The notes under the pieces were generated by a model. It saw only the letters and a list, made by a program, of their open reading frames with translations, searched no databases and was not told the DNA's origin. Shown piece by piece: positions 1 to 64,000 of a DNA stretch of 64,000 bases; the stretch's first letter is position 1, and every line of letters starts with the position of its first letter. Made by a program: the position numbers and the translations under genes. Source of the stretch: Acidobacteriota bacterium (lineage in GTDB: Bacteria > Acidobacteriota > Terriglobia > Acidiferrales > UBA7541); contig PMES01000148.1 of assembly GCA_003154775.1 (NCBI GenBank), positions 62,001 to 126,000 on the forward strand, given 5' to 3'.

Positions 1-352
1 TGAGCGTTTTGTACGATTCGGCCAGGGCCTGAAGCGCGGCGAGGACGTCCGGATCGGTCGTGGCAGGCTGTGCCGCGCAAAATTTGGCGATGGTGAACGC
101 CATCGCGGAAAGAAGCTGCGGCTGCCGGTGAACCATGTCCGAGGAAAGCCGGACGTCGAGGAGCGCTGCGTTCGCGGGAAGCGTGCGCGGATGCCGCTCT
201 TCGTAGCGCTGCGCGGAAAGCAGGTAGGCGCAGTCCGCGGGGCAGTCGATGCTGACTTCACGTTCCGTGCCGCAACACACCGCGCAGATTTTTTCCGCTT
301 TGGCTGGGCAAAAGCGGCCCGCCTTGCGTTTCTGACAAATTGGACAAGACAC
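1..352 (-). CDS. cysteine-rich zinc-ribbon-like hypothetical protein (partial, runs off window start)
   Basis: Not in ORF track. Manual minus-strand translation from GTG at 352: (M)SCPICQKRKAGRFCPAKAEKICAVCCGTEREVSIDCPADCAYLLSAQRYEE..., open to the window edge with several Cys pairs. Confidence 0.7.
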   Translation of the reverse strand, partial: MSCPICQKRKAGRFCPAKAEKICAVCCGTEREVSIDCPADCAYLLSAQRYEERHPRTLPANAALLDVRLSSDMVHRQPQLLSAMAFTIAKFCAAQPATTDPDVLAALQALAESYKTL

Positions 353-384
353 GAATGATCCCCTGGAGTGAGAAATTCAGGATA

Positions 385-1560
385 TCACGCCATGATGATT
401 TTGTTGTGGAAGCGGCGGGCCGCGATGATTAGCAGGGCCGCACCCATCAGGAAAAGTATCAGGGCGTCCGACCAGAGATGCACCCAGCCGGCGCCGCGCA
501 GGATGATGCCGCGAGTGATGTTGATGTAATAAGCGGCGGGCACAAGATAACTGAGGTAATAGAAAAACTTGGGCATCGTTTCGCGGGGAAAGATGTAACC
601 GGAGAAAAAGATGCTCGGGAGGATGGTAAGAAACGCGAGTTGCATGGCGTGAGCCTGGGACGTGGCTTTGCTGGAAATCAGGATACCCAGCGACAACGAA
701 ACGAAGAGGTACGGCAGCGAGAGAAACGCGAGCAGCAGGACATTGCCATGTATAGGCACGTCAAAAAGGAATCGCATCGCTACCAGCAGCATGCTCAGCT
801 CGAAGAAACCTATCACCAGATACGGAAGCAGCTTGCCGAGCAACAGTCCCATGGGGCGGACGGGAGTGACGAAGAGCTGCTCAAGCGTGCCGCGTTCCTT
901 TTCCCGCACGATGGAAAACGCGGTGAGAAAGGTCGTCACGTTTAACAGCAGAACCGCCACCAAACCGGGCAAAAAGAAATTGGGCGAACGCGAATCGGGA
1001 TTAAACAGAATTTTCGGGCGCATCTCCACCGGGAAAGCGGCATCGCTGTTGGCCAGGACGCGCCGCAACGATTCATCCAGTCCGATGGCGGTGGTGACAT
1101 TGATCGCCTGGCCCGCCACCGACGAATCGGAGCCGTCAATCAGCACCAGGACTTGCGCGCCGGTCTGGTGCAGCAACCGGTCGGAGTAATCCACGGGAAT
1201 CTTGACGCCCACGCGGCACTTGCCGGAAATGATCGCGTCATTCAGGTCCCGGTCGTTGTTGACATACCGGATGAGGTGGAAGGTGTCGGAATTCGTCAGC
1301 CGGTCGAGGAGTTCGCGGCTCTCGCGGTGCCCATCGGCATTGTAAACGACCGTGTTGATCTGGCGGATGTTCGTGTCGATGGCATAGCCAAGAAGGAACA
1401 TCTGCAGAATCGGAATGATCAGGGAAAAGAACAGCGTGGAGAAATCGCGGCGGATATGCAGGGATTCTTTGTAAAAGACGGCGCTGAATCCGCGGAAGAC
1501 GTTATTCACGGGAGGCCTCCTGCTGCGCCTGGTGCTTGCTGGTGAGCTCGACGAAAACAT
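385..1560 (-). CDS. ABC-2 type transporter permease
   Basis: N-terminal TM, large extracytoplasmic domain, C-terminal TM bundle; FSIVREKERGTLEQLFVTPVRP motif typical of ABC-2 permeases; overlaps the ATPase gene. Confidence 0.92.
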   Translation of the reverse strand: MFSSSSPASTRRSRRPPVNNVFRGFSAVFYKESLHIRRDFSTLFFSLIIPILQMFLLGYAIDTNIRQINTVVYNADGHRESRELLDRLTNSDTFHLIRYVNNDRDLNDAIISGKCRVGVKIPVDYSDRLLHQTGAQVLVLIDGSDSSVAGQAINVTTAIGLDESLRRVLANSDAAFPVEMRPKILFNPDSRSPNFFLPGLVAVLLLNVTTFLTAFSIVREKERGTLEQLFVTPVRPMGLLLGKLLPYLVIGFFELSMLLVAMRFLFDVPIHGNVLLLAFLSLPYLFVSLSLGILISSKATSQAHAMQLAFLTILPSIFFSGYIFPRETMPKFFYYLSYLVPAAYYINITRGIILRGAGWVHLWSDALILFLMGAALLIIAARRFHNKIIMA

Positions 1561-2473
1561 CTTCCAGGCTCGGAGCCAGCGGGCGAATCTCCGCGACGAC
1601 GATGTTTCTTTTCAGGAGTTCTTCGCGCAGCCCGTTCAGATCGTAGTGATCGTCAACCAGCGCGTGAATGGATTGCCCGTAAATGGTGGCGTTGCGCACG
1701 CCGGGAATTTCCCGCGCAAGACGCAGCGCGCGCGTTACCTGTGGCGTGGTGATCTCGATGCGCAGGGTGCCGGCGGGTTGCACATCGGGAAGCTCACGAA
1801 GCGAGTCGGGCGTCCCGTCGGCGATAAGTTTGCCGAAATAAATGTAGGCGACATGGCTGCAGCGCTCCGCTTCGTCCATGTAGTGCGTGGTGACGAAAAA
1901 GGTGATGCCATGGCCGGAGAGGTCGAAGAGCAGGTCCCAGAGCTGGCGGCGCGCCACCGGGTCAATGCCCGCCGTGGGCTCATCCAGAAAAACCAGCTTG
2001 GGCTCGTGCAGCATGGCGCAGCCGAGAGCGAGGCGCTGTTTCCATCCACCGGAAAGCTGCGAGGCCAGCCGATGGATATACGGGCCGAGGCCGTTGAGCT
2101 GAATGATTTCGTCCATGCGCTTGCGCAGATGGTCATTGGAAAGGCCGTAGATGCGGCCGTAAAAGGTAAGGTTTTCAGACACGGTGAGGTCGGTGTAGAG
2201 GCTGAAATTTTGCGACATGTAGCCGATGTTTTCGCGGACGGCCTCCGCGTCCTTGCTGACATCGAATCCCTCGACTTCGGCATGGCCTCCGCTGAGGGGC
2301 AACAGTCCGGTGAGCATCTTGATGACCGTGGTTTTGCCGCTGCCATTGGGGCCCAGAAACCCGAAGATTTCTCCCTTTTCCACGCGGAAGCTGACGTCGT
2401 TCACGGCGGCGAAGTTGCCGAAACGCCGGACCAGGTGCTGCGCGGAGATGGACGGCTGTGTTGAGGAGGTCAC
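1502..2473 (-). CDS. ABC transporter ATP-binding protein
   Basis: Walker A GPNGSGKTT, signature LSGGWKQRLALG, Walker B LVFLDEPTAGID. Confidence 0.95.
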   Translation of the reverse strand: MTSSTQPSISAQHLVRRFGNFAAVNDVSFRVEKGEIFGFLGPNGSGKTTVIKMLTGLLPLSGGHAEVEGFDVSKDAEAVRENIGYMSQNFSLYTDLTVSENLTFYGRIYGLSNDHLRKRMDEIIQLNGLGPYIHRLASQLSGGWKQRLALGCAMLHEPKLVFLDEPTAGIDPVARRQLWDLLFDLSGHGITFFVTTHYMDEAERCSHVAYIYFGKLIADGTPDSLRELPDVQPAGTLRIEITTPQVTRALRLAREIPGVRNATIYGQSIHALVDDHYDLNGLREELLKRNIVVAEIRPLAPSLEDVFVELTSKHQAQQEASRE

Positions 2474-2476
2474 GAT

Positions 2477-3574
2477 TCAACTCGCAGCCGAAAGTTTCAC
2501 ATCCGCGGCCATGCCGGCGCGGACACGATGAGAGGAATCGTCAATACGGACCTTCACGCCGAAGACTTGGTGAACGCGCTCCTCAACGGTCTGCACATTG
2601 CGCGGCAGGAACTCGGCCTGTTGGTTGATCTGCTCGACCACGCCGGCAAAAGACTGGTTGGGAAAGGAATCCACGCGGATCTCGGCTTTCTGGCCGAGTT
2701 GCACGCGGCCAATCTGGGTTTCCGGGATGTAGATGCGCACGTAAATCTGATCGCGCTCCAGAAGCGTGGCGATGGGCGTGTTGGGGGCAATCAGATCGCC
2801 CGGGCGAACGTCCAGTACTTCGACCGAGGCGGCAGAGGGGGCGAGAACCTGCCGCTCGCGGAAACGCGCTTCATCGTAAGCGAGGACTGCGCGCGCGGCG
2901 GCAACGTCTTCGCGCCGGTTGCCGCGCTCGAATTTTTCGAGTGTGGCCTGCGTCTGATGATAGTGGGCTTCCGTGGCTGCAATTTCTTCAGGGCGGTAGC
3001 CGCGCTTTAATTCATCGAGCTTCTGCTGGGCGTTATCCTTCTGGGCCAGTGCCATCTTCCAGTTGGCTTCGGCAGTATCGCGCTGCTGCTTGGAGACGAG
3101 GTCTTTCGCGGCAAGTGCGTCGTAGCGCTGAAAATCGAGGTGCGTGCGTATCTCGTCCGCGGTGGCGCGGTCGAGATCGGCTTGCGCGGCGTCAATGTCC
3201 TCCTGGCGGTAGCCGTTCCTGCGCTGGTCGTACTCGGCTTTCGCCTGAGCCGCTGCGGCGCGGGCTTCGGCAATTTCCTCGGGACGGAAACCGCGCTCCG
3301 CCTTTTCCGCGTTGGCGCGCGATTGCGAAAGCGAAGCTTCTAACTCGCGATCATCAAACGTAATCAGCACTTGGCCCGGTTCCACGGAATCACCTTCCCG
3401 GACAAGGACTTTGTCGATGCGCCCCCCGACCTTCGAGCCGACGCGAATGTTGCGCGCCTCGACCGTGCCGGAGCCCTGCAACTGCGTCTGGTGATGGAAC
3501 CACCCCGTGGAATAGGCGCCCACGGCCGCGAGCGCGGCCACCACCACGACGACTAAAATGGGCTTGCGATTCAT
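2477..3574 (-). CDS. HlyD-family membrane fusion protein
   Basis: N-terminal TM, biotinyl-lipoyl-like GSGTVEARNIRVGSKVGGRIDKVLVREGDSVEPGQVL, coiled coil, C-terminal barrel. Confidence 0.93.
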   Translation of the reverse strand: MNRKPILVVVVVAALAAVGAYSTGWFHHQTQLQGSGTVEARNIRVGSKVGGRIDKVLVREGDSVEPGQVLITFDDRELEASLSQSRANAEKAERGFRPEEIAEARAAAAQAKAEYDQRRNGYRQEDIDAAQADLDRATADEIRTHLDFQRYDALAAKDLVSKQQRDTAEANWKMALAQKDNAQQKLDELKRGYRPEEIAATEAHYHQTQATLEKFERGNRREDVAAARAVLAYDEARFRERQVLAPSAASVEVLDVRPGDLIAPNTPIATLLERDQIYVRIYIPETQIGRVQLGQKAEIRVDSFPNQSFAGVVEQINQQAEFLPRNVQTVEERVHQVFGVKVRIDDSSHRVRAGMAADVKLSAAS

Positions 3575-3587
3575 AAGATTGATCCTT

Positions 3588-4253
3588 TTACCTGAATACA
3601 GGAGTTACGGCGTCCGAACTCGAAAGGTTACGTGGCGTACGCGGTGATAGCCCAGACCAAATGATTTCAAACGCGGAATCCATGCGCGCTTGCAGGGACG
3701 AATCACCGTACAGCGACCAGATGAGCAAGGTGCCGAAGATCGTTTGGCGAAAAACCAAGGCAATTTCCGCGGCAGGAAGGTCGTCGCGGATCTCGCCGCG
3801 TCCCTGGCCGAGCTGAATCATCTCTGCGTGGAAGGCCAAGACGCGAGCCTGGAGGTCGAGCATGGCCTCGCGAACCTGGGAATTGGAAAGAAAGGCCTGA
3901 AGAAGGACGCGAATGATATCAGGATTGCGCACTGGTTCCTGTGTCATGAGCGCGGCAAGCGAGCGCATGAATTGGGGCATGGGCACGGACGTACGGCGAG
4001 CTTCATCGATGGCGAGACGGAGCTTTCCGAGTTGCATTTCGGCAAAGGCCAGGAGAATGTGGTCCTTGCTAGGGAAATAGTTGAAGAAAGTACCTTTGCC
4101 CAGGTCGGCGGCGTTGGTGATGTCTTCAACCGTGGTTTCGGCAAAACCTTGCTTGGCGAACAGGTCGAGGGCGGCCCGAAAAAGACGTTCGCGAAGCTCA
4201 ATGCTGTGACGTTCGCGGCGGTTGGAGGGGTGGGGGAGGGGAAGAATGGGCAT
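3588..4253 (-). CDS. TetR/AcrR family transcriptional regulator
   Basis: HTH: RLFRAALDLFAKQGFAETTVEDITNAADLGKGTFFNYFPSKDHIL. Start at 4253 preferred to 4265 because GGAGG lies just upstream. Confidence 0.93.
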   Translation of the reverse strand: MPILPLPHPSNRRERHSIELRERLFRAALDLFAKQGFAETTVEDITNAADLGKGTFFNYFPSKDHILLAFAEMQLGKLRLAIDEARRTSVPMPQFMRSLAALMTQEPVRNPDIIRVLLQAFLSNSQVREAMLDLQARVLAFHAEMIQLGQGRGEIRDDLPAAEIALVFRQTIFGTLLIWSLYGDSSLQARMDSAFEIIWSGLSPRTPRNLSSSDAVTPVFR

Positions 4254-4269
4254 AATGACCTCCATTCAT

Positions 4270-4288
4270 AAGTGACTATAGGTCATTT
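4270..4288. promoter_or_regulatory. putative TetR operator
   Basis: AAGTGAC-TATAG-GTCATTT, 6/7 matching arms, immediately upstream of tetR and overlapping a TATAGT -10-like hexamer on the minus strand. Confidence 0.6.
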
Positions 4289-4304
4289 GGCCCTCAACGT
4301 CAAC

Positions 4305-4335
4305 AAAAAGAGCCCCGCAATCTGGCCGGGGCTCC
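4305..4335 (-). terminator. intrinsic terminator of the SYLF gene
   Basis: Minus strand GAGCCCCGGCCAGATTGCGGGGCTCTTTTTG. Confidence 0.75.
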
Positions 4336-4363
4336 AAGGCGGATCTTGAATGATAGGAAGGGG

Positions 4364-5104
4364 TTAGATTTCCTTGCCAGATGAACGGTTCTTGGGAGAC
4401 TTCTGGTTCAGATAGGAAATCATTTTTTGCGCTGAGGGAGGCACGGGCTCGACGCCCTTGAAGATGATGTCACCAGGGTCAATTCTCTTGCCGTAGAGGC
4501 TATCGTTGGCGCTATTGTCCGGGCGCACCGTGGAGCCGGCCAGGGAGATGCCGGCAAACAGCCCGCGCGCACGGGAGTAAGAGAGGATCTCCGCCCGCAG
4601 GGTGACGTCGGTGGAGGCTTCGGCGTTGCGTCCCTTGGGACCTGCCGCAGCAGAAGCATCGGCCCCAAGTTTCACCTTGCTGCTGAGGATGGACTTGGCG
4701 CCTCGCTCGTTCATGACCAGAAGCACGAAATCCGTGGCTTGCGCTCCGATCTGCAGACCGAAACTCCCGCCTTCCAGGGCCATCATCGTCGGTGCGCTCC
4801 AGGGCCCGGTGAAATTCTCACCGGTGCGGCAAGTCATGGCGCCGCGGCCATAGCTGCCGCCAAAGACGAACGCGGCCTTGACGACCGACGGGTAAACGAT
4901 GATGCAGTCGGCTTTGTCAATCAGGTCTTGGGGGATGTTGTCCGGGATATCCATGATCTCCTGGACCACCGTGCCGCAATTTTCCAGCCGCTCTTTTTCC
5001 TTCTTCTCATCCGCTTGCAGCGGGAGGGCGATGAGCGAATAAGCCAAGAGAATGGGAAAGATCTTTTTCATGTGTTGCCACCTTCTTTGCTGTTGGGTTC
5101 CCAT
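4364..5104 (-). CDS. SYLF-domain lipid-binding protein (secreted)
   Basis: Signal peptide; ADCIIVYPSVVKAAFVFGGSYGRGAMTCR, GGSFGLQIGAQATDFVLLVMNERG typical of SYLF/Ysc84. N-terminal extension before MKKIFPILL probably not translated. Confidence 0.9.
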   Translation of the reverse strand: MGTQQQRRWQHMKKIFPILLAYSLIALPLQADEKKEKERLENCGTVVQEIMDIPDNIPQDLIDKADCIIVYPSVVKAAFVFGGSYGRGAMTCRTGENFTGPWSAPTMMALEGGSFGLQIGAQATDFVLLVMNERGAKSILSSKVKLGADASAAAGPKGRNAEASTDVTLRAEILSYSRARGLFAGISLAGSTVRPDNSANDSLYGKRIDPGDIIFKGVEPVPPSAQKMISYLNQKSPKNRSSGKEI

Positions 5105-5259
5105 AGTTTATGACGAAATGGCCTGGGCGGCGGAATCGGCGAGTCGAAGCCAGCTCGAGGGAACCGTGCCTGCTCCGCCTCCGTGGAACTTCGCCGTAGG
5201 GAGCTCCCGCAGACTTTCGAATATACTTTCATGCGGTGGCTTTTGCCAATAGAGGAATT

Positions 5260-6834
5260 ATGAACCGAAAACCCGGAGTGGCGAGTCAATTGACATTTTG
5301 TTCCCTGGTGCTGCTCGCAACGTGGAGCGTTGCGGGCGAAGCGCGTCCGCAAAGTTTGCACGCGACGCGGCAAACCGTCGGGAAAGGCGGAGTAGCGCAG
5401 GAGAATAAGACGGGGGAGCGGTTCGCGGAGAGGGCCGAGAGCCTGGTGAGCGCGGCACCGGTAAACAAGGGGGAGTGGGGTTTGCTGGTGGTTGACGCGG
5501 CGACGGGAGAAACCCTCTACGAGAAAAACGCGGACAGGTACTTCACTCCGGCTTCCAACATGAAGCTGCTCACGACCGCGCTGGTGCTCGACAAGCTGGG
5601 GCCCGGCTTCCGATTCCGCACCACGGTGGAGACGCACGGCGCGATTGCGCAGGGAGTCCTTTCGGGCGACTTGATTCTCGTCGGGCGGGGCGACCCCAAT
5701 CTTTCCAATCGCAAATTTCCTTTTGACGTGAAAGAGGAGTTCGACGGGCCGCCGGAAAAAGTCCTGATCGAGCTGGCGGACCAGGTGGTGGCGCGCGGGG
5801 TGAAGGAAATCTCCGGGGACATCGTGGGGGATGACAGCTATTTTCCCCGCGATCGCTACCCCGATGGCTGGGAAATTGACGACATGGTGTGGGAGTATGG
5901 CGCAGCCATTTCCGCGATTGTGCTGGACGACAATACGGTCGCGTTGACGCTAACCCCGGGAGAGAAGCCCGGGGATCGCGTCGAGGGAGTGGTGGAACCA
6001 GCGACGCCCGATTTCGCGGTCAGGAATGAGGTCACGACCTCGGACAAGGCGGAGAAGGCGCACCTGACGCTGGTGCGGGATCCGGGCTCGAATATGGTGG
6101 TGGTGAGCGGCTCACTGCCGGCAAAGAGTGCGCCGCAAAAGCACGTGTTGGCGATTCAGGAGCCTGCGCAACACGCGGCGAGCACGCTGGCACGGCTGCT
6201 GGCGGACCGCGGGGTGAAATTCTGGGGAACAGTCAGGGCGAACCATGACCCCGACCCGGCGGAAGCCTCGCGCACAGTGCTGGCGGAGCATATGTCACTG
6301 CCGCTGGGGGACACGCTGAAGCTGGTGAACAAAATCAGCCAGAATCTGCACACCGAGATATTGTTGCGCACAGCGGCGCGGCAGCAGGGGCGCTGGGCCA
6401 AGTCGGACGATCTGCTGAAATTCCCCGAGGAGTTCTACGCCAAGGCCGGGATTGCGCCGGGCGATGTGGTGCAGGAGGATGGGTCAGGAATGTCGCGGCA
6501 CGACTTGGTGACACCGCGGGCCCTGGTGGCGTTGCTGCTGTATGCGCAAAAGCAATCCTGGTTTCCAGTCTACTTCGGTTCGTTGCCGGTGGCGGGAATC
6601 GATGGGACGCTCACGGACCGGATGAAGAAGGCCGGGATGATGGGAAGGATTCACGCGAAGACCGGCTCGGTCGAGCATGTGCAAACACTTTCCGGCTATG
6701 CCGATACGCCGGGCGGGAGGCGTCTGATTTTCTCGTTCTTGAGCAACAACGAGAGCGTGCAGGATCATGAGGTGCACGACGCGCTGGACGGATTGTGCAT
6801 GGCCATGGTGGAAGAATTTGACGTGAAGAAGTAA
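5260..6834 (+). CDS. dacB: D-alanyl-D-alanine carboxypeptidase/endopeptidase (PBP4 family)
   Basis: SxxK ASNMKLLTT, SxN-type motif, KTG-type HAKTGSVEHVQTLSGY. Start MNRKPGVASQ preferred. Confidence 0.92.
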   Translation: MNRKPGVASQLTFCSLVLLATWSVAGEARPQSLHATRQTVGKGGVAQENKTGERFAERAESLVSAAPVNKGEWGLLVVDAATGETLYEKNADRYFTPASNMKLLTTALVLDKLGPGFRFRTTVETHGAIAQGVLSGDLILVGRGDPNLSNRKFPFDVKEEFDGPPEKVLIELADQVVARGVKEISGDIVGDDSYFPRDRYPDGWEIDDMVWEYGAAISAIVLDDNTVALTLTPGEKPGDRVEGVVEPATPDFAVRNEVTTSDKAEKAHLTLVRDPGSNMVVVSGSLPAKSAPQKHVLAIQEPAQHAASTLARLLADRGVKFWGTVRANHDPDPAEASRTVLAEHMSLPLGDTLKLVNKISQNLHTEILLRTAARQQGRWAKSDDLLKFPEEFYAKAGIAPGDVVQEDGSGMSRHDLVTPRALVALLLYAQKQSWFPVYFGSLPVAGIDGTLTDRMKKAGMMGRIHAKTGSVEHVQTLSGYADTPGGRRLIFSFLSNNESVQDHEVHDALDGLCMAMVEEFDVKK

Positions 6835-6865
6835 AGAGGTAGATACGGAAGCAGACAGGGAAGGC

Positions 6866-7438
6866 ATGAACGACGAACGGATCGTGACGGTATTTGGCAG
6901 TTCGCGCCCGGGCGAAGGCGAAGCGGATTATGCGGAGGCGCGCGAGTTGGGGCGCCGGCTGGCAGAGCGGGGCTTCGCGGTGTGCAGCGGCGGTTATGGC
7001 GGCGTGATGGAGGCGGCGTCGCGCGGCGCGAAAGAAGCCGGCGGAAAAACATACGGCGTGACCGCGGAATTTTTCGGCCGCAAGATAAATGAGTGGGTTG
7101 ACGTGGAAGTAAGAAAGAAGACCTGGGAAGAGCGGCTGTTTGAATTGATACGGCTGGCGGATGGGTTCGTGGCTTGCAAGGGCGGCACAGGCACCCTGGT
7201 GGAACTTGCGGTGGTTTGGGAGATGCTGAACAAATCCGTGATGGTGAGGAAACCCATTGCCGTGCTGGGAGATTTCTGGCAACCGATTCTGGAGCGGGTG
7301 GGGGAAGTGGAGCAGGGGCCGCGGGCGTCGAGTGGATCGCGGGCTTGGGGCGAGGCCAACGGGAAGATGGTGCACACTGCGGCCACGCCGGAAGAGGCGG
7401 CGAGTTATCTGGCTGAGGAAATGAAGAGAGGCAAGTAG
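6866..7438 (+). CDS. LOG/TIGR00725-like Rossmann-fold nucleotide-binding protein
   Basis: VTVFGSSRPGEGEADY, SGGYGGVMEAASRGA, CKGGTGTLVELAVVWE. Confidence 0.88.
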   Translation: MNDERIVTVFGSSRPGEGEADYAEARELGRRLAERGFAVCSGGYGGVMEAASRGAKEAGGKTYGVTAEFFGRKINEWVDVEVRKKTWEERLFELIRLADGFVACKGGTGTLVELAVVWEMLNKSVMVRKPIAVLGDFWQPILERVGEVEQGPRASSGSRAWGEANGKMVHTAATPEEAASYLAEEMKRGK

Positions 7439-7443
7439 AGAGA

Positions 7444-9855
7444 ATGTCGCGATCGGCGCAAGTGGTACTCGAATTCGACAAACTGCGGGAATTGTTGCGG
7501 CTGAGGACGACGTGCGCGCCTGGGAGGCGTCACGTCGGCGAACTTGAGCCAGGAACGAATCGCGCCGTGCTGGAAAGCGCCTTCGCCTTGATCCGTGAAG
7601 GGCGGGAGTGGCTGCGCGCGGAGCGTGAATTGGGATTCGGAGCGCTGGCCGATCCGGCGCCGTGGTTAGAGAAGCTGGGTGCGCCGGGAGTGGTGCTGGA
7701 GCCGGCGGAATTTCTGGATGCCGGCTCGTTGCTGGAAACATCGGCGTGGCTGCGGCAGCAGTTTCGCGAAGAGGCGGCAAAATACCCGTTGCTGGCGGCA
7801 CGTTGTGCGACGCTGGCGGATTTCCGGGATTTGCAGGCCGCGATCAAGCGATGCGTGCTGCCGAATGGGGAGATCAGCGACGACGCGTCGAGCGCCTTGC
7901 GGCGGATTCGCGCCAGCATTGTGCAGACGCGCGAGTCCATCCAACGGACCTTGAAACAGATTCTGCGGGCCAGGCAGGCGGAGGCGGGAGAAGACTACGT
8001 CACCCTGCGGAACGACCGCTTCGTGATCCCCGTGCGCGCGGAGCACCGGCGGAGCGTGCAGGGCGTGGTGCACGGCGCCAGCGGCACGGGACAAACCGTG
8101 TTTGTCGAACCCTTCGAAACGGTGGAGACAAACAACCAACTGGTGCAGCTCGCCGAGGACGAAGCGGCGGAGATTTTCCGGATATTGAAGGAGTTGACGG
8201 ATCGCTTGCGCGAGATGCACGGGCCGCTGCAAGCCGCGGCGGAAACGATCGCAGAGCTCGACAGCGTTTTCGCGCGGGCGCGGTTTGCGCGGGATTTCGA
8301 TGCGTGCGTGCCGGAGTTTTCCGCCTCTGCCGAATTGCGGCTGGACGCCGCGCGGCACCCGGTGCTGGAAGACAAGCTTCGAAAAGAGCATCGCGCCATT
8401 GTGCCGATTTCGCTGGCCTTGAACGGGGAAGAGCGCTTACTGGTGATCAGCGGACCGAACACCGGCGGCAAAACCGTGGCGCTGAAGACCATCGGGCTGG
8501 CGGCGCTGTCGGCACAGGCGGGGATTCCCGTCGCGGCGCAGCGCGTGGTGCTGCCGCTCTTCGATCGCTTGCTGGTGGACATTGGCGACGAGCAATCCAT
8601 CGCCGCTGACCTTTCCACGTTTTCGGCGCACATGCTGAATCTGAAGTCCATGCTGGAAGAAGCCACGCCGAAATCGCTGGTGCTGGTGGACGAAATGGGA
8701 ACAGGCACGGCGCCGGAAGAGGGCGCGGCGCTGGCAGTGGCGTTGCTGGACGAATTTCACAAGAAAAACTGCTTTGTGCTGGCCACGACGCACCACGACC
8801 GCCTGAAAACGTACGCTTCGACAACGCCAGGCGTGCTGAATGCCGCGGTGGAATTCGACGACGTGAATCTGCGGCCGACCTTCCGCTTGATGGTCGGCGT
8901 GCCCGGCGGATCGAGCGGAATTGCGATCGCGCAGCGGCTGGGGCTGGCGGATTCGATCATTGAACAGGCGCGCTCGCTCCTAACGCCGGAATCACGCGAA
9001 GCCGCGGACCTGATCGCCTACCTGCATCGCAGCCGGGACGATCTGGACCTCATGCAAAGGCAGATGGTGGACGAACGTCATGCACTGGAACAGGAGCGGC
9101 GCAAGCTGCGCGCGGAATGGGTAGAGCGGCAGAAGCAGCGCATCGCGGAGCTGGAACAGAAATTCGCGGAGATGCAAAAGCGCTTCGAGGAAAATGTGGC
9201 GCGCGTGGTGGATGCGGTGAAGGAGCGGGAACTGCGCGCGCAACTCGAAAAAACCGCCCGGCGCAAAATGCAGGATGTGCGCGGCGAGGCCAAGGAAGAG
9301 CTGAACGCCGCCGTGGTGCAGACGATTTCGGAATCGCAAAAAGATCTGGGCGTGAAGCTCGAATCGCTCGAAGCGGTGAGCCTCGAAAAGCTGCAGCCAG
9401 GTGTGAAAGTGCGCGTGCGCGGGTTCAGCAAGGCGGTGATTCTGCGCCGCGTCGAAGGCTCGTCGGCGGAAATTGAAGCCGGCCCGCTGCGCATGAAGGT
9501 GGCCGTGGAAGAGATCACGGGAATTGAAAGCGCGCCGGTAGGCAAGACTGTAGTACAGCCGTCGAAGCGGGAAAACGTCACGGTGAGCGCGCAGTCCAGC
9601 GAAGGCGGCGCAACGGGCGAGATCAACGTGATTGGCATGACCGTCGAGGAGGCCACCGAGCGCGTGGACAAATTCCTGGATGAAGCAGTGCTGGCGAATC
9701 TGAACCAAGTGCGAATCATTCATGGCCATGGCACGGGAGCATTACGAAGAGGACTCGGCGAATTCCTGAAGGGGCATCCGCTGGTGGAGAACGCGGCGTT
9801 TGAGACCGAAGAGCACGGCGGGAAAGCGATCACGGTCGTCGATTTGAGAACCTAG
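7444..9855 (+). CDS. mutS2: endonuclease MutS2
   Basis: Walker A SGPNTGGKTVALKTIGL, LVLVDEMGTGTAPEEGAALAVALL, coiled coil and C-terminal Smr domain (RIIHGHGTGALRRGLGEFL). Confidence 0.96.
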   Translation: MSRSAQVVLEFDKLRELLRLRTTCAPGRRHVGELEPGTNRAVLESAFALIREGREWLRAERELGFGALADPAPWLEKLGAPGVVLEPAEFLDAGSLLETSAWLRQQFREEAAKYPLLAARCATLADFRDLQAAIKRCVLPNGEISDDASSALRRIRASIVQTRESIQRTLKQILRARQAEAGEDYVTLRNDRFVIPVRAEHRRSVQGVVHGASGTGQTVFVEPFETVETNNQLVQLAEDEAAEIFRILKELTDRLREMHGPLQAAAETIAELDSVFARARFARDFDACVPEFSASAELRLDAARHPVLEDKLRKEHRAIVPISLALNGEERLLVISGPNTGGKTVALKTIGLAALSAQAGIPVAAQRVVLPLFDRLLVDIGDEQSIAADLSTFSAHMLNLKSMLEEATPKSLVLVDEMGTGTAPEEGAALAVALLDEFHKKNCFVLATTHHDRLKTYASTTPGVLNAAVEFDDVNLRPTFRLMVGVPGGSSGIAIAQRLGLADSIIEQARSLLTPESREAADLIAYLHRSRDDLDLMQRQMVDERHALEQERRKLRAEWVERQKQRIAELEQKFAEMQKRFEENVARVVDAVKERELRAQLEKTARRKMQDVRGEAKEELNAAVVQTISESQKDLGVKLESLEAVSLEKLQPGVKVRVRGFSKAVILRRVEGSSAEIEAGPLRMKVAVEEITGIESAPVGKTVVQPSKRENVTVSAQSSEGGATGEINVIGMTVEEATERVDKFLDEAVLANLNQVRIIHGHGTGALRRGLGEFLKGHPLVENAAFETEEHGGKAITVVDLRT

Positions 9856-10304
9856 TGACAATGGCGAAAGTCGAAATACGAAATTCGAATCTCGAAGACG
9901 CGTCAACCAGCGCGCTCGCACCGGTTCGTGACTTCAAGGACCTCGATGCTTGGAAATTGGCGCGCACCCTCCGCATATTGATTTACGTTCTAGTGAAAAA
10001 GCTGCCCGCCGAGGAACGCTTCGCGCTGAATAGTCAGATCAGGCGCGCCGCCCAGTCGATCGGCGCAAACATTGCCGAAGGTTTTGGGCGATACTCGTAT
10101 CAAGAAAACATTCAGTTTTGCAGGCAGGCCCGCGGCTCTGCTTACGAAGTGAGAGATCATTTGGTTACCGCTGGCGATGCCAAGTTCATTTCCGAAGCCG
10201 AATATACTGAGGCTGATACTCTGGCTCAACGAGTGATCCAGGTACTGAACGGCTACATACGCGCAACGGCCAAGAGACAAGCTGAGTCCAGGAAATCTCA
10301 CTAG
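9855..10304 (+). CDS. four-helix-bundle protein (23S rRNA intervening-sequence protein family)
   Basis: FKDLDAWKLARTLRILIYVLVKKLPAEERFALNSQIRRAAQSIGANIAEGFGRYSYQENIQFCRQARGSAYEVRDHL is characteristic. Confidence 0.92.
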   Translation: MTMAKVEIRNSNLEDASTSALAPVRDFKDLDAWKLARTLRILIYVLVKKLPAEERFALNSQIRRAAQSIGANIAEGFGRYSYQENIQFCRQARGSAYEVRDHLVTAGDAKFISEAEYTEADTLAQRVIQVLNGYIRATAKRQAESRKSH

Positions 10305-10352
10305 GCGGTCGATTTTCGTTTTTCGAGTTTCGATTTTCGTTTTTCAAACCAC

Positions 10353-12116
10353 ATGGCCGAAGCGGGATCATTTGCGGATCGGGTGAAGCAGCAGGCGGAC
10401 ATCGTCCGCGTGGTGGGCGAGTACGTGCGCCTGAAGAAGAGCGGGCAGAACTTCACGGGGCTGTGCCCGTTCCACGGGGAGAAGACGCCGTCGTTCGCGG
10501 TGCATCCGGTGAAACAGATTTTCCATTGCTTTGGCTGTGGCAAGGGCGGAGACGTTTTCAGTTTTGTGATGGAGATGGAGAAGTGCCAGTTTCCGGAGGC
10601 AGTGCGAATTGTTGCGGAAAAGTGCGGCATCGCGATCCCGCCTCCCAAAGAGCGTTCCCCGGAAGAACGCAAAGAGAACCAGCAGCGCGCCGCGCTGGTG
10701 GAGATGCACCGTGAAGCACAAGCGTTTTTCGTGAAGCAACTCGAAACCACGGCGGAAGGAAAGGCGGCGCGCGCGTATCTGGAGGATCGCGGCCTGAATG
10801 CCGAGGCCATCGCGCAATTTGGGATCGGTTATACGCCCAGCGGCGGGGACGCGCTGTTGCGCTACTTGAAGCAAAAATATGCGGAGAAACTGCTGGTGGA
10901 ATCGGGGCTGATTTCGCGGGACCAGAGCGGGCGGCTGTTTGACAGGTTCCGCCGCCGCATCACCTTCGCCATCGCGAACGAATCCGGAAAAGTAGTGGCG
11001 TTCGGCTGCCGCGCCCTGGGCGACGACTTGCCAAAATATCTGAACTCGCCCGAAACGCCCATCTACTCGAAGAGCAACGTGCTCTATTACATGGACCGCG
11101 CCAAGGACGCCATCCGGCGGCAGGATTTCGCCGTCCTCGTGGAAGGCTACATGGACGCGATCGCGGTTGCCCGCGCGGGAATCAACAACGTGGTGGCCAG
11201 TTGCGGCACCAGCTTGGCCGAGCCGCAAATCAAATTGCTGGGGCGGTTCACGAAGCGCGTGATCGTGAACTATGATCCGGACGCGGCGGGGCAAGCGGCC
11301 ACGGAGCGCTCCATCTCGCTGCTCCTCGAGCAGGATTTCGAGGTGCGCGTGCTGGCGCTCCCGGCGATTGGCGACAAGAAAGCCGATCCCGATTTGTTCA
11401 TTCGAGAGAAGGGCGCGGAGGCGTACATCAAAGCCTTGAAAGAATCGCCGCCGTATGTGGATTACCTGATTGCGCGGGCCCGGCAAATGGATTTGACGAC
11501 GGGCGAAGGCAAGCTGCGCGCCTTGAATTTTCTGATGCCCTATTTGCAAAAGATTCCGAACCGGCTGCTGCGCTCGGAATGGGCCACGCGGATTTCGCAG
11601 CAACTGCGCATCGATGAGCCAGTGTTGCGCGCGGCGCTGAGCAAAGCCGCGGCCGAACGGCGCAGCGAGGTGAAGACGCAGCCCGAGTTGGTGGGAAAGA
11701 GTGCCAAGCCGATCGAACGGCGGTTGATTCGCATGCTCATGGAAGCGGAGGGATTCCGCCGCGAGCTGGCGCAGCGGCTCCAGCAGGGAGGACTCTACCA
11801 GGGGCTGGAAACGGAAAAAGTCTTTGCCGCTCTCATCGTGGCCGCACTCTCCGATCAGCCCATGCAGGCAACGGAAATCGGGGCGCTGCTGGAGGATCGC
11901 GACCGCCGGATGCTGTTCGAGATACTCTTCGAGCCCGCCCAGGAAGGCACCTGGGAGGAAGCAGAAAGTTGCCTGGAGGCGCTGCGGCGCAGGCTGATCG
12001 AGCAGGAACTTGCCGAAGTGCAACGGAGTATCGAGGCCAACGCGGCAGGGCCGGCCTTGCGCGAACTGCTGACACAGAAACAGGAATTGATGAAGCGGCT
12101 GGCGGCGGAACACTAA
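10353..12116 (+). CDS. dnaG: DNA primase DnaG
   Basis: CHC2 zinc finger LCPFHGEKTPSFAVHPVKQIFHCFGCGKGGD; TOPRIM VLVEGYMDAIAVARAGINNVVASCGTSL. Confidence 0.97.
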   Translation: MAEAGSFADRVKQQADIVRVVGEYVRLKKSGQNFTGLCPFHGEKTPSFAVHPVKQIFHCFGCGKGGDVFSFVMEMEKCQFPEAVRIVAEKCGIAIPPPKERSPEERKENQQRAALVEMHREAQAFFVKQLETTAEGKAARAYLEDRGLNAEAIAQFGIGYTPSGGDALLRYLKQKYAEKLLVESGLISRDQSGRLFDRFRRRITFAIANESGKVVAFGCRALGDDLPKYLNSPETPIYSKSNVLYYMDRAKDAIRRQDFAVLVEGYMDAIAVARAGINNVVASCGTSLAEPQIKLLGRFTKRVIVNYDPDAAGQAATERSISLLLEQDFEVRVLALPAIGDKKADPDLFIREKGAEAYIKALKESPPYVDYLIARARQMDLTTGEGKLRALNFLMPYLQKIPNRLLRSEWATRISQQLRIDEPVLRAALSKAAAERRSEVKTQPELVGKSAKPIERRLIRMLMEAEGFRRELAQRLQQGGLYQGLETEKVFAALIVAALSDQPMQATEIGALLEDRDRRMLFEILFEPAQEGTWEEAESCLEALRRRLIEQELAEVQRSIEANAAGPALRELLTQKQELMKRLAAEH

Positions 12117-12171
12117 GCCGATCGCGGCAGGGAAGATGACCGGGCGGCCCGGCTTTCTTGCAAGGAAATGG

Positions 12172-12201
12172 TTGACTTGGCAGGACTTAAACGTGTAGCG
12201 T
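12172..12201 (+). promoter_or_regulatory. putative sigma70 promoter for rpoD
   Basis: TTGACT-18 nt-TAGCGT with TG directly before the -10. Confidence 0.45.
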
Positions 12202-12473
12202 AAAAAGGTTGTGCGAATAACGGTTTCGCTCCCCCGGCATCCATTATGAGTGTGAGTTGCCGAGGAACCGTTTAGGGATCGGTTCGGCAGGCGGGCTAAG
12301 CGTGCGGCAGCAGCAGGCAAAGGGCGCAGCGTACAGGGCTTCACAGAAAAAATTTAAGAGCTTCGCGGAGGATTGCATCCCTCCCCTTCGATATCTTGAG
12401 CCGTCCGTCCGTGCTCGGTACGAGGAGTGTGCTGCCTTGCCCGCCTGATGCCAGAAATCAAGTATCCAGATAG

Positions 12474-14231
12474 ATGTGCGGGAGGAGTGTTGTGGCGGCT
12501 ACGGGCTTGGAAGAAAAATATGATGCGGTAAAGCAGCTCATTGCCGTCGGCAAGGAGCGCGGCTATCTGTTGTACGACGAGGTCAACGACTCACTCCCCG
12601 CGGAAGTCCATTCTTCGGAAGAAATCGATGACCTGCTGACAACTTTCGAGCGCAATGGAATCGAGATTTATGAAGACGCCGCATCGGCCAAAGCGGCGCG
12701 CGCCGTGGAAGTGTCCACCGAGCAGGGCGACCACGATACCGTGGCCAAGGACGATGCCCACGCGGAAGAAGGCGGCGACCTGGACCTGACGCCCGGCTCG
12801 CTGGAAAAAACAAACGACCCGGTGCGCATGTACCTGCGGGAAATGGGCACGGTGCCGCTGCTCACGCGCGAAGGCGAAGTAACCATCGCCAAGCGCATCG
12901 AGCGCGGGCAGTTGGTGGTGATGAAGGCCATCACGCGCTCGCCCATCGTAATCAAGGAACTCATCGCGGTGGGGGATGACCTGCGGAAGGGCGCGCGGTC
13001 CATCAAGGAAATCGTCCAGTTTGACGACGAAGAACTCACCGAAGAGAAGATCGCCAACAAAACCAAGCAGACGCTGAAGCACATCGACAAGATCGCGAAA
13101 CTCTACGAGCTGGCGCTGAAACAGGCGATCAAGCTCGACAACACGGCGAAATCGAAAAAGCGGCCGTACGTGCGCGCGAAGTGGGCCGTGGCCCGCACGC
13201 GCGTGGAAATTTCCCTGGAAATTCGCGACATCGACTTCAACCCGTTCGAGAAAAAGCGCCTGGTGGACAAGATGCGCGGCACGGTCGAGCGGCTGCAGTC
13301 GCTCGAGCGCGAAGCGGGCCGCCTGGAGCGCCGCGCGGACGTATCCAAAGGCGAGAACGCCGCGGAAGCGCGCCGCGAGTTGCGTACGCGACGTTCGGAA
13401 CTGAAGGACATCGAGGACGCCAGCGAGGTCGGGCTGACCGAACTGAAGCGCACGCTGACGATTATTCAGCGTGGCGAAGCGGCAGCGGAACAAGCCAAGA
13501 AAGAATTGATCGAAGCGAACCTGCGGCTCGTCGTTTCCATCGCCAAGAAATACACCAACCGCGGGCTGCAGTTTCTCGACCTCATTCAGGAAGGCAACAT
13601 CGGCCTGATGAAAGCGGTCGACAAGTTCGAGTGGCGCCGCGGCTACAAGTTTTCTACCTATGCGACCTGGTGGATCCGCCAGGCCATCACGCGCGCCATT
13701 GCCGATCAGGCGCGCACTATCCGTATTCCCGTGCACATGATTGAGACGATCAACAAACTGGTGCGTACCAGCCGGCAATTGGTGCAGGAACTCGGCCGCG
13801 AGCCCACCAGCGAGGAAATTGCCAAGCGCATGGACATCCCGGTGTCCAAGGTGCGCAAGATCTTGAAAATCGCGCAGGAGCCCATTTCGCTGGAGACTCC
13901 AATCGGTGAAGAAGAGGATTCGCACCTTGGGGATTTCATCGAGGACAAGGCCGTGGTGTCGCCCTCGGACGCGGTCATCAACCTGAATTTGAAGGAGCAG
14001 ACGTCTTCGGTGTTGAAGACGCTGACGCCGCGAGAAGAGAAGGTCATCAAGATGCGCTTTGGCCTGGACGACGGCAGCGAGCATACGCTCGAGGAAGTGG
14101 GCCAGTCGTTCGCGGTCACGCGCGAGCGCATCCGTCAGATTGAAGCCAAGGCGCTGCGGAAGTTGCGGCATCCCTCGCGCTCGCGAAAGTTGCGGGCGTT
14201 CCTGGAAGGGCCGTCGCGCGATTATCTATAG
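12474..14231 (+). CDS. rpoD: RNA polymerase primary sigma factor RpoD
   Basis: [23 protein letters not shown] (1.2), [63 protein letters not shown] (2.x), region 4 HTH. Exact start uncertain. Confidence 0.97.
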
Positions 14232-14284
14232 AAAAGCGCAATTCAAAACAAAAGAGAGGTGTTGTTCCCCGCGTTCATCCCCGA

Positions 14285-14500
14285 TTATGCGGGCAGTTCG
14301 ACATAGGTGGAGTATGTGCGTGGTTCAGGAACAGGTTCGCCATCCTCGCGCAGCCCATCCAGGTGGAAAGAGATCGCCTCGCGCATGTTCTTTTCAACTT
14401 CCGCTCGCGTTGCACCCGTCGCGACGCAGCCCGGCAGGTCGGGCGAGTAAGCGGAAAAGCCTGTACTAGTTTCTTCGATGACAATTAGATACTTCTTCAT
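14285..14500 (-). CDS. hicB: HicB-family antitoxin
   Basis: MKKYLIVIEETSTGFSAYSPDLPGCVATGATRAEVEKNMREAISFHLDGLREDG. Confidence 0.9.
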   Translation of the reverse strand: MKKYLIVIEETSTGFSAYSPDLPGCVATGATRAEVEKNMREAISFHLDGLREDGEPVPEPRTYSTYVELPA

Positions 14501-14685
14501 GATTTGAGTCCCGCCTGTTTCATGACGCTATTCAGAGTCCCCGGCGCCAGATCTTCACCGGGCTTGCCAGCCAATGTCACCAAGCCTCGCTTTGCCGGAT
14601 GTTTGTATTGACGATGGCTACCTCGGATTCGCGCAAGGTACCAGCCGTCGGCTTCCAAAAGCCGGATCACATCTCGTACCTTCAT
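14497..14685 (-). CDS. hicA: HicA-family toxin
   Basis: MKVRDVIRLLEADGWYLARIRGSHRQYKHPAKRGLVTLAGKPGEDLAPGTLNSVMKQAGL; catalytic-type GSH; overlaps hicB by 4 nt. Confidence 0.93.
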   Translation of the reverse strand: MKVRDVIRLLEADGWYLARIRGSHRQYKHPAKRGLVTLAGKPGEDLAPGTLNSVMKQAGLKS

Positions 14686-14814
14686 GATTTTAACCTAGGT
14701 CTTGGAACAACTGTGCGTCAATCACTGATCGTGCCTTTCACCAACTCTAGAGAGCACGAAACTCGAAACTCGTAGAGCAGACGCCCGGTGAAAGCCGGGC
14801 GCTCTTGCTCTTGG

Positions 14815-15030
14815 TCAGGTGAGAAGCTCCATATAAGCGGAATAAGTATGCGGTTCGGGCACCGATTGGCCTTCCTCGCGCAAGTCATTCAGGTGCAGCG
14901 CGAGCGCGGCGCGCAGGTTGCGTTCCACTTCGTTGCGCGTGCGGCCCGACGAAACACAACCGGGCAAATCCGGGGAATAGGCGGCATAGCCCGCTCCCGT
15001 TTCTTCGATCACGATGAGATATTTTTTCAT
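14815..15030 (-). CDS. second HicB-family protein, no adjacent HicA
   Basis: MKKYLIVIEETGAGYAAYSPDLPGCVSSGRTRNEVERNLRAALALHLNDLREEGQSVPEPHTYSAYMELLT. Start at the MKKYL methionine. Confidence 0.88.
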   Translation of the reverse strand: MKKYLIVIEETGAGYAAYSPDLPGCVSSGRTRNEVERNLRAALALHLNDLREEGQSVPEPHTYSAYMELLT

Positions 15031-15292
15031 GGCCTCCGTCCTGAGAACTGGAGAAAGCAAAGAAGCGCTCTACGTGCCAACTCGTCTGCCGCTCTGCAGC
15101 GAAAAGTGAAGGGCCGGATGTTAACGGACGTTGAACCTTGCGAGGGCGACTCCCGCATTGTGCGGGAACCTGTAGTCGCTTCGCAACGGGCGAATGACAC
15201 CGACGACTTCTACTTCGTTACGCTAGTCCCTTGTAGGGTGGGAGTCAATGAAGATTCGCGCGATGTGCGAGTAATGAAATAGCGTGAGCAAC

Positions 15293-15323
15293 AAAAACGC
15301 CCCGGGATGGTCGGGGCGTTTTT
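15293..15323. terminator. bidirectional intrinsic terminator
   Basis: AAAAACGCCCCG-GGATGGT-CGGGGCGTTTTT. Confidence 0.8.
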
Positions 15324-15517
15324 GTGATTAAGGCGCGAACGATTCCGCGCGCGCGTGCGAAAAATGAGCTAACCGCGGTCGCGACCGGCGAAAAGTCCGG
15401 ACATGACACCGGTGTTGGCATCGCAAGTGTGGCTCATTCCACAAAAACGGGGGCCATGTCACCCAGAGGTCAAAACTCCCGAAGAAAAATAAGCAATTGA
15501 GATTGTCTGCATTTTCC

Positions 15518-16042
15518 TCAGGGGCGGGAAGAAGCGTCCGCCGGCAAGCGATAGAAGTGGCGGAGGAAATGAACGATCCAGAGAACCGTCACGAAGAGGA
15601 ATACGGCCAGCGCTTTGATCATGGTGTCGTTGTCGAAATGGCTGTCCGGCGAAAGGTTGGCCCGAATAGCGAGAAAGGTGGCGAAAAGGAGAACGAACAG
15701 GATGGCGCAGCCGAACCAGGCCATCTGCGCGGCGATGAAACGAAAAGTTTCCTCGCGGCGCGCGGGTGCCAGCCAATAGTCCTTGTGCGGGAGATTGATC
15801 CGGGCGTCCGGGCGAGCGGCAATGAGGCGCGGCACAAGGAAAGAGACGCCAAACGTTAAGCCCACCGCCAGCAGCATGACGAGAAAAAATCCGTCCTTGG
15901 GCTGCCAGCCGTTCGGCGTGCCGTCGTAGCCGAAATGCGATGCCATTCTTTCCGGCAGCAGCGGATAGAATCGCACCCACTGCAAAAGGCCTGCCACGAG
16001 CATCAGGAAATAAATGATCTTGGGGAAGCGCGCATCGTCCAT
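15518..16042 (-). CDS. DUF1648-like membrane protein
   Basis: MDDARFPKIIYFLMLVAGLLQWVRFYPLLPERMASHFGYDGTPNGWQPKDGFF; several TM segments. Confidence 0.78.
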   Translation of the reverse strand: MDDARFPKIIYFLMLVAGLLQWVRFYPLLPERMASHFGYDGTPNGWQPKDGFFLVMLLAVGLTFGVSFLVPRLIAARPDARINLPHKDYWLAPARREETFRFIAAQMAWFGCAILFVLLFATFLAIRANLSPDSHFDNDTMIKALAVFLFVTVLWIVHFLRHFYRLPADASSRP

Positions 16043-16275
16043 GGATTGGCTCCGGCTCCAGATTAGGACCGGGGACCGCCACCCGCAAAGAATTTGCCGG
16101 GCGCTGTGTCCAGCAAGTTCTTGCTTCTCACGGAGCAATCTCGGAAAGTCGGGAACATCCCGGCGTGCAAGAAGTTTCGTTCAAAGGAAGGCGGGCTGGA
16201 AGGACGTAAAGGCCGCCGGGTTTTCCGAGAGGCACACGGCGCTGAAATTCGTGCTTCCGCCGGCGAAGAGATGAA

Positions 16276-17160
16276 TCATTCCTCGGCGTCAGGCAGCTTG
16301 GAGTAGCTGGCGCAAAGCGCCGCGCACCGGGAAGGTTCCCGGGGATCATAGAAAACCGGGATCAGCATGTCCTCGAATACCTTCTGGCTCAGATCCCGCT
16401 CGGAGTTGCGAATCGTCTGGCCATCGGAAGCGCGGAACTCATAATCAATTTCACTGTAGCTGGTCTTGCCCTGGGCCGCGGTGCGTTGCGCAAGAACGCG
16501 GGCCGCGGCCACCTCTCCCTCTTGGAACAGAGGACGGTTGCGCTTCTCCTTCAGCACCGCCGGAATGATCACGATCCCGACAACCAACCCGACAAAAACA
16601 ATCGGGCCCACAAAGAAGACATACGGCAAAGGCGTGGCATCCCTCGGGCCCACCGGTGCTCTACTACGGGCTGTGGCAAAGAACATTATTCCGAACAGGA
16701 TGGCAAAGGCGAACACCACAATCCCGGCACGGGCTCCGGGAAAACGAAAACGGACGCGGCGTGGCCGGGGCAGAGATTGAATTCTCTGCAACATTGCATC
16801 GGGGATAGGCTGGGCCTGCACCCCCGGCACGGATGGAGTAGCTTTGGCGAGAGCGATTGCCCGCTTCGTAGATAGATAGCTCCAAAGTGGTAATCCACCC
16901 GCCAGTGCAAAGATGGCGAGAATCGGAAGGGCAGTAAATGGGTGCTTACCTCGGTCTACGCTGGAGGAAACCCAGAACAAGCCAATCGCCATGATTGCAA
17001 AGGCCACAAGTATGAACTGCGAAGCGCGTGTTTTTTCCTTCAGTGAACTCTCCGCCCGCTCCAGATTCCAGCCACACTGGACGCAAAACGGTTTTCCCTG
17101 ACCGAAAAACCCCCGCTGCTTGATGGGCGAGCCGCAAAGAGGACAGGTGATGTTGCTCAT
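16276..17160 (-). CDS. membrane protein with N-terminal zinc ribbon, DUF3592-like
   Basis: MSNITCPLCGSPIKQRGFFGQGKPFCVQCGWNLERAE then TM helices and a C-terminal DUF3592-like region (VAAARVLAQRTAAQ...EIDYEFRASDGQTIRNSE). Confidence 0.6.
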   Translation of the reverse strand: MSNITCPLCGSPIKQRGFFGQGKPFCVQCGWNLERAESSLKEKTRASQFILVAFAIMAIGLFWVSSSVDRGKHPFTALPILAIFALAGGLPLWSYLSTKRAIALAKATPSVPGVQAQPIPDAMLQRIQSLPRPRRVRFRFPGARAGIVVFAFAILFGIMFFATARSRAPVGPRDATPLPYVFFVGPIVFVGLVVGIVIIPAVLKEKRNRPLFQEGEVAAARVLAQRTAAQGKTSYSEIDYEFRASDGQTIRNSERDLSQKVFEDMLIPVFYDPREPSRCAALCASYSKLPDAEE

Positions 17161-17298
17161 GAATTCCATTCTAGCCGCCGCCCTCGCTTATTGGGTGAGA
17201 GAGTCGGCGAGTTTGCGCTATCCAGAACTGCTTTGCGGCCGCGCAACAACCCCGGCTTTCTTGCCCCGGGACTCCGGCGAAACCGTATGATAGGGGCG

Positions 17299-18267
17299 AT
17301 GGACGAGTTGCTGCGCATGCATTCTTTGACCGTGGAACTCCCCACAGCCGCGGGATGGGTGCGGCCGGTGAATGAAGTGACGCTGCGCATCGCCCCCGGC
17401 GAAGCCCTGGGGCTTGTCGGCGAATCCGGCAGCGGCAAAACGATGTTGTCCCTCGCCTTGATGGGATTATTGCCGCCGGGAGCGCGCGTGAGCGGCGAAG
17501 CCTTCCTGAGCGCCTCGGGCGGTCAACACAAAACTCTGACGCACTTAAGCGAGCCGGAGTGGCGCGAAGTGCGCGGGCGCGAAATCGCCATGATTTTTCA
17601 GGAGCCTATGACTTCTCTGAATCCCGTGCTGCGCATCGGCACGCAAATCGAAGAAGCCATTTGGGCGCACGAGCCGGGTCTGCCGCGCAGCGTCGTGAAT
17701 CGCCGCGTGATTGCCGCGCTCGAGCAAGCCGCCGTGCCGGAGCCCGAAGTGCGTGCGAAACAATTTCCGCATCAACTTTCCGGAGGCCTGCGGCAACGCG
17801 CCATGATCGCCATGGCGTTGGCCGCGCGGCCCAAGCTGCTGATTGCCGATGAACCGACGACGGCGCTCGACGTCACCGTGCAGAAGCAGATCCTCGAGTT
17901 GCTGGACCGTTTGCGGCGGGAGATGGAATTGGGGCTGCTCTTCATCACCCACGATTTGGCCGTGGTGGCAAATGTCGCGGAGCGCGTTGCGGTGATGTAC
18001 GCGGGGCGCGTGGTCGAAGAGGGCCCGGCGGCCGGCGTGCTGATGCAGCCGCTGCATCCCTACACGCAAGGGCTGCTGGCGGCTTCGCCCACGCTGCAGC
18101 GCGGAAAGCTCACGCCAATCCCCGGAACGGTGCCGCAATTAACGGAACTTTCGCCGGGCTGTGCGTTCGCGCCGCGCTGCGCGCACCGCCGCGCGGAATG
18201 CGACCGCGGCGTGCCGGAATTTCGTCCCGCGCAGAGCGGCCACGCCGCCAGGTGCGTGCTGCTATGA
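17299..18267 (+). CDS. oligopeptide/dipeptide ABC transporter ATPase (OppD/DppD type)
   Basis: GESGSGKTMLSLALMGLLPPGARVSGE, LSGGLRQRAMIAMALA, LLIADEPTTALDVTVQKQIL; C-terminal Cys-rich Opp extension. ATG at 17299 preferred. Confidence 0.93.
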   Translation: MDELLRMHSLTVELPTAAGWVRPVNEVTLRIAPGEALGLVGESGSGKTMLSLALMGLLPPGARVSGEAFLSASGGQHKTLTHLSEPEWREVRGREIAMIFQEPMTSLNPVLRIGTQIEEAIWAHEPGLPRSVVNRRVIAALEQAAVPEPEVRAKQFPHQLSGGLRQRAMIAMALAARPKLLIADEPTTALDVTVQKQILELLDRLRREMELGLLFITHDLAVVANVAERVAVMYAGRVVEEGPAAGVLMQPLHPYTQGLLAASPTLQRGKLTPIPGTVPQLTELSPGCAFAPRCAHRRAECDRGVPEFRPAQSGHAARCVLL

Positions 18268-19076
18268 GCCACTTGCTCGAAGTGCGCAACCTCCGCAAGC
18301 ATTACCAGAAAGGCGGAGGCATTCTCGCGGCCAGCGGTAAAGGCGAGCGCATTGCGGCCGTGGATGACGTCAGCTTTTTTGTCGCGGCGGGCGAAACGTT
18401 TGCGATTGTGGGCGAGAGTGGATGCGGCAAGACGACCCTGGCCCGCATACTTTTGCGCCTGATCGAGCCCGACGAAGGCAAAGTCCTTTTTGAAGGCACG
18501 GACTTGTTGGGGCTATCGCCAAAAGATATGCGCACCTGCCGGCGCCAGATGCAGATGATCTTTCAGGATCCGTTCGCGTCGTTGAATCCGCGAATGAAGG
18601 TAGGCGAGATCGTGGCGGAACCCTTGGCGATCCATGAGCCGCAATTGCCGCGCACGGAGCGCCTGGCGAAGGCGGGAGAAATTCTGCAGCGCGTGGGCTT
18701 GGGTAAGGACGCGTTGCCGCGCTACCCGCACGAGTTTTCCGGCGGCCAACGCCAGCGCATCGGGATTGCCCGGGCGCTGATCCTGAACCCCAAACTCGTG
18801 GTGGCGGACGAGCCGGTCTCCGCGCTAGATGTCTCCGTGGGCGCGCAAGTGTTGTTGCTCCTGCGCGAATTGCAGGCCGAAATGGGGCTGACCTACATCT
18901 TCATCTCGCACAGCTTGCCCGTGGTGGCGCAACTCGCCACGCACATCGCGGTGATGCGCGCCGGGCAATTCGTGGAATTCGGTCCGGCGGAGATGATTCT
19001 GACGGCGCCGAAGGCAAACTACACCCTGGAGTTGCTCGCGGCCGTGCCGGAGCTACCCCGCAATCCCGTTGTGTGA
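18264..19076 (+). CDS. oligopeptide/dipeptide ABC transporter ATPase (OppF/DppF type)
   Basis: GESGCGKTTLARILLRLIEPDEGKV, MIFQDPFASLNPRMKVGEIVAEPL, SGGQRQRIGIARAL; overlaps the preceding gene. Confidence 0.93.
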   Translation: MSHLLEVRNLRKHYQKGGGILAASGKGERIAAVDDVSFFVAAGETFAIVGESGCGKTTLARILLRLIEPDEGKVLFEGTDLLGLSPKDMRTCRRQMQMIFQDPFASLNPRMKVGEIVAEPLAIHEPQLPRTERLAKAGEILQRVGLGKDALPRYPHEFSGGQRQRIGIARALILNPKLVVADEPVSALDVSVGAQVLLLLRELQAEMGLTYIFISHSLPVVAQLATHIAVMRAGQFVEFGPAEMILTAPKANYTLELLAAVPELPRNPVV

Positions 19077-19146
19077 TATTTTTCCCATGCTACTTACGTA
19101 GAACCCACAGCAGAAGCACGTGCAAACCTGTGGGGAGGAGTCCTCG

Positions 19147-19893
19147 ATGGCAACCACACCGGTACCCGCCGCGGAGCCGCGCGCGTCCATTTCGCCGCTT
19201 GGCCGCATCGTGGGGGTTTTATTCTCGCCGAAAGCCACCTTTGAAGACATCGTCCGTAAACCCAGTTGGCTATTGCCCGTTCTGATTTCCACGATTCTCG
19301 GAATTGTTTCCACGGTGGTCATGAATCAGCGCATCAATTGGCGCGATTACATTGTCCAACAAATGGAAAAGAGTCCAAGCGCCGCGCAACTTTCCACTGA
19401 ACAAAAACAGCAACGGGCCGAAGTCTCGGCCAAGGTGACTGTTTACATCGTTTACGCTGTTGGTGCCGTGGGCTCAGTGTTCTTTGCTTTGATTGTGGGC
19501 GCGGCAATGATGCTGGCTTACAACGTGTTGGCGGGCGCTGGTGCCACCTTTTCGCAATCCTTTGGGATCGCGGCGCACACTCTCCTTGTTGGAATTGTCA
19601 GTACCCCCATCTTTCTCCTCGTCCTGTTCTTGCGGCCGCCGGGAACCGTGGATCCTGAAAATCCTGTCGCCACCAATTTGGCGGCCTTTCTTCCGGAGGA
19701 GTCCGCCAAATGGCTCCTCACGCTCTGCAAATCCATCGACATCTTCACGATTTGGATGTTGGTTCTGCTTGCGATTGGCTTCGCGGCGGTCAACCCGCGA
19801 AAACTGAAGGGCAGCAAGCCCTACGTGATTGCCTTTTCTGTTTGGGGCGCTCTGGTTGTAGTTAAGGTGCTCTGGGCCTTCATTTTCTCCTGA
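19147..19893 (+). CDS. Yip1-family membrane protein
   Basis: MATTPVPAAEPRASISPLGRIVGVLFSPKATFEDIVRKPSWLLPVLIST with multiple TM helices. Confidence 0.8.
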   Translation: MATTPVPAAEPRASISPLGRIVGVLFSPKATFEDIVRKPSWLLPVLISTILGIVSTVVMNQRINWRDYIVQQMEKSPSAAQLSTEQKQQRAEVSAKVTVYIVYAVGAVGSVFFALIVGAAMMLAYNVLAGAGATFSQSFGIAAHTLLVGIVSTPIFLLVLFLRPPGTVDPENPVATNLAAFLPEESAKWLLTLCKSIDIFTIWMLVLLAIGFAAVNPRKLKGSKPYVIAFSVWGALVVVKVLWAFIFS

Positions 19894-19905
19894 TACACTG
19901 GGAGC

Positions 19906-21042
19906 GTGAGCTTTTCGTTTGAAGTTCTGCAGACCGATCCGACCGGAGCGCGGCGCGGCCGTTTAAGCACGCCGCACGGCGTCATCGAAACGCCGGTGTT
20001 CATGCCCGTGGGGACCGCCGCCACCGTCAAGGCCCTCACCCAGGAAGCGCTTGAGGAACTCGGCGCGCGCATCATCCTCGCCAATACCTATCATCTTTAC
20101 CTCAGGCCCGGCCACGAACTGATCCGCAAACTCGGCGGGCTGCACGCGTTCATGTCCTGGCACGGGGCGATCCTCACGGATTCCGGTGGCTACCAGGTAT
20201 TCAGTCTGGCGGACTTGCGGAAAATCAGCGACGACGGCGTGCGCTTCCGCTCGCATCTGGATGGTTCGGAGCACTTGCTCACGCCGGAAAAAGCGGCGGA
20301 AATCCAACTCGCTCTTGGTGCGGACATCGCCATGGTTCTGGACGAATGCATCGAAACGCCCGCGCCCCGCGAAGTGGCCGAAGCGGCGCTGAAACGCACC
20401 ACAGCATGGGCGCGCCGCGCCAGAAAGTATTTTCTAGACGCCGCGCAGCGCAACGGAGAACCGCTGCAGTGGCAGTTCGGCATCGTCCAAGGCGCAACAT
20501 TTCCCGATCTGCGGCGAGAGAGCGCGCGGCAATTGCTCGAATTAGATTTTCCCGGCTACGCCGTCGGTGGCCTGGCCGTCGGCGAGCCGCACGAACTCAC
20601 TTGTGAAATGACCGAACAGGTCACGGCACTCCTTCCCCCAAAACGCCCGCGCTACTTGATGGGCGTGGGCCGCCCGGAGCAGTTGGCCGATTACGTCGCC
20701 AGAGGCATTGACATGATGGATTGCGTATTGCCGACGCGTGCGGCGCGCCACGCCTGCCTGTATACCAGCGAAGGCCGCGTGCTGATCAAGAACGCGCGCT
20801 ATATCGAGGACCAGCGGCCGGTGGATGCAAATTGTTCTTGCAGTGTCTGTCGGCGCTACACACGCGCCTATCTTCGGCATTTGTTCGCCGCCGGAGAACT
20901 CACAGCGGCGATCCTGGCGACCCACCACAACGTCCACTTTTACCTTGACACCATGCGTCAAATCCGAGAAGCTATCACTTTTGGACACCTTGAAAAATTC
21001 GCGTCAGAGCTGTGTGCCCGCTACAATGCGGGTCCAGCCTGA
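19906..21042 (+). CDS. tgt: queuine tRNA-ribosyltransferase
   Basis: ARRGRLSTPHGVIETPVFMPVGTAATVKALT, ANTYHLYLRPG, LTDSGGYQVFSL, GVGRPEQLADYVARGIDMMDCVLPTR, zinc site CSCSVCRRYTRAYLRHL. Confidence 0.97.
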   Translation: MSFSFEVLQTDPTGARRGRLSTPHGVIETPVFMPVGTAATVKALTQEALEELGARIILANTYHLYLRPGHELIRKLGGLHAFMSWHGAILTDSGGYQVFSLADLRKISDDGVRFRSHLDGSEHLLTPEKAAEIQLALGADIAMVLDECIETPAPREVAEAALKRTTAWARRARKYFLDAAQRNGEPLQWQFGIVQGATFPDLRRESARQLLELDFPGYAVGGLAVGEPHELTCEMTEQVTALLPPKRPRYLMGVGRPEQLADYVARGIDMMDCVLPTRAARHACLYTSEGRVLIKNARYIEDQRPVDANCSCSVCRRYTRAYLRHLFAAGELTAAILATHHNVHFYLDTMRQIREAITFGHLEKFASELCARYNAGPA

Positions 21043-21223
21043 AGCGGCCTGCCTCGGGCGGCTTTAGACCGCCGCTAGGCTGTGGCAACCCGCAATGCGT
21101 CGAGTCTCAGGACGAGAATCGCGCGGGCAGGGTAAGCGGAGAAACTCACCGCTCCAGTGGCGGTTTTTCTCTTCGCACGGCGCCACGAGTGGATCGCTCC
21201 GGAATACTTAGATTGCGGTAGGT

Positions 21224-21574
21224 TTGGAAAGGGTACGGGCGGCAGAGAAGAAAATGAATCTGGCGGCATTCTGGATGTGGCAGGCAGGCAATCCCTTGGG
21301 AGGCATGGGTACTTTCCTGGTTCCCTTGGCGCTCATGTTCGGCATCATGTATTTCCTGGTGATTCTGCCGCAGTCGCGGCAGCGCAAGAAGGTGCAGGCG
21401 ATGCTCGCCGCCATCAAGAACGGAGACAAGGTGGTCACCAACTCCGGCATCTACGGCACCATCAATGGCATGGACGGCGATACGATTATTCTGAAAATCG
21501 CCGACAACGTGAAAATTCGCATCGCGCGTGCGGCGATTGCGCAGGTGGAGGCACCGCAAGATGCGGCCAAGTAA
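21224..21574 (+). CDS. yajC: Sec translocon accessory protein YajC
   Basis: FGIMYFLVILPQSRQRKKVQAMLAAIKNGDKVVTNSGIYGTI. Confidence 0.94.
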   Translation: MERVRAAEKKMNLAAFWMWQAGNPLGGMGTFLVPLALMFGIMYFLVILPQSRQRKKVQAMLAAIKNGDKVVTNSGIYGTINGMDGDTIILKIADNVKIRIARAAIAQVEAPQDAAK

Positions 21575-21613
21575 CTCCACCGCGGGTCGCGATTCGCGCT
21601 TGATCTGTTAACC

Positions 21614-23245
21614 ATGAATCCTAATCTGAAGTGGAAAGCTGTTTTCATCCTCGGTGTCATTCTGATCTGCATCTTTTTCATTTTTGGCTTGCCGACGTTC
21701 CCTACTTCACTCGCGCAGATCAAGGACAATTTCACCCGCCAGATCAAGCTGGGGCTGGACCTGCAGGGCGGCACGCACCTGATTCTCCAGGTGCAGGTGC
21801 AAGAAGCCATCGCTCAGGAAACCGACCAGACCGTGGACCGCCTGACGACCCAAATGCGCGCCAAGGGCATCCGCTACGATGAGGTGCGCCGCGTTGACGA
21901 TACCCACGTCGTAGTCCGCAATGTGCCTTCGGATCAGATCTCGCAGTTCCGCGACCTGGTTCACGATCAATTTGAACTGAATTGGGAACTCAACTCCGCT
22001 CCCGGCGAGGTTAACGCCTACCTGTTGACACTGCGGCAAAGCGCCATTGCGCGCATCCAGGAAACCACCATGTCCCAGTCGCTCGAGACGATCGAGCGCC
22101 GTATCAACGCCCTGGGCCTTACCGAACCCACCATTCAGCCGCACGGACGCAAGGACAACGAAATTCTCGTGCAACTCCCCGGTGAAGGCGATCCGGCGCG
22201 TGCCAAACAGGTGATTCAGGCCGGCGGGCAACTGGAATTGAAGCTGGTGGAAGATCCCAATCCCTATCCCTCGGAAGCCGCCGCTCTTGCCGCCCACGCC
22301 GGGATTCTCCCCCCCGGCACGGAAATCGTGAGTGGCCGCAGCGAATCGCGCACGCAAAATCCGCAAGACACCGGTGAGAATTGGTACGTGCTCAGCCGCA
22401 CTCCGGTTGTGACGGGTCGCGACCTGCGCAGCGCCACGGAGAGCCGCAACACCGAAATGCCCGGACAGTGGCAGATCAATTTCGTCCTCTCCGGTGAAGC
22501 GGCGCGGCGCTTTGGCCCATTCACCGAACAGAATCGCGGCCGCCAGATGGCCATCGTGCTCGAGAAGAAGGTCTATTCGGCGCCGGTGATCCAAAGCCGC
22601 ATCGAGGATTCAGGACGCATTGATGGGAACTTCAGCCAGGAATCCGCGCATGACCTCGCCCTGGTGCTGCGCGCCGGCGCCCTCCCGGCTTCGATCAAGT
22701 ATCTCGAAGAGCGCACGGTTGGCCCGTCGCTCGGGGCAGACTCCATTCGCCACGGCGTGCGCGCCTCCGTCCTGAGCTTGCTTGTGGTCATGGTCTTCAT
22801 GGTCTTTTATTACCGGCTCTCCGGCGTCAACGCGGTGTTGGCGTTGATCCTGAACCTGTTGATCCTTCTCGCGGCGCTGGCCATGTTTGGTGCGGTGCTG
22901 ACGCTGCCCGGTATCGCCGGTGTCATCTTGACCATCGGCATGGGCGTAGACTCCAACGTGCTCGTGTTTGAGCGTATCCGCGAGGAATCGCGCAACGGCA
23001 AGTCGTCCTCGGCGGCGGTCGAGGCCGGGTTCAGCAAGGCGTTTCTGACGATTATCGACACCCACGTTACAACCGTGGTTTCGGCATTTTTCCTGTTCAT
23101 CTTTGGCACCGGCCCGATCCGGGGTTTTGCCGTGACGTTGACCATCGGTTTGATCGCCAACGTGTTCACGGCCATCTTCGTATCGAAGACGATTTTCCAG
23201 TATCACCTGACGAAGATGGACCGCCAGGCGGAACTCAGTATTTAA
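21614..23245 (+). CDS. secD: protein translocase subunit SecD
   Basis: IKLGLDLQGGTHLILQVQ, TM bundle ending TVVSAFFLFIFGTGPIRGFAVTLTIGLIANVFTAIFVSK. Confidence 0.96.
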   Translation: MNPNLKWKAVFILGVILICIFFIFGLPTFPTSLAQIKDNFTRQIKLGLDLQGGTHLILQVQVQEAIAQETDQTVDRLTTQMRAKGIRYDEVRRVDDTHVVVRNVPSDQISQFRDLVHDQFELNWELNSAPGEVNAYLLTLRQSAIARIQETTMSQSLETIERRINALGLTEPTIQPHGRKDNEILVQLPGEGDPARAKQVIQAGGQLELKLVEDPNPYPSEAAALAAHAGILPPGTEIVSGRSESRTQNPQDTGENWYVLSRTPVVTGRDLRSATESRNTEMPGQWQINFVLSGEAARRFGPFTEQNRGRQMAIVLEKKVYSAPVIQSRIEDSGRIDGNFSQESAHDLALVLRAGALPASIKYLEERTVGPSLGADSIRHGVRASVLSLLVVMVFMVFYYRLSGVNAVLALILNLLILLAALAMFGAVLTLPGIAGVILTIGMGVDSNVLVFERIREESRNGKSSSAAVEAGFSKAFLTIIDTHVTTVVSAFFLFIFGTGPIRGFAVTLTIGLIANVFTAIFVSKTIFQYHLTKMDRQAELSI

Positions 23246-23337
23246 GGGGCGCTTACAGTCCTGGTAGTACTCCCTCGCCGCGGCGCGGGAACAAACAGCA
23301 ACCCGATGGAGTCTAAAGAAGGGAAGCGCGAAACGGC

Positions 23338-24591
23338 ATGATTGAGCTCTTCAAACAGCCAAACCTTGACTGGATGGGCAAGGCCAAGTTTTTCTTTACA
23401 TTAAGCGGTCTCCTCTTGCTCATCGGATGGTCCGCCATCTTCTTGAAGGGCGGCATTAAGTACGGCATTGACTTCCGGGGAGGCACCAACGTGGATGTCC
23501 GCTTTGCCCATCCTCCAAACGTGGACCAGTTGCGCGCCAGCCTGCAGCGCCAAGGCTTGGGCAACAGCGAGATTCAGGGCGTCAGCGACATCGCCAACCC
23601 TAACTCCAACGAAGTATTGATCTTCGTCGAACAAGTCGGCCAGGGGGATCAGGCCCTCGATGAGAGCAAGGCCAAGGTCCTGACGGCGCTGAACGCCACC
23701 TATGGCGTGGAGGGCACCGGGAAGGCGGACTTTAATGCCGTGACTCCGTCGGCGCTCGCCAATGTACTCTCCCAGAAGGATCCGCTCGGGCTGTCCGTCA
23801 ATGCCGGGGACAAGTACCAGCAAATTGCCAAGAACCTCCTGGCCTTCCGCGACACGGACAAGAATGGCGTGCTCACCAGCCTTGACGAGCTTACCAAGGT
23901 CGAAGGCGCAACCCCCGCGGTTCTCTCCGCCCTCAAGGACACTTATTCGCTCGCGCCCTTCACCATCCGCAACGTCGAGATCGTCGGACCCAAGGTAGGT
24001 GGCGAGTTACGCAATCAGGCCATTCGAGTTACCCTCTATGCTTTGGCAGGCATGCTGTTATATATTGCATTCCGGTTCAAGTGGGTGTACGGAGCAGCGG
24101 CGGTGATCGCGGTTTTTCACGACGTGCTCATCACCCTGGGCCTGTTCAAGATTTTCGGATTCGAGATTTCGCTGACGGTAATCGCGGCGCTGTTAACCCT
24201 GGTGGGCTACTCGATGAACGATACGATCGTGATCTTCGATCGTATCCGGGAAAACAGCCGCCTGTTGCGCAAAGAGCCGTTCGCCGACATCGTCAATAAA
24301 TCGATTAACCAGACGTTGTCGCGAACGATCCTGACCAGCGGATTGACCTTTCTCACCGTGCTCGTCCTGTTCCTGATGGGCGGCCAGGTGCTTCGGGCGT
24401 TTGCCTTTGCCCTGGTGGTGGGGATTGTGGTAGGAACGTACTCCAGTTTTGGTATCGCTGCTCCTCTTGTCGTCGCCTGGAATAAGTGGCGTGGACAGGG
24501 CGTCGCAGTTGGCACCGGAACCGCAGCCGGCAACAGACCCAAGGGAAACGGGAGCGGGCAACCGCGCCTGGCGCCCGCTGGGAGGAGGTAG
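23338..24591 (+). CDS. secF: protein translocase subunit SecF
   Basis: IKYGIDFRGGTNVDVRF, GYSMNDTIVIFDRIREN, downstream of secD. Confidence 0.96.
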   Translation: MIELFKQPNLDWMGKAKFFFTLSGLLLLIGWSAIFLKGGIKYGIDFRGGTNVDVRFAHPPNVDQLRASLQRQGLGNSEIQGVSDIANPNSNEVLIFVEQVGQGDQALDESKAKVLTALNATYGVEGTGKADFNAVTPSALANVLSQKDPLGLSVNAGDKYQQIAKNLLAFRDTDKNGVLTSLDELTKVEGATPAVLSALKDTYSLAPFTIRNVEIVGPKVGGELRNQAIRVTLYALAGMLLYIAFRFKWVYGAAAVIAVFHDVLITLGLFKIFGFEISLTVIAALLTLVGYSMNDTIVIFDRIRENSRLLRKEPFADIVNKSINQTLSRTILTSGLTFLTVLVLFLMGGQVLRAFAFALVVGIVVGTYSSFGIAAPLVVAWNKWRGQGVAVGTGTAAGNRPKGNGSGQPRLAPAGRR

Positions 24592-24599
24592 TAGTTACC

Positions 24600-25334
24600 A
24601 TGTTTGAAGAAATGGTTATTTCAAGCCCGAAAAGCAAGATGACGAACAAACCGTGGACCGTCGTCGTGTCCATGATTTTGCAAGTTTTCTTGCTTCTGAT
24701 TTTCATCCTCATTCCGTTGATTTACACCGAGGCGTTGCCGAGGGCTATGATGTCTTCCATCCTTTTGGCGCCACCTCCGCCCCCGCCACCTCCTCCACCG
24801 CCCGCAGTCGTGCAGGTGAAGATCAGGCCGACCGTCCGCCTGATGGACGCCGGTAAGCTCGTGGCCCCGAAAGCCATCCCGACGCAAGTAAACATCATCA
24901 AGGAAGAGGAGTTGCCACCGGACGCCGGCATGCAGGGTATCGCCGGCGGCGTGCCGGGCGGCATCGCGGGTGGTTCGATGGGCGGCGTGCTTGGCGGTGT
25001 GATTGGCGGAACGAAAGCCCCACCACCACCGAAGATGATTGCGAAGCGCGTCATGGTTGGCGGCAACGTGCAGGCAGCGCGGCTCGTCAACAAGGTACAA
25101 CCGCTTTACCCGCCCCTGGCGCGCCAGACGCGCATCAGTGGCACGGTGAAGCTCCACGCCATCATTGGCAAGGATGGCTCGGTGCAACAGCTTGTCATGG
25201 TTTCGGGCCATCCCTTGCTCGTGCAGTCCGCGTTGGACGCTGTGCGGCAGTGGCGCTATCAGCCAACGCTGCTCAACGGCGAGCCCGTGGAAGTGGATAC
25301 TGAAATCGACGTGATTTTCTCTCTGGCTCAGTAG
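24600..25334 (+). CDS. energy transducer TonB-family protein
   Basis: N-terminal TM, APPPPPPPPPPPAVV, Gly-rich linker, C-terminal TonB domain YPPLARQTRISGTVKLHAIIGKDGSVQQLVMVSGHPLL. Confidence 0.92.
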   Translation: MFEEMVISSPKSKMTNKPWTVVVSMILQVFLLLIFILIPLIYTEALPRAMMSSILLAPPPPPPPPPPPAVVQVKIRPTVRLMDAGKLVAPKAIPTQVNIIKEEELPPDAGMQGIAGGVPGGIAGGSMGGVLGGVIGGTKAPPPPKMIAKRVMVGGNVQAARLVNKVQPLYPPLARQTRISGTVKLHAIIGKDGSVQQLVMVSGHPLLVQSALDAVRQWRYQPTLLNGEPVEVDTEIDVIFSLAQ

Positions 25335-25452
25335 TGCAACGGAGCGGCGCGAGCGTCGTGGGATCTGCGCGCCGTTCTGAGTACGCAGTTCATTACACAA
25401 TCTTGTTGGTTCCCGCATCTCAGGAGCCAGTAGGAAATTAAGGAGCAAACGA

Positions 25453-26178
25453 ATGTTAGCAACTCTCTACGTTTATGCAGTTTGGCTGCAGGAAGCCCCG
25501 ACTACCTCTTGGGACTTGCGTTCCATGTGGAGCTCGATGGGCAACCTCGCCAAGGTCGTGGTCGTTATTCTTTTCGGCCTTTCGGTGTATTCCTTCGGTG
25601 TCATGATTGACCGCTTCCTCATGTACAACAACGCGCGCAAGCAGTCGCGGCTGTTCGTGCAGCAAGTGGCGGGTGCCCTCAAGGATGGCAAGCTCGACGA
25701 AGCCATCGCCATCGCCGAGCGCAACAAGAAGAGCCATATCGCCAAGGTTGTCGCCACCGGTCTTTCGGAGTTCCAGTCGGCTTCCCAGCAGGTGTCCGAA
25801 ACGGAAGTCATCGAAGCCGCCAAGCGCGGTCTCGAGCGGTCGGTCGCCATCGTGCACGCGGAAATGAAGCGCGGGCTTTCGGCGCTGGCCACCATTGGTT
25901 CGACGGCGCCGTTCGTTGGGCTGTTCGGCACGGTCGTCGGCATCTTGAACGCCTTCAAGGGCATCGAGCAGCAGAAGGCCACCGGTTTGTCGGCCGTCGC
26001 CGGCGGTATCGCCGAAGCCCTCGTCACCACCGCCTTCGGTTTGCTCGTCGCCGTACCGGCCGTGTGGGCGTACAATTACTTCACCAATAAGGTGGAAGCG
26101 TTCGACGTCGAGATGGACAACTCCTCGATGGAGCTGATTAACTACTTCATTCTGCGCCGCGGCGCAGCGAAGAAGTAA
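25453..26178 (+). CDS. exbB: MotA/TolQ/ExbB proton channel protein
   Basis: LSALATIGSTAPFVGLFGTVVGILNAFKGI...AVAGGIAEALVTTAFGLLVAVPAVWAYNYF. Confidence 0.95.
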   Translation: MLATLYVYAVWLQEAPTTSWDLRSMWSSMGNLAKVVVVILFGLSVYSFGVMIDRFLMYNNARKQSRLFVQQVAGALKDGKLDEAIAIAERNKKSHIAKVVATGLSEFQSASQQVSETEVIEAAKRGLERSVAIVHAEMKRGLSALATIGSTAPFVGLFGTVVGILNAFKGIEQQKATGLSAVAGGIAEALVTTAFGLLVAVPAVWAYNYFTNKVEAFDVEMDNSSMELINYFILRRGAAKK

Positions 26179-26196
26179 CCCGGAAGAAGGATAACC

Positions 26197-26661
<465 letters not shown>

Positions 26662-26703
26662 TGTATCGGCCGTTCGCACCATTCGTTTGCTGAGCTGATT
26701 CAG

Positions 26704-26732
26704 GCTCGCGCCGGCTCCCACCCGGCGCGAGC
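26704..26732. other. GC-rich hairpin between exbD copies 1 and 2
   Basis: GCTCGCGCCGG-ctcccac-CCGGCGCGAGC, perfect 11-bp arms, no U-run. Confidence 0.6.
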
Positions 26733-26782
26733 TACTTCTCCTCGGCAAACTTAGGTTGTCCGGCTCGACAGGAGAACTTGCA

Positions 26783-27211
26783 ATGGGGATGGACGTAGGA
26801 AGTGCTGGAAGTTCGATGGCCACGCCGAATATCGTGCCGTTGATCGATATTCTGCTCGTGCTCATCATCATTTTCATGGTTATTACGCCGCTGACGCCCA
26901 AGGGTCTCGATACGCTGGTACCGCAGCCGTCTCCCCCAGGCCAGCAGGTGAATCAAGAGCAACTGAACAAGACGGTGGTGGTTCAGGTGGCCATGGGCGG
27001 CAAGCTGAAGATCAATAACGAGAACACCAACTGGGAAACACTGGGTCCTCGCATGGAAACGATCTTCAAGGACCGCGCCGAAAAAATCGCCTTCGTCAAG
27101 GGCGATAACGACGTTCTCTTCATGGACGTGGCTCGGGCCATTGACATCATGAAAGAAGCGGGCATCGACAAGGTCGGCCTCATCACCGCTAAGCTCGAGG
27201 CCGGGCAGTAA
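26783..27211 (+). CDS. ExbD/TolR family biopolymer transporter (copy 2)
   Basis: NIVPLIDILLVLIIIFMVITPL. Confidence 0.93.
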   Translation: MGMDVGSAGSSMATPNIVPLIDILLVLIIIFMVITPLTPKGLDTLVPQPSPPGQQVNQEQLNKTVVVQVAMGGKLKINNENTNWETLGPRMETIFKDRAEKIAFVKGDNDVLFMDVARAIDIMKEAGIDKVGLITAKLEAGQ

Positions 27212-27285
27212 AACGCTTCGGAGTTTTCGTCGCAGGGTTGTGAGAGTTCTCCTCGCAGTGGCCATATCTGGCCGCGAGGTGGCTC

Positions 27286-27705
27286 ATGGGTATTGGCTTG
27301 ATTGGCGGTAAGGGCGGGATGCTGTGTGAAGCGAATGTGGTCCCGCTCATCGATATTCTGCTGGTGCTGTTGGTGATCTTCATGGTCATTCCGCACCGGC
27401 AGATGGGACTCCAGGCGGACCTGCCCCAGGAGGCGGGCTCGCCGGCCAAGGTTGTTCCGCCGGAAACAATCATTGTTCAGATTGCTTCGGACGGCTCGCT
27501 CCGGATCAACCAGTCGGTAGTGCAACGCGATGAACTGCGTGAACGGCTCGCACGGATATTCGCACTGCGCGCTCAACGCGTTGCGTTCTTGCAGGGAGAT
27601 CGTTCCCTCGAGTTTCAGGTGGTGGCCCATGTTTTGGATGAGATGCACGCTGCGGGAGCTTCGCCCGTGGGTTTGTTAACATCTGAACTGGAAAAAAACC
27701 CCTGA
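27286..27705 (+). CDS. ExbD/TolR family biopolymer transporter (copy 3)
   Basis: NVVPLIDILLVLLVIFMVIPHRQ. Confidence 0.92.
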   Translation: MGIGLIGGKGGMLCEANVVPLIDILLVLLVIFMVIPHRQMGLQADLPQEAGSPAKVVPPETIIVQIASDGSLRINQSVVQRDELRERLARIFALRAQRVAFLQGDRSLEFQVVAHVLDEMHAAGASPVGLLTSELEKNP

Positions 27706-27762
27706 ACGTGATGGAATGCCTCTATAGGTCTTTACTGAATCCTAGCGGCAATCCCGATTTCG

Positions 27763-28668
27763 TTGGGTTTGCGCTTACCAGGGATGGATGCCTCGATGAC
27801 TCAAGATTCGGTTTTAAGGGAAACCCGCTCGTGGTTTACCCGCATTGCCGTCCAGATGTTTTTTCTGGCGGCGCTCTTAACTCTCTCCTACGGTCTCTCG
27901 GGTTGCGGCAAATTGCAGGCCCGCGATGACCTCAACAAAGGTGTCGCAGAATTCAAGAACGGCCAGTACGACAAGGCCGTCGAGTTCTTCAAACAGGCGA
28001 AGGATCTCGATCCCAACCTTTTGAATGCGCGCCTTTATCTCGCCACCGCCTATGCCAGCCAGTACATTCCGGGCGCTCCCTCGGAAGAGAACATGCGTCA
28101 CGGCAATGAGGCCATTCAGGAATATACCAGCGTGCTGGATATGGACCCCAACAACATAAGCGCCATCGACGGTCTCGCGTCGATTGATTACCAGATGGGG
28201 GGTCAGCCCTTCGAGCCAAAGAAATTTGAGGAGTCCAAGAGCTACCACCAGAAACACATCGCGCTGAAGCCACAGGACCCCCAGCCTTACTATTCCATCG
28301 GCGTTATCGATTGGGCCCTCGCCTATCGCGGCAACACGGAGATGCGCGCGGACTATAACCGCAACAACATTAAGAAGCAGGTGCAGGACACCGCCCCGCT
28401 GCCTCCTGACGTCCGCAAGGCCTATGCCGAGAAATTCAACGGCCTTGTCGATGAGGGGATCAAGAGCCTTGAGACGGCCATCCAACTCAAACCGGATTAC
28501 GACGATGCCATGACCTACCTGAACCTCCTCTATCGCCGCAAGGCGGATATCGTGGAGTCGGCGGGGGAGCGCGATGCGCTCACCAAGCAGGCCGACGACC
28601 TGCTCGACAAGGTTAAGGAAGTCAAGCAGAAGAAAGCGGAAGAGGCGGAGCGCAAGTCGGCTCAGTGA
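27763..28668 (+). CDS. TPR-repeat (lipo)protein
   Basis: Hydrophobic N-terminus with LSGCG lipobox-like end, TPR-like KGVAEFKNGQYDKAVEFFKQAKDLDPNLLNARLYLATAYASQY. Confidence 0.85.
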   Translation: MGLRLPGMDASMTQDSVLRETRSWFTRIAVQMFFLAALLTLSYGLSGCGKLQARDDLNKGVAEFKNGQYDKAVEFFKQAKDLDPNLLNARLYLATAYASQYIPGAPSEENMRHGNEAIQEYTSVLDMDPNNISAIDGLASIDYQMGGQPFEPKKFEESKSYHQKHIALKPQDPQPYYSIGVIDWALAYRGNTEMRADYNRNNIKKQVQDTAPLPPDVRKAYAEKFNGLVDEGIKSLETAIQLKPDYDDAMTYLNLLYRRKADIVESAGERDALTKQADDLLDKVKEVKQKKAEEAERKSAQ

Positions 28669-28691
28669 GCCATTCATTTGCCATTTCTATT

Positions 28692-28721
28692 GAAAAGGGC
28701 GGCCGTTTGGCCGCCCTTTTC
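28692..28721. terminator. bidirectional intrinsic terminator
   Basis: GAAAAGGGCGGCC-GTTT-GGCCGCCCTTTTC, perfect 13-bp arms. Confidence 0.85.
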
Positions 28722-28784
28722 ATTTCCCGCCACTCCACCCGCACCGCGCTTTTTTTGCTGCTCTTTCTGGGCGTACACTAGAGC

Positions 28785-31001
28785 ATGGGTTCCCGCGCCA
28801 ATCTCCCCCTTAATTTCAACCGTGACCGCACGGAGCGGCAACTCAATGGCCGATTGGAAGAGCTTCTTGAGAAGCTCCGCTTGAACCGTCCTTCCGAAGA
28901 TCCCTGGCTGGTCCGCCGGGCCTACGATATCGCCGCCGAGCGCCACCGCGACCAGTTCCGCAATTCCGGCGAACCTTATCTCTCCCACCTCCTGGAAGTC
29001 GCGCACATCCTGGCGGATATGCGCCTGGACGCTACCACGCTGGCGGCGGCTCTCCTCCACGATGTCATCGAAGATACCGAGTTCCCTCTCTCGCGCTTGC
29101 GGGAACGATTTGGAGAGGAAGTGGCCCTGCTCGTCGAAGGCGTGACCAAAATCAGCCGCTTGAACATGATGGCTCCCGAGGCGCGACAGGCCGAAAACGT
29201 CCGCAAGATGCTCCTGGCGATGGTCCACGACGTCCGTGTCGTCGTCGTGAAACTCGCGGACCGCCTGCACAACATGCGCACCCTCGAATTCCTCGAGCCC
29301 TCCAAGCAACTTCGCATCGCTCGCGAGACCATGGATATTTACTCTCCCATCGCCCACCGCCTCGGCATGGCCGTCATCAAGGGCGAACTCGAGGATCTTT
29401 CTTTCCGCTATCTCGAGCCGGAAGCGTATTTTGCTTTGCAGAAGGAGGTCACGGAGAAAGACCCTATTCACAGGAAGTTCCTGGAAGACGTTCAGAACAC
29501 CATTCGTACCAAGCTGGTGGAGAACAGCATTCCCGCCGAACTGGAGGCCCGCGTTAAAGGCTTGAATTCGCTCCACGGCAAGATCGTCCGGCAGGAACGC
29601 GGCTTGGATCAGATTTACGATCTTCTGGCCGTTCGCGTGATCACGGATTCCGAGCGCAATTGCTACGCGGCTCTCGGCGTTGTCCACCACATCTGGCGCC
29701 CGGTTCCCGGCCGCTTCAAAGACTACATCGCCATGCCGCGGCCGAATCTGTATCAATCGCTGCACACAACGGTGATTCATGGCGGGCAGCCCTTTGAAAT
29801 CCAGATCCGCACGCAGGACATGCACCGCATTGCCGAGCAGGGCGTGGCGGCGCACTGGAAATACAAGGACGGCAGGCCTGTTTCCACGGACGATGACCAG
29901 CGCATTGCGTGGATGCGCCAGTTGATCGAATGGTCCCAGGAATTGCAGGAGCCGGGCGAATTCCTCTCCACGTTGAAGGTGGATCTGGCGCCGGTGGAAG
30001 TGTACGCCTTCACGCCAAAGGGGCGCGTGCTGGAATTGCCCAAGGGTGCCACGCCCGTGGACTTTGCCTACTCGGTGCACACCGAAGTGGGTCACCAGTG
30101 CGTCGGAGCGAAGGTCAATGGGCAGATGGTTTCGCTGCGCCACGAGGTCGTGAGCGGAGACGTCGTCGAGATTCTCACGCAGAAGGGGCACAAGCCCAGC
30201 CGCGACTGGCTCAGCTTCGTGAAGTCCTCCCACGCCAAAAGCAAAATCCGCCATTTTATCAATACGCAGGAGCGCGAAGAAGCCACGGAAATGGGCAAGC
30301 GCCTGTTGGAAAATGAATCGCGCAATTTCCCCAAGGGTTTGAAGAAAATTCCCAACGAGGATCTGCAGAAACTTGCCGCGGAGTACGGCATCTCTAGGCC
30401 AGAAGATCTCTTTGCCGCGGTGGGGTTTGGAAAATACTCCGCGCGGCAAGTGCTGGCGCGCTATTTTGGCGAGCCTTCAAAGGAAACCGGGAAGTCCACG
30501 GAAGACGCGAAGCCGACGTTGGTCAAGACCGTCAAGCGCATGCTGGGCTTCGGCCAGGCGCCGCTGATCGTGCGCGGCCACGACGACCTGCTGGTGTTTC
30601 GCGCGAAGTGCTGCAACGCCATTCCGGGGGATGACATCATCGGCTACGTCACTCGCGGCCGCGGCGTCGCGGTTCACACGCGAACGTGCCCTAACGTGCA
30701 GAACCTGCTGTACCAGACGGAGCGGCGCATTGCCGTGGAATGGGGCAGCGGCGGCGTGGCTACCTTCCCCGTCGAACTGCTCATTCGCTCCAAGGATCGT
30801 CCCGGGCTGCTTGCGGAAATCACGGCGGTAATCAGCGACGCCAGCTCCAATATCCGTTCGCTCGATAGCCGTCCCGACCGGCAGAACGCGCGCATTGAGG
30901 CCAGCCTGGAGATCGCCGATAAACGTCAACTCGAAACGATTCTCTCCAACATCCGCCGCATCAACGGTGTTTACGGGGTTGAGCGCACCTTCCAGGTGTA
31001 A
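28785..31001 (+). CDS. bifunctional (p)ppGpp synthetase/hydrolase (RelA/SpoT homologue)
   Basis: HD domain ALLHDVIEDTEFPLSRLRERFGEEVALLVEGVTKISRL, synthetase KDYIAMPRPNLYQSLHTTV, TGS and ACT domains. Confidence 0.96.
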   Translation: MGSRANLPLNFNRDRTERQLNGRLEELLEKLRLNRPSEDPWLVRRAYDIAAERHRDQFRNSGEPYLSHLLEVAHILADMRLDATTLAAALLHDVIEDTEFPLSRLRERFGEEVALLVEGVTKISRLNMMAPEARQAENVRKMLLAMVHDVRVVVVKLADRLHNMRTLEFLEPSKQLRIARETMDIYSPIAHRLGMAVIKGELEDLSFRYLEPEAYFALQKEVTEKDPIHRKFLEDVQNTIRTKLVENSIPAELEARVKGLNSLHGKIVRQERGLDQIYDLLAVRVITDSERNCYAALGVVHHIWRPVPGRFKDYIAMPRPNLYQSLHTTVIHGGQPFEIQIRTQDMHRIAEQGVAAHWKYKDGRPVSTDDDQRIAWMRQLIEWSQELQEPGEFLSTLKVDLAPVEVYAFTPKGRVLELPKGATPVDFAYSVHTEVGHQCVGAKVNGQMVSLRHEVVSGDVVEILTQKGHKPSRDWLSFVKSSHAKSKIRHFINTQEREEATEMGKRLLENESRNFPKGLKKIPNEDLQKLAAEYGISRPEDLFAAVGFGKYSARQVLARYFGEPSKETGKSTEDAKPTLVKTVKRMLGFGQAPLIVRGHDDLLVFRAKCCNAIPGDDIIGYVTRGRGVAVHTRTCPNVQNLLYQTERRIAVEWGSGGVATFPVELLIRSKDRPGLLAEITAVISDASSNIRSLDSRPDRQNARIEASLEIADKRQLETILSNIRRINGVYGVERTFQV

Positions 31002-31078
31002 CGCACGCTGCCCGCCCGTCCGGTATCAACGAAGGCACACGTCACCCCGCTCGCGGTTGTACCGCCTAAAATAGATTC

Positions 31079-31687
31079 ATGCGGCAATGCTCCCTGCTTC
31101 TTGGTGTGTGTTTACTGGCGGTGGCCGGGTGTAAAACTCAGCCCAAGACCAACTATGCCCCGCTCGACCAGTCGGGGATGTGGTCCTCCAGCGTTGACCA
31201 ACTCAAGAATCTCAATGTGACGGACTTGGAGATTGCCCAACTCTCGAAACTCAAGCGAGTTGGCGCGAGCGATGATTTGTGCCTGGCGCTATTTAAGGCG
31301 GCGCGGGATCACCATCATGATTTTTCCAATGCCGATGCCGCAATTCAGTTGTCTCAGGCGGGCTATGCCGATGAGCAGATCCTGGAAATGGCCAGGTCCG
31401 ATCAGATCGACATTCTCAGCGGGGAAGCCATTACGCTCAAACTGATCGGGCTCTCCAACCCCACGGTCCAGGCTATCGTCCATCGCCGCATCGCGGGTTT
31501 GCCCACCCTTACCAGCGAGCAGATCGGGCGTCTGAAGAACACGGGCATGTCGGAAAAGCAGATTCTGGACCTGGTCAATCAAGGCCTCTCCAATGATCAG
31601 GCGGAAAAATTGATCGCCAGTCGCGAAGCCAACCGCAATCACTCCAACACTGGATTTGTTCGCAATCGTGGCCGCAGGTCTCACTGA
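31079..31687 (+). CDS. hypothetical lipoprotein
   Basis: MRQCSLLLGVCLLAVAGCKTQ lipobox; helical repeat-like remainder. Confidence 0.7.
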   Translation: MRQCSLLLGVCLLAVAGCKTQPKTNYAPLDQSGMWSSSVDQLKNLNVTDLEIAQLSKLKRVGASDDLCLALFKAARDHHHDFSNADAAIQLSQAGYADEQILEMARSDQIDILSGEAITLKLIGLSNPTVQAIVHRRIAGLPTLTSEQIGRLKNTGMSEKQILDLVNQGLSNDQAEKLIASREANRNHSNTGFVRNRGRRSH

Positions 31688-31747
31688 TTTTCCCTCCCCC
31701 GTCTCCCTTTTGTTATTCTTTCCTTCGGATTGAAAGGAGAGTCCACG

Positions 31748-32125
31748 ATGAAAGATGTAGTTCTGACCAACCATGGCCCCAAACCCATCGGGCCTTACTC
31801 CCAGGCGATCAAGTCCAATGGGTTCCTGTTCATTTCCGGGCAAATCGCACTGGACCCGGCATCGGGAGAATTTGCCGGTGTCACTGTTCAGCAGCAAACG
31901 GGGCGCGTGCTGGAAAACCTGAAGGCGATTCTGGAGGCGGGCGGCGCATCCCTCAGCCATGTCGTGAAAACCACGGTTTTTCTGAAGGACATGAATGACT
32001 TCGCGGCCATGAACGAGGTCTACGCCCGCTATTTCTCCGCCGCTCCGCCGGCGCGTTCAACCGTGCAAGTCGCACGGCTGCCCAAGGATGCCCTGGTCGA
32101 AATTGAGGTCGTCGCCAGCTTGTAG
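31748..32125 (+). CDS. ridA: RidA family reactive intermediate deaminase
   Basis: [28 protein letters not shown]...[31 protein letters not shown]...[23 protein letters not shown]. Confidence 0.96.
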
Positions 32126-32154
32126 CCAAGGATTGCTTCTGCTTACAAAAGGAA

Positions 32155-32187
32155 AAAGGCCACTGCCTTTGCCAGGCAGTGGCCTTT
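32155..32187. terminator. bidirectional terminator
   Basis: AAAGGCCACTGCCT-ttgcc-AGGCAGTGGCCTTT between convergent genes. Confidence 0.8.
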
Positions 32188-32216
32188 CCCCACTTCTGAA
32201 GCTCATGCCCCTGAAA

Positions 32217-32909
32217 TTAGGGCCGCTGAGCGCTCTCGAGCGCTTCCGAAATCGCCAGATATGTCGCCACGCCGGTTAAACCGCCAGCCACATACATAAA
32301 ACGGCTGCGCCCTGCCTTCCGTGGGGAATGGCCACTCCCTGGCGCCCCCTCCTTACCCGAACCTGCACCTTCTGGCCCTTGGGCCATCTCTTCCGGCTGA
32401 TCCAGCAATACGCGGTAGGAGCTTCCCTCGGGCACGAGCTGAGTATCGTTGTCCACGGTAATAACCAGAGACCCGCGGGTCGCGCGTACCAGCAATTCCT
32501 TCGGGCCTATATACGACACCTGGCCGATGGTTGGCGCATCGGCTTGCGCGCGGATGGCCGCCGCGCAGGCAAACAATGTAAACGCCTGCGCATTCCCCGT
32601 GGAAAACGTCGCGGCGCCGTTCAGCAGCGTTGCGGCGGGCGCGCCCTCGGTGTCACTGACCACGGCGCTGCTGGAACTTAGAAGGAGCAGCCGCGCCTTG
32701 CCCGCGCGAACCTGCACACTGCCTTGGACTTCCGTGCTGAGACTATCGCCACCGTACACCGTTGTTCCGACTTCCGCCTTCGCCTCACCCACATGAGCGC
32801 GGTCCGCGGCAATCACGGTCCCCAGCGCAGCCGTGGGCGCTCCCCACACGGGAATGGTGATGAGGCTAAAAGAAAGGGCGGTTGCGAAAATGGCACGTCG
32901 CGCTTGCAT
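32217..32909 (-). CDS. secreted FecR-like hypothetical protein
   Basis: Signal peptide; GTTVYGGDSLSTEVQGSVQVRAGKARLLLLSSSSAVV resembles FecR-type repeats; C-terminal TM. Confidence 0.6.
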   Translation of the reverse strand: MQARRAIFATALSFSLITIPVWGAPTAALGTVIAADRAHVGEAKAEVGTTVYGGDSLSTEVQGSVQVRAGKARLLLLSSSSAVVSDTEGAPAATLLNGAATFSTGNAQAFTLFACAAAIRAQADAPTIGQVSYIGPKELLVRATRGSLVITVDNDTQLVPEGSSYRVLLDQPEEMAQGPEGAGSGKEGAPGSGHSPRKAGRSRFMYVAGGLTGVATYLAISEALESAQRP

Positions 32910-33075
32910 TTACGTCTCCTTGCACACCTGCAAAAGAATACTTTGTGGACGGCCCGGCGTCAATCGGTAAACAGCCGTGGGAAGCAGACGGTCTGGGTCG
33001 CTCAAGGCGTCCGGGAAGTTTCTTGAGGCACCCGTTGGCAGAAGTTCCAATTCGCTGTTAGAATGCCATCAGCGT

Positions 33076-34119
33076 ATGGCCGATTGGAAGCAGATCACCG
33101 CAAGAATCCGAAGAGCACGGACCGGCAAGGATCCCGCCGGACAGCTCACGGCTCTTTTTCTAAAAACGCGCGACGCCATGGTCGCCTTTGAGCTGGCGCG
33201 CTTTTTCGAGTCGAATGGCAAAACCGAAGATGCCGGCAAATGGTACATGACCGCGGCGGAGCGCTTCCGTCGCGCCGATTGGAAGACCAAGGCGCAGGAA
33301 AGCGCCACGCGTCTTGGTGCAACTGTGGCTGCGGAAATTCCCGCGCCAGCCGCTCCCGCTGATTTGCCAGAAGTTGCGGCAAGCGACGCCGCGGTGAGTT
33401 CGCTGTCACCAGAGCCAGTCGCGCAGGAAACTCCTGCTCCCGCGGCGGAAGTGACACAAGGAGAGGAGCACCAAGGAGAGGCGCCCCAGGAAGCGAGCGT
33501 CACTGAACGCGCTCCTGCGAAGAGGCAAAGACGTGGCCGCCGTGGTGGACGTGATCATCGCCGCTCCTCGAAACGCCCTGAGCCTACAGTTTCAGCGCCG
33601 AAGGAAGCGCGCCCGGCTCCGCCGCCGCCCCGTGCCCTCGATGTTTCTGAAGAGCGGCCCGCCCGTCCCATGGAGCCTCTCGAACTCTCCGCGGAATCAC
33701 CCGTCGCGCCCAGCCTGCGCGGTCGCTCCGGCGATCCGGGACTGGCCTCCCGACTCACACAATTAGAGATGAACTTCCGGCGTCTGCTGGCCTGTCCGCC
33801 CACCAAGTTGGAAGCGGCTGATAAAGCGCCGGCCGGTCCGGGAGTATGGGTGCTGACCGATTCCGACCTCACGACGTATTACTATGTCGAAGCCTGTCAA
33901 ACCCTGCGGGTAGCCATTCCCAACCTGATGCGGAGCAGCGCCGCCCGCCGCGGCGAGTCCATCCGGCCGCAATTGGCCGACCACTTGGGCATCCCCGAAT
34001 CGCGGGTTGCCAAATACCTCTCCGACCACTGTGTGGTGCGCTGGCTACAGATGGACGACGACGCCGCGCACTTCGCTCATTTCCTCGTCGCCGTGCTACA
34101 TCCCACTCTCAACGAGTAG
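33076..34119 (+). CDS. hypothetical protein: helical N-terminus, Arg-rich disordered linker, conserved C-terminal domain
   Basis: MADWKQITARIRRARTGKDPAGQL..., KRQRRGRRGGRDHRRSSKRPEP; preceded by TTGGCA-18-TAGAAT with TGn. Confidence 0.75.
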   Translation: MADWKQITARIRRARTGKDPAGQLTALFLKTRDAMVAFELARFFESNGKTEDAGKWYMTAAERFRRADWKTKAQESATRLGATVAAEIPAPAAPADLPEVAASDAAVSSLSPEPVAQETPAPAAEVTQGEEHQGEAPQEASVTERAPAKRQRRGRRGGRDHRRSSKRPEPTVSAPKEARPAPPPPRALDVSEERPARPMEPLELSAESPVAPSLRGRSGDPGLASRLTQLEMNFRRLLACPPTKLEAADKAPAGPGVWVLTDSDLTTYYYVEACQTLRVAIPNLMRSSAARRGESIRPQLADHLGIPESRVAKYLSDHCVVRWLQMDDDAAHFAHFLVAVLHPTLNE

Positions 34120-34314
34120 GGCCAGCCGGGAATCACCCGATTTTTTGCAGACTGCGGGCGCTTGCGCCCCAGGAGTAAACCGCCAAAGAGTTACCTCTAA
34201 AGTCCCATTTGCTGGTCTCCGGTACCGTTCAACCCCTATTTTCAGCCATTCACCGTATCCTACTGGCTTCCGCCCCCTGCCCCATACAAACTATAGGAGT
34301 CGCAAGACTTAGGG

Positions 34315-34330
34315 ACGCACTTCGGTGCGT
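34315..34330 (+). other. UUCG-tetraloop hairpin in leader of the radical SAM gene
   Basis: ACGCAC-TTCG-GTGCGT. Confidence 0.6.
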
Positions 34331-34429
34331 GGTACTCTGAAAGAGCCTTGGGGGCTGTTTCTTTCAAGCTTCTTTTGTCGTTCTAATTTGAATTTGCTTA
34401 GTCGCTTTCGAAAGTGAGGCTATAGCTGC

Positions 34430-36604
34430 ATGCCGAATCCTCTCAGCACGCAATTTTTACGGTCCATGGACTGGATCGTTTGCAAGACGGCGAGTATCAC
34501 CTTCAATACCTTTCAATACTTCAACAAGCGCAATCCCAACCCTTCCGTTACCCCGCAGTGGTCCGATAAGCCGCTCCTGAAATCCTGGGAAAAGACCAAG
34601 CCGACGCTCGGCTTCCCTCGGCAGACGGATTCCCTCTGCCCGGCCTGCGTGAAGGAGGCCCGCGACGCCATCATCACGGGCAAAAAAGATTGGCGCGACC
34701 TCATGAATGAAAAGGTCGGCGAAATCAAGGCGCAGATCGTCGAGCGCGACGGCCAGGTGTGGATGATCAAGGATTGTCCGCAGCACGGCCACTACGAAGA
34801 CCTCATGGCCATGGATGCCAGCTTCCTGAAGTGGATTGAGTCGCAGTTCCCCGGGCGTGATATTCCGGCGCACAACGACGAAGGCCTGCACAGGCACGGC
34901 TCGTCGAACGTCCGCTATGGCCGCGGCGCCGTCCTCACCGTGGATCTGACCAACCGCTGCAACATGATGTGCGATCCGTGCTTCATGGATGCCAACCAGG
35001 TTGGCTACGTCCACGAGCTTTCCTGGGAAGAGATCACCGAAATTCTGGATAATGCGGTAAAGATCAAGCCGCGCCGCCAGATGTCCGTGCAGTTCTCCGG
35101 CGGCGAGCCCACCATGAGCCCGTATTTCTTCGACGCCATCCGCTACTCGCGCAAGGTCGGCTACAACTCCGTGCAAGCCGCCACCAACGGCATCGCATTT
35201 GCCAAGAGCAAGGAATATTGCAAGAAGGCCTTTGCAGCCGGGCTGCGCTACGCCTATCTCCAGTTCGATGGCATCGGCAACGACGCCAACAGCCATCGCC
35301 AGATTGGCAACCTCTTCGACGTCAAGCTGCGCGCCATCGAAAACATGCACGAAGCCGGCATCGAAATCGTGCTCGTTGTGACCATCGTCAACAACGTGAA
35401 CAACGATCAGGTCGGCGCCATCGTCAAGTTCGCGATGGAAAACCCCAAGAGAATCGCCTTCATCAGCTTCCAGCCGGTTTCCTTTACCGGGCGCGATGAA
35501 GACATCACTCCCGAGCGGCGTCTGCGCCAGCGCTACACCCTTTCGCACCTCGCCAACGATGTCAGCAAGCAGGTTGGCCGCATCGAGCCCACGCGCGATT
35601 GGTTCCCCATCTCCTTTATCAGCACCTTCGCGGGTTTCGCGGACATGGTCAAGGGCAACGAATCCCAGTGGGGTTCGGTCTCCTGCGGCTGCCACCCCAA
35701 TTGCGGCGTGGGCACGGCCATCATGATCAACAAGGAAACCAAGGAATGGGCCCCCGTGCCGCGCTTCCTGGATGCCCAGCAACTGACCGCGGATGTCACC
35801 GCGATCACCGATGCCGCGCGCGGCAAGAGCTTCTCCAACTTCATGATGGCCATGGCCCTCTTGAAGAACTACAAGCCCTTTGAAGGCCCCAAGGGCTTGA
35901 AACTGTATGACCTCTTCAAGAAATTTGATAAGACCTGGGCGCTCACAAAAGGCTCCACCAGCAAGTACGGCAAGACCTCTCCGGAGCGCACCTATGAAGA
36001 CGCCATGAAACGCCGCGCGCAGGATCCCTGGAACTTCCTGTTTATCGCCGGAATGTGGTTCCAGGATCTCTTCAACTACGACTTCCGCCGCACCGAGATG
36101 TGCATCATTCCCTACGGCACGCAGCAGGGCGAAATCAGCTTCTGCGCGTACAACACCGGCATCGGCTGGCGCCAGATCATCGAAAACATGCACAAGAACG
36201 CCACCGTGGCCGAGTGGTACAAGACCCACGGCAAGCATGAAATCTACGCCAAAGGCAAGAACGTCAACCTCGGCTCGTACGAGCACTCGCTTGTGATCGA
36301 CGCGGACGATGCAGCGCGCGTCCGCCACATCGAGCATGACATCCCGGTGACCGCCGCCGAAGAAAACCGCCTCCGCCGCAAGACGGCTCTCGAAGAGCAG
36401 GCCAAGGTTCGCGCCATCTACGAAGAGCTCGTTCTGAAGAAGCCGCAGCCGACCGTCGTACAGATCGGCGCGGTCAGCGACATCGCCAAGGCGGTGCCGG
36501 CCAACTTCACCAACGCGAACAAGCCCCTAACCATCGCCCCGGCCAACGGCAACGGCTCTACAGCGGCCAAGGAAACAGCCGCCGAAGCCGTAGCCGGCGA
36601 CTAA
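34430..36604 (+). CDS. radical SAM protein, Tes/membrane-spanning-lipid-synthase-like
   Basis: DSLCPACVKEARDA N-terminal Cys motif, LTVDLTNRCNMMCDPCFMDAN (CxxxCxxC), QFSGGEPTMSPYF, SCGCHPNCGVGTAIMIN. Confidence 0.85.
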   Translation: MPNPLSTQFLRSMDWIVCKTASITFNTFQYFNKRNPNPSVTPQWSDKPLLKSWEKTKPTLGFPRQTDSLCPACVKEARDAIITGKKDWRDLMNEKVGEIKAQIVERDGQVWMIKDCPQHGHYEDLMAMDASFLKWIESQFPGRDIPAHNDEGLHRHGSSNVRYGRGAVLTVDLTNRCNMMCDPCFMDANQVGYVHELSWEEITEILDNAVKIKPRRQMSVQFSGGEPTMSPYFFDAIRYSRKVGYNSVQAATNGIAFAKSKEYCKKAFAAGLRYAYLQFDGIGNDANSHRQIGNLFDVKLRAIENMHEAGIEIVLVVTIVNNVNNDQVGAIVKFAMENPKRIAFISFQPVSFTGRDEDITPERRLRQRYTLSHLANDVSKQVGRIEPTRDWFPISFISTFAGFADMVKGNESQWGSVSCGCHPNCGVGTAIMINKETKEWAPVPRFLDAQQLTADVTAITDAARGKSFSNFMMAMALLKNYKPFEGPKGLKLYDLFKKFDKTWALTKGSTSKYGKTSPERTYEDAMKRRAQDPWNFLFIAGMWFQDLFNYDFRRTEMCIIPYGTQQGEISFCAYNTGIGWRQIIENMHKNATVAEWYKTHGKHEIYAKGKNVNLGSYEHSLVIDADDAARVRHIEHDIPVTAAEENRLRRKTALEEQAKVRAIYEELVLKKPQPTVVQIGAVSDIAKAVPANFTNANKPLTIAPANGNGSTAAKETAAEAVAGD

Positions 36605-36640
36605 CGCCCTTGTCATCCTTGTAGCGGTCGCCTTCTGCTT

Positions 36641-36671
36641 GCCCGCCGCAGGAGGGAGGCGGGCGCTTTTG
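36641..36671 (+). terminator. probable terminator after radical SAM gene
   Basis: GCCCGCC-n10-GGCGGGC then CTTTT. Confidence 0.5.
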
Positions 36672-36764
36672 GCTGGCCTTGTTTGCAGTGCGGCGGCTTG
36701 CCGCCGCTTTTACGGGCGCAACCCCGGTACCAATCTGTCATCTTGAGAGCGGCCCGCTCTCTCG

Positions 36765-36790
36765 ACGGCCCCGGTTTTCCGGGGCCGTTT
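36765..36790. other. perfect hairpin ACGGCCCCGG-TTTT-CCGGGGCCGT (possible terminator)
   Basis: 10-bp perfect arms, short T-run. Confidence 0.6.
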
Positions 36791-36827
36791 CCATTTTCTG
36801 CGCTATCCTTAGGCGAGGAGAACTCCC

Positions 36828-37565
36828 GTGTCGCGAAAACTGGAAAGCCGCATTGCGCTGGTCACTGGTGCCAGCCGCGGCTTGGGCCGCGCCATGGCCA
36901 TCGCCTTGGCCGGCGCGGGCGCGCAAGTGGCCGTGAACTACCGGAAGGAGCAGGCTGCGGCAGAGGAGGTCTGCGCGGCGATTCGGAAACTCGGTTCGCG
37001 CGCCATCGCTCTCCAGGCTGATGTTTCCATCGCCGCGGAGGTCGATCGCCTGATCACTGCCGTCGAGCGCGACCTCGGCTCCGTGGACATCCTCGTGAAT
37101 AACGCCGGGATTTCCCAGATCAAGCCATTCGGTGAGCTGACGGAAGCCGATTGGGACCACCTCCTTGACGTCAATCTCAAGTCCGCCTTCCTCGTCACCC
37201 AGCGCGTCCTCCCCGGAATGCGCCAGCGCCGCTGGGGCCGCATCATCAATCTTTCCTCCGTCGCGGCACAAACCGGCGGCGTCATCGGTCCCCACTATGC
37301 CGCGTCCAAGGCGGGACTCATTGGCCTGACGCACTCCTACGCAGCGCTGCTCGCCAAAGAGGGCATCACCGCGAATGCGATTGCCCCGGCGCTCATCGCA
37401 ACGGACATGATTACCTCCAATCCCAACGCTTCCGCGGAACGCTTGCCCGTGGGCTTCTTCGGCTCGCCGGAAGAGATCGCGCGGGTCGCGGTTCTGCTCG
37501 CGGAAAGCGATTTCATCACCGGCCAGACCATCAGCGTGAATGGCGGCTGGTACATGACGTCGTAG
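36828..37565 (+). CDS. SDR family oxidoreductase (FabG-like)
   Basis: ALVTGASRGLGRAMAIALA, NNAGISQIKPF, YAASKAGLIGLTHSYA, GQTISVNGGWYMTS. Confidence 0.93.
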   Translation: MSRKLESRIALVTGASRGLGRAMAIALAGAGAQVAVNYRKEQAAAEEVCAAIRKLGSRAIALQADVSIAAEVDRLITAVERDLGSVDILVNNAGISQIKPFGELTEADWDHLLDVNLKSAFLVTQRVLPGMRQRRWGRIINLSSVAAQTGGVIGPHYAASKAGLIGLTHSYAALLAKEGITANAIAPALIATDMITSNPNASAERLPVGFFGSPEEIARVAVLLAESDFITGQTISVNGGWYMTS

Positions 37566-37637
37566 CGCGGCACCTGCGTTATAATTAAACCTTAAGCGAA
37601 GTAGCCCATCGAAAGCCCATCTGGAGGTTTCCCGGCA

Positions 37638-37859
37638 ATGCCCATCTACGAATACATCTGCGAAGACTGCAACGAGCGCTTTGAAAAGATCGTCATCAAC
37701 AAGCAACAGGAGATCTCCTGCCCCAAGTGCTCCAGCAAGAAAGCCGCGATCCAGCTTTCCGTTTTCGCCACGGCCGGCTCCGACAAATCCTCCACGCCCT
37801 CGGGCGGCTTCTCCGGTGGAGGCGGCGGCTGCTGCGGTGGCGGCTGCTCCTGCCACTAA
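37638..37859 (+). CDS. FmdB family zinc ribbon protein
   Basis: MPIYEYICEDCNERFEKIVINKQQEISCPKCSSKKAAIQLS; Gly/Cys-rich tail. Confidence 0.95.
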   Translation: MPIYEYICEDCNERFEKIVINKQQEISCPKCSSKKAAIQLSVFATAGSDKSSTPSGGFSGGGGGCCGGGCSCH

Positions 37860-37901
37860 GCCTCGCAGGCCTGCGGATTTCTTTCCATCGCCCTGACCCA
37901 C

Positions 37902-38013
37902 GTCATCCCGAGCGAAGCGACCCGATTTTTCTTGTGCGCCGAATTATGGCGCGTCGGGTCGCGCAGCGCGGTTTGTGCGCCCCGTACGCTTCGTCGGGGT
38001 CGAAGGGTCGCTC
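37902..38013 (-). repeat. family-A dispersed hairpin repeat (R1)
   Basis: GTCATCCCGAGCGAAGCGACCCGATTTTTC...GGGGTCGAAGGGTCGCTCT; near-identical in reverse to R3/R4. Confidence 0.85.
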
Positions 38014-38145
38014 TGCCTCCTTAAGGGGTGACAACGCTTTCTGTAGGTGCATGACTTCAGTCGTGCGTTCATGCGGGGCTGAAGCCCCACACCTACAACG
38101 GAACTCGTGCGCTTGCAGCACTTTTCCAGCATGCAAGAATGGGAA

Positions 38146-38161
38146 TGTCGGCGCGCCGACA
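38146..38161. repeat. 16-bp perfect palindrome TGTCGGCGCGCCGACA, copy 1
   Basis: Identical 16-mer recurs at 38488; each is followed by the degenerate family-C tandem repeat. Confidence 0.85.
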
Positions 38162-38230
38162 ATTGTACTTAACGGACTAGTTAACATGGTCGAAGAAAAC
38201 AAAAGAGTTATAGGGGAACACATTTGGTTG

Positions 38231-38316
38231 GAGGTACCCCCCACCCCCCTGTTTTTGCGGATGTACGGGAATAATTGGACTTACGGGCGACCCTCGCGGA
38301 TGTACGGGAATGATTA
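38231..38316. repeat. family-C tandem repeat, copy 1
   Basis: GGTACCCCCCACCCCCCTGTTTTTGCGGATGTACGGGAATAATTGGACTTACGGGCGACCCTCGCGGATGTACGGGAATGATTAGACTTAG. Confidence 0.75.
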
Positions 38317-38359
38317 GACTTAGTGGCGAGTGACGAGTGGCTAGTGGCGAGTGGCCGGA

Positions 38360-38404
38360 GAGATCCTTCGACTCGCCCGCCGCGGCGGACTCGCTCAGGA
38401 TGGA
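38360..38404 (+). repeat. family-A hairpin repeat (R2)
   Basis: GAGATCCTTCGACTCGCCCGCCGCGGCGGACTCGCTCAGGATGGAC; followed by the TGGACATCC/GGATGTCCA hairpin. Confidence 0.75.
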
Positions 38405-38487
38405 CATCCTTCACCGGATGTCCAGTTGTCAGTTTTAAGTATTAAGAAAATGCGGAAGAAGGAGAGAGGCGCTGCAAGGTTCAAAAA

Positions 38488-38503
38488 TGTCGGCGCGCCG
38501 ACA
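38488..38503. repeat. 16-bp perfect palindrome TGTCGGCGCGCCGACA, copy 2
   Basis: Identical to 38146-38161. Confidence 0.85.
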
Positions 38504-38606
38504 ATGTTAATTGGTGTTGGAGTAAACAGAGGGCTTAGAGAAGCGCGGTTATAGTTCACTTCCTCTATTCCCTTTACTTCCTTTGCTTCCCTTACTTCCT
38601 TCGGAT

Positions 38607-38700
38607 ATCCCCCACCCCCGTGTTTTTGCGTAAGTAGGGGAAACAAAGGGGTTACGGGAGAAATTCGTGGATGTAGGGGAAACAAAGGAGTTAGCGGGTG
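38607..38700. repeat. family-C tandem repeat, copy 2
   Basis: ATCCCCCACCCCCGTGTTTTTGCGTAAGTAGGGGAAACAAAGGGGTTACGGGAGAAATTCGTGGATGTAGGGGAAACAAAGGAGTTAGCGGG. Confidence 0.75.
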
Positions 38701-38827
38701 CAGGAGCGAAGGTGGGGCGAAGGACAAGGGGGTGGGACGTTCCGAAATGGCACAAGAGCAGCGTCCCCTCAGCATAACGGGTGGAGTTTAGCACATTATT
38801 TACCGTTTGTCTACTATTATTTAGTGG

Positions 38828-38849
38828 GTACTAGTTTCGAAACTGGTAC
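38828..38849. repeat. near-perfect palindrome GTACTAGTTTCGAAACTGGTAC
   Basis: 22 bp, one mismatched pair; at the 5' edge of the island. Confidence 0.7.
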
Positions 38850-38954
38850 TCGCTCGGAAGTGGGAACCCCAAGACCCGGCCTCACACCACGAGGCCGGGG
38901 CACTCAGAGTTTACTTCGCGATTGTTGCCGGGCCGCCAGCCGTCGGTTTGAAAA

Positions 38955-39323
38955 CTAGCTACCCCTGTCTGGTCGGGGTATATCAAGGATGATTTTTTTC
39001 ACTCTGCGCTTTTGCTTGATAGACTCCGCTTCGCCTTTCATAGTCAGAGTCACGTCATCATAATAGACGTCCCCCTGAGTGGAGCGTCTCTTACCTTTAA
39101 TTAGTTTTGCGACAATCAATGTTTCGATGGCGTGCTGGATTTCCTGATACGCTTGCTTGCGTTGTTCGGGGCTCTTCTCTGATTGGGGTTTCAGAGCCCT
39201 CATTAAATGCATGGTTCCGCTATCGTAACCGGGGTGGTCATATAGGTAGATCAAGATTGCTTCTTCTGTCTCACCGAATTCACCTGCTACCTCTATTTCA
39301 GTAGGCTTGCGTACCATTTCCAT
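38955..39323 (-). CDS. hypothetical protein (possible winged-helix)
   Basis: MEMVRKPTEIEVAGEFGETEEAILIYLYDHPGYDSG...; start at 39323 chosen because promoter-like motif M1 lies inside the longer ORF. Confidence 0.65.
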   Translation of the reverse strand: MEMVRKPTEIEVAGEFGETEEAILIYLYDHPGYDSGTMHLMRALKPQSEKSPEQRKQAYQEIQHAIETLIVAKLIKGKRRSTQGDVYYDDVTLTMKGEAESIKQKRRVKKIILDIPRPDRGS

Positions 39324-39335
39324 TCCCTTCCCGAG

Positions 39336-39365
39336 CGTGATTCTATCACGCTCCGATCTGAGCGC
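39336..39365 (-). promoter_or_regulatory. island promoter-like motif M1
   Basis: Minus strand ...CGGAGCGTGATAGAATCACG; extended -10 TGATAGAAT. Confidence 0.65.
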
Positions 39366-39436
39366 ATTCAAAGTAAGGCATGAACAAACTTGAAATATGC
39401 TCGCGTACTGGCGCTGTCGTGGCAGAGCCAATTTGT

Positions 39437-40084
39437 TTACTCGCTGTCCACATCGTTATAACGTATGCACATTTTAAGGATGTCAGGCTCCCCTTGCATG
39501 GCAATTCCGCTTCCAGTGCAGAAATTTGTCCAGTGCTTTTTGTCGAAAATGTCGGTGTAAATGATTCGACCGTAAAAAATAATGAAGTATTGACCGCTCT
39601 CAAGTCCTTTGCGCAAGTCCAACGGGGAAATAGCTACTGGCTTATCTCCATACCGGGTCACGTTGATGGTAACTGGAAAAGGCGAGTTTGGAAAAACAGC
39701 GCCAGCGTAAAACCTGTTGTGGGGATGACCTACCGAAAAATCGAAGGACGGCACCTCGCCCTTCATAAGTGCAGTAGCAATTAGGTCTGCCTCGACTTGT
39801 CTCGCCGGGGTTTTGCCGAAATTCGTCACTTGAAGTGTGGCTGGAGTAGTTGCGCCCTCCAATGGAAAATTGGCAGGCAAGACGTAACCTATCCAGGCTC
39901 GCTCGGCCAGCTTAACCTGTTGCTGCATAACACGAAGTTGAAAGAAGTAGACTATCAGTACTGCCAAGCCCACGACGATGCCAGCACGTTCTGGAAATCT
40001 TGGATTCTTGACAATCTGTTTAAGCTTGCTCACAAGCTCTCTAATCGTTTTCATAGACGTTCCGGGCGCAACATGATCTTTCAT
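39437..40084 (-). CDS. single-TM hypothetical protein
   Basis: RAGIVVGLAVLIVYFFQLRVMQQQVKLAERAWIGYVL...; start overlaps upstream stop. Confidence 0.7.
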   Translation of the reverse strand: MKDHVAPGTSMKTIRELVSKLKQIVKNPRFPERAGIVVGLAVLIVYFFQLRVMQQQVKLAERAWIGYVLPANFPLEGATTPATLQVTNFGKTPARQVEADLIATALMKGEVPSFDFSVGHPHNRFYAGAVFPNSPFPVTINVTRYGDKPVAISPLDLRKGLESGQYFIIFYGRIIYTDIFDKKHWTNFCTGSGIAMQGEPDILKMCIRYNDVDSE

Positions 40085-40320
40085 TGCACGCGAACCTTCG
40101 CGGTATGTGTCTGGATTTCAAAAACTCGCTGGCCCCGCTGATATGCTTGTGCTTCATCAAGCTTGAGCCATATTAGTGCATCGTTTTCGCAACCCGGTTT
40201 ACCGCACACAACGCCGCTGGATGGATGGCCTGCTGGAAGGTACGGTTCGTCCGAATAACCGGGCGGTTTCACGCTTCCGCCTGTAGGCTTGCCACATTTC
40301 TCGCATCGGGCGATTGCCAT
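40081..40320 (-). CDS. small zinc-ribbon hypothetical protein
   Basis: MAIARCEKCGKPTGG...VVCGKPGCENDALIWLKLDEAQAY; SD GGAGGAATCATG. Confidence 0.65.
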   Translation of the reverse strand: MAIARCEKCGKPTGGSVKPPGYSDEPYLPAGHPSSGVVCGKPGCENDALIWLKLDEAQAYQRGQRVFEIQTHTAKVRVQ

Positions 40321-40334
40321 GATTCCTCCACGGC

Positions 40335-40350
40335 GCGGATTTCATCACGC
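40335..40350 (-). promoter_or_regulatory. island promoter-like motif M5 (diverged)
   Basis: Plus strand GCGGATTTCATCACGC; overlaps the stop codon of the upstream gene. Confidence 0.4.
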
Positions 40351-40974
40351 ACTCGGTTGCGGATTCCTTTTGGCCGCCGGTCCATACGTCCCGATTAAAG
40401 CCTCGGCTTCCTTACAATCCGCAACGTAGTTCTGGACCGCAAGAAACTTTCCAATCAGAAGCAGCGTACAGGTGGTTGCGGTCGTCGTTGCCTGTGTGAT
40501 CTCTTCTTCAGTGTAAGCGGGTTTTGCAACTGCGCCCGTGAATCGGCGGCCCAGTTGAAGCATTCCAGTGTGAGCGTAGCTGCACATCGCGGCCCAACTT
40601 CGAGCCCGCAGGTTCTCAAAGAATCCTTGTGCCTGATACTTTGCGTCTATGGCCTGTGCCATCTCCACCATGTTCAATGGTAAACGGTCGTCTCGTTCAA
40701 AAACCTGTAGCTGCGCTTCCGTGGCACAAAAATTCACCCACAAGCCGCGATAGACCCCCTCGACAATGCTTCGGACCAGTGCGAATGCGGAACCAATTTT
40801 GTCGTTGCGGATTGAAAGCAGCATGGCCTCGTGGTGCTCGATGATTTGGGTGAGAGTGCCCATGACGATTACGCCACGCAAATCATCGGGATATGAGTGC
40901 CGGGCAAGAATGGCTTTTGCTTTACCCATTATCCCTTCGACCGTTTCGAGGTGTTTCGTAGTTTCTGGTGTCAT
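40345..40974 (-). CDS. hypothetical helical protein (possibly DUF6988-like)
   Basis: AIIEHHEAMLLS-like helical region (LTQIIEHHEAMLLSIRNDKIGSAFALVRSIVEGVYRGLW...); family assignment tentative. Confidence 0.65.
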   Translation of the reverse strand: MTPETTKHLETVEGIMGKAKAILARHSYPDDLRGVIVMGTLTQIIEHHEAMLLSIRNDKIGSAFALVRSIVEGVYRGLWVNFCATEAQLQVFERDDRLPLNMVEMAQAIDAKYQAQGFFENLRARSWAAMCSYAHTGMLQLGRRFTGAVAKPAYTEEEITQATTTATTCTLLLIGKFLAVQNYVADCKEAEALIGTYGPAAKRNPQPSA

Positions 40975-40985
40975 GGACCCTCCAA

Positions 40986-41003
40986 GCGTGGATTCTATCA
41001 GGC
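40986..41003 (-). promoter_or_regulatory. island promoter-like motif M2
   Basis: Minus strand CCTGATAGAATCCACGCT, 17 nt from the start codon. Confidence 0.6.
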
Positions 41004-41127
41004 ATCGGTAACTTTGGCGTACCGTACTTAATTGTTAGATGGAGACAGAGGCTTCCAAGGCGCGTGCTTTCTTCTTGTCGTCAGAAGATACTTCGGGGTG
41101 TGAAAATCGTTCGAGAAGAGTCCCTGA

Positions 41128-41358
41128 TTAGCTGCGGCGCACGTGGCTCAAGTCGCATTTCGGATTTCGTTTGAGATGTTCAAAGTGCGGCCCTTGTTTT
41201 CCGCCAGCCACCATCGGCTTAACTGGCTTTCGACATTTCGGATTTGGACAGCGAAATCCCAGCTTGCCAGCCGGGATTTTGAGCTTCAGAGCGTCAGCCA
41301 CTTCCCGAATCGCGTTCGCAAGATCAACGTCAATCAGGCATTCATTTATTTTGGGCAT
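41128..41358 (-). CDS. small zinc-binding hypothetical protein
   Basis: LGFRCPNPKCRKPVKPMVAGGKQGPHFEHLKRNPKCDLSH. Confidence 0.6.
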   Translation of the reverse strand: MPKINECLIDVDLANAIREVADALKLKIPAGKLGFRCPNPKCRKPVKPMVAGGKQGPHFEHLKRNPKCDLSHVRRS

Positions 41359-41385
41359 TGCGGTCTCTTCCCTTCTTAACTTAAC

Positions 41386-41416
41386 GCGGATTCTATCACG
41401 CGCCGACCTGCGCGAC
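41386..41416 (-). promoter_or_regulatory. island promoter-like motif M3
   Basis: Plus strand GCGGATTCTATCACGCGCCGACCTGCGCGAC. Confidence 0.65.
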
Positions 41417-41422
41417 GGCCCG

Positions 41423-41866
41423 TCACTCTCGATTCTTCCTGTCCTTTCGGCGTGGAACGTGTTCTTTGCGCACTCTCTTTTTTCGCTCTAATGGCTTCAG
41501 CCATCCAACCACAATCTTTGAAAGTTCTTTCCCTACAGGCCCGAAGAATTCTTTGCCAAATGCCTTGCCGCCTGCTACCCCTGCACTTATAGCAAAAATC
41601 ACGGAGATTCCCACTGCGGGATATTGGGAAAATGTGACCATCAGTCCCTGCGCTTGCGCCGGATCAATCGGATTACGCATTCGTGGAATCTCGTACTTGA
41701 TTCGCACTTCCGCACCCGGCCACCGCTTCGAGATTTCATTTCGCAGAGTCGGCAGCGCATGCTGAAGTGCGGTCGCGTCGTGCCTTGGGTAGGGGAAAGG
41801 AACAAATACTTCGGATTCTTGATCGGCACTGTTATTACCGCTTACAACTCTCACCAGCGGGGCCAT
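41423..41866 (-). CDS. hypothetical protein with central hydrophobic segment
   Basis: ORF with hydrophobic SVIFAISAGVAGGKAFG and basic C-terminus. Confidence 0.55.
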   Translation of the reverse strand: MAPLVRVVSGNNSADQESEVFVPFPYPRHDATALQHALPTLRNEISKRWPGAEVRIKYEIPRMRNPIDPAQAQGLMVTFSQYPAVGISVIFAISAGVAGGKAFGKEFFGPVGKELSKIVVGWLKPLERKKRVRKEHVPRRKDRKNRE

Positions 41867-41934
41867 TTAACCCTCCTTCACTGCGATCTCCGCGCTTCGG
41901 GCCAAACCATCTGGTTCTTACCCCATTCCTGTGG

Positions 41935-41965
41935 CCGGATTCCGGCATGCGCCGATCTGCGCGCC
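41935..41965 (-). promoter_or_regulatory. island motif M6 (diverged -10, conserved extension)
   Basis: Plus strand CCGGATTCCGGCATGCGCCGATCTGCGCGCC aligns with M3. Confidence 0.45.
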
Positions 41966-41984
41966 CTGAACTGGCAATGTCCAT

Positions 41985-42203
41985 TTATTTCTTCTTTGTG
42001 TCCATCCGCTCGAAGAACTTCTCCCAGCTCAAATTTCCAAGGCGCTTTCTTCCCTTGGGACCAACAAAGGCTGCAATGCCAGCGTGATTTATTTCCACGC
42101 GCCCAAGATACTTACCCCGCTTGCTGTGCGCCCATACCGTTAATCCGACCTTGCCCAGCGTGACCTTTTCGTGAAGCTTTAGATCTCCCATGCGCTTTTT
42201 CAT
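41985..42203 (-). CDS. small basic hypothetical protein
   Basis: MKKRMGDLKLHEKVTLGKVGLTVWAHSKRGKYLGRVEINHAGIAAFVGPKGRKRLGNLSWEKFFERMDTKKK; SD GGAGGAAT. Confidence 0.6.
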   Translation of the reverse strand: MKKRMGDLKLHEKVTLGKVGLTVWAHSKRGKYLGRVEINHAGIAAFVGPKGRKRLGNLSWEKFFERMDTKKK

Positions 42204-42223
42204 AGGCAGGATTCCTCCGTTAC

Positions 42224-42239
42224 GCGGATTCTATCACGG
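42224..42239 (-). promoter_or_regulatory. island promoter-like motif M4
   Basis: Plus strand GCGGATTCTATCACGG. Confidence 0.65.
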
Positions 42240-42401
42240 ATACTTTACTAGTGGGTACCGGCGCTGCGAGCTGGGCAGGCCGGGACAATGAATCCGAGAG
42301 CGTGGATGGGCGCCCAGTCCTCGTGGTTTGAGGGCAGGTCTTGGGGTTTGCGATGCTGCGCAAGGCTCGTCCAAGCCGGTTGAAATCACCGGGGAAAGAG
42401 A

Positions 42402-42468
42402 TGGTTTGGGGAGTCTTTGTTTGGAGGGCAGCGTTACGCCGGGAGTGAACTCCCGGCCTCCTAAAGAG
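42402..42468. repeat. family-B repeat (B1)
   Basis: TGGTTTGGGGAGTCTTTGTTTGGAGGGC...GCCGGGAGTgaACTCCCGGCCTCCTAAAGAG. Confidence 0.75.
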
Positions 42469-42473
42469 AAGAA

Positions 42474-42541
42474 GGGAGTTTGGGGAATTTTGTTTTGAGG
42501 GCGCTTGTATGTCGGACGTGAATGTCCGACCCCCTAAGGAG
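42474..42541. repeat. family-B repeat (B2)
   Basis: GGGAGTTTGGGGAATTTTGTTTTGAGGGCGC...GTCGGACgtgaatGTCCGACCCCCTAAGGAG. Confidence 0.75.
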
Positions 42542-42547
42542 GAAGAC

Positions 42548-42657
42548 AGATCCCTCGACCCCGACGAAGCGTACGGGGCGCACAAACCGCGCTGCACGAC
42601 GCGACGCGCCAAACTGCGGCGTGGCAGAAAAACTCGGGTCGTTTCGCTCGGGATGAC
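42548..42657 (+). repeat. family-A hairpin repeat (R3)
   Basis: AGATCCCTCGACCCCGACGAAGCGTACGGGGCGCACAAACCGCGCTGC...CTCGGGATGAC. Confidence 0.88.
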
Positions 42658-42751
42658 GGCGGGGGAGAAGAGCGGACCCACCTTTTGCTGAAAGCGCAAA
42701 AGATGGGCCACCCGGGGGCTCCCACACCCTAACAATGTGCCGCCCACAAGG

Positions 42752-43066
42752 TCAGGCCATGAGCAGGGCTTTGGGGTTCTTCTTGGCGATCACCAGGAGT
42801 TTGAGCGCGGCTTGGCGCGGGCGGCGGGTGCCTTGCTCCCAACTGCGCACGGCGTTGGGGCTGACGTTCAGGAAGGTGGCGAAGAGCGTCTGGCTGGCAT
42901 TGAGGGTGAGGCGGATGCGGCGAACTTCCTTGGGCGAGATTTGCCGGGGGCGCGCGGGAATGCGCGTGATACGCAGATTGACAGCCTGGCCACGCTCATA
43001 GGCCGCGGCGTCCTGAAGCGCCTCCCTCATGTCGTCGAAGATATTCAGCTTGATTTTCTTTGCCAT
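42752..43066 (-). CDS. XRE-family helix-turn-helix (HigA/antitoxin-like) regulator
   Basis: RISPKEVRRIRLTLNASQTLFATFLNVSPNAVRSWEQGTRRPRQAALKLL. Confidence 0.88.
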   Translation of the reverse strand: MAKKIKLNIFDDMREALQDAAAYERGQAVNLRITRIPARPRQISPKEVRRIRLTLNASQTLFATFLNVSPNAVRSWEQGTRRPRQAALKLLVIAKKNPKALLMA

Positions 43067-43085
43067 GTTCAGCCTCAATGTGAGA

Positions 43086-43102
43086 ATACCACATTGTGGT
43101 AT
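43086..43102. promoter_or_regulatory. probable operator of the XRE regulator
   Basis: Perfect palindrome ATACCACA-T-TGTGGTAT directly upstream of the gene. Confidence 0.7.
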
Positions 43103-43157
43103 AGGGAGTTTGCACGTACCCGCAGGTGACCTCTAAAGGAGCGGAGAGAGGCGAAGA

Positions 43158-43268
43158 GAGATCCCTCGACCCCGACGAAGCGTACGGGGCGCACAAACCG
43201 CGCTGCGCGACCCGACGCGCCGTAATTCGGCGCGAAAGAGAAAATCGGGTCGCTCCACTCGGGATGAC
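43158..43268 (+). repeat. family-A hairpin repeat (R4)
   Basis: GAGATCCCTCGACCCCGACGAAGCGTACGGGGCGCACAAACCGCGCTGCGCGACCCGACGCGCC...CTCGGGATGAC. Confidence 0.9.
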
Positions 43269-43360
43269 GGCGAGGGAGAAGAGCGGGTAGCTGGGAGAAG
43301 AGCAGTGGCGAGTGACCCTTCGCGGAGATCGCTCTGGGTAAACGAGTGGCGAGCGGGGTC

Positions 43361-43455
43361 GGGGAGTTTGGGGAGTTTTTATTTTGGGATGGCCTGGATG
43401 TCGGACCCTTCGAGGCTCAGCGTAGACATGAATGTCCGACCCACTAAGAAGTAGG
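43361..43455. repeat. family-B repeat (B3)
   Basis: GGGGAGTTTGGGGAGTTTTTATTTTGGGATGGC...GTCGGAC[27-nt insert]GTCCGACCCACTAAGAAG. Confidence 0.7.
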
Positions 43456-43456
43456 A

Positions 43457-43534
43457 GAGATCCCTCCACTCCGCGGCCCGACGCGCCACAAGTCGGCGCG
43501 GAAGAAAAAGTCGGGCCGCTCCGGTCGGGATGAC
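43457..43534 (+). repeat. family-A hairpin repeat (R5)
   Basis: GAGATCCCTCCACTCCGCGGCCCGACGCGCC...CGGTCGGGATGAC. Confidence 0.88.
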
Positions 43535-43766
43535 AGAGGGTAGAGGAGCGGACCGCCGCGCAACCCCGACCGGGGCGCAAAGAACGCGTTTCCCTCCTTC
43601 GGCGGGCAGGCAGGAGGCGGCCACTACACAAGAAGCAAGAAGTGGTAGGTTGAACTTATCCCGTACCTTTTAGGGTGAAGGTGTTGCGCGGGGCGCGCGG
43701 CGGGGTGCGTTGAAGCTGTGATATGCTGCGTGGCGAGCCGGAGAGTCCGACGAAGGAGATCGCACC

Positions 43767-44036
43767 ATGAGACTGTTGGCGACAATTGGCGTGCTGTTAT
43801 TTGTGCCGGTGTGCGCGCACGCGCAAGCGGCCAAGCCCTGTGAAGAGTTGAAGACGGAAATCGCAGCGAAGCTGGACGCCAAAGGCGTGAAGTCGTACAC
43901 GCTGGAAATCGTGGACAAGGACAAGGATGCGGAAGGCAAGGTGGTGGGCACTTGCGAGGGCGGAACGAAAAAGATCGTGTACCGCAGAACGTCAACCCCG
44001 CCGGAAACCCCGGCTCCGGAAGCGAGCAAGCCGTAG
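43767..44036 (+). CDS. DUF1161-like secreted protein
   Basis: Signal peptide; CEELKTEIAAKLDAKGVKSYTLEIVDKDKDAEGKVVGTCEGGTKKIVYRR. Confidence 0.85.
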   Translation: MRLLATIGVLLFVPVCAHAQAAKPCEELKTEIAAKLDAKGVKSYTLEIVDKDKDAEGKVVGTCEGGTKKIVYRRTSTPPETPAPEASKP

Positions 44037-44090
44037 TCCGGGTTTCTCACAAACCACGATCTATCCATTGTTCCCTATCGGCAGGACGCG

Positions 44091-44181
44091 GTCATCCTGA
44101 GGCGATCCGATGAGGTCCAGTGTCGGGACTCCGGTGGAGTCCACCGGACTCCCAAAACCGGAGATCGCCGAAGGACCTCGA
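44091..44181 (-). repeat. family-A hairpin repeat (R7)
   Basis: GTCATCCTGAGG...GGGACTCCGGTGG-AGT-CCACCGGACTCCC...CGAAGGACCTC. Confidence 0.75.
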
Positions 44182-44209
44182 CATCAAAATTGTTCGCGGA
44201 GTGTCAGTT

Positions 44210-44271
44210 GAGATCCTTCGGGACGCCCCGACCAGGTCGGGGTAAACGCCCGGCGCGCCCCTCAGGATGAC
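44210..44271 (+). repeat. family-A hairpin repeat (R8)
   Basis: GAGATCCTTCGGGACGCCCCGACCAGGTCGGGG...CTCAGGATGAC; inverted relative to R7. Confidence 0.78.
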
Positions 44272-44404
44272 AGGCCGCTATGCTGTTTTAATAGTGGTGA
44301 AATCTCAGCTAGTGAGATAGTGCGGCTAATCCGCGGGATCCTCGGCAGCGCTTCGGTCGCGTGGCCCGGGTATAAACGCTAAGCCTGAAATCCGAAGTTG
44401 AAGA

Positions 44405-44482
44405 GAGATCCCTCCACTCCGCGGCCCGACGCGCCATAATTCGGCGCGAAAGAAAAAATCGGGCCGCTCCGGTCGGGATGAC
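44405..44482 (+). repeat. family-A hairpin repeat (R6)
   Basis: GAGATCCCTCCACTCCGCGGCCCGACGCGCCATAATTCGGCGCG...CGGTCGGGATGAC, near-identical to R5. Confidence 0.88.
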
Positions 44483-44632
44483 AACAAATTACTGTTTCTT
44501 CGCAAGCTGTGAAGCCGTGCGCTCCGCTGCAGCTCAACTGACCGCAAGCAACGGGTGTCTCGCCACAATTCCGGCGGGGGCAGTGAAAACCCTCAGGCCT
44601 CAAAGGCCTGAGCTACAATCTCTTCCACGGCC

Positions 44633-45283
44633 TTAGCGGGAATAGTTTTTCAGATAGGGGGGAAGAGGAGTGTTGCTCTTGAGGCGCGGGTCGGGTTGCG
44701 GCGGCTGGGCCACGGTTTCGAGCGGGAGGACGCCGGCCCAGACTGGGAGAGCGTAGTCTGCCTCGTCATCCACCGGGCCGCCGGTGCGCACCTTGGCGGA
44801 AACTTCTTCGAGGGGCAAGGCCAGGACCATGGTGCCCTTCAGTTCCTGCTCGGAGGGATGGCGAACATCGTTCCAGCGGCCCTTTAGCACGTGTTCGGTG
44901 AAGATGCGCATGGCTTCCATTTTTTCGGCGGGATCTTCCACGAGCCTTGCGGTGCCGAGGATCACGACCGAACGGTAGTTCACGGAATGGTGGAACACCG
45001 AGCGCGCGAGCACGAGTCCATCCACGTGCGTGACCGTGACGCAAACGGGCACACCCCCGCTGAGCGTGCGGAGCATGCGACTGGCGGGGCTGCCGTGGAG
45101 ATACAGCGTGTCGCCGGCGCGGCCATAGTTCGTGGGGATGACGTACGGCTGGCCGTCGGCATTGAAGCCGACGTGGCAGACGAAGCCCGCGTCGAGAATG
45201 CCGTAGACCGTTTCGCGATCGTACGTGGCGCGCTTGGGCAGGCGTTTGACTTGCGTGCGTTCGGTGGGAGTGAATTCGCTCAT
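44633..45283 (-). CDS. pyridoxamine 5'-phosphate oxidase-like flavin-binding protein (NimA-like)
   Basis: YGILDAGFVCHVGFNADGQPYVIPTNYGRAGDTLYLHGSPASRMLRTLSGGVPVCVTVTHVDGLVLARSVFHHSVNYRSVVILG. Confidence 0.9.
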   Translation of the reverse strand: MSEFTPTERTQVKRLPKRATYDRETVYGILDAGFVCHVGFNADGQPYVIPTNYGRAGDTLYLHGSPASRMLRTLSGGVPVCVTVTHVDGLVLARSVFHHSVNYRSVVILGTARLVEDPAEKMEAMRIFTEHVLKGRWNDVRHPSEQELKGTMVLALPLEEVSAKVRTGGPVDDEADYALPVWAGVLPLETVAQPPQPDPRLKSNTPLPPYLKNYSR

Positions 45284-45552
45284 TGCACTATTTTACTGTT
45301 TGACGGGCGAGGCGCCAGAGCCAACTTGGCCTTCCGCAGGCGCGCCCCGCTTCCGACCTGGTGCCCTGGCTTTCCTCCCAGAGGGCAAGCACAAGGCCGC
45401 CCCTGCACGAGCAACGGCAGACCCTAGGCGGGCAGATCCTACAAAGCGAGATCGGCAGCTACAAAGGCAAACCCAAGAACACAGTCCCTTCGAGGCTCAG
45501 GGCAAGCAGGAGTGACTGTGCCACAGATGTTGAGATGGGCGCGGCAGTGCCG

Positions 45553-46731
45553 CTAGAGATCGTCCAGGTCTTCTTGAGGCTTCAGCGGGGTGATTTTGTG
45601 AACGAGTTTGGCGCCGTGCTTGCGGATGCCGGCCAGGATGGCGCGGCGAGTTTCGACGGGAAGCATTTCCGGGGCGAAGACGCCGGCGGATTCGCGCGGA
45701 AAAAACTTGATGAAGAGAGCGGCGACGTGCGCGGTGGCGTAGGCGACGGGTGTCGTGAGACGTCCCTGGAGGCGGATCTGGTAGAGCGTGGGGAATGAGG
45801 CATCGCTGCGGATGAGCAGATGCTGGTCGTCCTTGGGGGAGTGCTTGACGCCGCGCACGAGGACGGACGCAGCGAAACGCGCATTCTGCAAAATACCCTG
45901 GCGGATCAGGGCCGCGATCTTTCGCGGCGAGGAAGTTTCCGGAAAGCGCTGGCGGGGAATGCCGCGCGATTTGGAGAGCTTGCCTTGCTTGTGCCAGCGG
46001 CGCAAGCGGTCAAATTCATTGCCGCCAATTTTGACGTCGAGGTCCTGCATGGGAATGGAGTAAGGAAGGGTGGCCACTTCATCCTGAGCGGCGAGGACGA
46101 CGCGTGCGGGACCGATGGGATCGGGGAAGCGGAACTTTTCGAGTTCGGAGAAGCGCTTGGCCAGGTGAAATTTCTTCTGGCGATAGATGCGCGGCTGAGA
46201 AATGGCCTCATCGAAAGAGACCTCGGGCGACCACTGGGAGATGGGGTCGTCGCTCTCGGAGCTTTCGTAGAGGCGGATCTGTACCGATTGGACTTCGCCG
46301 AGGAGCTCGGCGGCACGTTTTACCAGCAGATTGGTCAGGCCGGGAGCAGCGCCCGCATTGATCAGCGCGGCGCGGCGCTTGGCCTCGAATTTGCGGGCGT
46401 AGCGGAATTGCTCGGGCTTAAAGGGATTGCGCGTCAAGTGGGAACTGAGATCAACGTAGTGGGCGCGAAGGCGAAGGGCGGCGCGGAGCACGATTTCGTT
46501 GAACACGGAAGCGGAGGCGTTGACGATCAACTGGCAGCCCTTTGCGGCGCGGACGATGCCGCGGAGGTTGCGGGCGTTGACGTGGGTCACGGCGATGGTG
46601 GATTTTTTGCCGAGAAAGCGGCGGGCGCGTGCGGGATCGCGGTCGCCACACCAAACATCGTGGCCCTGGCGTTCCAGCAGTTGTGCGAGGAGCGAGCCGG
46701 CGGCCCCCGCTCCCAGGATGAAGATACGCAT
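45553..46731 (-). CDS. saccharopine dehydrogenase NADP-binding family protein
   Basis: MRIFILGAGAAGSLLAQLLERQGHDVWCGDRDPARARRF; start at MRIFILG preferred to the ORF-track start. Confidence 0.85.
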   Translation of the reverse strand: MRIFILGAGAAGSLLAQLLERQGHDVWCGDRDPARARRFLGKKSTIAVTHVNARNLRGIVRAAKGCQLIVNASASVFNEIVLRAALRLRAHYVDLSSHLTRNPFKPEQFRYARKFEAKRRAALINAGAAPGLTNLLVKRAAELLGEVQSVQIRLYESSESDDPISQWSPEVSFDEAISQPRIYRQKKFHLAKRFSELEKFRFPDPIGPARVVLAAQDEVATLPYSIPMQDLDVKIGGNEFDRLRRWHKQGKLSKSRGIPRQRFPETSSPRKIAALIRQGILQNARFAASVLVRGVKHSPKDDQHLLIRSDASFPTLYQIRLQGRLTTPVAYATAHVAALFIKFFPRESAGVFAPEMLPVETRRAILAGIRKHGAKLVHKITPLKPQEDLDDL

Positions 46732-46828
46732 GATTTTAGCAAACTGTATCACAGCCCCGGAGGTAGCGGCGCGCGGGACGACCCGGGGATAGCCAGAATT
46801 GAACTGGGATAAGGACGGGCGTACACTG

Positions 46829-46985
46829 TGCAAGTTAACTCCGACCCCGCTTGCCTACGGGAGAGACATCCCAGGGCGGCGGGGCGAGGCGAGCCGGGAG
46901 CGGTTCGCCGAGGGTTTGGGCGGAAACGCCCAAGCCTCCCGTGCGGTGAATTTTGCCGCGCTTGGAAAGGAGCCCGTAAGCCGGA
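46829..46985 (+). ncRNA. candidate Moco-type riboswitch aptamer in moaA leader (boundaries approximate)
   Basis: ~230-nt structured leader upstream of moaA with GGGCGGAAACGCCC hairpin and GCCTCCCGTG, resembling the Moco RNA motif. Confidence 0.55.
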
Positions 46986-47008
46986 AATGTGTACATTTTC
47001 GGCTGGAG

Positions 47009-47037
47009 CCCGATTCCCTGTGCGAATCGGGTTTTTT
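47009..47037 (+). terminator. intrinsic terminator immediately upstream of moaA (attenuator)
   Basis: CCCGATTC-CCTGTGC-GAATCGGG-TTTTTT, about 20 nt before the moaA start codon. Confidence 0.85.
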
Positions 47038-47057
47038 GTTTCTGGGTTGGTTAAGCG

Positions 47058-48041
47058 ATGAGCCTTTACGACAAATTCGGGCGGCAGATCACGGACCTGC
47101 GAATATCAGTCACGGACCGGTGCAATTTCCGGTGCGTTTATTGCCGCTCCGCCGATCCGGAAAACTACCGGGATCACGACGAAATATTATCCTGGGCGGA
47201 ATTGAAGCGCTTGGCGGGGATCTTCGTGGGTTTGGGGATTCGCAAGGTGCGCATCACGGGCGGAGAGCCGCTGGTGAGAGAGGGCGTGGAAGAATACATT
47301 GCGCATTTGAAAGCGCTCGGTGTGGTGGATTTATCCATCACGACGAACGGGCACCTGCTAGCGGAGCGCTGCGACCGGTTGATTGCCGCGGGGCTGCAGC
47401 GCATCAACATCAGCCTGGATTCGCTGGATCCCGTCAGATTTGAGCGCATCACGCGGACGCGGTCTTACGATAAGGTGATGGAAGGCATTGAGGCGGTGCA
47501 GAAGTCGCGGCTCGCGCCGGCGAAAGTAAACGCCGTGCTGGTTCGCGGGCTGAATGATGACGAAGTGGAGGCGTTTGCGGCGTTCGCGCGGGAACGTGGC
47601 GTGATCATGCGGTTCATCGAGTTTATGCCGCTGGACGCCGACCGCCACTGGTCGCGCGAACTGGTGGTGCCCGCGGCAGACGTTTATCGGCGCATTCATG
47701 CGCAGTGGCCGCTGGAGCAGATTCCCCACGAGAAAAGCGAGACGGCGAGAAAGTACCGGTTTGCGGACGGCGCGGCGGGAGAGATCGGGCTGATCGCGCC
47801 GGTGACGCAGGCGTTTTGCGGGCACTGTTCGCGCATACGGCTGACAGCGGACGGCAGGATGCGCACATGTCTGTTCAGCAAGGAAGATCGCGACCTGCGC
47901 GAGCTGTTGCGGGCGAACGCGACGGATGAAGAAATTGTGGAGTGGGTGAAAGCGATGGTGATGGAGAAGGAAGAAGGGCACCGCATCAACGAGCCGGGCT
48001 TTGTGCCGCCTTCGCGAACCATGGTGTTTATCGGGGGATAG
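47058..48041 (+). CDS. moaA: GTP 3',8-cyclase MoaA
   Basis: LRISVTDRCNFRCVYCRSADPENY, VRITGGEPLVREGV, C-terminal FCGHCSRIRLTADGRMRTCLFS; terminal GG. Confidence 0.97.
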   Translation: MSLYDKFGRQITDLRISVTDRCNFRCVYCRSADPENYRDHDEILSWAELKRLAGIFVGLGIRKVRITGGEPLVREGVEEYIAHLKALGVVDLSITTNGHLLAERCDRLIAAGLQRINISLDSLDPVRFERITRTRSYDKVMEGIEAVQKSRLAPAKVNAVLVRGLNDDEVEAFAAFARERGVIMRFIEFMPLDADRHWSRELVVPAADVYRRIHAQWPLEQIPHEKSETARKYRFADGAAGEIGLIAPVTQAFCGHCSRIRLTADGRMRTCLFSKEDRDLRELLRANATDEEIVEWVKAMVMEKEEGHRINEPGFVPPSRTMVFIGG

Positions 48042-48165
48042 CCGCAGGGGCTCATCACGTTGTGATTCCAGCGATGGGCAGGGCGCTGGTAAATCTGACG
48101 AAAAGGCGACAGAATTCATCTAACAAACAGGGGTAAAGAGGGTTTAGAAGAAGCAGAGAAAACCC

Positions 48166-49332
48166 ATGGGAAGCGTTGTCACCATATCGAAGAACTCGCT
48201 GGCGGGAACGGACCAGCCCAGCACGGTGAGGGCACCCGAAATCGAGAAGGGCGTGGGCTGCGATTTCGATTCGTACCTGCTGGTGCCGGACACGACCTTG
48301 GACGAGCGGATAGCCGCGGCAAAAGCCAAGCTCGGGAGGGACGTGGTGATTCTGGGGCACCACTACCAGCGGGATGAGGTTGTGAAGTTTGCGGATTTTC
48401 GCGGGGATTCGCTGAAGCTTTCCCAGCAGGCTGCGCAGACCGATGGGAAATACATCGTATTCTGTGGCGTGCATTTCATGGCCGAAAGCGCCGATATTCT
48501 GAGGCGTGACCAGCAGATCGTGGTGCTGCCCGATCTGAACGCGGGCTGTTCGATGGCGGACATGGCGGATATTGGCCAGGTGGAGGCCTGCTGGAGCGAA
48601 CTGGGAACGGTAGTTGAGACGCGGAAGACGGTGCCGGTTACGTACATGAATTCGAGGGCGGCGATCAAATCGTTTACCGGCGAGAATGGCGGAGCGGTTT
48701 GCACGAGTTCCAACGCGGCGGCGGTGATGGAGTGGGCGTTTGCGCGCGGCGAAAAAGTATTGTTCCTGCCCGACGAGCATTTGGGCCGCAACACCGGTTA
48801 CCGCATGGGGATTCCACTGGATGAAATGGTGGTCTGGGATCCATTCCAGGAACTGGGCGGCAACACGCCGGAAGCGTTGCGCAAGGCAAAGATCATATTG
48901 TGGAAGGGCTACTGCTCCGTGCACCAGCGATTTACGCCGGAGCAGGTGGCGCGCGTTCGCAGGGAGCATCCCGGGATTCGCGTTATCGTGCACCCGGAGT
49001 GCCGCTTCGAGGTGGCGCAAGCCGCCGACGAAATCGGCTCGACGGAAGGCATCCTGAAGGTGATCCAGGCAGCGCCCGCGGGGAGCGAGTGGGCCGTGGG
49101 CACGGAGATTCATCTTGTCAACCGCATGGGCAAAGAGCTGAAGGACCGCAAGGTGATTTCACTCGATCCCAGCGTGTGCGTTTGTACGACGATGTTCCGC
49201 ATCACGCCGCAGCATCTGCTGTGGGCGCTCGAAAATCTCGGCGCCGGGAAGATCGTGAACCAGATTTCCGTGGATGAACGCACCAGGCACTTTGCAAGAG
49301 CGGCACTGGACCGCATGCTGGAGTTGGGCTAG
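48166..49332 (+). CDS. nadA: quinolinate synthase NadA
   Basis: VVILGHHYQRDEVVKFADFRGDSLKLSQQAA, VFCGVHFMAESADIL, LPDLNAGCSMADMAD, HPECRFEVAQAAD, CVCTTMFRITPQHLLWALENL. Confidence 0.97.
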   Translation: MGSVVTISKNSLAGTDQPSTVRAPEIEKGVGCDFDSYLLVPDTTLDERIAAAKAKLGRDVVILGHHYQRDEVVKFADFRGDSLKLSQQAAQTDGKYIVFCGVHFMAESADILRRDQQIVVLPDLNAGCSMADMADIGQVEACWSELGTVVETRKTVPVTYMNSRAAIKSFTGENGGAVCTSSNAAAVMEWAFARGEKVLFLPDEHLGRNTGYRMGIPLDEMVVWDPFQELGGNTPEALRKAKIILWKGYCSVHQRFTPEQVARVRREHPGIRVIVHPECRFEVAQAADEIGSTEGILKVIQAAPAGSEWAVGTEIHLVNRMGKELKDRKVISLDPSVCVCTTMFRITPQHLLWALENLGAGKIVNQISVDERTRHFARAALDRMLELG

Positions 49333-49374
49333 CGGCGAATTCGGGCTGGGCGGAGAAAGAGCAACGGAGAAGGC

Positions 49375-49851
49375 ATGGCGGATAACGAGGAAGACCGGGA
49401 CGATCTACCGGAAGAACCCCAACGATTGTTCACGCTGACGGAGGCGGAACGCACGCGGCGTGAATTGGAGCCTTTTTTGATCGAGGCGATTGGTGTGCGC
49501 AAGAAACTCGGCGCGCTCGAAGAGGAGCTCACCGCGGTTTCCACGCGCATCCTGATGATGGGCGGCATACTCGTGCCATACGCCAAACTGGCCGCAAAGC
49601 GCATGGAGCATCAAGCCCTGGCCGAGATCATGAAAACGAATCTCGAAAAGATTCTATCCACCGGCTGCCTGATCAAGGACCTAGAAGTTGGTTTGCTGGA
49701 TTTCCCGTCGGTCATCGGCAACGAGGAAGTTTATTTGTGCTGGAAGCTGGGAGAAGACCGCATTCGCTATTATCACCGCCAGGATGAAGGTTTCTCCGGA
49801 AGAAAACCGATTGATCCGCGCGATCTGGGTCCCAGCGATCAAGTCCAGTAG
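49375..49851 (+). CDS. DUF2203-like protein
   Basis: LFTLTEAERTRRELEPFLIEAI...GCLIKDLEVGLLDFPSVIGNEEVYLCWKLGEDRIRYYHRQDEGFSGRKPI. Confidence 0.85.
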   Translation: MADNEEDRDDLPEEPQRLFTLTEAERTRRELEPFLIEAIGVRKKLGALEEELTAVSTRILMMGGILVPYAKLAAKRMEHQALAEIMKTNLEKILSTGCLIKDLEVGLLDFPSVIGNEEVYLCWKLGEDRIRYYHRQDEGFSGRKPIDPRDLGPSDQVQ

Positions 49852-49967
49852 ACACAGCTAACGTTGATAATCGGCGAACACCTGTAACGGCCACCAAGAA
49901 ACCGGGCAGTTCTGGGAGCGCAGCGCTGCAACTGGCGTCGGATGAATCTGAAATCCAAAGTCGAGGA

Positions 49968-50021
49968 GAGATTTCTCCGCTCCGGGACGGCAAAAAGCGC
50001 CGTCCCTCCGGTCGAAATGAC
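49968..50021 (+). repeat. family-A hairpin repeat (R9)
   Basis: GAGATTTCTCCGCTCCGGGACGGC-aaaaagc-GCCGTCCCTCCGGTCGAAATGAC; 5' flank CTGAAATCC(A/G)AAGT also precedes R6. Confidence 0.75.
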
Positions 50022-50105
50022 AGATTCTGGGTGGCGGATGGTGTGGGAGAAGCCGACTTCGGATTCCAGGATAAACCTAGCACCAGGCACGGGAGAAACT
50101 ACCAC

Positions 50106-52223
50106 GTGAGTGAAAACCGATTGAAGGATTCCGCGAGCCCTTATTTGCGTTCGGCGGCCCACCAGCCCATCGACTGGCATGAATGGGGAGAGAGCGCTTT
50201 CACGCGCGCGAAGACCGAGGATAAGCCGATACTGCTGGACATTGGCGCGGTGTGGTGCCACTGGTGCCACGTCATCGACCGGGAGAGCTACGAAAACGCG
50301 GAAATCGCCAAAATCATCAACGAACATTTTGTGCCGGTGAAAGTGGATCGCGACGAGCGGCCGGACGTGGATTCCCGCTACCAGTCCGCGATCAGCGCGC
50401 TCAGCGGACAGGGCGGGTGGCCGCTTACAGGATTCCTGATGCCCGACGGGAAGCCGTTTTTTGGCGGCACGTATTTTCCGCCGGAGGACCAGATGGGCCG
50501 GCCGGGTTTTCGCCGCGTGCTGCTGGCGGTGGCCGATGCTTACAAACAAAAACGCGAGGATTTGGCGCGCACGGCGGATGCCCTTGCGGAGGCAGTTGCG
50601 AAAGCCGAGGCATTCTCCGGAGCGCGCGCGGAGTTTGACTTGAGCATCGTGGATGCGCAGATCAACTCGATCACGCAATTGTTCGATATTCGCAACGGAG
50701 GCTTCGGGCAATCGCCGAAATTTCCGCATGCCTCGGCGATCGATCTTGTGCTGGAGCGCTATTGCCAGACGGGAGAGAAACACCTGCTGGCGATGGCGGA
50801 GACGACACTCGAAAAAATGGCCAAGGGCGGGGTGTACGACCAATTGGCGGGAGGTTTCCACCGCTACTCCGTGGACGAACACTGGCTGGTGCCGCACTTC
50901 GAGAAGATGAGCTACGACAATTCGGAGTTGCTGAAGAACTATCTGCACGGCTGGCAGGTGGCGCGCAATCCTATTTTGCGCGAGACGGCGGAGAGCATCA
51001 TCGGGTGGGTGAACGAGGTTTTGTCTGATCGGGAGCAGGGCGGCTTCTACGCCAGCCAAGATGCGGACTACTCGCTGGATGACGATGGCGATTATTTCAC
51101 GTGGACCTTGGAGGAGTTGCGCGGCGCACTTTCCGGCGAAGAGTCGCGCATCATGGAGCTCTACTACGATGTAGAGCCGCACGGCGAGATGCACCACAAC
51201 CCTTCCAAGAACGTTCTGTGGATCGCGCGGGATGCCGACGAGATCGCCAAGACGCTGGGGCTGGACGAGTCGCAAGTGCGGGTGGAGATCGCGAAGGCAA
51301 AAGGCAAGATGTTGCAGGCGAGGATGCGCCGGCCAACTCCATTTGTAGACAAGACGATGTACGTCAGTTGGAGCGCCATGTTTGTTTCCGCCTATTGCGA
51401 GGCTGCGCGCATTCTTTCCGGGTCCGTGGGCGAAAGTTGCGGGTCATTCGCGCGAAAGACGCTGGACCGGATGTTGAGCGAGGCGTGGAGCGAGGAGCAG
51501 GGCTTTGCGCATCGCATTGGCGGTCCTGCGTTGCGCGGATCGCTGGACGACCAGGTGTTCGGGGTGCTTGGGCTGCTGGATGGTTATGAAGCCACGCTTG
51601 AGTCGCGGTATTTCCGCGCGGCGCAGCGAACGATGGACGTAGCCATCGAGAAGTACGGCGACGCGGAGGGCGGCGGATTTTTCGATCGCGCTTCGGATGC
51701 GCCAGCGATGGGCGGGCTGGAGGTGCGGCGCAAGCCGTTCCAGGATTCGCCGACGCCGGGAGCGAATTCCGTGGCTGTTTTGGCGCTGACGCGGATGCAT
51801 GCGTACACGGACGATGGCCGGTATCACGATTGGGCGAGGAAAACACTAGAAGCGTTCGCGGGTGTGGCGCCGCAATACGGTTTGTTTGCGGCAACGTACG
51901 GGCTGGCGGCGACTTTGTTCGCGGAACACCCGACACAAGTGATGATTACGGGAGCTAGCGGCGACGCCGCGGCGGAGAAACTTGAAGAGGCTGCGAACAA
52001 AGTGTTTCGCTTCGGCAAGGCGGTGCTGCGCGTGACGCCGGAAGTGCCGCTTGAAAACTTGCCGGCGGCCCTGCGTCAGACTTTGCCGTATCTGCCCAAG
52101 GAGAAGGCGCTGGCGATTGTATGCGCGGGAAGTACGTGCCTGCCGCCGATTAGTGACTCAGAGGAGTTGCAAAGAGTCCTGCAAAAAGGAATTGCGGGGA
52201 CGGCGGCGGGATCGAGGGAATAA
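50106..52223 (+). CDS. thioredoxin domain-containing protein (DUF255/YyaL family)
   Basis: NRLKDSASPYLRSAAHQPIDWHEWGESAFTRAKTEDKPILLDIGAVWCHWCHVIDRESYEN. GTG start at 50106 preferred. Confidence 0.94.
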   Translation: MSENRLKDSASPYLRSAAHQPIDWHEWGESAFTRAKTEDKPILLDIGAVWCHWCHVIDRESYENAEIAKIINEHFVPVKVDRDERPDVDSRYQSAISALSGQGGWPLTGFLMPDGKPFFGGTYFPPEDQMGRPGFRRVLLAVADAYKQKREDLARTADALAEAVAKAEAFSGARAEFDLSIVDAQINSITQLFDIRNGGFGQSPKFPHASAIDLVLERYCQTGEKHLLAMAETTLEKMAKGGVYDQLAGGFHRYSVDEHWLVPHFEKMSYDNSELLKNYLHGWQVARNPILRETAESIIGWVNEVLSDREQGGFYASQDADYSLDDDGDYFTWTLEELRGALSGEESRIMELYYDVEPHGEMHHNPSKNVLWIARDADEIAKTLGLDESQVRVEIAKAKGKMLQARMRRPTPFVDKTMYVSWSAMFVSAYCEAARILSGSVGESCGSFARKTLDRMLSEAWSEEQGFAHRIGGPALRGSLDDQVFGVLGLLDGYEATLESRYFRAAQRTMDVAIEKYGDAEGGGFFDRASDAPAMGGLEVRRKPFQDSPTPGANSVAVLALTRMHAYTDDGRYHDWARKTLEAFAGVAPQYGLFAATYGLAATLFAEHPTQVMITGASGDAAAEKLEEAANKVFRFGKAVLRVTPEVPLENLPAALRQTLPYLPKEKALAIVCAGSTCLPPISDSEELQRVLQKGIAGTAAGSRE

Positions 52224-52336
52224 AGCAGGTTCCTCTCCCGCTTTGCGGGATCGGAATGACAATGGTGTTTACGCCTTGCCGAGATGGGGTCGAGCAATGC
52301 TCGATCCCTACAAGGACGACCCGCTCGTAGAGTGAA

Positions 52337-52909
52337 TTACTTCTTGGAGCGCGATTCCGGGGGCACCATGCCATTGTTGCGGTAGTAGACGACGAGCGCG
52401 CCATAGTGTTCGCCGGAATGCTCGATCAGGCCATAGGCGAGATCGTAAAGGCGGTCGAGATGCGGCCCGCCGTCGTTGACAGCTTCATTCAAGCCCTTGT
52501 CGCCCTTCTTCTTGATTTCGTCAGCGCCGTCCGCGACACACTGCTTCACAAAGGCCACGATCTGGGCCTTGGTCTTCAGATTGTCCTGCTTGGGATCGTC
52601 GGGATAGCGGGGCTTCTTTCCTTCAGCGAAATCCGTGAAGTAATACATGGAAGCTGAGACGTGCAGGAGCATCGCGCCGAACGTCCGGGATTCCGGGGCG
52701 GGCTTGTAAGCGTACTTGTCTTCCGGGAAATCCTCGGCCATGGCGATGAGCTTGCGCCCAATGTCATTCCATTGCTCCAGCACAGCTTCCGAGGGACTGA
52801 GTGCGGGCTTCGGCTCAGCCTTTTTCATGTTCATGTCTTGTGCGCGAATCGGGAGCACGGCAAGACACGCGGCAAACAAAACCGCGGCAATCACAGGGAT
52901 CTTTCTCAT
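52337..52909 (-). CDS. DinB family protein with signal peptide
   Basis: Signal peptide; LEQWNDIGRKLIAMAEDFPEDKYAYKPAPESRTFGAMLLHVSASMYYF...LIEHSGEHYGALVVYYRNNGMVPPESR. Confidence 0.9.
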   Translation of the reverse strand: MRKIPVIAAVLFAACLAVLPIRAQDMNMKKAEPKPALSPSEAVLEQWNDIGRKLIAMAEDFPEDKYAYKPAPESRTFGAMLLHVSASMYYFTDFAEGKKPRYPDDPKQDNLKTKAQIVAFVKQCVADGADEIKKKGDKGLNEAVNDGGPHLDRLYDLAYGLIEHSGEHYGALVVYYRNNGMVPPESRSKK

Positions 52910-53160
52910 TTTTCTCTCCTTTAGTTTTCCTGGCAGAGAGCCGATATATCAAACGCACGAGATGATGGGAAGTTGTTCCCGAGCCGGAAAGGTGATGAAA
53001 CCGGCGACCGAGGTTTGCCATGATACGCCGGAATTACCGGGCGTGGCTACAAAAGGTTGAAAGCAGACGAGTTACTCTGTGTGCGCAGTAAGCCACAAGC
53101 TCCCGGAATTGTCCGGCGGGCATGGTATTCTAATAGTTTACAGCTGAGGGAGAACTAACG

Positions 53161-54486
53161 TTGAATTGGAGTTGGATTTTGCTGCGCAGTGCGGTGGGGC
53201 TGGGCATTTTGGCCTCGCTGTTTCTATCGCAGCGTTTCTGGTACCGGACGCTTTGGCGGGTCACGTCGAACTGGGGCCGCGTGTGGTTGCGCGTGGGCGT
53301 GCGGCTGATGTATTTCGCCGGGCTGCTGCTCATCATTGTGGCGATTGCGGATGGCCTGCGGCAGGATCACGGGCGCATCCTCCCAACTCATTCTCCGGTT
53401 GAGGCTTTTGCGGGATTGTGGTTTCTCAGCGCCCTGGTAGCGTATTTCGCCGTGAAGGCAGTGCACACAGTGGAATGGGTTTGGCATCGCGTGCACAAGC
53501 CCGCGCCTCCTTCCTTGTCTTCAGCGTTGATGCGGCCCGCAGCGACAGAAGATTTCGTTCCTGATCCCTCGCGCCGCACTTTTTTCAAGACGGCCAGCGT
53601 GGTGGCAGGAGCAGCGCCATTTCTCGGCGTCATGTACGGATTTGCCGCGGAGCGCTTGCGATATGAAGTGCGGCGCATCGAAATTCCGCTGGCGAACCTG
53701 CCACCGGAGCTCGACGGGCTGGAAATCGTTCAGCTCAGCGATATCCACCTCAGCGGCTACATGACGCGCGAATCGGTGCGCCGTGCCGTGGATATGGCCA
53801 ATGATGTTGGCGCGGACCTGGCCGTGGTTACGGGCGACCTCATCACTGGCATGCACGATTCCCTCGCCGATTGCATCGAGGAAGTGCGCCACCTGAGAGC
53901 GCCTTTGGGCGTTTATGGATGCAATGGCAACCACGAGATTTACGCGCGCGCCGAGGATCTTGCCGAAAAGCTCTACCAGCAAGCAGGCATGAAACTGCTG
54001 CGGCGCGAAAATGCGGTGATCGCGTACAAGGGCGCGCAGTTGAATCTGATTGGCGTGGATTACCAGCGCGAGCGCATGCCCAGCGGCCGCAAGATGCAGA
54101 TGCTGGACAATCTGGAGCCGCTGGTGCGCCGCGACATTCCCAACGTTCTACTTTCCCATAATCCCAATTCGTTCAATCGCGCCGCGGAATTGGGCATTGA
54201 ACTGACGCTTTCGGGGCACACGCACGGCGGGCAGGTGAAGGTGGAAATTCTGGATGTCAGCATCAGCCCGGCGCAATTCATCACCGATTACATTGCCGGG
54301 TTATATCACCGTCCGCTGCTGATGCCAAATGAACCAAAGCGCATGGGAGAGACGATCAAGCTGATGCCCAACGCGCCGAAGGGCCTCGCTGCGCTTTACG
54401 TCAACCGTGGATTGGGAACGGTAGGCGCTCCGGTGCGCCTGGGCGTCCCACCAGAAATTTCGCACTTCATCTTGCGCCGCGTATAA
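53161..54486 (+). CDS. membrane-anchored metallophosphoesterase
   Basis: N-terminal TMs; IVQLSDIHLSGYMTRESV, VVTGDLITG, GNHEIYARAE, LSGHTHGGQ. Confidence 0.93.
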   Translation: MNWSWILLRSAVGLGILASLFLSQRFWYRTLWRVTSNWGRVWLRVGVRLMYFAGLLLIIVAIADGLRQDHGRILPTHSPVEAFAGLWFLSALVAYFAVKAVHTVEWVWHRVHKPAPPSLSSALMRPAATEDFVPDPSRRTFFKTASVVAGAAPFLGVMYGFAAERLRYEVRRIEIPLANLPPELDGLEIVQLSDIHLSGYMTRESVRRAVDMANDVGADLAVVTGDLITGMHDSLADCIEEVRHLRAPLGVYGCNGNHEIYARAEDLAEKLYQQAGMKLLRRENAVIAYKGAQLNLIGVDYQRERMPSGRKMQMLDNLEPLVRRDIPNVLLSHNPNSFNRAAELGIELTLSGHTHGGQVKVEILDVSISPAQFITDYIAGLYHRPLLMPNEPKRMGETIKLMPNAPKGLAALYVNRGLGTVGAPVRLGVPPEISHFILRRV

Positions 54487-54578
54487 GCTGGTTCGCTCTT
54501 CCCAGCGGGAATCAATCCCACCTGCCACTGGACTTCGCACGATTCCTGCGACACACTCTTCCTTTTCCCAGGGGCTTC

Positions 54579-56363
54579 ATGATCCTTCTCATCATGGGCG
54601 TAGCCGGATCGGGTAAATCCACCGCGGGTTCGCGGCTCGCTGCGCAACTCGGCTGGACGTTTCTGGATGCCGACGATTTCCACTCTCCGGAAAACAAAGC
54701 CAAGATGCGCCGAGGGATTCATCTGGCCGAGGATGACCGCATCCCCTGGCTGCAGGGGATGCACGCGGAATTGGTGCGCCTGGACAGTCAAAAGGAAAAT
54801 GCTGTGCTGGCGTGTTCGGCCTTGAGGAAGTCTTACCGCGAAATCCTCGCAGCAGGCCTGGACCTTCGTGTTGTTTACCTGAAGGGCTCCCAGGAAGTGA
54901 TCCAGCAGCGGATTCAAGAACGCCACGCGCATTTTGCGGGCACGTCCATCCTGGCAGACCAATTCGCGGTGCTGGAGGAGCCTGTTGACGCCCTCGACCT
55001 CGATGTCACGCTCCCGACAGAGCAATTGGTTGCGGAAATCTTGGCGCACTACGGGCTCACGCCATCCGCATCCGCCAGCTCAGGCGATGCGGTGATTCAT
55101 CGGCTGCTGTGGCGTTTACTGCCATTTCTTTTTCTTCTCTACGTGGTGGCTTATCTCGACCGCATCAATGTGGGATTTGCCGCGCTGCAGATGAAGAGCC
55201 AGTTGAAATTCAGCGATGCCGTGTACGGACTGGGCGCCGGCATTTTCTTTCTTGGGTACTTTCTATTTCAAGTTCCCAGCAATATGGCCATGCAAAGATT
55301 TGGTGCGCGCCGCTGGATTGCATTCCTGATGATTCTGTGGGGCGGAATATCCGCATCCATGATGTTCGTGGGCTCCGCAAGGTCGTTTTACACGATGCGA
55401 TTTCTGCTCGGCGCCGCGGAGGCGGGCTTCTTTCCCGGCGTCATCTATTACCTGCGCAACTGGTTTCCCGCGGCAGTGCGGGCGCGCGCCCTGGCGCTGT
55501 TCATAATGGCGGGGCCGATTGCGGGAGTCATTGGCGGGCCGATCTCCGGCGCGCTGCTGGGACTTCACCGGCGCGCCGGCCTGGCAGGCTGGCAATGGCT
55601 TTTTCTGCTCGAAGGCATCCCGGCGATTTTGTTGGGCTTTGTGGCGTATTTCTTTTTGACGGACCGGCCGGAAAAGGCGCGCTGGCTCTGCGCGGGCGAT
55701 CTGGCGTGGCTCGTCTCCGCGTTGCGCAGAGACGAAATTGCTGCGTCGAGGGAGCGGGCGGCGCCTGCCGGCATCTTGGCTATGCTGGCGAGTGCGCGTG
55801 TCTGGGGTTTTTCCTTCGTCTATTTCAGCGCCGTAGCCTGTGCTTATAGTATCGGGCTGTGGCTGCCCACGGCGATCAGAGCGCTTTCAGGGATTAGCAC
55901 TTTCGTGATCGGGCTGCTGGCAGCCATACCGTATTTGGCTGCGGCCATCGCCATGGTCATCGTCGGCGCGCATTCCGATCGTACGGGCGAACGCGACTGG
56001 CACGTTGCTCTTCCCGCGTTCGTCACTTGCTTCGCACTAGCGGCTGCCGCTTTTGCGACGACCGTCCCGGCCACGGTTGCCGCTTTCACGATCGCCATGG
56101 CGGCGGAGTTCAGCATGATGGGGCCGTTTTGGGTGCTGGCTTCGGGAACACTGGACGCCAAGACCGCAGCGGCGGGGATTGCCTTCATCAACGCCATCGG
56201 GAATCTCGGCAGCGGACTCGGCCCTTACTGGATCGGATATTTGCGCACGGCCACGGGAAGTTTTCGCGGAGGCTTGCTGAGCATCGCGGTGCTGCTCTTT
56301 CTGGCAGGCTTCACGGTTCTCGGGATTCGTCAAACCCGGGTCACCCGGACGGTGAGCAGTTGA
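54579..56363 (+). CDS. gluconokinase-MFS transporter fusion protein
   Basis: Residues 1-~165 GntK-like (MGVAGSGKSTAGSRLAAQLGWTFLDADDFHSPENKAKMRRGIHLAEDDRIPWL); then ACS-type MFS (LLPFLFLLYVVAYLDRINVGFAALQMKSQLKFSDAVYGLGAGIFFLGYFLFQVPSNMAMQRFGARRWI) in one uninterrupted frame. Confidence 0.9.
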   Translation: MILLIMGVAGSGKSTAGSRLAAQLGWTFLDADDFHSPENKAKMRRGIHLAEDDRIPWLQGMHAELVRLDSQKENAVLACSALRKSYREILAAGLDLRVVYLKGSQEVIQQRIQERHAHFAGTSILADQFAVLEEPVDALDLDVTLPTEQLVAEILAHYGLTPSASASSGDAVIHRLLWRLLPFLFLLYVVAYLDRINVGFAALQMKSQLKFSDAVYGLGAGIFFLGYFLFQVPSNMAMQRFGARRWIAFLMILWGGISASMMFVGSARSFYTMRFLLGAAEAGFFPGVIYYLRNWFPAAVRARALALFIMAGPIAGVIGGPISGALLGLHRRAGLAGWQWLFLLEGIPAILLGFVAYFFLTDRPEKARWLCAGDLAWLVSALRRDEIAASRERAAPAGILAMLASARVWGFSFVYFSAVACAYSIGLWLPTAIRALSGISTFVIGLLAAIPYLAAAIAMVIVGAHSDRTGERDWHVALPAFVTCFALAAAAFATTVPATVAAFTIAMAAEFSMMGPFWVLASGTLDAKTAAAGIAFINAIGNLGSGLGPYWIGYLRTATGSFRGGLLSIAVLLFLAGFTVLGIRQTRVTRTVSS

Positions 56364-56449
56364 TTTTTCCTCCCGCTAACCAATATGGTTGTTTACGAGT
56401 CCAATCGAATCAGGGGATAATTCTTCCCTCACGACCAAAGGATAAAAGA

Positions 56450-58759
56450 ATGAACATGACTTATCGTCCGTGGCTGGTGTCCGGAGTTGTGCTCGCGGGA
56501 ATTTCTCTTGCCCCTATTCGTGCTCATGTGGCTGCCGATGATGCGCCGCTGTACGGCTATTCCGCCGAATCCTCGCGCATCGAGCGGCAGTGGGAAGAGA
56601 AGCTGCGCGCCATCCCGAGCACGGAAAATCTTCGCGCCTACATGCAGCGGCTTTCGGCGCGGCCGCATCACGTCGGATCTCCGTACGACAAGGACAACGC
56701 CGAGTGGATCGCGGCAAAGTTCAAGGAGTTCGGACTGGAGACGCACATCGAATCCTACGACGTGCTCTTCCCTACGCCGAAGGAGCGGCAGGTTGAATTG
56801 CTCGATTGCAGCGGCGCGAGCGGAACGGATTGCCGGACAAAATTTACTGCAAAACTCGAGGAACCCAGCTTGCCGGAAGATCCCACTTCCAACCAGAAGT
56901 CCGAGCAATTGCCAACCTTCAACGCGTTTTCCAGGGATGGAGACGTCACCGCGCCTCTCGTCTACGTAAATTACGGGATACCGGAAGATTACGAACAACT
57001 GGAAAAGCTGGGTGTTTCCGTGAAAGGGGCAATCGTGATTGCGCGCTACGGCCATTCCTGGCGCGGCATCAAGCCCAAGGTTGCCGCGGAGCACGGCGCG
57101 CTCGGCTGCCTGATCTACTCCGATCCTCATGAAGACGGGTATTTTCAAGGCGAGACGTTTCCCGCCGGCGCTTATCGCCCGAAGGATGGCGCGCAACGCG
57201 GCAGTGTCGCCGATGATCCCATCTATCCCGGTGATCCACTGACTCCCGGAGTGGCTGCGACAAAAAACGCCAAGCGTCTGGAGTTGAAGGATGTTCCAGT
57301 GATCACAAAGATTCCCGAGCTGCCGCTTTCTTATGGAGACGCGCAGCCGTTGCTTGCTGCGCTTGCCGGCCCGGTGTCTCCCGCCGGCTGGCGTGGAAAT
57401 CTGCCGATCACCTATCGTGTTGGTCCGAGCACGATGAAGGTGCATCTGAAGGTCAAGTTCAATTGGGATTTGAAGCCCATCTATGACGTGATTGCGAAGA
57501 TTCCCGGATCCTCGGACGCGGACCAGTGGATCATTCGCGGGAATCATCACGATGCGTGGGTTAATGGAGCCGAGGACCCTATTTCCGGGCTGGTCGCAGT
57601 GCTGGAAGAAGCGCGGGCGCTGGGCGAACTGGTGAAGCAGGGCTGGAGGCCAAAACGCACGATTATTTATTGCGCTTGGGATGCGGAAGAGCCCGGCTTA
57701 ATCGGCTCGACGGAATGGGTGGAGGACCATGGCGACGATTTGCGCGAACACGCCGTTGCGTACATCAATTCTGACAGCAACGCCCGCGGCTATTTTGGCG
57801 CCGAGGGATCGCACACGCTGGAAAAAATGATGAATGAGGTGGTGCGCGACATCCAGGATCCGGAAACAAAACTGTCTGTCTGGAAGCGCCAGCAGCTTGG
57901 CGCCATCGCGTCTGCGAACACACCAGAAGAGCGGCGGGACGCACGCAACCGCGCCGACCTGCGCATGGGCGCGCTCGGCTCCGGGTCGGACTATGGGGCG
58001 TTCTTGCAGCACGCCGGCATAGCGTCTCTCGACATTGGCTATGACGGTGAGGATGGCGGCGGCATCTATCACTCGATTTACGACGATTTTTACTGGTACA
58101 CGCATTTCAGCGACGTGGATTTCGTGTACGGACGCGCCCTTGCGCAGACCGGCGGCATGACGGTGATGCGCCTTGCGGATGCGGATGTGCTGCCCTTCGA
58201 GTTCAGCGATTTCGCGGAGACTATGCAGACCTACGTCAAACAGCTTAAGAATCTTCTGAAAGAGAAGCAGGAGGAGATCGGCGAGCGCAACAGAGAGATC
58301 GAGGAAGGCGTTTTTCAGGCCACCAATGATCCGCGCCGCCCCACGGTTGCTCCGAAAATGGAGAGCGTGCCGCCTTTCCTGAATTTCGCGCCGCTGGACA
58401 ACGCCGTGACGGAACTGGCGAAGAGCGCCGAAGCTTACAAGAAGGCGTATGAGCAGGCGAGCGCCAAGGCCGATTTCGGCAAGCTGTCTGCCTCGGAGCT
58501 GAATCGCATGCTGGGAAAAAACGAACAGCAGCTTACGCGCGAGGAAGGTCTCCCGCGACGTCCGTGGTTCAAGCACGAAATCTACGCGCCGGGGCAGTAC
58601 ACCGGTTACGAAGCCAAAACGCTGCCGGCTGTTCGCGAGGCGCTGGAACTGAAGCGCTGGAAGCAAGCCGAAGAAGCGATCGTGGTTGTCTCCAAAGTGC
58701 TGGAAGGTGAGGCGGAGTACATTTCCGCGGCGGCCGCGAAATTGTCGGCATTGCATTAG
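56450..58759 (+). CDS. M28 family metallopeptidase (glutamate carboxypeptidase II-like)
   Basis: Signal peptide; IRGNHHDAWVNGAEDPISGLVAVLEEARALG, YCAWDAEEPGLIGSTEWVEDH, GSGSDYGAFLQHAGIASLDIGYDGEDGGGIYHSIYDDFYW. Confidence 0.94.
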   Translation: MNMTYRPWLVSGVVLAGISLAPIRAHVAADDAPLYGYSAESSRIERQWEEKLRAIPSTENLRAYMQRLSARPHHVGSPYDKDNAEWIAAKFKEFGLETHIESYDVLFPTPKERQVELLDCSGASGTDCRTKFTAKLEEPSLPEDPTSNQKSEQLPTFNAFSRDGDVTAPLVYVNYGIPEDYEQLEKLGVSVKGAIVIARYGHSWRGIKPKVAAEHGALGCLIYSDPHEDGYFQGETFPAGAYRPKDGAQRGSVADDPIYPGDPLTPGVAATKNAKRLELKDVPVITKIPELPLSYGDAQPLLAALAGPVSPAGWRGNLPITYRVGPSTMKVHLKVKFNWDLKPIYDVIAKIPGSSDADQWIIRGNHHDAWVNGAEDPISGLVAVLEEARALGELVKQGWRPKRTIIYCAWDAEEPGLIGSTEWVEDHGDDLREHAVAYINSDSNARGYFGAEGSHTLEKMMNEVVRDIQDPETKLSVWKRQQLGAIASANTPEERRDARNRADLRMGALGSGSDYGAFLQHAGIASLDIGYDGEDGGGIYHSIYDDFYWYTHFSDVDFVYGRALAQTGGMTVMRLADADVLPFEFSDFAETMQTYVKQLKNLLKEKQEEIGERNREIEEGVFQATNDPRRPTVAPKMESVPPFLNFAPLDNAVTELAKSAEAYKKAYEQASAKADFGKLSASELNRMLGKNEQQLTREEGLPRRPWFKHEIYAPGQYTGYEAKTLPAVREALELKRWKQAEEAIVVVSKVLEGEAEYISAAAAKLSALH

Positions 58760-58823
58760 AATAAAGAGACCGGGGAAGGCGTTTCGCCGCATTCCCCGGC
58801 ATTCCGATCGCAGGAGCCCGCAC

Positions 58824-58955
58824 ATTCCTTCCTACAACCTTGCGATTGTGGGCTTTGGCCACGTGGGCCGCGCCCTTCTCCGCTGTTAGGGCTTGAATTC
58901 GCTGATGGCTCACCTGTGAAAGTGCGCGGCGTAGTCTGGCGTGGGAATCGAAACA
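58824..58955 (+). pseudogene. N-terminal remnant of a homoserine-dehydrogenase-like NAD(P)-binding protein
   Basis: IPSYNLAIVGFGHVGRALLRC* with GxGxxG dinucleotide-binding start, interrupted by stop. Confidence 0.45.
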
Positions 58956-59555
58956 TCACATCGCGCGTCGCGGATCGGCCACGAGGCGCATTGGAATTAC
59001 GCCGGCCCAGACTGGGAGCGCGTAGTCGTCGGCATCGTCTTCGACGTTTCCTGTGCGGACTTTTGCGGAGACTTCGGTCAGCGGCAGTCTCAAGATGCTG
59101 GTGGCCTTCAGTTCTTTTTCATTGGGTTGCCGCGCGTCGTTCCAACGGCCCGGAATCAGCTTTTCCGTGAAGGCCCGGAGCGCTTGCAGTTTTTCGGCGG
59201 GGTCGTCGATCAAAGTGGCCTTGCCGAGCGCCACCACCGAGCGATAGTTCATGGAGTGATTGAAAATCGAGCGCGCCAGCACCAATCCCTCCATGAGCGT
59301 GACGGTAATGCAGACGGGAACGCCGCCGCTCAGCCCGCGAAGCATCCGGCTTGCCGCCGAACCGTGGAAATAGATAGCATCGCCAATCCGCGCAAACATC
59401 GTAGGGATTACAAAAGGCTGGCCCTCTTGCGCAAATCCCACGTGGCATACAAATGCTTCATCGAGGATCTTGTAGATGGCTTCACGATCGTAAACGGCAC
59501 GATGGGCCTCGCGGACCAGGCGCGTTCGCTCCGTTATTGGAAATGAATTGGACAC
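58956..59555 (-). CDS. pyridoxamine 5'-phosphate oxidase-like flavin-binding protein, paralogue of 44633-45283
   Basis: YKILDEAFVCHVGFAQEGQPFVIPTMFARIGDAIYFHGSAASRMLRGLSGGVPVCITVTLMEGLVLARSIFNHSMNYRSVVALG. GTG start at 59555 preferred. Confidence 0.9.
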   Translation of the reverse strand: MSNSFPITERTRLVREAHRAVYDREAIYKILDEAFVCHVGFAQEGQPFVIPTMFARIGDAIYFHGSAASRMLRGLSGGVPVCITVTLMEGLVLARSIFNHSMNYRSVVALGKATLIDDPAEKLQALRAFTEKLIPGRWNDARQPNEKELKATSILRLPLTEVSAKVRTGNVEDDADDYALPVWAGVIPMRLVADPRRAM

Positions 59556-59711
59556 GGGAAACCTCGATTGAGAAACGCGGCGCAGAGTTGATAGCCAGCG
59601 CCACCGCGGCATGAGTGGGGAATAACCCTGTCATGCTAACCCACCGCGGCGTCTCTGTGAGAAACTACACATCTAGAAGATGGAATTACTTCTCAGAATA
59701 GAGCAGGAGCC

Positions 59712-60986
59712 ATGAGCACACCTGGAATTCATCCCGCAACACAATCGGCCCTGGACACGTCCTGGGTTCGCGCGCAATTTCCTTCCTTGCAAACGCAGGT
59801 GAATGGCCAGCCCGCGGCCTTTTTGGACGGGCCGGCAGGCACGCAGGTGCCCACGCAGGTAATGCACGCGATTCAGAATTACCTGATGAGCGCCAATGCG
59901 AACACGGGCGGCGCTTTCCTTACCAGCCGCCGCAACGACGAGATCATTGCCGGCACGCGCGTGGCCATGGCCGATTTCTTTCACTGCGATAAAGACGAGG
60001 TGGTGTTCGGGCAGAACATGACCACCATCACGTTTGCCGTTTCGCGGGCGATCGCTCGCGAGCTGAAAGCGGGCGATGAGATCCTGCTGACCACGCTCGA
60101 TCACGACGCCAACTTTTCGCCCTGGAAGGCGCTTGAAGAAAAGGGCATTGTCATCCGGCAAGTAGATATTCGGGAAGCGGACTGCACCCTCGATCTTGAA
60201 GATTTGAAGCGCAAGCTGAACGAGAAGACGAAGCTGGTGGCCGTGGGTTACGCTTCCAACGCCGTTGGCACGATCAATCCCGTGGCGGAGATCACGAAAT
60301 TGGCGCATGCCGCCGGAGCGCTTGTGTATATCGATGCGGTGCACTTCGCGCCGCACGGGCTGATCGACGTCAAGGCCCTCGATTGCGATTTTCTGGTTTG
60401 TTCGCCTTACAAATTCTTTGGCCCCCATATGGGCACGCTCTACGGCAAGCGAGAGCATCTGCAAAACTTTCGCCCGTATAAGGTGCGCCCCTGCACCGAG
60501 CAGGTGCCGGAGCGCTGGGAATCCGGCACGCAGGTCCAGGAATTGATCGCCGGGATCGGTGGAGCAGTGGAATACCTTGCAGAACTTGGCCGGCACAGCG
60601 ATCCCAGTGCGAAAACGCGGCGGGAGGCCCTGGCCTCCGCGTATCGCACCACCGTGGCTTACGAGACGCGGCTGATCTGGCGGCTGATCGATGGGCTGCA
60701 ATCCATTCCCGGCGTTCGCATCTACGGCATTACTGATCCGCAGCGATCCGCGGAACGTTGCTCCACGCTTTCACTGCGCATCGGGAATCACCATCCCACG
60801 GCCATTGCCACTTATCTAGGCGAGCGCGGGATTTTCACCTGGGATGGGAATTACTACGCGCTGAATCTGAGCGAGAGGCTAGGCGTGGAATCGCAGGGCG
60901 GGATGCTGCGCATTGGGCTGGTGCACTACAACACAATGGAAGAAGTCGAGCGGTTGCTAAGTGCGCTGAGGGAATTTGCCGCCTAG
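59712..60986 (+). CDS. cysteine desulfurase-like PLP-dependent aminotransferase (class V)
   Basis: FLDGPAGTQVPTQVMHAIQNYL, LDHDANFSPWKALEEKG, YIDAVHFAPHGLIDVKALDCDFLVCSPYKFFGPHMGTLYGK. Confidence 0.93.
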   Translation: MSTPGIHPATQSALDTSWVRAQFPSLQTQVNGQPAAFLDGPAGTQVPTQVMHAIQNYLMSANANTGGAFLTSRRNDEIIAGTRVAMADFFHCDKDEVVFGQNMTTITFAVSRAIARELKAGDEILLTTLDHDANFSPWKALEEKGIVIRQVDIREADCTLDLEDLKRKLNEKTKLVAVGYASNAVGTINPVAEITKLAHAAGALVYIDAVHFAPHGLIDVKALDCDFLVCSPYKFFGPHMGTLYGKREHLQNFRPYKVRPCTEQVPERWESGTQVQELIAGIGGAVEYLAELGRHSDPSAKTRREALASAYRTTVAYETRLIWRLIDGLQSIPGVRIYGITDPQRSAERCSTLSLRIGNHHPTAIATYLGERGIFTWDGNYYALNLSERLGVESQGGMLRIGLVHYNTMEEVERLLSALREFAA

Positions 60987-61061
60987 ACCTCAACTACCTT
61001 GAGCAGTTAGGGTTCACCGGGTACTGACAGCGGCAAGAAAAGCCGTGTATGCTGTCAGGTT

Positions 61062-62627
61062 ATGACCAAACGACCAAAACCTGTTGTACTCACTGTGTTG
61101 GATGGATGGGGCTACCGAGCCGAAACGCGGGGCAACGCCATCGCTCTGGCGCGCAAACCCACGTATGACGAACTGCTGCGCAAGTTTCCGAATACGTTGA
61201 TTCAGACGTCGGGACCCGCCGTGGGGCTTCCCGTAGGCCAGATGGGCAATAGCGAAGTTGGGCACCTGAATATCGGCGCGGGGCGCATCGTGCACATGGA
61301 CATCACGCGCATCGACCTGCTGATCGCCAACAAGCAGCTTGATCAAGTGCCGCTATTCCAGCAAGCCATGGAACGCGGGCGTCAGCGCCAGTTGCATTTC
61401 CTCGGGTTGCTGAGCGACGGCGGCGTGCACTCGCACATCAACCATCTGTTTGCGTTGCTGGAGATGGCCAAGCAATGGAAGGTGGAGAAGGTTTTTGTGC
61501 ATTGCTTCATGGACGGCCGCGACACCCCGCCGAATAGCGGACGGGACTTCGTCCGCCAGTTGCAGCAGAAAATGCGCGAGCTGGGCGTCGGCGAAATCGC
61601 CACCGTGGTCGGCCGCTATTACGCCATGGACCGCGATAACCGCTGGGAGCGCGTCGAACTGGCTTATCGCGCACTGGCTCACGGCGAAGCGGAGACGAAG
61701 AGCAGCGATCCTGTCGCGGCGCTTCAAAGCAGCTATGAACAGGGCGTGACCGACGAATTCGTGAAGCCCGTGGTGATTACGCGTGGCGAGGGGCCTTCGG
61801 CTCCCCCAGTTGGCCCGATTCACGATGACGACGCGGTGATCTTTTACAACTTCCGCGCGGATCGCGCGCGGCAAATGACCTTTGCGCTGGAGGCGCCGAA
61901 CTTTGACAAGTTCGCCGACCCCAAACGCCCGAAGAACCTCTTTTTTGTGGGCATGACGAAGTACGACAAGAAATGGGAGTGGCTGAAGTGCGTGATCATG
62001 CCGGAAAAACTGGAGCACATCCTGGCGCAGGTGTTTCAGGATCTGCAATACAAGAATCTGCGGTGCGCGGAGACGGAAAAATACGCGCACGTCACTTATT
62101 TCTTCAATGGCGGGGTGGAAAAACCGTTCAATGGAGAGGAGCGCATCCTGGTTCCTTCGCCCAAGGTCGCGACTTATGACCTGAAGCCGGAAATGTCCGC
62201 GGAAGGCATCACCAACACCGTGGTGAACGCGATCGAGAAAGGCGAATTCGACGCGATCATCATGAATTATGCCAATGCGGACATGGTCGGGCATTCCGGA
62301 AAGCTGGAAGCCGCGATCAAAGCCGTGGAAGCCGTCGATGCCGGGCTGGGCCGCATCTACCAGGCGATGAAGCCGCGCGGCGGCGCGTGGATTATCACCG
62401 CCGATCACGGCAACGCGGAAACCATGATTGATCCGGTTACTGGCGGGCCGCACACGTACCACACGACGAATCCTGTTCCCTTCATTTATGTTAGCGAAGA
62501 TGAGCGCCTGAATGTTTCTCCCGGCGGCGCCCTGCGTGACATTGCGCCGACTCTACTGGGGATTCTGGGTGATTCCGTGCCTTCCGACATGACCGGGCGC
62601 GATTTGCGCCTGAAGCCGAAGGTTTAG
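61062..62627 (+). CDS. gpmI: 2,3-bisphosphoglycerate-independent phosphoglycerate mutase
   Basis: [66 protein letters not shown]. Confidence 0.97.
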
Positions 62628-62729
62628 CCTGCGCCGATGATCGGCGGGGGAGCACTTCAGTAGGGGCGCCACATTCAAACGCGCGATAGAGGAAGTGCCT
62701 GCCCTTTTGTTTTGAGTTAGTGGAAAGTT

Positions 62730-62769
62730 GAGATCCTTCGAGCCGATCAGAATCGGCTCTCAGGATGAC
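62730..62769 (+). repeat. family-A hairpin repeat (R11), abuts GIY-YIG ORF start
   Basis: GAGATCCTTCG-AGCCGATcagAATCGGCT-CTCAGGATGAC. Confidence 0.85.
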
Positions 62770-62771
62770 AG

Positions 62772-63110
62772 TTGAGTGGAGTTTTCTCCGTGGAGAAAAG
62801 GTACAGCGTCTACATCATGAGCAATGTATCGAAGATGTTGTACGTGGGCGTGACGAACGATCTTGAAAAGAGGGTCCTTCAACACAAATCCAAACTCATT
62901 CCTGGTTACACGCAAAAATACAATTTGTTCAAACTTGTCTGTTTTGAGTCCTTCGGGGATATTCGGGATGCCATCCGCCGGGAAAAGCAGATCAAAGGCT
63001 GGCTTGGCTCCAAGAAAGTGGCGCTGATCGAGTCCGTGAATTTGAAGTGGAATGACCTGGCGGAGGCGCACTTCAGTAGCGGCGTAAAATTCGAACCTAT
63101 GTCATCCTGA
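62772..63110 (+). CDS. single-domain GIY-YIG nuclease
   Basis: KRYSVYIMSNVSKMLYVGVTNDLEKRVLQHKSKLIPGYTQKYNLFKLVCFESFGDIRDAIRREKQIKGW. Start TTG 62772 or GTG 62790. Confidence 0.93.
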   Translation: MSGVFSVEKRYSVYIMSNVSKMLYVGVTNDLEKRVLQHKSKLIPGYTQKYNLFKLVCFESFGDIRDAIRREKQIKGWLGSKKVALIESVNLKWNDLAEAHFSSGVKFEPMSS

Positions 63111-63139
63111 GGCCCCTGATTTTGGGGCCGAAGGACCTC
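63101..63139 (-). repeat. family-A hairpin repeat (R12), overlaps GIY-YIG stop codon
   Basis: GTCATCCTGA-GGCCCCtgattttGGGGCC-GAAGGACCTC, inverted relative to R11. Confidence 0.82.
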
Positions 63140-63175
63140 AGCGTCGGCTTTCGGCACGACTGAATATATAAAACA

Positions 63176-64000
63176 ATGAATTTTCAGCGAAGCACACCGG
63201 AAAACACCAAGCTGACCATTTGCGTCTGGCATCCGTTCAGCGAATGGCGGCCGAAACCTGCCATGGCCAGGGCGATCCGCACGCGCTGGCCCCTGATGCG
63301 CGTCGTTCACTTGCCGGATTACACGCGCCTGGCGGAGGAATTGCCGGACACGGATATTTTCATTGGCTACTCGCTCCGGCCGCAGCAACTCCAGGACGCC
63401 AAGCGGCTGAAGTGGATTCATTCCACGGCCGCCGGCGTGGCGCAGTTGATGTACCCGGAGCTGCGCGAGTCCGGCGTCGTGGTGACCAATCCCCGCGGCA
63501 TTTTTTCCGCACCCATGGCGGAGCACGCAATCGGGCTGATGCTGGCCCTGGCCAGGAATTTCCCCGATTCCGTGCGGCAGCAGGACCGCGCTCAGTGGGC
63601 CCAGCAAGCGTTATGGGACCTGCCACAACATCTGACCGAATTGAATGGCCGGCTTCTGCTGATTGTCGGCTTCGGTTCCATCGGCAAAGAACTGGCGCGC
63701 CGCGCCAAAGCGTTCGACATGCGCGTGTGGGGCGTGAGCCGTTCCGGGAAGGGAGACTCCGCGCTGGCGGAGAGAATCGTGCCGGTAGCGGAATTGCGGG
63801 CTGCTCTCCCGCCGGCCGATTTCGTGGTGCTAGCCGCGCCGGAAACACCGGAAACGCGGCACCTGATCGGGCCAGAGGAGATCGCGCTGATGAAGCCGGG
63901 TGCGCGGCTAATCAATGTCGCGCGCGGCTCGCTATTGGACGAAGCGGCCTTGCTTCGGGCACTCGAGGGAGGAAAGCTGGGTGGCGCCGCCCTCGATGTG
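63176..64000 (+). CDS. D-2-hydroxyacid dehydrogenase (partial, runs off window end)
   Basis: Manual translation: MNFQRSTPENTKLTICVWHPFSEW...LLLIVGFGSIGKELARRAKAFDMRVWG...LMKPGARLINVARGSLLDEAALLRALEGGKLGGAALDV. Not in ORF track (no stop in window). Confidence 0.92.
   Translation, partial: MNFQRSTPENTKLTICVWHPFSEWRPKPAMARAIRTRWPLMRVVHLPDYTRLAEELPDTDIFIGYSLRPQQLQDAKRLKWIHSTAAGVAQLMYPELRESGVVVTNPRGIFSAPMAEHAIGLMLALARNFPDSVRQQDRAQWAQQALWDLPQHLTELNGRLLLIVGFGSIGKELARRAKAFDMRVWGVSRSGKGDSALAERIVPVAELRAALPPADFVVLAAPETPETRHLIGPEEIALMKPGARLINVARGSLLDEAALLRALEGGKLGGAALDV

Follow-up and report, generated by a model that had tools for sequence, protein, structure and literature searches.

A small GIY-YIG nuclease gene within inverted hairpins as a possible partner of CGTC-type REPs

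The unit described here, in which a GIY-YIG nuclease gene lies within two inverted cognate hairpins, is probably a small autonomous repeat unit, and its nuclease is probably a RAYT-like enzyme for CGTC/TGTC REPs, catalysis and mobility being inferred. It was found in the window, i.e. the whole stretch of 64,000 nucleotides that was analysed (G000:C87:62001-126000), which is part of a genome of 4.6 Mb in 150 contigs, probably one of the Acidobacteriota as far as its relatives indicate. CGTC-tagged REPs, whose first stem pairs are AT, occur in many phyla and include dRS3 of Neisseria and RPE-4/6 of Rickettsia (Di Nocera et al., 2013; PMC3733652). They 'apparently lack a dedicated transposase' and were reported without association with transposase genes (PMC3733652); what moves them was left open by Di Nocera et al. 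(2013). The present data name a specific, testable enzyme, and suggest that the partner by which a large class of bacterial repeats is spread, missing for so long, is this GIY-YIG clade.

Results

The unit and its hairpins

A reading made earlier from the sequence only had identified the central ORF (Table 1) as a GIY-YIG nuclease, and this assignment was borne out by a profile match to PF01541 (E 6e-16). The AF2 model of the protein has a pLDDT of 94, and its top structural matches are UPF0213 and Slx1, a branched-DNA nuclease. The two inverted hairpins described in the sequence-only reading have the same coordinates in our analysis, and both fold as drawn (as DNA, on the GTC strand, -12.1 kcal/mol and z -4.2 for the upstream hairpin, -9.5 kcal/mol and z -2.9 for the downstream one); the stop codon (TGA, 63108-63110) does lie inside the second of them. 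The upstream hairpin had been said to end 2 nt before the first possible start codon. This is correct for the TTG, but the start that is likelier by homology is the GTG, 20 nt past the hairpin. Two further points had to be corrected: the hairpins are not outward copies in the window, where the GTC heads face the gene, although they face outward at most homologous loci; and the unit does not stand alone, because the genome contains three close GIY-YIG genes, each with a hairpin nearby.

On the GTC strand, the layout of the window hairpins is GTC-ATCCT-GA-stem-GA-AGGAT-CTC, that is, a constant head, an outer stem of 4-5 bp starting with AT, a tandem GA/GA mismatch forming an internal loop, a variable inner stem of 6-8 bp and a CTC tail. 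The estimate of about 10 copies of the repeat in the window is roughly right, provided that related subfamilies are counted. One of the dispersed copies (44091-44179) carries in its loop a perfect hairpin, CAGTGTCGGGACTCCGGTGGAGTCCACCGGACTCCC.

Table 1. Position of the GIY-YIG unit, its host neighbours and some dispersed hairpins in the window.
Feature	Position	Strand	Remarks
GIY-YIG nuclease CDS	62790..63110	+	GTG start by homology; TTG at 62772 as alternative; about 106 aa
Upstream hairpin	62730..62769	-	GTC head on the - strand; head toward the gene
Downstream hairpin	63101..63139	+	Inverted relative to the upstream hairpin; head toward the gene; the GIY-YIG CDS stops within it
Direct repeat, copy 1	62643..62680	+	38 nt; left junction of the segment missing in G034
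Direct repeat, copy 2	63059..63096	+	82% identical to copy 1; within the 3' end of the GIY-YIG CDS
Phosphoglycerate mutase (iPGM), left neighbour, host gene	61062..62627	+	DHGNAE motif; synteny with the dehydrogenase gene in the genus
D-2-hydroxyacid dehydrogenase, right neighbour, host gene	63176..64000	+	Starts 4-50 nt past the mutase stop in most genus members examined
Dispersed hairpin, same family	44091..44179	+	Second hairpin nested in the loop
Dispersed hairpin	44210..44271	-	Heads-outward inverted dimer with 44091-44179
Related dispersed element, diverged subfamily member	starts 37902..37923	+	Begins GTCATCCCGAGCGAAGCGACCC...

Linkage of gene and hairpins across phyla

The link between gene and hairpin holds in about 18 phyla. 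Genomes of 84,980 species, one per species, were scanned with an alignment of 26 homologues, and the 80 best loci were kept on the protein match alone; according to their record titles they span about 18 phyla, including Nitrospinota, Chloroflexota, Patescibacteria, Cyanobacteriota, Bacillota and Actinomycetota, and 76 of the genes were usable for flank counts. Of the 76 GIY-YIG genes, 53 had a hairpin of the type [TC]GTC-AT..AT-C[TC] within 150 nt on one side or both, as opposed to 57 of 707 other ORFs at the same loci (Fisher 3e-33); for hairpins on both sides, the counts were 32 of the 76 and 3 of the 707 (Fisher 2e-32). The enrichment around homologues relative to control genes, which had been proposed as a check, is therefore strong. 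The density of repeats is 6.0 per kb at 0-100 nt from the GIY-YIG genes and drops to about 0.1 per kb at distances over 1 kb. Where the nearest hairpins on both sides were scored, most were spaced 5-50 nt from the conserved domain. With a looser motif, repeats were found at 67 of the 80 genes; several of the remaining 13 have variants (e.g. ..GGGACC) or are cut by contig ends. The host family has 32 close homologues, of which 29 are flanked by a hairpin on one side or both, and 23 on both.

Small genes might simply land in repeat-rich intergenic regions, by chance or because these are hotspots, and it is true that the repeats are intergenic and clustered. Such an explanation is hardly credible, considering that only 1 of the 262 control ORFs shorter than 600 nt has repeats on both sides, that distant single-domain GIY-YIG genes of similar size in the same bacterial family (0/20) and the mobile Y1_Tnp genes (Y1/HUH transposase, PF01797) of the host family (0/30) are never flanked by these hairpins, and that the nearest hairpins are inverted with their heads outward (+-) at 35 of the 51 loci where both were scored, about a quarter being expected. 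Chance is rejected both by the locus-matched ORFs and by the reversed-sequence control, which gave 3 motif matches in 1.09 Mb. The heads-inward order is rarer, and was seen in the window and at L097 of the scored set.

Two broader hypotheses were also discarded: that every GIY-YIG gene is repeat-associated, in view of the distant homologues, and that the repeats have a Y1/HUH (RAYT) origin, in view of the unflanked Y1_Tnp genes. It may be mentioned that on plasmid p1 of Planktothrix agardhii (L335) the GIY-YIG/hairpin unit is located between an MmeI-type restriction gene and the DISARM gene drmA, inside a likely defence island.

The unit as an insert

The gene and its hairpins form a discrete insert of 0.4-0.5 kb whose sites are empty in relatives; orthologous sites without the unit, the existence of which had been another proposed check, thus do exist. 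In the genus members examined, the GIY-YIG unit is present between the mutase and dehydrogenase genes only in G000 and G026. In most of the others, the dehydrogenase gene starts 4-50 nt past the mutase stop, with neither gene nor hairpin between, while three contain some other sequence there, about 240 nt long. G034, which is the closest relative and has a nucleotide identity of about 92%, is without 62681-63058, and its junction consists of one copy of the direct repeat and the downstream hairpin.

The sequence-only reading had mentioned this direct repeat as a weaker one of about 28 nt bracketing most of the unit. It is indeed present, but is longer (38 nt, 82% identity), and marks exactly the junction that is single-copy in G034. 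As a recent target-site duplication it is not supported, because its copies are 82% identical as against 92% for the species, and one copy is coding. Since the copies differ by 18%, that is, more than the species do, a duplication before the split followed by loss in G034 is the better reading. Loss by recombination between the direct repeats is favoured but not proven, because the C-terminal tails are variable.

In Azospirillum lipoferum 4B, two CGTC dimers and a GIY-YIG gene split the suf operon between sufB and sufC; in its relatives (95-96% identity), the two genes are about 90-130 nt apart and no CGTC repeat is present. A clean target-site duplication could not be resolved at either locus, the window repeat being 82% identical and partly coding, and the Azospirillum intergenic DNA too diverged. 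No clean within-species empty site was found in the strain comparisons of S. meliloti and Rhizobium.

Structure, dispersal and number of the hairpins

Covariation was studied on 420 elements retrieved solely with the patterns GTCATnnnGA and ..nnnATC[TC], so that the triplets were unconstrained. The outer-stem triplets are complementary in 314 of the 420 elements, where 43 would be expected, and at least eight stem types occur, each paired with its own complement; the stems thus covary almost perfectly, which points to strong compensatory change that maintains the hairpin structure. GA is opposite GA in 264 of 311 elements. Because the GA/GA mismatch exists only on the GTC strand (it is TC/TC on the opposite one), we infer that the GTC strand is the functional one.

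Gene-free copies are dispersed and for the most part form inverted dimers with their heads outward (+- in 35 of 61 neighbouring hairpin pairs away from the gene). The whole genome contains 29 copies of the strict element and 103 of the broader hairpin form, compared with none for the reversed pattern in either case. In this genome, the dimers often consist of two different hairpins about 30 nt apart, and in this they resemble the heterodimers described for CGTC REPs.

In a comparison of 89 genomes of the family, the 34 that have the clade contained a median of 40 repeats, compared with 10 for the other 55, an about fourfold difference (p=1.4e-6); it should be noted that these are MAGs, and that kinship was only partly corrected for. 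Repeat number is related to gene presence also within the genus of the window (p=0.0025). Repeats are thus more numerous in gene-bearing genomes. Most of the tests named with the sequence-only reading were carried out, and none of the three results that would have refuted that reading (no enrichment around homologues, repeat number independent of the gene, the gene fixed without flanking hairpins) was seen. Some gene-free genomes are nevertheless rich in repeats, e.g. G082 with 128, which implies that repeats persist, or are moved, without the GIY-YIG gene.

The intergenic repeat content of G034:C186 and G000:C87 is strongly different in spite of about 92% identity; as judged from these sequences, a rapid turnover is suggested. 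The segment at about 38122-43698 of the window is rich in hairpin repeats and has little similarity to the otherwise 92% identical G034. A dimer array beside the GIY-YIG gene differs by ~250 bp of repeat units between pSymB of Sinorhizobium meliloti Ak57 (L332) and Sinorhizobium sp. C101 (L347), a difference that may reflect local amplification.

The position of the stop codon within the 3' hairpin of the window, together with the fact that REPs can act at the RNA level (PMC3733652), could indicate that the hairpins terminate or stabilise the mRNA of the GIY-YIG gene, and that this is what they were selected for at this place. This is very improbable for hairpins that occur on both sides of the gene, often as dimers or arrays, and have copies throughout the genome far from it, all the more so as gene and hairpins are gained or lost as one insert.

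Cognate pairing of nuclease and hairpin

The type of hairpin tracks the nuclease paralogue. The alphaproteobacterium G225 (loci L292-L301) has 10-11 GIY-YIG paralogues with 33-63% mutual identity, most of which have a hairpin type of their own, e.g. ATTCGCCG, ATTGCCGGG, GTCGTCCCCCGG or ATYGCGAG. The match between upstream and downstream flanks averages 22.7 for the same gene and 8.8 for different genes (permutation p=5e-5). Away from the genes, few copies of these types were found (5 matches in 400 kb); they are nearly confined to the gene flanks, and high copy number is therefore not universal. On a tree of 142 proteins, the state of the GA loop changes 23 times, compared with at least 34 times in 300 shuffles, although this signal is partly confounded with host lineage. 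At least 140 of the 142 homologues retain the catalytic residues (Tyr, Tyr-x-Gly, Arg, Glu and Asn), which implies that the enzyme is under purifying selection; the window CDS also conserves H.

The pairing bears on two other explanations. In the first, the gene would be a selfish rider of the homing type, which inserts copies of itself into REP hairpins that are already present, after cutting them, while the repeats are spread by something else. We regard this as unlikely, yet not negligible: GIY-YIG domains are common in homing endonucleases, repeats are present in gene-free genomes, and the protein weakly resembles TIGR01453, a model for group I intron endonucleases, albeit far under the cut-off (19.3 bits vs 56). 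However, most relatives lack both gene and repeat at the Azospirillum and window loci, so that the site is not a widely shared older repeat; the hairpins are whole on both flanks, with no split one; repeats are more numerous in gene-bearing genomes; and the paralogues have hairpin types of their own. A unit that is an intergenic insert, with no repeat at the empty sites of relatives, does not meet the criterion for a homing endonuclease gene.

According to the second explanation, the hairpins are the terminal repeats of a cassette moved in trans by another transposase (HUH or DDE), with the GIY-YIG protein as an accessory or regulator. That hairpin type tracks the GIY-YIG paralogue and that no Y1_Tnp gene is flanked make this improbable, even though Y1_Tnp genes are present in 65 of the 89 family genomes and no target duplication signature identifies the mover. 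Moreover, the links between CGTC repeats and transposase genes in the 2013 survey were only fortuitous (PMC3733652). The reading that we prefer remains that of an autonomous unit, with the nuclease as the enzyme of its own hairpins.

Discussion

The window-type elements share with the CGTC REP superfamily the unpaired TGTC/CGTC head, a stem whose first two positions are AT, and the heads-outward dimers. They differ from it in the GA/GA internal loop, the longer variable stems and the CTC tail. CGTC families 1-4 are defined by an uninterrupted stem of 8-9 bp, a loop of 4-5 nt and a CCA tail, which are found in the flanks of alphaproteobacterial GIY-YIG genes but not in the window copies; the latter, differing in stem, loop and tail, are thus a sister type outside the four published families. 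In a strict perfect-stem search, 14 of 30 GIY-YIG loci of Alphaproteobacteria were flanked by CGTC-type elements. Classical CGTC REPs also flank GIY-YIG genes of A. lipoferum, N. gonorrhoeae (dRS3), Rhizobium, Shinella and Aeromonas, and variant heads those of S. meliloti, Sphingobium and Novosphingobium. GIY-YIG is not mentioned by Di Nocera et al. (2013; PMC3733652), nor are nucleases in the 2025 RepRanger survey, and no earlier link between GIY-YIG and REPs was found in the open literature (preprints and most subscription journals were outside the scope of the search).

The closest parallel is the REPtron, i.e. RAYT (TnpA-REP, a Y1 HUH transposase) with its GTAG REPs and REPINs (PMC2817692, PMC3116915, PMC3733652). 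In both systems the gene is flanked by two inverted REP palindromes, gene-free inverted dimers are dispersed, several gene-repeat pairs may occur in a genome, and the palindromes covary and have a constant unpaired head. However, the enzyme here has about 95 aa and belongs to the GIY-YIG nucleases (PF01541) and not to the Y1 HUH transposases (PF01797), and the head is TGTC/CGTC and not GTAG. Enzyme family and repeat head were both tested and both differ: although it would work in the manner of a REPtron, the unit cannot be called one.

The single-domain GIY-YIG proteins of the UPF0213/YhbQ type (1zg2, 1ywl) and Slx1 have the same fold and active-site layout, but Slx1 acts with Slx4 on branched DNA in eukaryotes, and distant single-domain GIY-YIG genes of the host bacterial family have no flanking repeats. 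Terminal inverted repeats and gene-free derivatives are also known from MITEs and TIR-bounded insertion sequences; here, in contrast, there is no DDE or HUH transposase, the ends are hairpins, and target duplication has not been shown.

The sequence-only reading had put forward a stand-alone GIY-YIG protein in a RAYT-like role. The association supports this proposal; enzymatic action on the hairpins and movement remain inferences. In the mechanism that we propose, the nuclease would recognise the GTC-tagged hairpin when this is single-stranded (e.g. in the lagging-strand template) or extruded, and would nick it near the head. Repair or replication might then bring a copy of the two hairpins, which may or may not include the gene, to a new intergenic site. 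GIY-YIG would thus have for CGTC/TGTC REPs the role that RAYT/TnpA-REP has for GTAG REPs, performed by an unrelated nuclease.

Whether these units constitute a new class of autonomous mobile elements distributed across bacterial phyla is, in our judgement, an evenly balanced question. Such elements would be among the smallest possible (about 0.4-0.5 kb), with a single-domain GIY-YIG nuclease as their sole protein and GTC-tagged hairpins as their ends, and would be the source of CGTC-type REPs and their dimers. Mobilisation, if shown, would establish such a new class, and mobilisation by a stand-alone GIY-YIG protein, if true, would represent a type of chemistry that prokaryotic transposition is not known to use. 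The data also suggest that the arrangement of REPs plus enzyme has at least two origins, with unrelated nucleases, and suggest a possible function for a very common small gene that usually has no annotation beyond 'GIY-YIG nuclease family protein' or 'excinuclease ABC subunit C'. As regards the annotation of this gene, many homologous GIY-YIG ORFs extend into the 3' hairpin, and their annotated C-termini end in translated repeat (e.g. DPSLRSG), which is a likely source of odd C-terminal tails in protein databases.
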